Source: a virus | Strand: one strand, 5' to 3' | IMG/VR virus record: IMGVR_UViG_3300010885_003902 | Coordinates: 1-35,133 of that record | Length of the DNA stretch: 35,133 nt | Shown: positions 1 through 35,133 of the stretch, piece by piece | Numbering within the stretch: the stretch's first letter is position 1 | Layout of the letters: each line of letters begins with the position of its first letter | Made by a program: the position numbers and the translations under genes | Notes under the pieces: generated by a model | Seen by the model: only the letters and a program-made list of their open reading frames with translations | Databases searched by the model: none | Told to the model about the DNA's origin: nothing

Positions 1-206
1 ATTGTCAAGTACTTTCTTGAAGTTTTTTTCCAGAACGATCCATTACCGTAATTACCGATATAACTCTGACCTGTTTCTAGGTCAGTCAAAAGCCATTTGC
101 CTGGACATTTTGTATAGACTTCTAAAGTCTTAGCTTTTTCTAAATCTAGAACAACTCTTCCGTTCTTGAGAGTCCTAGTCTTTATTTCTTTTTCACTCTT
201 GTCCAT
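1..206 (-). CDS. small hypothetical protein, C-terminus cut by window edge
   Basis: An ATG at 206 opens a frame of 68 codons that runs off the left edge without a stop. It begins MDKSEKEIKTRTLKNGRVVL and contains a basic C-terminal stretch GSFWKKTSRKYLT. A good Shine-Dalgarno, GGGAAG, sits a few bases upstream of the ATG, inside the preceding gene. The start overlaps the end of that gene (stop at 182) by 25 bases, in keeping with the packed, coupled layout. I recognise no family. The last codons visible contain a sequence that also resembles a sigma70 -35 box, so the gene may end soon after the window edge. Confidence 0.6.
   Translation of the reverse strand, partial: MDKSEKEIKTRTLKNGRVVLDLEKAKTLEVYTKCPGKWLLTDLETGQSYIGNYGNGSFWKKTSRKYLT
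3..15 (-). promoter_or_regulatory. possible -35 element of a promoter leaving the window
   Basis: Minus strand AAAGTACTTGACA, identical over 13 bases to the -35 region of the promoter at 17189-17201. The -10 box would lie outside the window. It also falls in an open frame, so it could be chance. Confidence 0.3.
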
Positions 207-364
207 GTGCTTCCCAGTATAATTTTTGTAATGAAACGTCTTTTCCAAGACACTTCTCTAGGAACTTTAACAGTCATCAATTTATCTCCAACGACATCCC
301 ATTCCCAAACTGTAGGGTCTGGGCGCATGTGTACATATCCTTGATGAGCCCATTGCTCTGCCAT
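182..364 (-). CDS. small hypothetical protein (60 aa)
   Basis: A complete 60-residue frame whose ATG overlaps the stop of the upstream methyltransferase gene by one base (TGATG), a typical coupled arrangement. The protein is rich in Trp (five), with a mixed charged core (VWEWDVVGDKLMTVKVPREV) and a basic tail ending KKK. No transmembrane segment or signal peptide is apparent. I do not recognise a family. Its position directly behind the FkbM-type methyltransferase suggests co-expression, but no function follows from that. Confidence 0.6.
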   Translation of the reverse strand: MAEQWAHQGYVHMRPDPTVWEWDVVGDKLMTVKVPREVSWKRRFITKIILGSTWTRVKKK

Positions 365-1014
365 CAGATTACCTTGTAAACGTCATCAGACCTATCTGAG
401 CCGATGCCAAAACTTCCTACGTGTTCGTAAGGAGCCAACGACTTCAAGAAGTTTAGAATTTCTTCGCTGCCGTTTTCTACGCTGATAACTGGCTTGAACT
501 TACGAATAGTTTCTGCTGCACCATGTAGGGCATTTAATTCGTAGTTTTCGATATCAAGCTGAATAAAATCACAGGCATCAAGAAACAAAGAATCAATCGT
601 AGTAAGTACAATCCTATAATCACCATCGGTACGAATTCTTGCCTCGCCTAGATTGTTTAGACCTTGTGTCTTGATCATTGCCACGCCAGGCTCTGAGCCT
701 AGACCCATATTGAACTTCGAGATATTGTTCGACTGGCAGTTATTTACTAGACAGTGAAAGCTAATAGGATTAGGCTCAAACGTGTAGACATGCTTGAACG
801 TCTCAGACAAGAGGCGAGGATACATTCCACACGCACCACCAGCTTGTACGCATACGTTATAGCTCTTAACGTGCTTGCCCCACAGAGACTTAAGATGCTG
901 CCACTCGTAAGCAATGATGTTCCAGAGACCGTTATCTTCAATGACCCATTTCCATGGGCCAATCTCATCCATCTTAGTGTCAACAATTCTACACTTCTTG
1001 TCATAATCAAGCAT
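364..1014 (-). CDS. FkbM-family SAM-dependent methyltransferase
   Basis: This 216-residue protein has the marks of FkbM methyltransferases. There is a Rossmann-type SAM site near residues 55-65 (CVQAGGACGMYPRLL), then VYTFEPNP with the acidic residue expected at the end of strand 2. A later TTIDSL...FIQLDIENYELNALHGA block matches the family's D-x-E-G/N-x-E motif, followed by KPVISVE. FkbM enzymes usually O-methylate sugars or other small hydroxylated acceptors. Phage copies are commonly found near glycosyltransferases, as here, and may finish modified glycans on DNA or virion proteins; that link is inference. It lies downstream of regA, a position that in T4 leads to DNA polymerase gp43. Start ATG 1014 follows a weak TAGGT ribosome site. 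Confidence 0.85.
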   Translation of the reverse strand: MLDYDKKCRIVDTKMDEIGPWKWVIEDNGLWNIIAYEWQHLKSLWGKHVKSYNVCVQAGGACGMYPRLLSETFKHVYTFEPNPISFHCLVNNCQSNNISKFNMGLGSEPGVAMIKTQGLNNLGEARIRTDGDYRIVLTTIDSLFLDACDFIQLDIENYELNALHGAAETIRKFKPVISVENGSEEILNFLKSLAPYEHVGSFGIGSDRSDDVYKVI

Positions 1015-1031
1015 AATTTATTACCTATAAT

Positions 1032-1430
1032 TTAAGATTTCTTGCCTATCGAATATTTGCTTACTAGTGCCCACTCGCCTTTCTCTTTGTAAGAGATTAC
1101 TTTAATCTGATTGAGTGGTGTCAAAGGCTCTTTAGCCTTTTCTTTATCAACTAGTTCGGTTAGGCCCCATTCGACTAGAAGATTTACAATTGTATTCCTG
1201 CGACCCTCATCAATGTCAGAGAAGTCGGTAGGCTTGCCATCAAGAGCAAATAGCTCCTTGAAGTGTACAATGTAGTACTTACCTTGCTTGTGAAGAATAT
1301 GACATGACTGATATAAAGTCTTGTCTTTACGTGAGGCAATGCCTATACGGGTCAATGTCTCCTTGATCTTGAGGAAGTCATCTGGCTCTTTGAGCTTGAC
1401 CTCCACTAATGAATCCACTGTTAGTCTCAT
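1032..1430 (-). CDS. regA: RegA translational repressor of early mRNAs
   Basis: A 132-residue protein, close to T4 RegA (122 residues). The diagnostic stretch EPDDFLKIKETLTRIGIA followed by DKTLYQSCHILHKQGKYYIVHFKEL matches T4 RegA almost position for position, and the end (WALVSKYSIGKK) resembles T4's WKLVPKYTIGN. RegA binds the initiator region of many phage early mRNAs and blocks ribosome loading. In T4 its targets include its own message and those of gp44, gp45 and gp62. Here the gene is last in the order gp45-gp44-gp62-regA, and its ATG overlaps the gp62 stop (ATGA). Autoregulation of the cluster is therefore likely but not visible directly. Confidence 0.95.
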   Translation of the reverse strand: MRLTVDSLVEVKLKEPDDFLKIKETLTRIGIASRKDKTLYQSCHILHKQGKYYIVHFKELFALDGKPTDFSDIDEGRRNTIVNLLVEWGLTELVDKEKAKEPLTPLNQIKVISYKEKGEWALVSKYSIGKKS

Positions 1431-1822
1431 TTTTTCAATCCACCTTTTTCTTGTTTTTGTTTTAATGAATTAATTTGAGCCTTAGATAACAAAGATAATG
1501 CTATTTCTGCCTTCTTTTGTGAGTAGCCGTACGTTTCCTTAACAATATCAATGTCATCATTTTGAGCTTTTTTGGCCCATTTAGAGAATCTCTTCTTGGG
1601 TCTGATTATATTTATCAAATAATCATATTGAAGTTTCTTGTCAAGCAGGTGAAATTGGTTCATTTCGTTAGCATGTAGTATTGTATCGACAAAATATGAC
1701 AAGCCCTTGTTCACCACCCAAGGAGCGTATTCTTTCTCCATAAGCTCCGGAGACTCGGACTCGTCAATTAAGTTCTTCTTAGAGTAAGTGATACTGTTAA
1801 TAAAGTCGAATGGATTTGCCAT
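1427..1822 (-). CDS. 62: clamp-loader small subunit gp62
   Basis: 131 residues, shorter than T4 gp62 (187). The clearest similarity is the basic segment IIRPKKRFSKWAKKAQ around residues 72-86, which matches T4's PRGKRYGKWAK, followed by a helical C-terminal half (YGYSQKKAEIALSLLSKAQI). gp62 joins four gp44 subunits to load the gp45 clamp onto primer-template DNA. The assignment rests on this motif plus position directly upstream of regA and near gp44. Its stop overlaps regA's start (ATGA). It is separated from gp44 by an inserted ORF, unlike T4, where the two loader genes are adjacent. Confidence 0.85.
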   Translation of the reverse strand: MANPFDFINSITYSKKNLIDESESPELMEKEYAPWVVNKGLSYFVDTILHANEMNQFHLLDKKLQYDYLINIIRPKKRFSKWAKKAQNDDIDIVKETYGYSQKKAEIALSLLSKAQINSLKQKQEKGGLKK

Positions 1823-1826
1823 TTCT

Positions 1827-2282
1827 TTAGTATCCAGAAACAGTATATTTTTTTAATTCAAAAATCTCTTCGTCAGATAGCTTCGCAATAGGCTTGAGTG
1901 CTTCTTGCTCTCTATCAATAAGAAGCATCTCTCGACCATCTCTCGTCTTGCGTTGACGCACTTTGAACTCTTGAGGTTTAGCTTCGAACACCCAGCCTGC
2001 CCACTTGTCATCGTGATTTGGTGGTGGCACGGAGATGAAGTACAGCACATCTACATTGCGGCACTTCGTAAGTTGACTGCTCTTAAACGTAAATGCGTTT
2101 TCTAGAACGAAAGGCACTTGCGTCTTGACTTCTGCTTTTAGCTTACCGTCGATCATAAGGTCTTTAGTTCTATCATACTTGTCAATAGAACTCTCTACAA
2201 TATGACCCTTCTTGCTTAGGCGATTGATGATGATCTTTTCACCTAGCATACCTAGTTCTTGTATTTTGTCGTTAGTGTTCAT
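1827..2282 (-). CDS. putative PD-(D/E)XK nuclease-like protein between gp44 and gp62
   Basis: The ATG at 2282 overlaps the gp44 stop (TGATG), giving 151 residues. The N-terminal half has the spacing of a PD-(D/E)XK nuclease core. An acidic residue lies in the first helix (LGEKII, Glu15), Asp41 sits in KDLMIDG, and Glu51-x-Lys53 is in AEVKTQ, followed by a hydrophobic strand (VDVLYFISV). That layout is typical of small resolvases and repair-type nucleases. The C-terminal part is charged (VRQRKTRDGREMLLIDRE) and without an obvious family. Function is inferred from motif geometry only; an inactive or structural relative is possible. Its place inside the clamp-loader operon suggests a job in replication or recombination. 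Confidence 0.65.
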   Translation of the reverse strand: MNTNDKIQELGMLGEKIIINRLSKKGHIVESSIDKYDRTKDLMIDGKLKAEVKTQVPFVLENAFTFKSSQLTKCRNVDVLYFISVPPPNHDDKWAGWVFEAKPQEFKVRQRKTRDGREMLLIDREQEALKPIAKLSDEEIFELKKYTVSGY

Positions 2283-3217
2283 CACTTGAACTCACATTCT
2301 AGCATGATCTCAGAGAGACACGCCATGATGTTTACTTCTTGATCAGCAACAAACGCAGCCTTATGCTGATAGTTTGCCAACGTAATCACAAGAGCAGGAA
2401 TGTACTCCATCTTGATGAAGTCATAACAGTTATCATAAAAATAACGAAACAGCGTTGTCGTATCAGTATCAGAATTCTCTGCTACCCACTTACGCATGTT
2501 TGTATAGTTCTTGTCTTTGATAAAGCCGACAAGACTCTTGTATGAATCTTCTGTTAGATTTGTAAAGATATCAGCATCAATCTTACCAGTAACAGAATAT
2601 CGCTGAAGCTCATTTAGAACTCGGCGCCAATCTGGGAAGTATCGTGTGATTAGTTCTGCAACAACATTCTTATCATATTCAATATTTTCTGCCTTGAGAA
2701 TGTTGAACACTCGCTTCATGAACTGAGAAGCAAGATTAGCCTTGTCTTTCTTTGCGATCTTGAACTCAATTACAGAGCATCGTGAATGAAGCGGCGCAAT
2801 GATCTTGTTCTTGAAGTTGCAAGTAAAAATAAACCCACAGTTGTGACTGAACTCTTCCATGAAGTTACGCAAGGAAGGCTGAGTACTCTGCGGGTTTAGA
2901 TAATCTGCTTCGTCTAGAATGACGTACTTGCGACCACCCTTAAAGGAAACGCTCGACGCAAACTGTGAGATTTCTCCACGCAGCGTGTCGATGTTGCCAT
3001 TAAGAGAGCCGTTGATAACGATGTAGTCACAACCAATCTGTTCTAGCATAGCACGTGCTACAGTAGTTTTGCCTACACCGGGGCCACCAGTGAGCAACAA
3101 ATTGGGAATATTATTCTGATCTACAAACTGTTGAAAAACAGTCTTTAGTTCATCAGGTAAAATACAATCTTCAATCTTCTTTGGTCGATACTTCTCGACA
3201 AACAGGAACTCTTCCAT
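2282..3217 (-). CDS. 44: clamp-loader ATPase large subunit gp44
   Basis: 311 residues against 319 in T4. AAA+ motifs are all present: Walker A GGPGVGKT at 44-51, Walker B YVILDEAD at 98-105, sensor 1 FTCN near 131-134 and an SRC arginine finger with Arg146. The remainder is the helical lid and collar (FPDWRRVLNELQRYS near residues 205-219). gp44 forms the ATP-driven part of the gp44/62 complex that opens the gp45 ring and loads it at primer ends. The start ATG 3217 lies inside the end of the upstream 61-residue ORF (overlap about 47 bases), and its stop overlaps the next ORF, so translation is probably coupled on both sides. Confidence 0.97.
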   Translation of the reverse strand: MEEFLFVEKYRPKKIEDCILPDELKTVFQQFVDQNNIPNLLLTGGPGVGKTTVARAMLEQIGCDYIVINGSLNGNIDTLRGEISQFASSVSFKGGRKYVILDEADYLNPQSTQPSLRNFMEEFSHNCGFIFTCNFKNKIIAPLHSRCSVIEFKIAKKDKANLASQFMKRVFNILKAENIEYDKNVVAELITRYFPDWRRVLNELQRYSVTGKIDADIFTNLTEDSYKSLVGFIKDKNYTNMRKWVAENSDTDTTTLFRYFYDNCYDFIKMEYIPALVITLANYQHKAAFVADQEVNIMACLSEIMLECEFK

Positions 3218-3356
3218 AATCTACTCCCACTTTATTCATAATATAATTGTCATCAATAATCTTCAGCACACGTGTAGAAGGTTCTGCGCCAAAGTCACGC
3301 TCATAGACAGTTTTGCCTTTATCTGGGCTTTCGTAGATTTTTGGCTTGTTGTCCAT
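3171..3356 (-). CDS. small conserved-type phage protein between gp45 and gp44 (61 aa)
   Basis: I start this gene at ATG 3356, because AAGGAAG lies about eight bases upstream; a TTG at 3377 would have no such site. The 61-residue product begins MDNKPKIYESPDKGKTVYER and is hydrophilic, with a Tyr-rich charged composition (DDNYIMNKVGVDYGRV). Short proteins with the pattern KIYESPDxGKTVY occur in other T4-like phages as far as I recall, with no known function. Its last 47 bases overlap the start of gp44 in another frame, so it may set gp44 expression by coupling. Confidence 0.7.
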   Translation of the reverse strand: MDNKPKIYESPDKGKTVYERDFGAEPSTRVLKIIDDNYIMNKVGVDYGRVPVCREVSTKED

Positions 3357-3369
3357 GAGCGCGTCTTCC

Positions 3370-4026
3370 TTATGCAAAGCTAGATGCAGTTTCCATTGCG
3401 ATCCAATAAGTCAGACCAGCAGCATCAAACTTAGCAATACGCTTGCTAGTTAGCTCAACAGTGTAATCATTCTGCATCATCTTGAGATTTTCGCTCTTGA
3501 AGATAACATTGAACGTCTTATCAGTTGAACCGATTACGATGCTGAAACCGTCTACTGTTGGATTCTTCGTATTCGCAGCACTTAGAGTGATAGTATTGCC
3601 GTTACCAGAGACAATGATCTCAGGCAACTGTAGTACTGCACCGCCGCGCTGTACCTTACTTAGATCATCAGCCTTAAGCGTGAATGTTACTTCAGCAGCA
3701 GGCAAAGCAAACTCTGAAGTGGGAGCAGTCACGATGCTTGCTGGATCAGCATAGACATACTTCAGAGTGCTTTGATCAGACGAGATAGAAACAGAGTTGT
3801 CGCCAAACGTTACTTCTGGCTTATCAAAGAGCGATAGCGCAGAAAGAAAACGCGATAGGTCATAGATTGCACATTCCTTATCGAATGTGTTATCTACCTC
3901 TGCTTTCGCCAGGACAGTCTTGTGTGCAGAAATACTACGCACAGTATTGCCTGGACGAAATAGAATACCAGGGTTAATTGAAGAAAAGTTCTTTAGTACG
4001 TTCAGTGTAGTTTCGCTTAGAATCAT
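3370..4026 (-). CDS. 45: DNA polymerase sliding clamp gp45
   Basis: 218 residues, near the 228 of T4 gp45. The sequence opens with the family's typical SETTLNVLKNFSSINPGILF and continues with alternating beta strands and helices, consistent with a trimeric PCNA-like ring. Clamp features include ALSLFDKPEVTFGDNSVSI and the C-terminal YTVELTSKRIAKFDAAGLTYWIA. The ring tethers the phage polymerase and in T4 also activates late transcription through gp33/gp55. A strong AGGAGA ribosome site precedes ATG 4026. It heads the clamp/loader/regA gene group, as in T4. Confidence 0.95.
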   Translation of the reverse strand: MILSETTLNVLKNFSSINPGILFRPGNTVRSISAHKTVLAKAEVDNTFDKECAIYDLSRFLSALSLFDKPEVTFGDNSVSISSDQSTLKYVYADPASIVTAPTSEFALPAAEVTFTLKADDLSKVQRGGAVLQLPEIIVSGNGNTITLSAANTKNPTVDGFSIVIGSTDKTFNVIFKSENLKMMQNDYTVELTSKRIAKFDAAGLTYWIAMETASSFA

Positions 4027-4059
4027 TTTGCAGTCTCCTATAATATATAAAAATTAAAC

Positions 4060-5022
4060 TTACTTCTTGCTACCAAGTTTGGCTGGATCTGCTGTAGCAG
4101 CAACACCGACTGATGCTAGATCAGCAAGAGTGCCACCGAACACGTATGTACCGACGTGCTGTAGACCCATCCATGGACACAACCAAATCTTTAGACCGAT
4201 GTTACGTGCCCATTGACAGAACATGTAATCTTCAGATAGGTAACGCTTGGAATATTTCTTTCCATCTACATCATAGTCTACATCGTCGATAAAGTCAACA
4301 ACTTCTTTTTGGGTAGCATTTGGGTTCTTTTCATAGAACTTTCGAATCTGCTTCTTGATGTAAGAGTGCTTGTTATCAATAAGAGCATCAAAGTACGTCA
4401 TGATCTCACGCGAGCCGTCAAATGCTGCTGTACGTACATGATCTGGTCGATACATCAACTCAGGATATGCAGCAGCAAACTTCTCTAATGTTGACTTACG
4501 GAACATCATAAAGCCTGTGCCTGATTCCATTACCTCTGCTGGTTCCATAAGAGACATTTGACCTGTACCATTTACCACGTTGAACACGTAGTCGCCGACA
4601 AACTTCTCTAGAACGTTAGGATCTTGATCGGCAGCACCCTTATCTACAGCAGTCTTGATCTTTTCCCATGAGATACACTTCTTGGGATATGGACCACAAA
4701 TAACATCATATTCACTTTCATCTGACTGTAGAGCAAGCATTGTGATAACGTCATTAGCATTGAAACCAATGTCACTGTCAATGAAGATCATATGCGTACA
4801 ATCTGAACGCATAAACTCATCACAGCAATAGTTTCTTGCGCGTGTGATTAATGACTCATTGAATAGGTAATAAAAACGAACTTCAATGCCATATCTTACT
4901 GCAAGGGCAGAAAGATCATTACATGACTTTGTAAACATACCCGCACACATACCACCATACATGGGTGTTGCTACGAATAGTTTTCGCTTTTGCAATTCTT
5001 CTACGGGAATTTTAATTTCCAT
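4060..5022 (-). CDS. glycosyltransferase-like protein (GT-A fold)
   Basis: A 320-residue soluble protein. The N-terminal half has a GT-A-like pattern: LFVATPMYGG, RARNYCCDEF, then HMIFIDSDIGF with a D-S-D metal/nucleotide-sugar motif at residues 82-84, and a later SGTGFMMFRKSTLEKF block. SEDYMFCQWARNIGLKIWLCPW near residue 264 resembles the acceptor-side acidic motif and closing strand of such enzymes. Donor and acceptor are unknown. It could glycosylate modified DNA bases or virion proteins. It lies between gp45 and the 2OG-Fe(II) oxygenase gene on the same strand, and two further glycosyltransferase-like genes follow upstream, so a shared modification pathway is plausible. Confidence 0.75.
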   Translation of the reverse strand: MEIKIPVEELQKRKLFVATPMYGGMCAGMFTKSCNDLSALAVRYGIEVRFYYLFNESLITRARNYCCDEFMRSDCTHMIFIDSDIGFNANDVITMLALQSDESEYDVICGPYPKKCISWEKIKTAVDKGAADQDPNVLEKFVGDYVFNVVNGTGQMSLMEPAEVMESGTGFMMFRKSTLEKFAAAYPELMYRPDHVRTAAFDGSREIMTYFDALIDNKHSYIKKQIRKFYEKNPNATQKEVVDFIDDVDYDVDGKKYSKRYLSEDYMFCQWARNIGLKIWLCPWMGLQHVGTYVFGGTLADLASVGVAATADPAKLGSKK

Positions 5023-5036
5023 TTTATATCCTCAAC

Positions 5037-5666
5037 TCAGTTATTTTTAACATTTAAAAAAACAGCATTACAATATCTTCCATTACCTAGTCCACAGTCT
5101 GACTTAATTTCTGTAACTTCGTGTTTTGTATTACCAGATATCAGTATGATTCTATTGTTATTTATAGCAATCTTATGGCGTCTTTCTCCATTGAAAGAAT
5201 GAAGTATTACTTCTCCACCTTCAAATTCTTTAGGCTCTACATTAAAGTAATTGAGTATAGTGAATACTGTAGCATCACAATGTACTTTATAAAAGTCTGA
5301 ATTTTCATAATAAGAAAGAAGATGTGTTCTCATGTCACAAGCATAGAATATTTTATATAACGGATTCAAGCTTATTAGTTTAGCTTTTATTTCTGGTTTT
5401 TCAAAATTCTCAAAACAATGCTTCATTAATGCAGAGTGCTGCCAGTTAACAAATACCTGTTCTAAGAAGATACCTTTTTTAGAGGCACCATAATCGCCTG
5501 TTGTAATTGAAGTCGATGCACCTAAATTATCTAAGTCTGATTTAAGAATATTGGGTTTTGTCAGCCATTTTAACTCAGTCATTATCTGAGCCATTTGATC
5601 ATAGGAATAAAGACCATCAATTACAACGGCATCTACTCCATCTTGAATGTGTTCAAACTTTACCAT
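5037..5666 (-). CDS. 2-oxoglutarate/Fe(II)-dependent oxygenase, prolyl-4-hydroxylase type
   Basis: 209 residues with a double-stranded beta-helix signature. The H-x-D pair is at His129/Asp131 (YKVHCDAT), preceded by LSYYENSDF. EFEGGEVILH follows near 148-156, the distal iron ligand His182 is in TKHEV, and Arg197 in NGRYCNAVF is placed to bind 2-oxoglutarate. All expected catalytic residues are present, so it is probably active. Phage members hydroxylate unknown substrates, either protein side chains or nucleobases. Its start overlaps the end of the DUF3310 gene, and it is flanked by glycosyltransferase-like genes, which would fit hydroxylation followed by sugar addition; that pairing is inference. 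Confidence 0.88.
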   Translation of the reverse strand: MVKFEHIQDGVDAVVIDGLYSYDQMAQIMTELKWLTKPNILKSDLDNLGASTSITTGDYGASKKGIFLEQVFVNWQHSALMKHCFENFEKPEIKAKLISLNPLYKIFYACDMRTHLLSYYENSDFYKVHCDATVFTILNYFNVEPKEFEGGEVILHSFNGERRHKIAINNNRIILISGNTKHEVTEIKSDCGLGNGRYCNAVFLNVKNN

Positions 5667-5952
5667 TATTTTCTAGTTCATGTACATGCAATTGTATAAT
5701 AGCATAATGAATTACTTTTAGAAAGTCACTTCGCCAATCTTTTGGCGAACCTTTACGACCATAACGTTGTGCATACTTGAGAACATTACCGATGCAGAAG
5801 CCAGTACCGTGGCCACCATCAATGATGAACTCTGTTGCTTGATACTTGTTCTGAGAATAATGCTGACCATACGTTGCGTCAATGTATGCAGCAATGTCTG
5901 CTAGAGATTTATCTTCATTGTATTTGTATTGTGTTGTCACAGTTTTAACCAT
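5653..5952 (-). CDS. DUF3310-family protein (nucleotide-kinase-like, T7 gp1.7 group)
   Basis: 99 residues. The segment TEFIIDGG...GFCIGNVLKYAQRYGRKGSPKDW followed by SDFLKVIHYAIIQLHVHEL matches the DUF3310 core, in which a C/F-x-GNxLKY-x-x-RxGxK block is followed by an acidic helix. T7 gp1.7, a relative, is a dTMP/dGMP kinase; whether that activity applies here is unknown. The gene has its own late-type promoter (TATAAATA at 5984-5977) and an AGAGGAAAAG ribosome site before ATG 5952. It overlaps the 2OG oxygenase gene and so may supply or sense nucleotides for the same pathway. Confidence 0.8.
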   Translation of the reverse strand: MVKTVTTQYKYNEDKSLADIAAYIDATYGQHYSQNKYQATEFIIDGGHGTGFCIGNVLKYAQRYGRKGSPKDWRSDFLKVIHYAIIQLHVHELENNGKV

Positions 5953-5976
5953 AATATACTTTTCCTCTGTATAATG

Positions 5977-5984
5977 TATTTATA
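5977..5984 (-). promoter_or_regulatory. T4-type late promoter -10 box
   Basis: TATAAATA on the minus strand, exactly the T4 late consensus, 24 bases before the ATG of the DUF3310 gene. It overlaps the stop codon of the upstream gene. Late promoters of this type need only this box, recognised by gp55-RNA polymerase, and gp55 is encoded in this window. Confidence 0.7.
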
Positions 5985-6834
5985 GATATTCTAAGAATGG
6001 ATTGTCGTTATCTACTCTTTTTTTAAATGCTTTACTCCATAGAATTTTTGATTTACCAAAATCTCTAAACCCACCAGAAGTTCTTTTGCCGTCTTCGTCA
6101 TACAGAATAGTAAAGATTCCTGGGAACATTGATTCTAAAATCTTATGATCACGTAATGTATTTTCATATGTTTGTTCGTCCCAGATAGCAGACTTCATAT
6201 CTTTCTTATGTGCGCTGTTATTGAAAACAATAAATTCTTGACTGACACGATTTCCATATCCTCTATTCAAAAGGCTTAAAAGAAATAGTACGTCCTCTGC
6301 TACTTTAATTTTTGTAAGTTCTAATTCAGGCAAAACATCTTTAAAGTGTTTACCATTAATCCACAAAGCACTACTCAAAGAAGAATTTTCAGAGTACGGC
6401 TTATCTTGTGGTGGATTCTCACTAAGACCACAACCACAAACTGTTACTTCTTTATCGTCTAGCCAGTTGTCATATAGATCAAACATCTGAAGTACATCAT
6501 CTTGTGTAGCTTTACGCTTGGACATTTCCATGTTAGATATACGAGTCCAGTATTTGGCATTTCTTCTACCAAATTCAACATCGTCATCTAAAACCGCATA
6601 TTTAATATCTTGTCCAGCTTCGTAAATAATTTTACGTGTTTTCGAAATACAATAATAGTCATTAAGATTTACTTCTTCTGGTAAGACAAGATAATCACAA
6701 TCGTAGTTGTACTTGTCTTTTTCCCAAGACTGTACAACCATTGTGACACGTTTCTTTAATTCATCTGGAAGATGGTTGAACGTAATTTGATTATCTACGC
6801 GATTAACAGTAGGTATAAAAATACGTTCAATCAT
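5980..6834 (-). CDS. TAGT-like glycosyltransferase-related protein (284 aa)
   Basis: The N-terminus IFIPTVNRVDNQITFNHLP, the KTRKIIYEAG helix and YAVLDDDVEF (Asp83-85) have the layout of GT-A-type proteins of the phage TET-associated glycosyltransferase (TAGT) sort. A second acidic motif, KVAEDVLFLLSLLNRGY, lies near residue 190, as for acceptor-side catalytic residues. No signal peptide or membrane segment is seen. It overlaps the larger TAGT-like gene upstream (ATGA) and is similar to it in plan, so the two may be diverged paralogues or successive enzymes. Substrate unknown; DNA base or protein glycosylation are both possible. Confidence 0.6.
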   Translation of the reverse strand: MIERIFIPTVNRVDNQITFNHLPDELKKRVTMVVQSWEKDKYNYDCDYLVLPEEVNLNDYYCISKTRKIIYEAGQDIKYAVLDDDVEFGRRNAKYWTRISNMEMSKRKATQDDVLQMFDLYDNWLDDKEVTVCGCGLSENPPQDKPYSENSSLSSALWINGKHFKDVLPELELTKIKVAEDVLFLLSLLNRGYGNRVSQEFIVFNNSAHKKDMKSAIWDEQTYENTLRDHKILESMFPGIFTILYDEDGKRTSGGFRDFGKSKILWSKAFKKRVDNDNPFLEYL

Positions 6835-7748
6835 TCAATATCTTCCTTTTTTAATTTAACTAGTTTCATACCATAGTTATCAACTTTAGCAAAACTGTTC
6901 AATTCAACGTTCTGTTTTAAACGTAACTTGTTTTTCTTGAACGGACTATAGTCAACGTAATGATGCCATCTGCCGTAGCGCCAGACCATCGTGGCAACGT
7001 CTGGATGCAAATCGACTAGCATCTGTGACTTGTTGACTGTCCCCTCTGGATTAAGCTGGCCGTCTCTCCACTTGCTTTTGTCTTGAGTGCCTTCAGCGTG
7101 ATAGAACTCAGCAGTGTTGCCACCTTTGACAGTCTGTGTAGCAGCTTTACCTTGCAAGAAAGCATTGAACTGAATTGTGCAATCACCATCTTTGAGTACA
7201 CGTAGGCAGATATCGGTGTCTTCGTTGTAACGACCACGCCAGCGATACTTGCAGTCATTCGAGATTAACAAGCAAGAATAAATGCGAGTATTTTTTACGT
7301 AAGGTGGGTACTTTTGATTTGGTGCAATGAAGAACCGATACTGAAAGCCAGAGATAGGCACATTCTCATATCTATCAACAAAGTCTTCTGCTGCTTTGAA
7401 GATAGCACCAGACTCGACACGAATACGAATGTTTTCATTTAGACGATAAAAATCTACAATGTTATCATCTAACACCCAATGCTTTTCAGCACCGATAGAG
7501 ATAGCATGATCCCAACACCAGTTTCTAGCACGACCAGGTCCATCACCATGATTGCTAAACGGCGCAACTAGTAACGTAACATAATCACGAATACCAAAAT
7601 TATCTAGTGCAGCTTCGTAAGGTTCTTTGTCTTGCGGTTCAATTGCAATGTAATGATTAACTTTCATTCTAGACAATGATCTAGAAGTCAACATAGAGTC
7701 GGCACGACCCTTGCTGATAATGTAGACTGGATTCTTTGGATTAGTCAT
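6831..7748 (-). CDS. TET-associated glycosyltransferase (TAGT) family protein
   Basis: I place the start at ATG 7748, which overlaps the upstream gene by eight bases and has AGGTGG ten bases before it; upstream TTG is unlikely. The 305-residue protein opens PVYIISKGRADSMLTSRSL, then GPGRARNWCWDHAI at 70-83 and HWVLDDNIVDFYRL at 90-103. That succession is the hallmark I associate with TAGT proteins. A later RYNEDTDICLRVLKDGDCTI carries the second acidic motif. TAGTs have been predicted from comparative genomics to add sugars to oxidised pyrimidines in phage DNA. No TET/JBP oxygenase is seen here, only the P4H-type one nearby, so the real acceptor is uncertain. Confidence 0.75.
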   Translation of the reverse strand: MTNPKNPVYIISKGRADSMLTSRSLSRMKVNHYIAIEPQDKEPYEAALDNFGIRDYVTLLVAPFSNHGDGPGRARNWCWDHAISIGAEKHWVLDDNIVDFYRLNENIRIRVESGAIFKAAEDFVDRYENVPISGFQYRFFIAPNQKYPPYVKNTRIYSCLLISNDCKYRWRGRYNEDTDICLRVLKDGDCTIQFNAFLQGKAATQTVKGGNTAEFYHAEGTQDKSKWRDGQLNPEGTVNKSQMLVDLHPDVATMVWRYGRWHHYVDYSPFKKNKLRLKQNVELNSFAKVDNYGMKLVKLKKEDIE

Positions 7749-8085
7749 TCGTTTCAATCCACCTACGTAGTGCATTTGCTTCACGATCAAGCTTTGGATG
7801 CCAAATGCTTTTTGTCTTGTCAGTCAAAGACTGATCAATAAGCTTTGAGAATTCCTTATAGTCTTCTTCATTACGAAAATGAACATAGATGGTCTTGTAC
7901 GCTGGATTTTCTTCTTGCTTGAATTCGGGCATTCCAACCCAATGTTTTTTCCATTCCTTGTCAGTAGATTGCTCTAGTTCTGGCAACAAATCAAGAAACG
8001 GCGACTCTTCTTCAGCAGTGGGTTCTTTTACACCAATAAGACTTTCGTACTGTGTTGTTTCGTCAACTTTAACTTCGTCTGTCAT
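7741..8085 (-). CDS. small hypothetical protein with 'SIWHP' domain (114 aa)
   Basis: ATG 8085 is chosen because GGAGA lies five bases upstream. The first 40 residues are acidic and probably unstructured (TAEEESPFLDLLPELEQ). The rest, residues 45-100, is a compact pattern: KHWVGMPEF, then KTIYVHFRNEEDYKEFSKLI, then LTDKTKSIWHP. I recall this W-x-G-M-P-x-F...T-I-x-V-x-F...T-K-S-I-W-x-P arrangement from phage and plasmid proteins, often near or fused to DNA-modification or ParB-like proteins, but no function is established to my knowledge. It overlaps the TAGT gene, pointing to a shared role. Confidence 0.7.
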   Translation of the reverse strand: MTDEVKVDETTQYESLIGVKEPTAEEESPFLDLLPELEQSTDKEWKKHWVGMPEFKQEENPAYKTIYVHFRNEEDYKEFSKLIDQSLTDKTKSIWHPKLDREANALRRWIETND

Positions 8086-8100
8086 AACAATCTCCAAATA

Positions 8101-8610
8101 TTACTTTGTTCTCGCAAGGATCTTTTCGTATGCTTTACGTGCCTTCTTTGCCTTTTCCTTGTGATAAGGATGAGCGCGGTCTAAATGAACAATACCATTG
8201 AGATGATCTAGTTCATGTAGAAAGCAACGTGCAGTCATACCGTCAAATTTTTCAGTCTTAGTCTCACCATTGGGCATAGTGAAACGAACTCTTAGCATCT
8301 TTGGTCGCTTGATCTTTACAACCAAGCCAGGATAGCTTAAGCAGCCTTCATCAAGATACACCATTTCACTTGTGCTGTCAACTACTTTCGGATTAAAACA
8401 TGCATTGATTGGACTACCAGTGAGTACAAATACTCTGTATGGTAAGCCAACTTGATTAGCAGCAAGACCTAGACCTTTGTTTTCGATCATAGTCTCTGCT
8501 AGGTCTTTTGCTAACTGAATAGGATCAATAGGAGGATTTGTAAAATCAAAATCTTCCATCTTCTGTTTTAGAATAAGGTTAGACGCATCTACTAGTTTGA
8601 GAATTGCCAT
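8101..8610 (-). CDS. def: peptide deformylase
   Basis: 169 residues with all three deformylase motifs: GLGLAANQVG at 46-55, EGCLSYPG at 88-95 with the metal ligand Cys90, and HELDHLNG at 132-139 with both metal-binding His residues. It should remove the N-formyl group from new proteins using Fe(II) or similar. Phage-encoded deformylases are common in marine T4-like phages, where they are thought to keep host or phage protein maturation going during infection. It starts at ATG 8610 in a TAATG overlap with the MazG-like gene. The C-terminal tail is lysine-rich (HKEKAKKARKAYEK). Confidence 0.97.
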   Translation of the reverse strand: MAILKLVDASNLILKQKMEDFDFTNPPIDPIQLAKDLAETMIENKGLGLAANQVGLPYRVFVLTGSPINACFNPKVVDSTSEMVYLDEGCLSYPGLVVKIKRPKMLRVRFTMPNGETKTEKFDGMTARCFLHELDHLNGIVHLDRAHPYHKEKAKKARKAYEKILARTK

Positions 8611-9236
8611 TAGAACTTCTTCCCACCTTCTGCTTCACGATTCTTTAGCTGATGATCTGCGCGTGTTCTGTTGTACTCATGCTTCTCTGCTAGAGCGCCG
8701 GCAACGTCATAGCCCTCACGACCAGCTAGATCAAGAATACGAATGATGCAGTCAGCAAGTTCAACTTCTGGCATAGGACGATGTGTTAGATGATCGTCCC
8801 ACAAGTCTTTGCGGGCGCCCTCTAGTGCTTCTGATAGTTCAGAGTGACATAGAGCAATCATTGTACCAAAGTCGCGTGGCTTATTATGCCAACCCATTTG
8901 CTTTGATTGATTATACAGCTTCTTTTGAATATTTGCAAGAGTCAAGACTTCTTCTAGTGTAATCAAATTATCTTGTGTTTCTTCTGGCTCTGGTGTCTTT
9001 TCTTCAGTTTGAATGTAATTGTAATCTACAATATTACCTACGCCGATAGACCATTTTGATGGATCATACTGCATTGAATAATTCAATCCTGCTACTGAAC
9101 TAGAATACCCTAGTGAAGCTGCCGGTACTGTGATTACTCCACCTGGAATCACAACGTCATCAAGCTTAATCGTATAAGAGCTATTAAAATCTGTTAGATT
9201 ATAATTGGTAACATTGATATCTGTATTGCTTGTCAT
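8610..9236 (-). CDS. MazG-like nucleotide pyrophosphohydrolase with novel N-terminal domain
   Basis: 208 residues in two parts. Residues about 95-200 are an all-helical MazG/dUTPase-type fold: Glu133-x-x-Glu136 (SELSEALEG) and Glu159-x-x-Asp162 (VELADCIIRI) form the expected magnesium-binding EXXE...EXXD pair, followed by YDVAGALAEKHEYNRTR. Such enzymes hydrolyse NTPs or alarmones. The first 75 residues are Ser/Asn/Tyr-rich and look beta-stranded (TIKLDDVVIPGGVITV), quite unlike MazG, joined by an acidic Pro/Glu linker at 77-90. This N-terminal domain resembles phage structural proteins more than enzymes, and I do not recognise it. AGGAGA precedes ATG 9236. Confidence 0.85.
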   Translation of the reverse strand: MTSNTDINVTNYNLTDFNSSYTIKLDDVVIPGGVITVPAASLGYSSSVAGLNYSMQYDPSKWSIGVGNIVDYNYIQTEEKTPEPEETQDNLITLEEVLTLANIQKKLYNQSKQMGWHNKPRDFGTMIALCHSELSEALEGARKDLWDDHLTHRPMPEVELADCIIRILDLAGREGYDVAGALAEKHEYNRTRADHQLKNREAEGGKKF

Positions 9237-9246
9237 AATATATCTC

Positions 9247-10965
9247 CTAGTTGTTTGCTATCTGGCTAAAGTTTTTTACTTTTTCAAATTTAATCACACT
9301 AGAGAACTTATCAAATAGTTGATCTCCCTTGTGACTAATAATGAATACGTTGGTGTCTGCTGTCACTGAACTTAGAATCTTAAAGAACTCTTCTGTACCT
9401 GAAGTATCAAGAGAGCTATCAAACACTTCGTCCATAATCAACAGATTTGTGCTGGCGCTGTTACGTAACTTAGATACTGCTCTCCATGTGAAGAGCAACG
9501 ACAAGTCAATACGCATTTTCTCGCCTTCAGAGAATGAACCATATGTAAACTCGTCTCTAAACCTAGACTTAATCTTCTCATCAAAGTTTTCGTCTAATTC
9601 AAATTGAACAAAGAAGTCCATTGCAGCAAGGTACTTGTTGATCAACTTGTTCATCACAGGCACATACTGCTTGATGATCTTTGTTTTAATACCACCGTCT
9701 TTCAATAGAAGCGCAGCAGTACTGAGTAATGTTCTTGCGTTGGTCAGTTTTTCTTTTTCTGTTTCAATCTCAACTAGCTCTGCTTTGGCAGCATTTAACT
9801 CGGTAGCATCTGTCTCAATCTTTTTTTGCTGAACATTAAGATTGGTTATTTCTTTCTGTAGTTCTGCGTTGTATCGTGTATACATTGCAATCTTGTTGTT
9901 GCAGTCATTAATCTCTGCATACAGAAGGTCAATCTGATCCTGAGCAGTTTCAATTTCTTTAAGACGAACATCTACCCTGTCTTGTTCTTCTTTTAACTTC
10001 ACAATCGCGTCAGTCAATTCTTTAGACTTATTGCGGCCCTCTTCGAGCTTATATGATTTTATTCCAGCTTCAATATCTTGAGTACAGGTAGGACACTCAT
10101 CGTGCTTCTCAAAAAAGTCAATATGCTTGGAGCAGTCTGTGATCTTATACTGCAATTCAGACTGAAGAGAGTTGATCTTCTTTAGCTTAGATATAAGCTT
10201 TGTCTGATCGGCAACAACTGGAGTATAATCACCAAGCTTTCTTGCTGAATCGTCACGTGAGATTGTTACCTCTTCGATCATGAAGTTGTGTTCATTGATC
10301 TTGTTCTGCTTGATCTCTATGATCTCGTCATTGTTTTGGCGCATAGACTCAATGTGCCTTTTATTCAATTCAATCTTTTGCTCACACAACGATATTCTTG
10401 TAGCACATGCGGCGATATCGTCCTTGTTCTTCTGAACTCTGTCTTTCAAAAGAATATTCATTGTAGAAAAGATTTGAATATCTAGCAAGTCTTCGATGAA
10501 CTCACGCCTAGATGCTGCTGGTAGCTGCATGAACGGTACAAATGTAGAAGAACCTAGTGTAATGATCTGTGAGAAAGACTTGTGCGTTAGACGCAGAATG
10601 TTCTTCTCTAGAATTTCTTGATAGTCTTTAGATGCTGCTTCTTGATTAAGCAGCACACCATCGACAAGAATCTCAAACACAGCAGGCTTTAGACCTCTGC
10701 GAATAAAATACTCTTTTTTACCAATAGAGAATTCAATTTCAACAATAAGATTTTTGTTGTTGATAGAATTAACTAGCAGTGGCTTATTGATCTTACGGAA
10801 TGGTTTACCATACAGCGCAAAAGAAATAGCCTCAACAAAAGTAGACTTACCACTGCCATTCTCGCCAATGATTAGCGTAGAAGACGACTGATTAAGTTTG
10901 ACTTCTGTAAAGACGTTTCCTGTTGAGAGTAAGTTCTTCCAACGTACTGTTTTAAAATATATCAC
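9247..10965 (-). CDS. 46: recombination nuclease ATPase subunit gp46 (SbcC/Rad50-like)
   Basis: 572 residues (T4: 560). Order: N-terminal ATPase lobe with Walker A GENGSGKS at 34-41, long coiled-coil arms, a zinc-hook ECPTC near residue 290 at the coil apex, the returning coil, then ABC signature FSEGEKMRIDLSL, Walker B LLIMDEVFDSSLD and H-loop FIISHK. With gp47 it resects DNA ends for recombination-dependent replication and degrades host DNA. The start is GTG at 10965, overlapping the gp47 stop as GTGA; no ATG lies before the Walker A region, and the alignment with T4 gp46 supports this start. Translation is therefore probably coupled to gp47. Confidence 0.95.
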   Translation of the reverse strand: MIYFKTVRWKNLLSTGNVFTEVKLNQSSSTLIIGENGSGKSTFVEAISFALYGKPFRKINKPLLVNSINNKNLIVEIEFSIGKKEYFIRRGLKPAVFEILVDGVLLNQEAASKDYQEILEKNILRLTHKSFSQIITLGSSTFVPFMQLPAASRREFIEDLLDIQIFSTMNILLKDRVQKNKDDIAACATRISLCEQKIELNKRHIESMRQNNDEIIEIKQNKINEHNFMIEEVTISRDDSARKLGDYTPVVADQTKLISKLKKINSLQSELQYKITDCSKHIDFFEKHDECPTCTQDIEAGIKSYKLEEGRNKSKELTDAIVKLKEEQDRVDVRLKEIETAQDQIDLLYAEINDCNNKIAMYTRYNAELQKEITNLNVQQKKIETDATELNAAKAELVEIETEKEKLTNARTLLSTAALLLKDGGIKTKIIKQYVPVMNKLINKYLAAMDFFVQFELDENFDEKIKSRFRDEFTYGSFSEGEKMRIDLSLLFTWRAVSKLRNSASTNLLIMDEVFDSSLDTSGTEEFFKILSSVTADTNVFIISHKGDQLFDKFSSVIKFEKVKNFSQIANN

Positions 10966-12023
10966 TCTATCGACAATGCCTCTTCATATAGCGAGCGCAT
11001 CAAATCATCTAATGCCGCTTTGTCTGCATCTAATTCTAGATTGTCAACATACTTACGTAAGATTGTAAGCGTGTCTTCTGTTTCATTCACAATGTTATCA
11101 TCGCTCTCTAAGTTCAAGTTGAGATGATCGTCCACGACTTGAATGTTAACTGTACCTGCTTTTTCAAGCTTATCAATAAACATATCAAACCAGTATGGGT
11201 TGTTCTTTGCTTTTACGATAACTTTGACATACGTGTTCTTGTATACGGAGAAGTCTTGTTCGACAAGCGCATTTAAGGTTGTATCTGTGTCATCGTAGAT
11301 AAGCTTAAAGAACATTCTATATGGATTCTCTACAAATGTCAACTCTCTTGTTTCGGTATCAAAAATATGAAAGCCTTTAGTGTCATTGTAATCTGACCAG
11401 GTCATCTCATACGGGCAACCTAGATAATGAATGTTACCACGTGAAGACTTGTGGTGATAGTGACCAGAGCAGACAACATCAAACTTCTGAAACACGCCTG
11501 AGTCCATACCATCGTCATGAACTGCGCCCTTGTACATCTCGAAGCCACCTAGTTCTAAGTGACCGAAAACAATCTGTGCATCAGTCTTGGCAATGAGTTC
11601 CATGGTATGATCATAGTTGTCATCACAAATCCACGGCACAAGCAATATCTTTGTATCATCATACACAACTTCTTTAGGTTCTGCAACAGTCTTGACGTTG
11701 CTGTATTCTTTAAGCAGTAGATCAAGCGCATTGATCGACAATGTGTTGCGATACGGAATAACGTGGTTGCCTACGATAGAAGTGATGTTCAGTTTCCTGT
11801 TTACCATTTCTTCGTAATAGTACTTCTTTGCCCTACTCAACGAGTAGAAGCTAATGTATTTTCTACGATCAAAAGTATCACCAAGATCAATGATCTCAGA
11901 GATGTTGTTGTCGCTCAGGTAAGGAAAGAAAAACTCTGTATAAAACTTTTCAAAGAAATCATGAAACACAGGGCTGTCATTCCTAACACCAAAGTGTTGG
12001 TCTGTAATCAGCGCAATCTTCAT
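10962..12023 (-). CDS. 47: recombination nuclease subunit gp47 (Mre11/SbcD-like)
   Basis: 353 residues (T4: 339). All metallophosphoesterase motifs are present: ITDQHFG with Asp8 and His10, DLGDTFDRR with Asp49, VGNH at 84-87, FGHLE, and SGHYHHKS near residue 190. It is the Mn-dependent nuclease partner of gp46 and acts on DNA ends in recombination and host DNA breakdown. The C-terminal part is the capping and partner-binding domain. The gene starts at ATG 12023, just after the stop of a 69-residue ORF (TAATATG), and its stop overlaps gp46. Confidence 0.96.
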   Translation of the reverse strand: MKIALITDQHFGVRNDSPVFHDFFEKFYTEFFFPYLSDNNISEIIDLGDTFDRRKYISFYSLSRAKKYYYEEMVNRKLNITSIVGNHVIPYRNTLSINALDLLLKEYSNVKTVAEPKEVVYDDTKILLVPWICDDNYDHTMELIAKTDAQIVFGHLELGGFEMYKGAVHDDGMDSGVFQKFDVVCSGHYHHKSSRGNIHYLGCPYEMTWSDYNDTKGFHIFDTETRELTFVENPYRMFFKLIYDDTDTTLNALVEQDFSVYKNTYVKVIVKAKNNPYWFDMFIDKLEKAGTVNIQVVDDHLNLNLESDDNIVNETEDTLTILRKYVDNLELDADKAALDDLMRSLYEEALSIE

Positions 12024-12024
12024 A

Positions 12025-12234
12025 TTAGCGTTTCTTTTGTTTGAAGGAAGGTGTTTTCATGTTGAGCATAGCTACCTGTGAGTCATAGGTTTTAATTGCA
12101 AGCTCACAGCACTTACGAATATCGTCTACGCTACGCTTATAGTTCTCACGGGTGTTGCGTGAATTCTTTTCATTAAAAAGTTCAGTTAACATATGAGTAA
12201 TGATCGGTGGCATATTGTTATCAATATTAAACAT
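12025..12234 (-). CDS. small hypothetical protein between gp55 and gp47 (69 aa)
   Basis: A helical, charged 69-residue protein (LTELFNEKNSRNTRENYKRSVDDIRKCCELA) ending in a basic tail KQKKR. It overlaps the end of gp55 by eight bases and stops directly in front of gp47, so it belongs to the same transcript. T4-like phages often have small ORFs between these genes, but I recognise no family. Confidence 0.65.
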   Translation of the reverse strand: MFNIDNNMPPIITHMLTELFNEKNSRNTRENYKRSVDDIRKCCELAIKTYDSQVAMLNMKTPSFKQKKR

Positions 12235-12793
12235 TGGTAGTATCCTTGTTTAGCAATTCAAGACCTACAAGATTGACTTCCTTTGGCAATTTCTTTTCAC
12301 TCATCTTTTTCTCGTAGTCTCTTACAAATTCATGCATGTTTTCGTGTGACTTGGCATCAGAGATAAACGAATCATCGCTGTCCGATGTTGAGAAGAATTC
12401 GTTGCTTACAATAGAATGTTCAAACGACTTGTACTTGATATAGGTTTGTTTCTTCTCTTTCTGAATACGAAGTATGTAAGCATTATAGATGATTCTCGTG
12501 AAATATGCAAATGGATTTTTTGATTTTTCTGGATCAAAATTGTCCATGTATTGAATACAGTTCTCAATACCATCTGAAATCATTTCATCTTTATAAGAAT
12601 AATTTATGAAGTTACCTTTTGTAGCTAACCTTGTAGCAATCTGAAAGATACAAACACCCACGTATTCGGGTATTCTAGGCGGTTTAGTACCTAGAGCCAA
12701 AGCTTCTTTTTTGCTGTTTTTGAATTTAATCAGCGTTTCGTAGAGAGTTTTGTTGTCTACGTAGTGTTTTGGCTTGTGAGTTTTTGCTATCAT
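12227..12793 (-). CDS. 55: late-transcription sigma factor gp55
   Basis: 188 residues (T4: 185). The signature stretch KDEMISDGIENCIQYMDNFDPEKSKNPFAYFTRIIYNAYILRIQKEKKQTYIKYK (quoted here only as the region at residues 68-122; key parts are EMISDGIE, FDPEKSKNPFAY and RIQKEKK) matches sigma region 2 of T4 gp55 closely. gp55 binds host core RNA polymerase and recognises the TATAAATA late box, which recurs before the capsid and tail genes in this window. The C-terminus (LVGLELLN) could be the clamp-interacting tail known from T4. An AGGA ribosome site precedes ATG 12793. Confidence 0.95.
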   Translation of the reverse strand: MIAKTHKPKHYVDNKTLYETLIKFKNSKKEALALGTKPPRIPEYVGVCIFQIATRLATKGNFINYSYKDEMISDGIENCIQYMDNFDPEKSKNPFAYFTRIIYNAYILRIQKEKKQTYIKYKSFEHSIVSNEFFSTSDSDDSFISDAKSHENMHEFVRDYEKKMSEKKLPKEVNLVGLELLNKDTTNV

Positions 12794-12815
12794 AATTTAT
12801 CCTAACATGAATGTG

Positions 12816-12843
12816 TTGACAAAGTTCAAATTGTGTGTATAAT
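12816..12843 (+). promoter_or_regulatory. sigma70-like promoter, plus strand (antisense)
   Basis: TTGACA at 12816-12821 and a perfect TATAAT at 12838-12843, 16 bases apart, in the 65-base gap upstream of gp55. It points to the right, into the minus-strand genes at 12859-14743, so any transcript would be antisense. No plus-strand ORF with a ribosome site follows. Confidence 0.5.
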
Positions 12844-12858
12844 CAGGTCTGTGCCTGT

Positions 12859-13344
12859 TCAATGAATAGTAACTTTAAAGTCCCTGAACGCTTTAGAAAC
12901 TACCGATGCTAGTGCTTTCTGTGTTATCTCATCTTTTAAAGATTGAGGCGCAGCCTCTGGAGGCTCTGCCTCCTCTTTAGTCTTCTTAATATCATCTTTC
13001 ATCTTTTTATCTTTTGAGGTAAAATCTATATAGTTTCCGATGACTTCAGAATCTACCTCTGAAGCAGATACAATGTTTGTGTTTTCAAAAGCCACAACTA
13101 AATTTTCTTTCATTGAAAGTTGGTTGTAATTTACAAAGTACATGTACGCTGAAGCGTTGTCTTCATTGACGCCAAACTTAACAACGACTGGGTGACAGAT
13201 ACTTGTACTCTTGCTATTAACAGAGACAAATTTACCCAAAACAATATCAGTAGTTACCAAATGAAGAGATATGTAAATATCTTCTTCAGGTTTCTTACTG
13301 AAGGTCGATGTTATAAATCTTGTAATCAAACCCTTCTTCAACAT
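12859..13344 (-). CDS. hypothetical protein between uvsW and gp55, possible LSm-like barrel
   Basis: 161 residues. The N-terminal 100 residues look all-beta (DIYISLHLVTTDIVLGKFVSV, then VVVKFG, YMYFVNY, LVVAFENTNIVSA), a pattern that could form a small Sm-like barrel. The remainder is a charged linker (KDKKMKDDIKKTKEEAEPPEA) and a helix. A gene of similar size lies at this position in cyanophages, as I recall. The start at 13344 overlaps uvsW by 50 bases and has only a weak upstream GGAAAG; no other in-frame ATG lies before residue 68, so the start is uncertain. Function unknown; RNA binding is a guess. Confidence 0.7.
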   Translation of the reverse strand: MLKKGLITRFITSTFSKKPEEDIYISLHLVTTDIVLGKFVSVNSKSTSICHPVVVKFGVNEDNASAYMYFVNYNQLSMKENLVVAFENTNIVSASEVDSEVIGNYIDFTSKDKKMKDDIKKTKEEAEPPEAAPQSLKDEITQKALASVVSKAFRDFKVTIH

Positions 13345-14743
13345 AAATTTTCATTCTTTCCTTAAAATGTTCTAGTGTAAAATTCTTTCTTGTTTTCCAT
13401 GAAAGATCATCTGCTATATCAAACAACGTTACACTTTCTTTAGTATCTGATGTTCTTAGACCACGACCAATAGACTGCAACGTTTTAATCTTAGACTTGC
13501 TAGGTGAAGCAAATATAATATTGTGTAAGTTCTTTATATTTACTCCAGTGGAAAACACACCAGATGAAGCAATGATGATTGCGTCTTTCTCTGTCTCTAC
13601 TAGCTTACGAATTCTCTCGCGCTCATCGCCGTCTACGCCGCCGTGAACAAAGAAAACTTTTCTGTCTGATGTAGTATCATTGATAGAAAGATATAACTCT
13701 TTACCATGCTTATCTACATACTGGAATAATAGTAACACATTTCCCGACAAAGATAAAGCTAAATTTTTAATAAACTTGTTTCTTCCTGCATGTCTTACGA
13801 TGAAATCCATTTCTCCAGGATAGTCTAAGCCTTTGCATTGCTTTCTAACATCATCTGTGTATTTCATCAAAAGAATTTTAATCTTTAATTTTGCAAGATA
13901 CTTCTGCTCAATCAAGTCTGTTGTAGATGCTACACGCTTAACTGGTCCGAAGAGTCCTTCTAGAACAAGCTTGTTTGTTTCTGTGCCGTCTAGAGTACCT
14001 GTAAAGCCAAAACGATACTTGCAGTTGCTCATCTTTTCCATAATAGATGTTAAGCTCTTAGCTTTAAACAAGTGTGCTTCGTCACCAATTACAACATCGA
14101 ACTGTGAGAACCATTTTACCGGCATCTTATAGATTGACTGCCAGGTAGAGATAACAATATCTTCACTTGTTTCTTTCTCTACACCAGAATAGATTCTGTG
14201 TATTGGCTTTGTGTAACCATACGATTCAAAGTCAGAAGCCATCTGACTGACAAGAGAGATCGTAGGCACAATGATCAAAGTCTTCTGTCTGAAGTACTTT
14301 ACAATTGTATAGATGATCAAAGACTTACCAGAAGCAGTAGGCGATAACAATAGACCTCTGCTTTTTCTGACTGCATGTGCTAAAGCTTCAATCTGATAGT
14401 CTCTAGGCTGTATGTTAGCAGGTAAATTTAATTGCTTTGTAAACTCTGTAGCTTCTGCTAACGAGAACGGCACATCATTAAACTCTGACAGATATTCAAT
14501 CTCATAATCTCTAGCGCTAACAAAAGCCATTACGTTGTTAAGAAGACCAGCATAGAGTTGCTTTGTCATAACGTTGAAGAGACGAATTTTACCGTCCCAA
14601 ACTTTGTTCTTAAACAGCGGATGAAACTTAGCGTTCGGCACCATAAACGTAAAGTGATCCGATAGCTCATATGCTACCGAAGCTTCACAGTCTATTTTGA
14701 TAAACGTTTCGTTTACCTTAGAGATTCTTAGAATATCGGTCAT
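13295..14743 (-). CDS. uvsW: UvsW recombination helicase (SF2)
   Basis: I start at ATG 14743, in an ATGA overlap with uvsY, which aligns with T4 UvsW; the longer TTG start would only add linker residues. The 482-residue protein (T4: 503) has the N-terminal substrate domain (FIKIDCEAS...WDGKIRLFN), then SF2 motifs: LSPTASGKS at 133-141, GDEAH motif II, FGFTGT motif III, ASSGVFSTGVNI and the motif VI QSIGRGLR. UvsW unwinds branched and R-loop structures and switches origin-initiated replication to recombination-dependent replication late in infection. Confidence 0.96.
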   Translation of the reverse strand: MTDILRISKVNETFIKIDCEASVAYELSDHFTFMVPNAKFHPLFKNKVWDGKIRLFNVMTKQLYAGLLNNVMAFVSARDYEIEYLSEFNDVPFSLAEATEFTKQLNLPANIQPRDYQIEALAHAVRKSRGLLLSPTASGKSLIIYTIVKYFRQKTLIIVPTISLVSQMASDFESYGYTKPIHRIYSGVEKETSEDIVISTWQSIYKMPVKWFSQFDVVIGDEAHLFKAKSLTSIMEKMSNCKYRFGFTGTLDGTETNKLVLEGLFGPVKRVASTTDLIEQKYLAKLKIKILLMKYTDDVRKQCKGLDYPGEMDFIVRHAGRNKFIKNLALSLSGNVLLLFQYVDKHGKELYLSINDTTSDRKVFFVHGGVDGDERERIRKLVETEKDAIIIASSGVFSTGVNIKNLHNIIFASPSKSKIKTLQSIGRGLRTSDTKESVTLFDIADDLSWKTRKNFTLEHFKERMKIYVEEGFDYKIYNIDLQ

Positions 14744-15177
14744 GCTGTGCCGCTGGTAAACTTCTGCCACTCGATATAATTGCGGATCATCCAACCACGT
14801 TCAATGACGTTCTTGACAATCGACTCTAATGCTGTTATCTTTTCTTTTTGATAAGCAATCTTCAAAGTCAGGTTGATGATATCCTGATCTGCATCTAAGT
14901 GCATAGGTATATCTGACTTGAGAATGTTACGAGGATTAGGCTTCCAGTTGTGTTCAATCAAACTATCTTGATCAAGAGTGCCCATGAAGTATTCATACTT
15001 GTCTAGATATAATTGCTTGTAGTTAGACTCAAGTTTCTTTAAACTTAGTCTTTCAGCAGACAAAAGTTTAAAGTACTTGTTGTGTAGTTTAGGGATCTTG
15101 ATTGCTTCTTCGCTAATAGCAGAAGTGTTGATCTCTGAGTCTTTTGACCAGAGATCGAATATCTCATCCAAAGTCAT
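14740..15177 (-). CDS. uvsY: UvsY recombination mediator
   Basis: 145 residues (T4: 137), largely helical. The C-terminus ERGWMIRNYIEWQKFTSG matches T4 UvsY's RGFAIKHIQDMRAFEAG, and the middle SDIPMHLDADQDIINLTLKI corresponds to the LSADKDVLKVD region. UvsY loads the UvsX recombinase onto gp32-coated single strands. It sits next to uvsW, the arrangement seen in T4-like phages. A good AGGATGA ribosome site lies in the short gap upstream of ATG 15177. Confidence 0.92.
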   Translation of the reverse strand: MTLDEIFDLWSKDSEINTSAISEEAIKIPKLHNKYFKLLSAERLSLKKLESNYKQLYLDKYEYFMGTLDQDSLIEHNWKPNPRNILKSDIPMHLDADQDIINLTLKIAYQKEKITALESIVKNVIERGWMIRNYIEWQKFTSGTA

Positions 15178-15203
15178 AATAAAATCATCCTATAAGTTAA
15201 AAA

Positions 15204-15728
15204 TTACAGTCTTTCGTATGTGATCTGATTGAATTTAAATACTGCTGTGGCTGTTACGTAATTTACGTCTGTTTGTGTCGAGTCAAATTTTGGACCAGAT
15301 ATTGAAATAGGTAACAAATCTTGAAATGTGATTTTAATGTTGGGTTTCATTGCGCTACTCAAAATCAACAAGTTTGCGTCTACCAATGCGCCTAAGCCGC
15401 TAGTTCGACTTTGTGCAGCAATATCTTTATACTGATCAAAGTTATCTGGCTTACCTATTGCTGTGATCCAGTCAAAAATTTCAAAATAACCTTTCATGTC
15501 TTCGTCAATCTTAAAAGTGACAGACAAGTTAGTATATGACAAGTGATCGCCAGGAACGGTAATTCTGCTGAAAGGTGTCTGTATGCCTTTTGTTTCGTTC
15601 AATTTTGTTATTGGGAAATCAACACTTTGAACAAAGTACACAAAGTTAGGTATCTTGCTCAAGATAAACTTGTAGCCAAGAGGCGATAAAAAGTTCATGT
15701 TCTGTGGTTGGTCGTTGATACTTGCCAC
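15204..15728 (-). CDS. tail-tube / baseplate-tube-like structural protein
   Basis: 174 residues starting at GTG 15728, supported by AAGG seven bases upstream; the first internal ATG (15698) has no ribosome site. The pattern LGYKFILSKIPNFVYFVQSVDFP, then VPGDHLSYTNLSVTFKIDEDM, then EIFDWITAIG and IKITFQDLLPISISGPKFDS is that of the gp19/gp54 tube fold: paired beta strands with a helix carrying DWI. It is clearly distinct from gp19 at 25556. It may be a second tube, tube-initiator or cap protein; in related phages a tail-completion gene (gp3) occupies this place. It is read from a strong minus-strand promoter at 15763-15791. Confidence 0.7.
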   Translation of the reverse strand: MASINDQPQNMNFLSPLGYKFILSKIPNFVYFVQSVDFPITKLNETKGIQTPFSRITVPGDHLSYTNLSVTFKIDEDMKGYFEIFDWITAIGKPDNFDQYKDIAAQSRTSGLGALVDANLLILSSAMKPNIKITFQDLLPISISGPKFDSTQTDVNYVTATAVFKFNQITYERL

Positions 15729-15762
15729 GTTTTTACCTTAAGTTAAGTTGCTGATTGTATTC

Positions 15763-15791
15763 ATTATACCGCATAATGTACTTATAGTCAA
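15763..15791 (-). promoter_or_regulatory. sigma70-like promoter for the tube-like protein/uvsY/uvsW group
   Basis: On the minus strand, TTGACT (15791-15786), 17 bases, then a perfect TATAAT (15768-15763). It lies 35 bases before the GTG of the 174-residue gene. Back to back with a plus-strand promoter at 15823, it makes this 160-base gap a two-way promoter region read by host-type RNA polymerase. Confidence 0.75.
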
Positions 15792-15822
15792 GAAAAAAGT
15801 TTGTTTTTTTGTGCCTTTTCGC

Positions 15823-15851
15823 TTGACACATTAAATATAATAGCGTATTAT
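15823..15851 (+). promoter_or_regulatory. sigma70-like promoter for the plus-strand block
   Basis: TTGACA (15823-15828), 17 bases, TATTAT (15846-15851), 38 bases before ATG 15890. It should drive the two small ORFs and the tRNA cluster. Confidence 0.75.
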
Positions 15852-15889
15852 GGCTATTGTAAATCAGAAGCAACACAGGAGATTTCGAA

Positions 15890-16078
15890 ATGCGGTTCGT
15901 CAAACAGTATAGTTTTCCTACACTGAAAGATGGCGTATACAGTATCGAAAAGGTAGCAGATAAGCTGTCTTTTAGGTATCGCAGAGGATACAAGCTTGAT
16001 GAAGAAGAGCTTGACTATATTGATTGGGCAGAACGTATGCTCCATCTACACTACAACGCGGAGCGTAAAAGCGCCTAA
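15890..16078 (+). CDS. small hypothetical protein (62 aa)
   Basis: First gene of the plus-strand block, with an AGGAG ribosome site eight bases before ATG 15890 and a clear promoter upstream. The 62-residue product is charged and contains a basic patch (KLSFRYRRGYKL) followed by an acidic helix (DEEELDYIDWAERML). No family recognised. Its stop overlaps the start of the next ORF (TAATG), so the two are probably made together, perhaps as early host-takeover proteins; that role is only inferred from position. Confidence 0.75.
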   Translation: MRFVKQYSFPTLKDGVYSIEKVADKLSFRYRRGYKLDEEELDYIDWAERMLHLHYNAERKSA

Positions 16079-16254
16079 TGGACGAATACAAGTACAAAAA
16101 AGTATCATACTGGCTTGATGAACAAGATAAGCTAGAAGATATGTATGTCGATTTTAAAAATTTGTTGCAGATTTCTGATTATCCTATGAAAGATTTTGCG
16201 ACAATTCTAAAGTGGTTAGAAGCGGCCTTTCAAGCTGGCAGGGAACACGAATAA
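16078..16254 (+). CDS. small hypothetical protein (58 aa)
   Basis: A 58-residue frame beginning at the ATG in the TAATG overlap with the preceding gene. The protein is acidic and mostly helical (YWLDEQDKLEDMYVDFKNLL, then FATILKWLEAAF). It ends seven bases before the first tRNA. No family recognised; the overlap, the open frame and lack of any competing feature make it likely to be real. Confidence 0.65.
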   Translation: MDEYKYKKVSYWLDEQDKLEDMYVDFKNLLQISDYPMKDFATILKWLEAAFQAGREHE

Positions 16255-16261
16255 CTAATTT

Positions 16262-16338
16262 GGTTCCTTAGCTCAGTTGGATAGAGCAACAGCCTTCTAA
16301 GCTGTGGGTCGCTGGTTCAAGTCCAGCAGGGACCGCCA
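16262..16338 (+). tRNA. tRNA-Arg (TCT anticodon)
   Basis: 77 bases with encoded CCA. Acceptor GGTTCCT pairs with AGGGACC (one G-T). The anticodon stem ACAGC/GCTGT encloses the loop CTTCTAA with anticodon TCT, reading AGA. The T arm GCTGG-TTCAAGT-CCAGC is perfect. AGA is a frequent Arg codon in these phage genes and usually rare in bacteria, so it may aid late protein synthesis. Confidence 0.95.
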
Positions 16339-16347
16339 TATAAGTAC

Positions 16348-16519
<172 letters not shown>

Positions 16520-16546
16520 AAACGTGTTGTATCTATTTTTATTTTT

Positions 16547-16632
16547 GGACAGATGGGTGAGTGGTTAAAACCGACAGACTGTAAATCTGTTGCCTAATGG
16601 CTACGTTAGTTCGAATCTAACTCTGTCCACCA
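16547..16632 (+). tRNA. tRNA-Tyr (GTA anticodon)
   Basis: 86 bases with encoded CCA. Acceptor GGACAGA pairs perfectly with TCTGTCC. Anticodon stem ACAGA/TCTGT around CTGTAAA gives GTA. A bacterial-type long variable arm (TGCC...GGCTA) and a perfect T arm GTTAG-TTCGAAT-CTAAC are seen. Confidence 0.95.
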
Positions 16633-16664
16633 TTCAATGTAGATGAATTATTATAAATTATAAT

Positions 16665-16669
16665 AGGAG
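16665..16669 (+). promoter_or_regulatory. ribosome binding site that decides a TTG start
   Basis: AGGAG six bases before TTG 16676. The next in-frame ATG (16688) is 18 bases away, too far for this site, so the TTG is the likely start of the AhpD-like gene. Confidence 0.7.
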
Positions 16670-16675
16670 TATAAT

Positions 16676-17152
16676 TTGCCTAAAACAATGCCGTCGATGC
16701 TAAAAGAAAACAAAGAACTTTGGCACAAGTTTCATGCTATCTTAGATATCGTATTGACTAAAGGTATATACGAATCAAAGTGGCCAGGTAACTTTACGCG
16801 AGGACATAGAGAGTTCTTGTTTGCGTACATTAGCAGAAAGAACAATTGCTATTTCTGTTCTACCACGCACTTTGCTCTTGCCAAGGCTCTTGGCGTAGAA
16901 AAGCTTGATAGAGATATTCTAACACGTACAGACGAATTGTATGACAACATTTTGATGCCCGTGTTAGATGAAATTGATCCTCTTACGCAACAAATTCTCT
17001 TTACTATTAGTGCTGCTAAGTTCATCAACACTCAGGTAGTAGCACACGATGTTCATATTAGCCCTACCTCTTTGTTGAAGTCACCCGTGTTCTTAGAATT
17101 TGGCTATGAAGCGGCTTTTAGCCAGCTAAAGAACGAAGATACCTATGCTTAA
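16676..17152 (+). CDS. AhpD-like (carboxymuconolactone decarboxylase-fold) protein
   Basis: 158 residues from the TTG at 16676. The core REFLFAYISRKNNCYFCSTTHFALAKALG carries the AhpD active-site pattern Cys58-x-x-Cys61-x-x-x-His65. The flanking helices (LLDIVLTKG-like and DPLTQQILFTISAAKFI) fit the all-helical fold. AhpD proteins are peroxide-reducing partners of lipoyl enzymes, and the Cys pair suggests redox activity here. Phage copies may protect infected cells from oxidative stress or act on an unknown substrate. It follows the tRNA cluster on the same strand and is probably read from the same promoter. Confidence 0.82.
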   Translation: MPKTMPSMLKENKELWHKFHAILDIVLTKGIYESKWPGNFTRGHREFLFAYISRKNNCYFCSTTHFALAKALGVEKLDRDILTRTDELYDNILMPVLDEIDPLTQQILFTISAAKFINTQVVAHDVHISPTSLLKSPVFLEFGYEAAFSQLKNEDTYA

Positions 17153-17195
17153 TTTGTAATGAAAACAATGAGGTAGAAGAAATGTAAAAAAGTAC

Positions 17196-17224
17196 TTGAC
17201 ATGTATGACTGAATATAGTACTAT
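17196..17224 (+). promoter_or_regulatory. sigma70-like promoter for the winged-helix gene
   Basis: TTGACA (17196-17201), 17 bases, TACTAT (17219-17224), 60 bases before ATG 17285. It is preceded by AAAGTAC; the 13-base string AAAGTACTTGACA recurs on the minus strand at 15-3. Confidence 0.75.
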
Positions 17225-17284
17225 GTATATACGGTGATAATTGTTATGCCGTTTGATGTGAAACTGAAACTTAGGAGTTAATTT

Positions 17285-17575
17285 ATGAATACCAATACCA
17301 ATACCGTTTCGAAGTCCGATCGTCTTCTTTCTGCTCTTGTCGAAGGTGCTGAACTTTCGCAGTCGCAGATTGCCAGCCGCTTCGGTTATTCGCCCAACTC
17401 AGTGAGCAAGGCGATCTTCCGTCTCCGCACTGAAGGCTTTCCGATCTTCACGAACAAGCGCACCACAAAGAAGGGTGCAACTGTTAGCAAGTATCGGATG
17501 GGTACTGCGCCCCGTAGCGTTATCGCTGCTGGCTATCGTACTCTTACTGCGATCGGTTACAATCCACTAGGCTAA
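17285..17575 (+). CDS. winged-helix DNA-binding protein (96 aa)
   Basis: A small protein with a clear helix-turn-helix at residues 24-46 (LSQSQIASRFGYSPNSVSKAIFRL) and a basic wing at 52-72 (PIFTNKRTTKKGATVSKY). This is the plan of a winged helix that could bind DNA or RNA. The N-terminus is Asn/Thr-rich and the tail carries RSVIAAGYRTLTAIGY. AGGAG precedes ATG 17285. The gene stands alone between its own strong promoter and a strong terminator, so it is probably abundant and separately controlled. Its DNA is visibly richer in G+C than its neighbours, which may mean host origin or selection for high expression. A role as transcription regulator is inference. Confidence 0.88.
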   Translation: MNTNTNTVSKSDRLLSALVEGAELSQSQIASRFGYSPNSVSKAIFRLRTEGFPIFTNKRTTKKGATVSKYRMGTAPRSVIAAGYRTLTAIGYNPLG

Positions 17576-17589
17576 AACCTAGTTAAGAG

Positions 17590-17620
17590 GGGAGAGAGTT
17601 TCGGCTCTCTCCCTTTTTTT
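17590..17620 (+). terminator. intrinsic terminator after the winged-helix gene
   Basis: A nine-base perfect stem GGGAGAGAG / CTCTCTCCC with loop TTTCGG, followed by seven T. A weaker CTAGG/CCTAG hairpin lies just before it over the stop codon (17567-17582). Confidence 0.93.
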
Positions 17621-17645
17621 GTATCTGAAATGGAGTATTAATGTA

Positions 17646-18392
17646 ATGAGAAAGAGAAGCTTGGGCGATCATTATCTGGATGATATCCATGCATACAGAA
17701 TTAACAGAGATACGTTTTCAATCTACATCGGCGGCGATCCTACTCTTATGGGTAATGAGGGCGCAGAGCCAGGTGTGGACTTCAACATGGCAGACAGGTT
17801 CGAACTTAATCTAGACGTTCTATCGTCTATAGACAAGCATCGACCTATTGTAGTCAATATGTCATCGTGTGGTGGCTGCTGGGAAGAGGGCATGAAGATG
17901 TTCTCTGCGATCTTAGCTTGCCCCAATCCCATTACAGTTGTCGCCACCAAACACGCCAGATCAATGACCTCGTTGATCCCACTAGCTGCTGACAAGTTTA
18001 TTATTCGTCCACCAGCTACGTACATGTTTCATCGTGGTACATACGTAATTGAAGCACTGGACGAAGAGGTAGAGACGGAGGACAACGAGCGCCGTAAGGC
18101 AGTAGAGATGATGCTGCGTATCTATGTGGCTCGCCTACGTGAGCAGGGCAAGTTTAAGACGCACTCCGAAGCACGGATTAAGAATATGCTTCTACAGAGT
18201 ATGCGTGAGAAGATCAACGTCCACCTGACAGCGGACGAAGCTGTAGCGTGGGGCTTTGCTGATGCAATCTATCTTGGCTGGAATCTAGAAGAGAAAGAGG
18301 AGTATCGTGCAACTAAGGTAAACATTGATCGTAGACACGCGATGATGGAAGTTCTACGTAAGCCGATTACACTTAAGTTTGAGATTAGCTAA
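17646..18392 (+). CDS. ClpP-like serine protease (crotonase/ClpP fold)
   Basis: I start at ATG 17646; the upstream TTG at 17619 lies in the terminator T-run. The 248-residue protein shows IVVNMSSCGGCWEEG at 68-82 for the oxyanion region, ARSMTSLIPLAADKFI with the likely nucleophile Ser106, and TYMFHRG with His129, as in ClpP's MIHQP site. TADEAVAWGFADAIYLG near 205-221 is the ClpP-type C-terminal motif. It may be a prohead-type or regulatory protease; it is distinct from the T4-type protease gp21, which is also present. GGAG lies ten bases before the ATG, with a start-stop ATGTAA in between. Confidence 0.85.
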   Translation: MRKRSLGDHYLDDIHAYRINRDTFSIYIGGDPTLMGNEGAEPGVDFNMADRFELNLDVLSSIDKHRPIVVNMSSCGGCWEEGMKMFSAILACPNPITVVATKHARSMTSLIPLAADKFIIRPPATYMFHRGTYVIEALDEEVETEDNERRKAVEMMLRIYVARLREQGKFKTHSEARIKNMLLQSMREKINVHLTADEAVAWGFADAIYLGWNLEEKEEYRATKVNIDRRHAMMEVLRKPITLKFEIS

Positions 18393-18393
18393 T

Positions 18394-18525
18394 ATGAATA
18401 CAGGTGGGAAAGGCAGTAAGCCAAGACCTATGAATGTACCCAGAAAGAAATTCGAAGACAACTGGGACGCAATCTTCAAAAAGAAGACGAAGAAGACGAA
18501 GCATAAAAAAAGGGCTGCCTTATGA
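18394..18525 (+). CDS. small conserved-type basic phage protein (43 aa)
   Basis: ATG 18394 follows the ClpP-like stop by one base. The product begins MNTGGKGSKPRPMNVPRKKF and continues EDNWDAIFKKK, ending in a lysine-rich tail. The pattern GKGSxPRP...F...WDxIF is shared by many very small phage proteins that I recall, none with known function. Its last codons form the left stem of a terminator, and the stop codon lies in the loop. Confidence 0.75.
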   Translation: MNTGGKGSKPRPMNVPRKKFEDNWDAIFKKKTKKTKHKKRAAL

Positions 18526-18536
18526 GCAGCCCTTTT
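18505..18536. terminator. bidirectional intrinsic terminator between the plus-strand block and gp23
   Basis: Stem GGGCTGC (18512-18518) / GCAGCCC (18526-18532), loop of seven bases. Seven A on the left (18505-18511) give a T-run for minus-strand transcripts from gp23, and TTTT on the right serves plus-strand transcripts. Confidence 0.85.
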
Positions 18537-18540
18537 AGTT

Positions 18541-18597
18541 TAATCAACAACCTGTTATAGTTGTTTTTAATCCTACATTATAGGATGTTGTTGATTA
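18541..18597. repeat. 11-base inverted repeat around the gp23 stop codon
   Basis: TAATCAACAAC (18541-18551) and its exact complement GTTGTTGATTA (18587-18597) bracket the gp23 stop at 18578-18580. A smaller TCCTA/TAGGA hairpin lies inside. In the gp23 message this would fold into a branched stem covering the last codons and may stabilise the 3' end. Confidence 0.7.
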
Positions 18598-19927
18598 GGA
18601 AGCGACGGTAGAACACGTTGGTGTTCTGTACTAGTGAACCGTCGGAGGTTGTGGCACCAGCTGAGAAGGGATTTGCGACCATGCCGTAGCGGGTCTTAAA
18701 GCCAATCTTGGGCTGGAAGCTGTCCTGACCAACTGCACGAACCATCTGTAGTGGGACATATGGGCAGTAGAAGAGACCAGCGTCAAAGGCAGATGCGCCC
18801 TTGTAGCCGACTACTGCGAAGTTACCACCAGCATATGGGTCGACATATACGCGAGTGCGGCCGTTTAGAACGCCTGCGAATGTGTTGCCTGTGTCATCAA
18901 CCTGTAGATTGTTGCTGTTTAGAGCAGGGGTGTAGTCTAGAACACCAGCCATCTGTAGAGCAGACGCAACGTCTGAAGAACAGATGATGATGTTGCCCTT
19001 GCCGCGACGAGTTGCCTTGGCAATTGCGTTAGCTTCACGCTCAATCTGGAACATTAGACCCTTGAACTTCTCAACTGACCAACGGCCGTTTGAGTCAACG
19101 TCTAGATCGAATGTACCGGCAGTTGTTGTACCAGCAGCACCCTGTGTTGCAGTTAGAACTACTGAACGAACTACTTCACGATTGATTTCAGCAAGAATTT
19201 CTGCTGAAAGAATTGTTGATAGCTCTGTCTCAGCATCTAGACCGTGAATGGCCTTTAGATCCTGAGCTAGTTCGATTGAGTACTCAGCCTTTAGGGCACG
19301 TGACTTTGCAGTTACAGAAACACGCTCAATTGAGAATGCCATCTGTGCGAAGTCAGAGTTACCTGAAGCGCCTAGAGCTTCTGCCTGGGCAGTATTCATG
19401 CCGCCAGCAAAGTTATAGGTTGATGAGTTACCAGAAGCGACTACGGTATTTGAGAAGCCGTAGATACCGCCAACGTCACCAGCAGCTTGACCCAATGTGG
19501 TGTTGCCGGCAGTAAGAGTTGACTGACCTGTGTTGGCTTCGTAGTACATTGCTTCATAACCAGCAGCACCCTGAGCGGCTAGCTGTGAGTTATATGAAGG
19601 ACGTAGTGCGAAGATCAAACCAGTTGGGCCGGTCATTGGCTGAACGCCGCAGATATCATATGCAATGAGGTTAGGCATTGCACGGCGAACTAGTGAGATC
19701 AACACTGGATCGTAGTTGAGTGAACCACCGGTTAGTGAAGTAGGTGCAGCGCCCGAGGTCTCAATTAGAGACTGTGGGCTCATGGTGCTGCCTTCACGAA
19801 TTGCGGCTTCGGTGTTTTCTAGCATCTGAGCAAGAGTTGAACGCTTGTGTGCATCAGTGATCTTTGGTAGATCGGCATGCTCAAGCACTGGTGCCCACTT
19901 CTTTTGGATTTCTTCATTGATTAACAT
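18578..19927 (-). CDS. 23: major capsid protein gp23
   Basis: 449 residues (T4: 521). Diagnostic blocks: RRAMPNLIAYDICGVQPMTGPTG near residues 87-107, SRALKAEYSIELAQDLKAIHG, AEILAEINREVV, and GNFAVVGYKGASAFDAGLFYCPYV plus KIGFKTRYGMVANPF near the C-terminus, each close to T4 gp23. It forms the HK97-fold hexamers of the head shell. A likely gp21 cleavage site, SLIE before TSGA, lies at residues 53-56, where the leader peptide would be removed during maturation. It has its own late promoter 32 bases upstream and a terminator downstream, consistent with a very high late expression. Confidence 0.98.
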   Translation of the reverse strand: MLINEEIQKKWAPVLEHADLPKITDAHKRSTLAQMLENTEAAIREGSTMSPQSLIETSGAAPTSLTGGSLNYDPVLISLVRRAMPNLIAYDICGVQPMTGPTGLIFALRPSYNSQLAAQGAAGYEAMYYEANTGQSTLTAGNTTLGQAAGDVGGIYGFSNTVVASGNSSTYNFAGGMNTAQAEALGASGNSDFAQMAFSIERVSVTAKSRALKAEYSIELAQDLKAIHGLDAETELSTILSAEILAEINREVVRSVVLTATQGAAGTTTAGTFDLDVDSNGRWSVEKFKGLMFQIEREANAIAKATRRGKGNIIICSSDVASALQMAGVLDYTPALNSNNLQVDDTGNTFAGVLNGRTRVYVDPYAGGNFAVVGYKGASAFDAGLFYCPYVPLQMVRAVGQDSFQPKIGFKTRYGMVANPFSAGATTSDGSLVQNTNVFYRRFLINNIL

Positions 19928-19959
19928 TTAACTTCTCCCTTTTCGTTTTGGATTATACT

Positions 19960-19967
19960 TATTTATA
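19960..19967 (-). promoter_or_regulatory. T4-type late promoter for gp23
   Basis: Exact TATAAATA on the minus strand, 32 bases before the gp23 ATG, followed by a purine-rich leader with GGGAGAAG as ribosome site. Confidence 0.85.
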
Positions 19968-19972
19968 AAAAC

Positions 19973-21061
19973 TTACTTCTTAGTGGTTTGCGAAATTGCC
20001 TTTACGTAGTGAGCCATTGGGCCAGTTGCCTTGATCTCAACTCCCTCTTCATCATCAGAAACGCCATCTACTTCTTCAGTTAAAGAAACGGACTTCTTTT
20101 CGCTTGGGAAGTACGATTCCTTAATAACATTCAACTTCTTTGTGAACTCTGAGGCGTCTGAGTATTCAATACCCTCAACGAGAGAACGGAGCTTCTCTGC
20201 TTGAGTTAGTGGAAGTGAATCCACTGCCTCAGAGAAAATCTTGTCTACCTCTAGTGAGTCAACATAATCTTTTAGTTCAACATTTTCCTTGAGGGCAGAG
20301 TTAACCTTGTCTTCGAGATCAGCAACATGCTGTGTTAGCTCGGCAACTAGATCGACCTTGTCATCTGGAATGTCTACGTAATTTTCTTGGAATAGTGTCT
20401 TAAGACCATGAATGAAGCCTTCAACAACTTCAGCCTTGAGTCCAGTTTCGATAGCAACTTCATTATCTGCAACCCACTGCTCTACGGCGTAGGAGAGATA
20501 TTTGTCAACGTTTTCAGTTAGAGCAGTGATCTTCTCTTCTAGTGATTCAACTAGACGAGCATCAAACTCTTCCTGAATACGAGCTACTTCTGATACTAGA
20601 TTTGCATTTAGAGCAGCTTCAAAAATTGTTCTTGCCTTCTCACGGACTTCTTCTGATAGTTCTTGACCATCAAAGATTACGTCCATGTCTTCTGATGCAA
20701 CATGCTTTGCACTTGTTGGTGAGATATGCATCTGTGCAATTGTTTCGCCATCAGATGCATCTGATGCAGTGCCACCAAGACGGCGTGTTGCCTTTGCCTT
20801 AGCAGAGTCATGACCAGCAGTCATGCCCTTGAAGATATCAGCAATGGCTTCTTTAGGAAGACCGCTCATGTGCTGAATGGCAGCATTGAGTGCTTCAACC
20901 TTTGTTGCGAACTGAGGAATTGCAGTCTCGCCAGCAGACTTATCTGCGCCGCGATTAGCGTGTGCATCACCCTTAGCAACGGGATCTGCTGTTTCGCTTT
21001 GACCGTCTGATGATTTGAATTCAACTAGTTCTGAATTCTCGTGAATATTCTTCTTAGCCAT
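19973..21061 (-). CDS. 22: prohead core scaffold protein gp22
   Basis: 362 residues, longer than T4 gp22 (269). The protein is highly charged and mostly helical, with coiled-coil stretches (EEFDARLVESLEEKITALTE and VAELTQHVADLEDKVNSALK regions around 170-260), as expected for a scaffold that fills the prohead and is then digested by gp21. The N-terminal 130 residues are low-complexity and acidic or Ala-rich. Position between gp21 and gp23 and its late promoter support the call. Confidence 0.92.
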   Translation of the reverse strand: MAKKNIHENSELVEFKSSDGQSETADPVAKGDAHANRGADKSAGETAIPQFATKVEALNAAIQHMSGLPKEAIADIFKGMTAGHDSAKAKATRRLGGTASDASDGETIAQMHISPTSAKHVASEDMDVIFDGQELSEEVREKARTIFEAALNANLVSEVARIQEEFDARLVESLEEKITALTENVDKYLSYAVEQWVADNEVAIETGLKAEVVEGFIHGLKTLFQENYVDIPDDKVDLVAELTQHVADLEDKVNSALKENVELKDYVDSLEVDKIFSEAVDSLPLTQAEKLRSLVEGIEYSDASEFTKKLNVIKESYFPSEKKSVSLTEEVDGVSDDEEGVEIKATGPMAHYVKAISQTTKK

Positions 21062-21089
21062 TTTCTTACTCCCTTGAGGTAATATATAT

Positions 21090-21097
21090 TATTTATA
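21090..21097 (-). promoter_or_regulatory. T4-type late promoter for gp22
   Basis: Exact TATAAATA on the minus strand in the gap between gp21 and gp22, 28 bases before ATG 21061. Confidence 0.8.
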
Positions 21098-21102
21098 ATT
21101 TC

Positions 21103-21771
21103 TTATTTTCGTGAAAGCGAATTAAGATACTTCTCGAAAAGATGTAGCTGATTTTCGTTGATTTGAGACATACTCATCTTCTTTAGATTCTTCTTTGTGT
21201 TTTCTAGCATTTCAGCGGCGCGCCATGAACCAGCAGCAGCATCATATACCCACTCTACATTTTCCATTACACCGCGCACAAATGCTTTGTGTGCAGAAGG
21301 ATCAGCAACAATATCAGCAGCAGTAGCCAACATGAAGTCATCTTGAACTTCCATGATACCGTTCTTTTCTTTTAGCGTACCCATGCCGCGAGAAGAAACT
21401 CCTAAATTTGCGCCTTCATCAAGAAGATTCATTACAATATTACCCATAGGGGTATCTGTAATCTTAGCCTTACCAACAAAGTCTGAACCTTCTTGACGTA
21501 GCGACTTGATCATATGTGATACACGATCTAGATTGATCGTTGGACCTGCAGGATGACCTAGTTCGCCATAAGCACGATTTGTTTCAATTAAATCTTTTGT
21601 ATAACGTGCAACTTCTTTAGCAAGAATTTTTGACTCATAGATGCGACCATTCTTGTTGGGTCTATCACCCATTAAGAATACGCCTTCAATATGAAATTGC
21701 TTCTTGCCGTCTTCCCTAGCTTCTTTTACAAGGCTAAGTTTTTGATCTAGTACTTCGCAGATAAGTTTCAT
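21103..21771 (-). CDS. 21: prohead maturation protease gp21
   Basis: 222 residues (T4: 212). The T4/herpes-type serine protease pattern is seen: FLMGDRPNKNGRIYE near 32-46, GELGHPAGPTINLDRVSH with candidate catalytic His73 or His86, and LGVSSRGMGTL with a candidate Ser at 126-127. It is packaged in the prohead core, activates itself, and cuts capsid and core proteins after (I/L)-x-E. Such sites occur in gp23 and in the neighbouring core-like proteins here. It lies directly before gp22. Confidence 0.95.
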   Translation of the reverse strand: MKLICEVLDQKLSLVKEAREDGKKQFHIEGVFLMGDRPNKNGRIYESKILAKEVARYTKDLIETNRAYGELGHPAGPTINLDRVSHMIKSLRQEGSDFVGKAKITDTPMGNIVMNLLDEGANLGVSSRGMGTLKEKNGIMEVQDDFMLATAADIVADPSAHKAFVRGVMENVEWVYDAAAGSWRAAEMLENTKKNLKKMSMSQINENQLHLFEKYLNSLSRK

Positions 21772-21782
21772 CTTAGCTACCC

Positions 21783-22187
21783 TTAAGTTACGTTAACTGG
21801 AGCATAAGAGCCAGTATAGTGTGTGCCATCTGAGCCGTATGCGCCACCGCCAGCTTGTGCAGTCTGCTTGGCTAACTGAATAAGCAACGTACCATTAGTA
21901 TCGTTATTTGCACAAACAACTGTTGCAGTTGAGAACTGACTTAGTGATGTACCCTGACCATTGAAGTCAAAAAACCCAGGACCTGTGTTTCCCAAATACA
22001 ATACTGTGTTTGAACCACGTGAGATTGTCCAACTACCAGTCCAAAATACTTTTGTAATAGCAAGATTTGAAACAGTTTCAATGCTAGTATTAACTGATGC
22101 TGACGTTAGTGTGATTGTATTAGCAGCATTTAAGCTAAACCACACATGACCGCCTGGTCGATTTTGATATGCAACTGGATCTGCCAT
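21783..22187 (-). CDS. probable structural protein next to gp21 (134 aa)
   Basis: 134 residues, beta-rich and Ser/Thr/Asn-rich, without charged helices (TITLTSASVNTSIETVSNL, then SWTISRGSNTVLYLGN). The C-terminus GSDGTHYTGSYAPVNVT is of the flexible, Gly-rich kind found in virion surface proteins. I recognise no family. Sitting between the core-type ORF and gp21 among head genes, it could be a head decoration or a minor capsid protein. Confidence 0.7.
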   Translation of the reverse strand: MADPVAYQNRPGGHVWFSLNAANTITLTSASVNTSIETVSNLAITKVFWTGSWTISRGSNTVLYLGNTGPGFFDFNGQGTSLSQFSTATVVCANNDTNGTLLIQLAKQTAQAGGGAYGSDGTHYTGSYAPVNVT

Positions 22188-22188
22188 C

Positions 22189-23223
22189 TTACTTTACTCC
22201 ATGCTTTGCGCGAATTTTAGCTAGGATAGCACCAGCAACTTTTTCGCCTGATTCTTTTGAGCCATACTTCTTTGAAGCCTTAGCAGCAATCTTAGCAAAG
22301 TTCTTGCCAGGCTTGCCAATATCTTTACCAGCAGCAGCAGCCTTTGCTGAATAAGAAGCTTCACCTAATTCGACTTCTTCTTTGTATGCTGTTGGCTTCT
22401 GTGTGTTTGTTTGATCTGAACCGGGCTTGCCAGCTTCGCCAGCTTTGTTGCCTTCTGGATCATCTTCACCTTCGCCATCTTCGTCTGAATTTTCATCAAC
22501 AAAATCTTGAACTGACGAAACAAAATTCTTTGCTAGGTCAAGCTTCTCTAGAATCCAGCTGGGCATCTCTAGACCATCTGAGATGTTCTCATAGAGTTCA
22601 GCAGCAGCCATTGCAATTTCTTCTAAGTCTTCCTTAGCTTGACGAACGCCATCAGCCTCATTGCTGTCTTCGTTGCTGTCTTCATCGTTTTTGTTTTGAT
22701 CATTTGAATCTTTACCGCCAGCGCCAGCAGATGCACTATCAGCACCGCCTGGATTATCGCCACTAGCAGGAGCTGGTGCCATTTGATCACCAAGTTCTGC
22801 AATGTATGTGAAAGCAGTCATTTCATTTAGTGCGGGAATATCATTCCACTCTACATTTTCAGAATGAAAGTTACCGGCATCCATCTCTGCCTGATGCTTA
22901 TCGGCCATATGTGATGCAGCTTGCTTACGATCAGCAGTGGTGAACATCTTGTGCCAAGGTGTTTTTACATCGCCATGTTGTTTTGAATAGCTCTGTGCTG
23001 CACGATCAGCGTGATAGCCCCAAAGTTTCTTTGCTTTCTCATGATCATAGCTGCCCTTCTTGAACTTTTTTTCTAAGTTCTTGGCAACAGGCACATGACT
23101 GTTTCTGTATAGATGATGATCATTATCAGCATGAAGTGATAATTCGTGTGCGGCATCTGACATTTCTGCTGCTTCAGTTAGCTCTGTCTCTTCAGCACCT
23201 GACCATGCAGACCGAGAAGGCAA
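22189..23223 (-). CDS. head/core-type protein, 5' end unresolved
   Basis: This frame has no normal start. The listed 344 residues begin at TTG 23223, but the same frame is open upstream to 23517, and the first ATG is only at 23163. Residues are Asp/Asn/Ala-rich in the middle (low-complexity acidic linker around 145-195). The C-terminus ELGEASYSAKAAAAGKDIG followed by GKNFAKIAAKASKKYGSKE and AGAILAKIRAKHG is a basic tail found, as I recall, in other phage head proteins. LTE and LGE motifs are candidate gp21 cut sites. Position between gp20 and gp21 fits a prohead-core protein. No homologue with known function is recognised. Confidence 0.6.
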   Translation of the reverse strand: MPSRSAWSGAEETELTEAAEMSDAAHELSLHADNDHHLYRNSHVPVAKNLEKKFKKGSYDHEKAKKLWGYHADRAAQSYSKQHGDVKTPWHKMFTTADRKQAASHMADKHQAEMDAGNFHSENVEWNDIPALNEMTAFTYIAELGDQMAPAPASGDNPGGADSASAGAGGKDSNDQNKNDEDSNEDSNEADGVRQAKEDLEEIAMAAAELYENISDGLEMPSWILEKLDLAKNFVSSVQDFVDENSDEDGEGEDDPEGNKAGEAGKPGSDQTNTQKPTAYKEEVELGEASYSAKAAAAGKDIGKPGKNFAKIAAKASKKYGSKESGEKVAGAILAKIRAKHGVK

Positions 23224-23517
23224 TGCAGTCTTAATCTTACCAATAGGCTGACTCGTCTCAATGCCCTTCTTCTCTGTCTTTTCATGATGTGGCTTTGCTT
23301 TATCAAAAGCGGCTTCTACACCAATTTCGCCAGATTTAACAGCATGGAGTTTCTGTGCATTGTCACCAGATTCTGTGCCATTTAGATTTCCGTTTGGATT
23401 TCTATCTTTCTTTACAAACTTTTCAATAAGCTTGCCATGAGTTTCACTCTCGTATGCTGTGATAGCTTCATTGCCATGATAGTCAGCGCGGCGAGTAGTT
23501 AACTCTTTCTTTAAATT
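23224..23517 (-). other. open coding-like region upstream of, and in frame with, the core-type protein
   Basis: 98 codons without a stop, ATG or GTG, starting immediately after the TAA of the 66-residue gene and continuing in the same frame into the 22189-23223 ORF. The translation reads like real protein (DYHGNEAITAYESETHGKLI, then KFVKKDRNPNGN). Either the TAA is read through, initiation uses a rare codon, or a mutation or base error split one gene. Confidence 0.6.
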
Positions 23518-23718
23518 TTAACCATTAAAAATCTTTTCGCTTTCATCTTCATCATTGCTTGGTGTATTTGTTCTTAAAACAGGATGCTTATCAGAGAACT
23601 TCTTTAGTCCAGCCTTAGAGTCACGACCGACAACATAGTCCTGAGGATTAGTTTTGACTAATTTACGAGCCAATTCTTTTGGAGTTTTGGCAATTGCCAT
23701 CTTGTCTGTATTAGCCAT
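23518..23718 (-). CDS. small head-region protein (66 aa), possibly N-terminus of the next gene
   Basis: 66 residues from ATG 23718, with GAGG seven bases upstream; the start overlaps the preceding ORF by eight bases. The protein is basic in its first half (AKTPKELARKLVKTNPQDYV) and acidic at the end (NDEDESEKIFNG). Its TAA stop is followed in the same frame by 98 open codons and then the 344-residue ORF, so it may be the N-terminus of a 509-codon gene with an in-frame stop. Otherwise it is a small prohead-core protein like T4 gp67/gp68. Confidence 0.65.
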   Translation of the reverse strand: MANTDKMAIAKTPKELARKLVKTNPQDYVVGRDSKAGLKKFSDKHPVLRTNTPSNDEDESEKIFNG

Positions 23719-23881
23719 TTTGTTCCTCTGGATTGAAAAATCTCTGTGCTACTTCGATCTTTTTTGCAGCTAAAACGTCATGAATTCTTGCCATCAAGGC
23801 ATCATTTACAGTTGACTGTAGACCGTCGATGTTATCATCTAAACAGAGGTCTATAATATCTGTTGCTACATTGTTTTCCAT
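23711..23881 (-). CDS. small head-region protein (56 aa)
   Basis: ATG 23881 is preferred because GGAG lies six bases upstream and the late promoter at 23913-23906 would place the transcript start near 23900, downstream of the earlier ATG at 23899. The 56-residue product is acidic and helical (IIDLCLDDNIDGLQSTVNDA, then AKKIEVAQRFFNPEEQNG). It lies between gp20 and the next small gene, where T4 has the core proteins gp67 and gp68. Family not recognised. Confidence 0.65.
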   Translation of the reverse strand: MENNVATDIIDLCLDDNIDGLQSTVNDALMARIHDVLAAKKIEVAQRFFNPEEQNG

Positions 23882-23905
23882 GTTAATCTCCATTTTCATT
23901 CTATT

Positions 23906-23913
23906 TATTTATA
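23906..23913 (-). promoter_or_regulatory. T4-type late promoter for the small head genes
   Basis: Exact TATAAATA on the minus strand, 24 bases before ATG 23881, overlapping the end of gp20 (stop at 23915-23917). Confidence 0.8.
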
Positions 23914-23914
23914 T

Positions 23915-25534
23915 TTAGCTTCCACCTAGATTTTGACTAGATAGTTGCGGCTCATTTGGAGCGAATCCTGAAGCTTGGCCTTGCTGTTGTCCTTGTTGCT
24001 GATCTTGACCCTGCTGATCTTGACCGGGCTGTTGGCCCATTGCTGCCATTTGTTGCTGCTGCATTTCCATGTTTTTTGCAGCTTCTTCTTGCATTTCTTG
24101 ATCCATGTCAATGATATCTTCATCGCTCAATTGAAGTACATTTCTCTTTACCCATTCTGCTGAGTAGTACTTACCAACATATGGATCAACCATTGAAAGA
24201 GTGTTCATTCTTTCACGCAGAATTTCTTCTTGCTTTAATTCAGAAAATACATTGTCTGCTTTGTAATTAAAATGAATGTTGCTCTTGAAAGTTTCCCAGT
24301 CTGATGCTGCAATAACACCAGTAAGAATTAACTGCTTTTCTAGTGCTTTCATAAACAAAGCAGAAAACTTTGTTCTTAAGCGATAAATGAATTTCTGGAA
24401 CTGAAGTTCATCACGTGTAATTTCTGATGAACGACCAAGACTAAAACCTGTGTCTGCTTGTAAACGTGAGACAGGCACGTTCAATGCGCGATATAGTTTC
24501 TTCTCAAAGTATTCAACGTCAGCTAGTTCGCCCAAGTTCTGACCAGATGGTAGTGTAGTAACATTAGTACCACCACCGCCTTCACGGCGTGGGAACCAAT
24601 AGTCTTCTAACATCGTCATGAACTTACGATCATCTCTAACGTCACCAGTAGTGGCATCATAGATCAATCTATTCTTATGGCGTGTCATTACATCTTTGAC
24701 ATACTGTTCGGCTTTCATCTTTGGTAGATTGCCAACGTCAATAGAGAAGATACGTCTTTCAGGCGCACGTGAGATACGATAGATTACTGTTGCGTCTTCT
24801 AGAACACGTAACTGATTAAGTGGCTTAATTGCTTTGTGTAGATAGCCTAGAACAATTTTATTGTCTCTGTCTACAACGCCAGATGGTACATGAATGATTG
24901 AGTCTTTAGCAATCTGTAGACCTTGATTGTCCATACCTGTAGCAGAAGCGCCCTTAAAGCCTCTTTCGCTATAGATGTAAAATTCATTATCAGTAACGTT
25001 AGTGTATACCATGTCTTTCTTGACACGCTTAACTGCACGTACTTTGCGAATCTTTCTAGGGTCAATGTAACGTAGTTCTTTGATGCCAGACTTAGCATCA
25101 TTCACATCAATCATGATATGATAGTAGATACGACCATCAACATACCAACGTCTAAAAATATCGTAACCAGAGTTGTTGAAGTCTAACAACTGATCAATCT
25201 TATTCCATTCTTCTTGAATTCTTAATTTGATATTGTCTGTAACATCAAGATCGTCAAGATCAATCTCAACGATCTTTTCTTTGCCTTCTTTACAGATAGT
25301 TTCATCTACAATATCGCTAATTGCAGCGTCACACTCTGGCTGAATAGACATTTCACGATACTTGGCAACGATCTCGGCTTCTGTTTTAGCAGAGCCTTCT
25401 AAGTCTAGATACGTACCAAAAGTACCGCCCGCTGAAACAACCAAAGCTCCGTCATCTGTCTCACGCGGAGCAAATGACGGAATACTTAGGTCTTCTTCGG
25501 TTTCTTTCCGAATTTCAAAGCCAAAAAGTTTCAT
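23915..25534 (-). CDS. 20: portal vertex protein gp20
   Basis: 539 residues (T4: 524). Typical gp20 blocks are present: SDIVDETICKEGKE, LDFNNSGYDIFRRWYVDGRIYYH near residues 95-118, LRYIDPRKIRKVR, RAPERRIFSIDVGNLPKMKAEQYV, RREGGGGTNVTTLPSGQNLGELADVEYF and KLYRALNVPVSRL. The C-terminal 50 residues form a Gln-rich tail with repeated GQ pairs. gp20 forms the 12-subunit ring at the packaging vertex, starts prohead assembly and later joins the neck. A TAGGAC site precedes ATG 25534. Confidence 0.97.
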   Translation of the reverse strand: MKLFGFEIRKETEEDLSIPSFAPRETDDGALVVSAGGTFGTYLDLEGSAKTEAEIVAKYREMSIQPECDAAISDIVDETICKEGKEKIVEIDLDDLDVTDNIKLRIQEEWNKIDQLLDFNNSGYDIFRRWYVDGRIYYHIMIDVNDAKSGIKELRYIDPRKIRKVRAVKRVKKDMVYTNVTDNEFYIYSERGFKGASATGMDNQGLQIAKDSIIHVPSGVVDRDNKIVLGYLHKAIKPLNQLRVLEDATVIYRISRAPERRIFSIDVGNLPKMKAEQYVKDVMTRHKNRLIYDATTGDVRDDRKFMTMLEDYWFPRREGGGGTNVTTLPSGQNLGELADVEYFEKKLYRALNVPVSRLQADTGFSLGRSSEITRDELQFQKFIYRLRTKFSALFMKALEKQLILTGVIAASDWETFKSNIHFNYKADNVFSELKQEEILRERMNTLSMVDPYVGKYYSAEWVKRNVLQLSDEDIIDMDQEMQEEAAKNMEMQQQQMAAMGQQPGQDQQGQDQQQGQQQGQASGFAPNEPQLSSQNLGGS

Positions 25535-25555
25535 AATAATGTCCTAACTTTTACT

Positions 25556-26107
25556 TTAAGATCCACCAGCGCGACCAGTGACGCCGCCTGTAACTTCCCA
25601 ATAGTCATATAAGAATGTAACTCTAAACTCTTCGATACGATCTGTTGCATCCCAGTCTAGGTCAATTGCTTGAATATCTGCGGGATAGATCCCGTAGAAT
25701 GTGTACTCACGAATAGGAACGCCTGTCTTTGAGAACTGAGTTACCGTTGCGTTTGACTTGTATAGCAGAGGTGAAGCAGAACCGAATGAACGTAAGTTGC
25801 CTTCTAGTGAGTTGATCTTGTTTGACCACTCTTCCATTGCATTACGGATTAGGAAGTCTTCATCGTTGATGACTGTTACGCCCCAATCTGCGAATGTACG
25901 ATCACCAGCTAGATTGATCTTACGACCGAAGTAGCCGATTGTGATGTTGCCTAGCTTTGACTCTGGAAGCTGTGCAGTGCGTACCATGAATGGCACTTTG
26001 ATGTTACCAGTTCCATTTGCAGGATTGTTAAATTGCACCTGGAATAGCGACTGTCTTGCACCGCCACCTGTTAGTTGTGACTTAATTTCGTTGATATTGA
26101 AAGCCAT
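25556..26107 (-). CDS. 19: tail tube protein gp19
   Basis: 183 residues (T4: 163). The block GRKINLAGDRTFADWGVTVINDEDF near residues 65-89 is almost the same as T4 gp19's NRKINVAGDRTFDDWTVTVMNDE, and the end IQAIDLDWDATDRIEEFRVTFLYDYWE also matches. It forms the inner tube of the contractile tail as stacked hexamers. A strong AAGGAG site lies upstream of ATG 26107, and a late promoter variant precedes it. Confidence 0.97.
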   Translation of the reverse strand: MAFNINEIKSQLTGGGARQSLFQVQFNNPANGTGNIKVPFMVRTAQLPESKLGNITIGYFGRKINLAGDRTFADWGVTVINDEDFLIRNAMEEWSNKINSLEGNLRSFGSASPLLYKSNATVTQFSKTGVPIREYTFYGIYPADIQAIDLDWDATDRIEEFRVTFLYDYWEVTGGVTGRAGGS

Positions 26108-26128
26108 GTTTGTTTCTCCTTGTCCTTT

Positions 26129-26136
26129 TATTTATC
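26129..26136 (-). promoter_or_regulatory. late promoter variant for gp19
   Basis: GATAAATA on the minus strand, one base from the consensus, 21 bases before the gp19 ATG and directly beside the gp18 stop. Confidence 0.55.
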
Positions 26137-28161
26137 TTAGAATTTGCCTACGATTTCGGAGAATTCAACACCAGTTCTAACAGCAACAAAGTTTAGCTGG
26201 ATGAAGTTGATTGAACGTGCAGGCTTAATGTAGATATCGCCTACAAAACGGTTGCCGTCAATTACTTCTCCTGTGTTGTTTGTCTCATCGCACACTACCT
26301 TGAAGTCATAGATGCCACGACGGCCCTGGATGTCCTTCAAGAATGGTGTAACGAGTGATACGAACTGTGACCGAGTGAAAGCATCGTTGAATTCAAATAG
26401 TGTGAATTTAGAAGCAGTCGCAATGGCCTTTTCTAGGACAATGAAGAGTCTACGCACGTTGATACGATCAAAGGCAGAAGGTTTGGCGAGAAGAGTCTTG
26501 TCGCCGTATAGAATTGTGCCTTGACCAGGGAATGTAACAACTGGGTTGACGCCAGCAGGATAGAGAACGTCACGATCAGCTTGCTTCGGATTGTATGCAA
26601 GCTTAATGATGTTCTTGATCTGACCGCGATTAAAGCCAGCAGGAGACCACCATGGATCTCTCTGAGTGTCTGTAACAACGCAAAGACCGGCAACGTCACC
26701 GTTTAGAGGCACCCAACGATAGATATCATTGTACTTGTCATACTGATACTTATAGCCAGAGTCTAAGACAGCATATGAAGTGCTTCTTAGATTATTGCGG
26801 AAAGTAGTAACTGCACTTAGTTCGCTGCCGACATTGTTAACAACGTCTGTGTTTTGAGGAGATACGAATACAACGCAGTCCTTTCTAACGTTAGCAACAT
26901 TGTCAATGAGGTAGTTGGCTAGCTGTGTGCCGTTTGTACCAGCAGTCTTACCAGCCATGACTAGAGCAACATCAACATTTTCTGTTGAAGCGAATAGATC
27001 ATAAGCATTTGTAATATTGCCAATATATGTGCCGACTGTTGCCTCATCAAAGCCGTCATTACCGCCTTGGAACGATAGTGATAGCGGCGTTGCAGTTGCA
27101 GTTGTAGCAATGTTAATTGCAGTGTTGACGCTGTAGCCGCTACGGTGGTTTGTCCACCAGAGATACTGTGAACTCTGATTTAGAACGTTGACGTAGTAGT
27201 TTGTAGAGCCGTCTTGTGTCTTGGCATCTGTAGCACGTGATAAGCCCTGATAGACTTCTAGAATCGTGCCAGGAACGCCTGTGAACTTACCATCTTGGTC
27301 AGAAACAACAGCGTGAACTTCATCTACTGCGGCAGTGTTGCCGAAGCTGGTGTTGTAGTCTGATGAGCCAGGAGCTTTATCGACTGACTGGAAGTATTCC
27401 CAGTTACGAGTAATTGTACCAGACATTGATACGCTGGATGATAGCGTATAAGTGCTTGACAAGTTAACTGTAAAGGTATTGCCTGTTGGTGTTGATGCGG
27501 GCTTTGCAGCAACTTGAACATACTGATAGCCAACAATTGTGTTGCCAACATATAGATAGTCGCCAACAGTTAGTGCTTGATAAGCAGCGTTTGATCTTAC
27601 GTAGCTGCCAGAGTCATCAAAGGTGATGACCATTGAGTTGCCAGAGAATGTTGTAGTGGCAACGTTAGCTAGTGAAGACTGATACTGTGTAGCGTTATCG
27701 CAAACAGATAGCTTTAGTGTGTTGCCTAGATCACCAGGATATTTTGCAACATATAGGATCTGAGTGTTTGAGGCAAAGTTATTGGCAGTCAACTTTTGAT
27801 CATAATCGTCTGCGTTCTTAACGTTAAGAATAGCATTGAATGTGTAGCTGGCGGTATTTGCAACAGCGCTCCATGTGCCAATTGTATTAGCAGAACTTGT
27901 TGTATTTGCTGCACGGCTAACATATAGCGCATTGCCATATGAAAGAAAGTTTGCTGCTGTGAAAAAAGTCTCAGCATTTAGATTTGTTGGCTTGCCGAAA
28001 CGATTTACGAGCGAAGCTTCTGAATCGACTAGGACCAGCTTACCTACTGGACCCCAACGAAATAAACCGCCAATACCGCCAGTGGTTGTAGAAACCGCTG
28101 GAACGATAGTTGTTAGGTCAATTTCGCTTACATTTACGCCTGGGCTTACTTGGAATGACAT
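26137..28161 (-). CDS. 18: tail sheath protein gp18
   Basis: 674 residues (T4: 659). N-terminus FQVSPGVNVSEIDLTTIVPA, followed by GGIGGLFRWGPVGKLVLVDSEASLVNRFGKP, is the sheath signature. The C-terminal domain carries RDPWWSPAGFNRGQIKNIIKLAYNPKQADRDVLYPAGVNPVV, the RINVRRLFIVLEKAI motif and FVGDIYIKPARSINFIQLNFVAVRTG (regions near 500-665). It surrounds the tube and contracts on infection. GGGAGA precedes ATG 28161, with a late promoter 55 bases upstream. Confidence 0.98.
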   Translation of the reverse strand: MSFQVSPGVNVSEIDLTTIVPAVSTTTGGIGGLFRWGPVGKLVLVDSEASLVNRFGKPTNLNAETFFTAANFLSYGNALYVSRAANTTSSANTIGTWSAVANTASYTFNAILNVKNADDYDQKLTANNFASNTQILYVAKYPGDLGNTLKLSVCDNATQYQSSLANVATTTFSGNSMVITFDDSGSYVRSNAAYQALTVGDYLYVGNTIVGYQYVQVAAKPASTPTGNTFTVNLSSTYTLSSSVSMSGTITRNWEYFQSVDKAPGSSDYNTSFGNTAAVDEVHAVVSDQDGKFTGVPGTILEVYQGLSRATDAKTQDGSTNYYVNVLNQSSQYLWWTNHRSGYSVNTAINIATTATATPLSLSFQGGNDGFDEATVGTYIGNITNAYDLFASTENVDVALVMAGKTAGTNGTQLANYLIDNVANVRKDCVVFVSPQNTDVVNNVGSELSAVTTFRNNLRSTSYAVLDSGYKYQYDKYNDIYRWVPLNGDVAGLCVVTDTQRDPWWSPAGFNRGQIKNIIKLAYNPKQADRDVLYPAGVNPVVTFPGQGTILYGDKTLLAKPSAFDRINVRRLFIVLEKAIATASKFTLFEFNDAFTRSQFVSLVTPFLKDIQGRRGIYDFKVVCDETNNTGEVIDGNRFVGDIYIKPARSINFIQLNFVAVRTGVEFSEIVGKF

Positions 28162-28215
28162 TTTTTTCTCCCTTTATCTTATTAGGCTCTAGTGGCTCAA
28201 ATTGGAACTTCTGTA

Positions 28216-28223
28216 TATTTATA
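28216..28223 (-). promoter_or_regulatory. T4-type late promoter for gp18
   Basis: Exact TATAAATA on the minus strand in the gap between gp17 and gp18, 55 bases before the gp18 ATG. Confidence 0.8.
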
Positions 28224-28227
28224 AAAA

Positions 28228-29871
28228 TCAAATAATAAACTTTTCATACGGATCGGCCAACGGCACTCCAAGAAACCTGTTAAACTCATCGTCTTCTGAA
28301 GAAGTGTCTAGTCCTTCGTCTATAAAGCCAAAGGGTAACATTTCCTCTTCTAATTTGCGTTGATTGCTTTCTAAAAGTTCTAGGCGGGCATCGTTATTAC
28401 TCAACTCCTTAAAGTAGTCTTGGTTTACGAGCCAAGAGAACAAAACGCAACACATTACTAGGTCGTCGTGTTCTCCCTCTTCTGCCTGATACTTGCCGTT
28501 TATTTCAATAAATCTGTACATTTCATAAAGCAGGTCATAATCATTAATTATGATTTTATCGCTCTCTACTAAGCTTTTAAAGTTAGCGCAGCCGATACGT
28601 TTTACTTGTGTAGTAGTGCGTACACCCAGCGATAGCTTACCGCCACCAGAATCACCGAGCTTTTGACCTGATTTGCCGCCAGACCTAGTTAGCAAGACGT
28701 TTTCATATTCCAAGTCGTTCTGTAGAATATCTGCGACTTGCTGACCAATGTCATTTGTTTCGACAAGAATATACGCCGTGTTGTATGGTCGTGAAGCATT
28801 GTAAATAACATTTGGATAAACTAAAGCGGCAATATTGTTATCTTTGTATCTAGCAACAACTTTATATGGTATTTTAGTAATATCGTAAACTATAAACGCA
28901 GAGTAGTCTATGCCCGCGCCTCTAGACGTATCTACTACAGTCAGATACACGTGTTTCTTTTTTGGCAATTCATAGATGATTAAATTACCATGACGCTCTA
29001 GCGGTAACGCATGTGTCAACATAGAAAGTTTTGATGCGTCAATTAGAGTATTTGAAGAGCCTAGGAACTCGCACTCATACTCTTGCTTGAACTGTCTCTC
29101 ACTAGTATTGTCAATAGTCTGCTTCTTCCAGGCTTCCGTTCTGCCGGGAATCTGCGACCAGTGTACAGAGACTCTAGAGTATGAGTTTTTACCTGTCTCG
29201 CTTTCTGACCAAATCTTGTAGAACAAGTTCATGCCGTTTGGCGTAGATGTAATTAGAACCTTAGTGGATTGACCAGACGAAATTGTAGGATAAACTGATG
29301 CAAAGAATTCTTCCTGTACGTTACTGGGTACGAAAGCAAACTCGTCTAGGTAAACTAAGTTCTGTGAAGTACCGCGAATTGCAGAGGATGAGGTAGAACT
29401 TGCTAGAATTTTGCTACCATTCTCTAGCTCAATGTTGCCTTTGTTCCACTCAATAATCCCTTGCTGGAGCCACTTTGGCAGATGTTCGTATGCTAACTGT
29501 ATGCGAGACAGGATCTCACGGGCCTGACGCTCCTTGTTCGCTAGGATAGCAATGGAGAAGTTATCTTTGAACAGCACATACCACAACAGAAGAGCAGCGA
29601 TTGTAGTAGTCTTACCTACCTGACGAGGCATCTTTGCAATGACGAACCTATCGTCAATACATTTTTTAATCATTTCAACTTGAAAAGGCCAAGGTTCGAA
29701 CGGAACTAGACCCTTATCGACGTTGACGATCTTGACATATTTTTTTATGAAATACAAAGGTTCTTTGGAACACTTGACGTATTCCTTTACCATATCTTCG
29801 TTCCAGCCGATAGAGACGGCCGAACGTTTTAAGTTCTTATTACCAAGATACGTTGAGGACTTATCAGCCAT
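28228..29871 (-). CDS. 17: terminase large subunit gp17
   Basis: 547 residues (T4: 610). ATPase domain: Walker A-type MPRQVGKTTT at 81-90 (T4: SRQLGKTT) and Walker B NLVYLDEFAF, with the STPNG coupling motif. Nuclease domain: TVVDTSRGAGIDYSAF, ILVETNDIGQQVADIL and HDDLVMC supply the three metal-binding acidic residues. It pumps DNA through the portal and cuts concatemers. The start overlaps the gp16 stop (TAATG), so the two subunits are probably coupled. Confidence 0.98.
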   Translation of the reverse strand: MADKSSTYLGNKNLKRSAVSIGWNEDMVKEYVKCSKEPLYFIKKYVKIVNVDKGLVPFEPWPFQVEMIKKCIDDRFVIAKMPRQVGKTTTIAALLLWYVLFKDNFSIAILANKERQAREILSRIQLAYEHLPKWLQQGIIEWNKGNIELENGSKILASSTSSSAIRGTSQNLVYLDEFAFVPSNVQEEFFASVYPTISSGQSTKVLITSTPNGMNLFYKIWSESETGKNSYSRVSVHWSQIPGRTEAWKKQTIDNTSERQFKQEYECEFLGSSNTLIDASKLSMLTHALPLERHGNLIIYELPKKKHVYLTVVDTSRGAGIDYSAFIVYDITKIPYKVVARYKDNNIAALVYPNVIYNASRPYNTAYILVETNDIGQQVADILQNDLEYENVLLTRSGGKSGQKLGDSGGGKLSLGVRTTTQVKRIGCANFKSLVESDKIIINDYDLLYEMYRFIEINGKYQAEEGEHDDLVMCCVLFSWLVNQDYFKELSNNDARLELLESNQRKLEEEMLPFGFIDEGLDTSSEDDEFNRFLGVPLADPYEKFII

Positions 29872-30293
29872 TATTCGCCACGCAACAGTTTTTGCAACTC
29901 TACGGTGCTTCCTACGAATAGATTGTTATTGACTGTCTTAGAGTCGCCGCCGTCTTTATCTGCGTCTTGCTTTTTGATCTCTTTGACTTGCTTACTAAGA
30001 TTGAGAAGCTTTTGATTTGCGTCAACAAGATTGCTGATTAGAGTGCCAACAACTTCGTATGCACGTGGATGCTGCGCTTGTCTTGCAAAATCAATCATAT
30101 CGTCTAGAGCGCGTTGACCGTTCTGAATAATACCATACAGATTTCCGCGAGCAAATTCGTAATCGTTATCTGCTTTATCGTTTCCGGGTGTCTCTTGATC
30201 AATAGTTATAGATTTTGGTGCTGTGCTATCACTAACAGTCGGAAGCTGTGAAACTCCCAATAAGCTTGAGATGCTTTGATTATTCGCTATCAT
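29871..30293 (-). CDS. 16: terminase small subunit gp16
   Basis: 140 residues (T4: 164). The central coiled-coil region with DYEFARGNLYGIIQNGQRAL, then QHPRAYEVVGTLISNLVDAN and KLLNLSKQVKEI, aligns with T4 gp16's DYGVVRRNMH...SPRHMEVFATLMGQM...ILKLHKDMKDI. The C-terminal NNNLFVGSTVELQKLL matches T4's NATVFMGSPTELMDEI. It regulates gp17 and takes part in choosing the DNA to be packaged. Confidence 0.93.
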   Translation of the reverse strand: MIANNQSISSLLGVSQLPTVSDSTAPKSITIDQETPGNDKADNDYEFARGNLYGIIQNGQRALDDMIDFARQAQHPRAYEVVGTLISNLVDANQKLLNLSKQVKEIKKQDADKDGGDSKTVNNNLFVGSTVELQKLLRGE

Positions 30294-30304
30294 GTAAGTC
30301 GCCC

Positions 30305-31132
30305 TTAAATATCAGAATAAAAATCTACGATATAGCCGTAATTAGAGTTTGCCTGAATTTCTGCATTTGGAATAGAGATAGAAGAATTGCTTGTTGGATT
30401 GCCATTAGCGTCTAAGCCTGGCTTAACTACAATGTATTCTGCCTTAGTTGTTGTACCAACACCTTCAGCCGCAGTATTTGTAGACGGCACATAGAAGTTA
30501 ACGTCCGACTCTTTAATAACACCCTTAGTGGAGATTGGTCCATAAATGTAACCCTTCAACACAAACTGTAGAGTCCAGATAATTGCGTATCTATCATTAA
30601 AGCCAGCTTCATATGTGTCTTCATAATTGATAGTTTTCAACACAACAGGAATGTCCATGTGGATATTCATGTCTGGAATCAAATTAACAGTTGTAGTCCA
30701 TTCGGGCTTAAAGTACGGTAAAATCTGTTCTACAATACGTAAAGCATCGTCAGCATTTCTTGTTAAGATAGACAAGTCAATATTAAAGTTGTACGGTACA
30801 GGATTATACTGACTATTGAATATGTCCGCGTCTGTATTTGTCTTTTTGTTTCTGCCTATAGTATTAAGCTTTCTGCTTGAGTCATACTCTACGCTTTTAA
30901 TTTCAAAAGACATTCTTGGCAAAATCTGATTGATCTGCCTGTTTAAATCTGGATTAGCTTTTAGACGCGCAAGATATCTGTCTTTAGGACCATAAGACAA
31001 CGGCACTTTGATCCAGTTTACAGTTTCACCTGTTGACTGATCGACACGTTCAAGCATGATGTCATTGAACAACGTCCCGAAAAGCGAGATGTATTTTCTT
31101 GTTGATCCAAAATAGAACGTTTTACCAAACAT
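30305..31132 (-). CDS. 15: tail sheath stabiliser / tail terminator gp15
   Basis: 275 residues (T4: 272). N-terminus FGKTFYFGSTRKYISLFGTLFNDI, then VPLSYGPKDRYLARL, ILPRMSFEIKSVEYDSSRK, and SQYNPVPYNFNIDLSILTRNADDALRIVEQILPYFKPEW (the region at about residues 113-151) match T4 gp15 closely. It caps the tail and joins it to the neck. It overlaps the gp14 stop (TAATG). Confidence 0.96.
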   Translation of the reverse strand: MFGKTFYFGSTRKYISLFGTLFNDIMLERVDQSTGETVNWIKVPLSYGPKDRYLARLKANPDLNRQINQILPRMSFEIKSVEYDSSRKLNTIGRNKKTNTDADIFNSQYNPVPYNFNIDLSILTRNADDALRIVEQILPYFKPEWTTTVNLIPDMNIHMDIPVVLKTINYEDTYEAGFNDRYAIIWTLQFVLKGYIYGPISTKGVIKESDVNFYVPSTNTAAEGVGTTTKAEYIVVKPGLDANGNPTSNSSISIPNAEIQANSNYGYIVDFYSDI

Positions 31133-31857
31133 TAGAATACGCCGCCTTCACTAAATGGATCTTGAACTGTAAAGTCTGTGAATAGATCAGAGTTGTTCTG
31201 GAATATATCATTCTGAGCTTCAGCATCATCACCACTCATGTCGTAGTCTTCTAGAGTTAGCTCATAATTGTCTTCTGTTGTCATGTAGTAGCCGTCTTCC
31301 GTATAATAGAAGAAAGCATTTTCAGCAACAGAGTATGTACCCATAACTTGATCAATCTCAGAAACACCCGTATTGAACGTCTCACTATTGTAATTAAACT
31401 TCTCTAGTTGCAACTCATAGTACTGTAGACTACCTACTGGATAAAATGAGTCTTCGTGTTCGACAAACTTGATTTCAAAAATACCCTTAGTGAACGGGAA
31501 GAATACTAAATCGCCTTCATTAGGACGAGTCAAGTTCCAGACAGAGCCAATGTCTTCCATGAAACGTGAACGAGAAACAGATAGTACTAGTTTGTCAGCA
31601 ATACTGAGACCAAACTTGGTAAGCAAGTCGCCTTCGCCTTGAAAACCAGAATACGAGTTGATATACATTTCCATAGGAATTGCAATATTGAATGAAGAAT
31701 TTGTAGCTTCAGTCAAAAGAGTGTCAACAGTACCAGTGTTTCTTATGATGTAATATACATCAGTACCGTTGATCTTGATCATTTCCTGAACTAAATCACT
31801 TACAAGATTTTGTTCTGGATTATAATCTGTGTTCCTAAAGAAAAAGTTTGTTGCCAT
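31132..31857 (-). CDS. 14: neck protein gp14
   Basis: 241 residues (T4: 256). ADVYYIIRN-like N-terminus (GTDVYYIIRNTGTVDTLL), EMYINSYSGFQGEGDLLTKFGL, PNEGDLVFFPFTKGIFEIKFVEHEDSFYPVG and the ending FTDFTVQDPFSE follow T4 gp14 in order. It closes the head after packaging together with gp13. An odd acidic stretch with repeated Y-x-T-E-D/T-L-E-D units lies near residues 185-207. Confidence 0.95.
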   Translation of the reverse strand: MATNFFFRNTDYNPEQNLVSDLVQEMIKINGTDVYYIIRNTGTVDTLLTEATNSSFNIAIPMEMYINSYSGFQGEGDLLTKFGLSIADKLVLSVSRSRFMEDIGSVWNLTRPNEGDLVFFPFTKGIFEIKFVEHEDSFYPVGSLQYYELQLEKFNYNSETFNTGVSEIDQVMGTYSVAENAFFYYTEDGYYMTTEDNYELTLEDYDMSGDDAEAQNDIFQNNSDLFTDFTVQDPFSEGGVF

Positions 31858-31866
31858 GAAAGGTCT

Positions 31867-32607
31867 TTAACCTATCATGTCTGTGACGGGCAACGAGTAT
31901 GAATGGATCATCTCATGCTCTAGATTATCAATCTCAGTCTGAGAATCGTCACGAATCTTTGTGCCGTTGAACTTGAGACCACCAGGCAGAGGAACGCCAT
32001 CATACTTTGTGATGTTGTCGCCCCATTGTCTCTTGATTAACGCAGATGCATAACGAGAGAGCCAACGATCACCCCATACGTCAGGATAAACTTCTGGATC
32101 AACAATCTGATATGCTTCTACAATAATATAGTCGCCTACGTTAACTCTGTCCCAACCCATGTCGATATAGAGTCTGTTCATGTGACGATTGTAACGAATA
32201 GGCTGATTGCCTACGAGCAACTGTTCAAGAAATTGAATGTGCTGCATTGCCATATAGTACGGTACCATCGTTGTAGATGTTAGATCGTACAAATCGTTTA
32301 GAGCAATCTGATAGCGAATATTGAACAAATTGTTAGAAGATAGAGATTGACCTACAGGAAAAATAGATACTGCGCCGATGATGTTTTCGGGCATCGTGAT
32401 GTATCTGTTTGTAACGTCTGTTGATTGTACTTGATACTTGTAGTACATTTTCTCAGTACCGTCAAAATGATAGTCCCAGTAGTACTTGAGTGCTTCATCA
32501 ATACGATCTTCTACTTGATCATCATCAACGTTAATGTCAATGACAGGCTTACCGAGCCTACGTAGGCAGTACTGTTTGAATTGTTCTCTTGTATTAGGAG
32601 TTGCCAT
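31867..32607 (-). CDS. 13: neck protein gp13
   Basis: 246 residues (T4: 309). REQFKQYCLRRLGKPVIDINVDDDQVEDRIDEALKYYWDYHFDG (residues 7-50) is the family's opening. RHMNRLYIDMGWDRVNVGDYIIVEAY, then DVWGDRWLSRYASALIKRQWGDNITKYDGVPLPGG (regions near 140-215) complete the match. It forms the connector under the portal with gp14. AGGAG lies in the gap upstream of ATG 32607. Confidence 0.96.
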   Translation of the reverse strand: MATPNTREQFKQYCLRRLGKPVIDINVDDDQVEDRIDEALKYYWDYHFDGTEKMYYKYQVQSTDVTNRYITMPENIIGAVSIFPVGQSLSSNNLFNIRYQIALNDLYDLTSTTMVPYYMAMQHIQFLEQLLVGNQPIRYNRHMNRLYIDMGWDRVNVGDYIIVEAYQIVDPEVYPDVWGDRWLSRYASALIKRQWGDNITKYDGVPLPGGLKFNGTKIRDDSQTEIDNLEHEMIHSYSLPVTDMIG

Positions 32608-32628
32608 TGCAGTTACCTTGTATTTTTA

Positions 32629-32847
32629 TTACTTATTAGAATTTAATTTTGCTCTCATTTGTAAATATCTATTGTGTTGATCAATAGAAACACGTACTTT
32701 GGCAAGTGTTGCTTCTTCATCACAAGATCCATCGGGTAAAAAAACTGCATGAATCTCAAATGTTATTGTGTCACTAACGCAGTCAATAAAACTACCTTTA
32801 ACATAAGATTCCTCAACTGTTGTAGGAAAAGTATAGTCTTCAGTCAT
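32629..32847 (-). CDS. small hypothetical protein in the neck/fibre region (72 aa)
   Basis: 72 residues, acidic at the N-terminus (MTEDYTFPTTVEESYVKG) and basic at the C-terminus (HNRYLQMRAKLNSNK), with a beta-stranded middle (CVSDTITFEIHAVFL). AGGAATAT precedes ATG 32847. It lies between a fibre-type gene and gp13. Not recognised. Confidence 0.6.
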   Translation of the reverse strand: MTEDYTFPTTVEESYVKGSFIDCVSDTITFEIHAVFLPDGSCDEEATLAKVRVSIDQHNRYLQMRAKLNSNK

Positions 32848-32858
32848 TATATATTCCT

Positions 32859-33482
32859 TTAGGTTATAGCAAGATATGAAGTGGGAGAATACAATATAGT
32901 ACCCTGAGTACCGCCGCCATCAATAACACTACGCCATTGGGCAGATGAACCATTACTAAAATAATCCATATTACTTCTGTTGTATGATACACTATTACCA
33001 TATTCATCTACAACAACCAGTGTAGTCCAACCAGAATTTGCATGATATCCATCGATGATGTAATTAAATCTCCCACCAATGTAGCCCAACCCTGACCAAT
33101 AATTATTTGTCGAATCCCAAGCCCAACTGATTTCTTGAATTTGACCATTAGTCAAACTACTGGTGCCATCACCATATATGCCACCAGCTGGATTTCCAAA
33201 ATTAAAAACTTTACTATAAATATTTAACCCATATTGATAATAACTATCGTCATAAGCGTAAACGCCACTATACTCTGTTTGTTGAGGATATACAACTTGG
33301 AAATCAATTTTTTCAAACGCGAGCATTGATACAGCGCCGGTACTTCCCGGCCAACCAACAGTAGTTAAAGCACTAGGAATATTATTAGTGCCCGCACGAA
33401 GTAAATTCATATCTGCTGTGCCAAAAATATTTTTAAGTGTACTTAAACCCAGCTGATTATATGGTTGTGGTAATGCTGCCAT
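32859..33482 (-). CDS. probable virion structural protein next to the tail fibre (207 aa)
   Basis: 207 residues, Gly/Ser/Asn/Tyr-rich and almost without Lys or Glu (YAYDDSYYQYGLNIYSKVFN, then GGIYGDGTSSLTNGQIQEIS, then TTLVVVDEYGNSVSYN). This composition and the predicted beta structure are typical of phage fibre or head-fibre proteins. The N-terminus MAALPQPYNQLGLSTL may be the virion-binding part. Directly downstream of the collagen-like fibre gene, it may be a fibre tip or partner. Family not recognised. Confidence 0.65.
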   Translation of the reverse strand: MAALPQPYNQLGLSTLKNIFGTADMNLLRAGTNNIPSALTTVGWPGSTGAVSMLAFEKIDFQVVYPQQTEYSGVYAYDDSYYQYGLNIYSKVFNFGNPAGGIYGDGTSSLTNGQIQEISWAWDSTNNYWSGLGYIGGRFNYIIDGYHANSGWTTLVVVDEYGNSVSYNRSNMDYFSNGSSAQWRSVIDGGGTQGTILYSPTSYLAIT

Positions 33483-33488
33483 TGTCGT

Positions 33489-35133
33489 TTATCCGTTAGA
33501 GTTTTTTAGTTTATCTACTTCTGCCGCTAATACGTTGATAGCAGCAAAAGCAACAGCGACAAGTTTTAGATAATCAACGCCTAGTGTACCGTCTGGTTTA
33601 ACTCTTGTAGCAACTGGGAACGCAGCAAGTACGTCTTGAGCAATAACGCCGAAGTCAGATTTCTGTCTGTAGTAAGCGTCTGCGCCGCCATGCTTTTCAA
33701 GATACTCGTCTGTCCAATCAAACGTTTTACCGCCAATTGCAGCTACAATAGCTAAAGCATTTTGAATATCTTGAATATTTTCTTTTAATGAAATGTCAGA
33801 GCCGTTGTACGCAACAATGTTACCTGAAGCACCGATGTCACCGTTGACTTGAATACTGCCGCTGAATGTGCCGCCGCCGAAAGGATTACCTGAAGAACCA
33901 GTGTCGCCCTTAGATCCTGTGTAACCAATGCCGCCTGCCCCACCATTAGAGCCGTTGCTGCCATCAGAACCTCTAGAGCCAGTGTAACCGATAGGTCCTT
34001 GAATACCCTGTGAGCCACCACCACCTTGAGAGCCAGTATACCCGATAACACCTTGAGAACCTGTGTCGCCTTTAGAGCCTGTATAACCGATGCTGCCTTG
34101 TGAACCAACAGAACCATTATAACCAGTCGAGCCAGTGTCGCCCTTTGAGCCATTATAACCAGTGGAGCCCTGTGAGCCTGTGTAACCAATTGAACCAGTA
34201 TAGCCAATAGAGCCAGTTGCACCGACAGAGCCAGTGTAGCCAGTGGGTCCTTGATTGCCTACTGAGCCGCCGTAACCTACGCCAACAGAACCAGTATAGC
34301 CTAGTGAACCAGTATAGCCAAGAGAGCCTGTAGCGCCAACAGAGCCGTTGTAGCCAGTAGAGCCAGTTGCGCCGACAGAGCCACCGTAGCCGATAGAGCC
34401 AGTATAACCGATGGGCCCTTGATTGCCTACTGAGCCGTTGTAGCCTACAGAACCACTATAACCAATGCTGCCAGTGTAGCCGATAGGACCTTGAGAACCA
34501 GTATAGCCAGTCCCACCCAAAGAGCCTGTATAACCCTGTGGACCAACAAGTGACGTTGCCCAGTAGAGAGATGTGCCGTTTGTAGAAAGAACTTGGCCTG
34601 ATGTTCCAGGGCCGCTATTCGCAATAATAGCTACGCCAGCATTGAAGATGACGTTAGCAGCATGAGTTAGCTGGCCAGAAAGAGTGTAGTCTGAGCTAGT
34701 TGTCACATAGTTTGTAGGTGTAACGCCATTTAGATATGAAGCGTTGTTTGCTGTACCTGAAAATGCAGTCGAGTTAATCGAAGTGTTGACAGAAGAGTTG
34801 CCAATGACTAGACTGGAAGTACTGATATAGACATTAGAACCAACAGTAACATTGGCAGAAGCAGCTACAGTCGTGCCAGAGACGTTACCAGTATGAATAC
34901 CAGTCGTATTAGCAGTTACAGTAGTAGCATAGACGTTAGTTGTGATAACGTTAGAGGACGCATTTATAGTTGTAGCAACAACGTTGCCGAACAGCGTAGG
35001 TGTAAATACGTTAGCTGACGCATTGACTACAGAAGCAGAAACGTTACCAGTATGAATACCAGTTGTGTTTGCTGTTACTGTTGTTGCGTAGACGTTAACT
35101 GTGATGACATTAGCTGCGGCATTGATAGTCGTA
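33489..35133 (-). CDS. collagen-like tail fibre with S74 chaperone domain, N-terminus cut by window edge
   Basis: The frame is open from the stop at 33489 to the right edge (547 codons visible), so the GTG at 34706 is not the start. Order from the visible N-terminal side: 53-residue Asn/Thr/Val repeats (to about 34870), a linker, about 220 residues of collagen-like Gly-x-y repeats dominated by GYTGS and GPIG (33888-34548), then a C-terminal peptidase S74 chaperone: SDISLKENIQDIQNALA, FGVIAQDVLAAFPVA and VDYLKLVAVAFAAINVL. The chaperone helps trimerise the fibre and usually cuts itself off at the Ser of the S-D-x-x-x-K-x-N motif. A receptor-binding or head-fibre role is likely. Confidence 0.88.
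   Translation of the reverse strand, partial: TTINAAANVITVNVYATTVTANTTGIHTGNVSASVVNASANVFTPTLFGNVVATTINASSNVITTNVYATTVTANTTGIHTGNVSGTTVAASANVTVGSNVYISTSSLVIGNSSVNTSINSTAFSGTANNASYLNGVTPTNYVTTSSDYTLSGQLTHAANVIFNAGVAIIANSGPGTSGQVLSTNGTSLYWATSLVGPQGYTGSLGGTGYTGSQGPIGYTGSIGYSGSVGYNGSVGNQGPIGYTGSIGYGGSVGATGSTGYNGSVGATGSLGYTGSLGYTGSVGVGYGGSVGNQGPTGYTGSVGATGSIGYTGSIGYTGSQGSTGYNGSKGDTGSTGYNGSVGSQGSIGYTGSKGDTGSQGVIGYTGSQGGGGSQGIQGPIGYTGSRGSDGSNGSNGGAGGIGYTGSKGDTGSSGNPFGGGTFSGSIQVNGDIGASGNIVAYNGSDISLKENIQDIQNALAIVAAIGGKTFDWTDEYLEKHGGADAYYRQKSDFGVIAQDVLAAFPVATRVKPDGTLGVDYLKLVAVAFAAINVLAAEVDKLKNSNG
33888..34548 (-). repeat. collagen-like Gly-x-y coding repeat
   Basis: Tandem nine- to twelve-base related units coding for GYT/GSx/GPI/GNQ triplets. 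The triplet phase breaks near 34275 at GVGYGG. Such DNA is prone to gain or lose units. Confidence 0.85.
34876..35133 (-). repeat. 159-base tandem coding repeat in the tail fibre
   Basis: The peptide TTVTANTTGIHTGNV occurs twice, its DNA at 34884 and 35043 being 159 bases (53 codons) apart, with flanking TTINAxxNVIT units also repeated. The array continues past the window edge. Confidence 0.8.

Follow-up and report, generated by a model that had tools for sequence, protein, structure and literature searches.

An in-frame ochre codon private to one contig in a prohead-core-position gene of a T4-like phage

An ochre codon interrupts a long minus-strand frame in the head-gene region of the window, the whole 35,133-nucleotide stretch analysed, which is a 35-kb virus record of a T4-like phage. 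Sequence comparison makes it almost certain that this TAA is one private base difference in a gene that would otherwise encode a continuous 509-residue product, and that it reflects either a young nonsense allele or an error in the base or the assembly. Since the stop is present in only one of six near-identical copies of the gene, we attribute it to mutation or to a sequencing or assembly error, and not to a new route to an extended capsid protein.

The interrupted frame and its intact copies

Re-translation of the window reproduced exactly the frame, the ochre stop, the TTG at 23223 and the ATG at 23163 that had been reported in a preliminary description. The minus-strand frame (22189..23718) comprises 510 codons including the final stop. 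It opens with ATG at 23718 and runs for 66 codons (the 66-residue ORF, 23518..23718) to the TAA at codon 67 (23520-23518), after which 442 sense codons (22189..23517) lead to the terminal stop at 22191-22189. Only two in-frame stops, at 23520 and 22191, occur in the entire frame. The impression that the translation beyond the internal stop looks like genuine protein was borne out, as relatives encode the same stretch as protein and it is therefore true coding sequence.

When the post-stop protein served as query against IMG/VR, it identified five contigs from the same population (G001-G005; IMG datasets 3300009164, 3300009184, 3300032288, 3300009158 and 3300009183), which are 99.2-99.98% identical to the window and possibly derive from related samples, so that they are perhaps not fully independent. 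The preliminary description had proposed looking for a sense codon at this site in homologues, and codon 67 proved to be TCA, encoding serine, in all five sister contigs, with TAA in the window alone. A pattern scan permitting either A or C at this base, which may omit the window's own record, matched the five sister contigs only. Within the part of the gene that each covers (1117 bp in G005), position 23519 is the sole difference from the window in four of the five sisters (G001, G002, G004 and G005). The most divergent sister, G003 (99.2%), has three further substitutions in the gene and, shortly before the codon-67 site, an in-frame deletion of 9 bases, and its frame is still open throughout. 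The substitution is confined to one record, near-identical genomes have intact copies and the frame shows no additional decay; this is the pattern of a single metagenome contig with a base error or a nonsense allele, and we found no departure from it. Elsewhere in the window, a patch of the major head protein gene (18755-18929) carries five synonymous differences from the sister contigs within 175 bp, which suggests that this patch is recombined or mosaic.

More distant homologues were likewise unbroken. In five loci (L007, L008, L009, L012 and L013) the protein is encoded as a single frame from an upstream ATG, the L009 frame being interrupted by the contig end. A tblastn search with residues 41-110 alone gave matches that span the stop in L007-L009, L012, L040, L053 and L057. 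The TAA falls within a conserved N-terminal stretch, from KHP.. to ..F.G...K..T..ADY.....YE, and the 66-residue product is therefore no natural unit. Neither blastn nor tblastn with the gene gave a match among the annotated phages (50,697 records), which is why the answer came from IMG/VR contigs. With TCA in the sisters and unbroken homologues, two of the four explanations originally offered, recent nonsense mutation and base error, stand, and the other two, stop readthrough and initiation at a rare codon, do not.

Readthrough, recoding and separate initiation

Programmed readthrough of coat protein genes is exemplified by A1 of phage Q-beta; in such cases the stop is conserved and termination there yields a complete product. 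The window gene is similar in that it is virion-related and its frame stays open beyond a stop, but this stop is confined to one record and lies inside a motif. A literature search on capsid readthrough and on premature stops in viral assemblies returned nothing specific to this case. Were readthrough programmed here, the 66-residue protein would be the main product, and the small fraction of ribosomes that read the TAA would produce a minor, extended head protein. The post-stop frame is intact and coding, as such a mechanism would need, but it would be equally intact after an error or a nonsense change of very recent date. The reading fails because the TAA is absent from all five sisters and from all homologues compared, and similarity crossing the stop means that the short product is neither a complete protein nor a complete domain. 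We therefore give programmed readthrough almost no credence.

Suppression or a changed genetic code was considered as a further candidate and rejected. The four tRNAs found, with Arg, Leu, Ser and Tyr anticodons, include none that reads a stop, and neither the window nor a 58-kb sister contig yielded a stop-reading tRNA, both sequences representing an incomplete genome. TAA is also the ordinary terminator of 29 of the 40 other ORFs in the window, which argues against code reassignment as well as against readthrough. The tRNA cluster itself lies on the plus strand (16262-16632), between the head genes and other genes.

The downstream protein could instead be a gene in its own right, initiated from TTG 23223, ATG 23163 or a rare codon. 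Beyond the internal TAA, the first in-frame TTG, ATG and GTG are at 23223, 23163 and 23094, respectively, and the frame contains no CTG at all downstream of the stop; thus no ATG, GTG or CTG occurs in frame between the TAA and 23223. Inspection by eye revealed no convincing ribosome-binding site ahead of TTG 23223 or ATG 23163. ATG 23163 is the first codon of an internal mobile module, which could be taken to favour a separate start, but in the sisters and homologues this module sits within one longer frame. Rare-codon initiation fails because the intact homologues start once, upstream, and a convincing post-stop start is lacking. The 344-residue ORF from TTG 23223 has a mechanical start that is not likely to be a gene start.

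Some encouragement for two genes came from Stenotrophomonas phage DLP_6, in which the same portal-protease slot is present and is occupied by two distinct ORFs (85 and 261 aa). We considered DLP_6 as a natural two-gene version of the window gene and rejected it; the arrangement is syntenic, but both ORFs, including the second, have their own ATG, and BLASTP detected no similarity between either of them and the window protein. Taken with the evidence above, a separate downstream gene appears very unlikely. The 85-aa ORF of DLP_6 (L106:5855-6112), which occupies the prohead-core slot, is annotated as a holin. It has a similar F..H...F.GG..KD.T pattern (seen by eye; not significant by BLASTP), and this pattern together with its position makes the holin label look doubtful.

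Origin of the private stop

The single private base difference that we favour would have arisen as one C-to-A change, TCA to TAA, at codon 67 of the window record. Comparison with the longest sister, G004, indicated how readily such a change could occur. The two differ by 26 substitutions over 35 kb, comprising 16 synonymous, 8 nonsynonymous and 1 nonsense change, together 25 coding changes, while the remaining one falls outside the listed genes. If single bases in the genes of the window are changed at random, a stop results in 4.4% of cases, so about one nonsense change would be expected among the 25 if these were unfiltered by selection. The other differences lean synonymous (16 versus 8), so that most of them are real strain variation and not error.

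G003 (L097) provided a yardstick, as it carries two private nonsense codons of its own, at positions equivalent to 26777 and 33088 of the window. The first lies at codon 462 of the tail sheath gene and is a sense codon in the window, G004 and G005; the second is about 136 bases from the G003 contig end. Stops confined to a single contig are thus present in these assemblies, and one falls in a gene that the phage would be expected to need. A functional role for a private stop in a sheath gene is difficult to envisage, and its presence suggests that errors or defective genomes are a source of such differences.

Error or recent mutation as the cause of the private stop is what we infer from the serine codon of the sisters and the unbroken homologues. 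A true ochre allele circulating in a dispensable gene is a fair contender as the origin of this private change, although we rate it at somewhat below an even chance. The differences between the window and its sisters include real strain variation, and T4 gp68, a core protein degraded by gp21, is reported to be non-essential for assembly (PMC9958956). A real allele would yield a 66-residue fragment, and loss of the protein would perhaps be survivable, as it is for T4 without gp68. However, the TAA was seen in no other contig, and, judging from the sheath stop of G003, errors also seem to produce changes of this kind. A stronger version, in which the ochre allele is real and circulates, shortens the prohead-core protein to 66 residues and is put to use by the phage through either the truncation or low-level readthrough, is highly improbable.

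The prohead-core slot and its modular proteins

The gene lies in a minus-strand series of virion genes. Upstream of it are the terminase (28228-29871), tail sheath (26137-28161), tail tube (25556-26107) and gp20-type portal protein (23915..25534) genes and a 62-aa ORF (23711..23899) assigned to phrog_683, whose match to DUF7216 was weak and below the cut-off. Downstream are a 134-aa ORF (21783..22187), similar to a 105-aa ORF at the same place in DLP_6, and the gp21-type head maturation protease (21103..21771), beyond which the order continues with scaffold and major head protein. From T4 gene order, we take the slot of the gene to be that of the T4 prohead-core genes 67 and 68.

Its position between the portal and the gp21-type protease is that of a prohead-core protein of the gp68 type. 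Genes in the same slot of Synechococcus phage S-CREM1 are annotated 'prehead core component', and an N-terminal F..KH motif is common to the relatives that occupy this slot. Since the window protein matched no Pfam or PHROG family, core-protein families included, we base the gp68 assignment on its position and on the N-terminal motif that it shares with these relatives, from which we infer that the gene probably functions like gp68. A structure prediction from an eight-sequence alignment was of low confidence (mean pLDDT 37). The window protein differs from its marine relatives of about 140 aa in being much longer and in containing the internal mobile module.

This module (MSDAAHELSLHADND..., 22876..23163, minus strand) is also found inside other proteins in other phage contigs. 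It comprises about 95 residues (MSDAAHELSLHADND...LWGYHADRAAQSY...), and its DNA is 97% identical to that of one relative whose flanks are far more diverged, which, with its presence in other proteins, suggests recent recombination and module exchange. The module loci are 22748-23164 in the window, L007:1728-2144, L010:4016-4300, where it lies in a scaffold-like protein, and L103:1160-3232, where it lies in a 690-aa protein.

Variability extends to the slot as a whole. Across 46 loci, the protein encoded after the portal ranges from about 135 to 957 aa in length (for example L024:6806-9679 and L082:6846-9422). The motif [EDQ][LIV][DNGTS]E followed by a non-acidic residue was observed 40 times in these proteins, against 11.9 expected from composition, with many of the matches derived from a few long proteins, and it often directly precedes modules. 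As T4-type proteases cut after glutamate, the motif statistics raise the possibility that the head protease cuts a modular polyprotein at these sites.

The five intact copies settle the recoding question for the codon-67 stop, and they carry the caution that an in-frame stop seen in a single metagenome contig calls for comparison with sister contigs before any recoding is put forward. The stop is of less interest than the gene itself, whose long, modular product belongs to the prohead-core slot.
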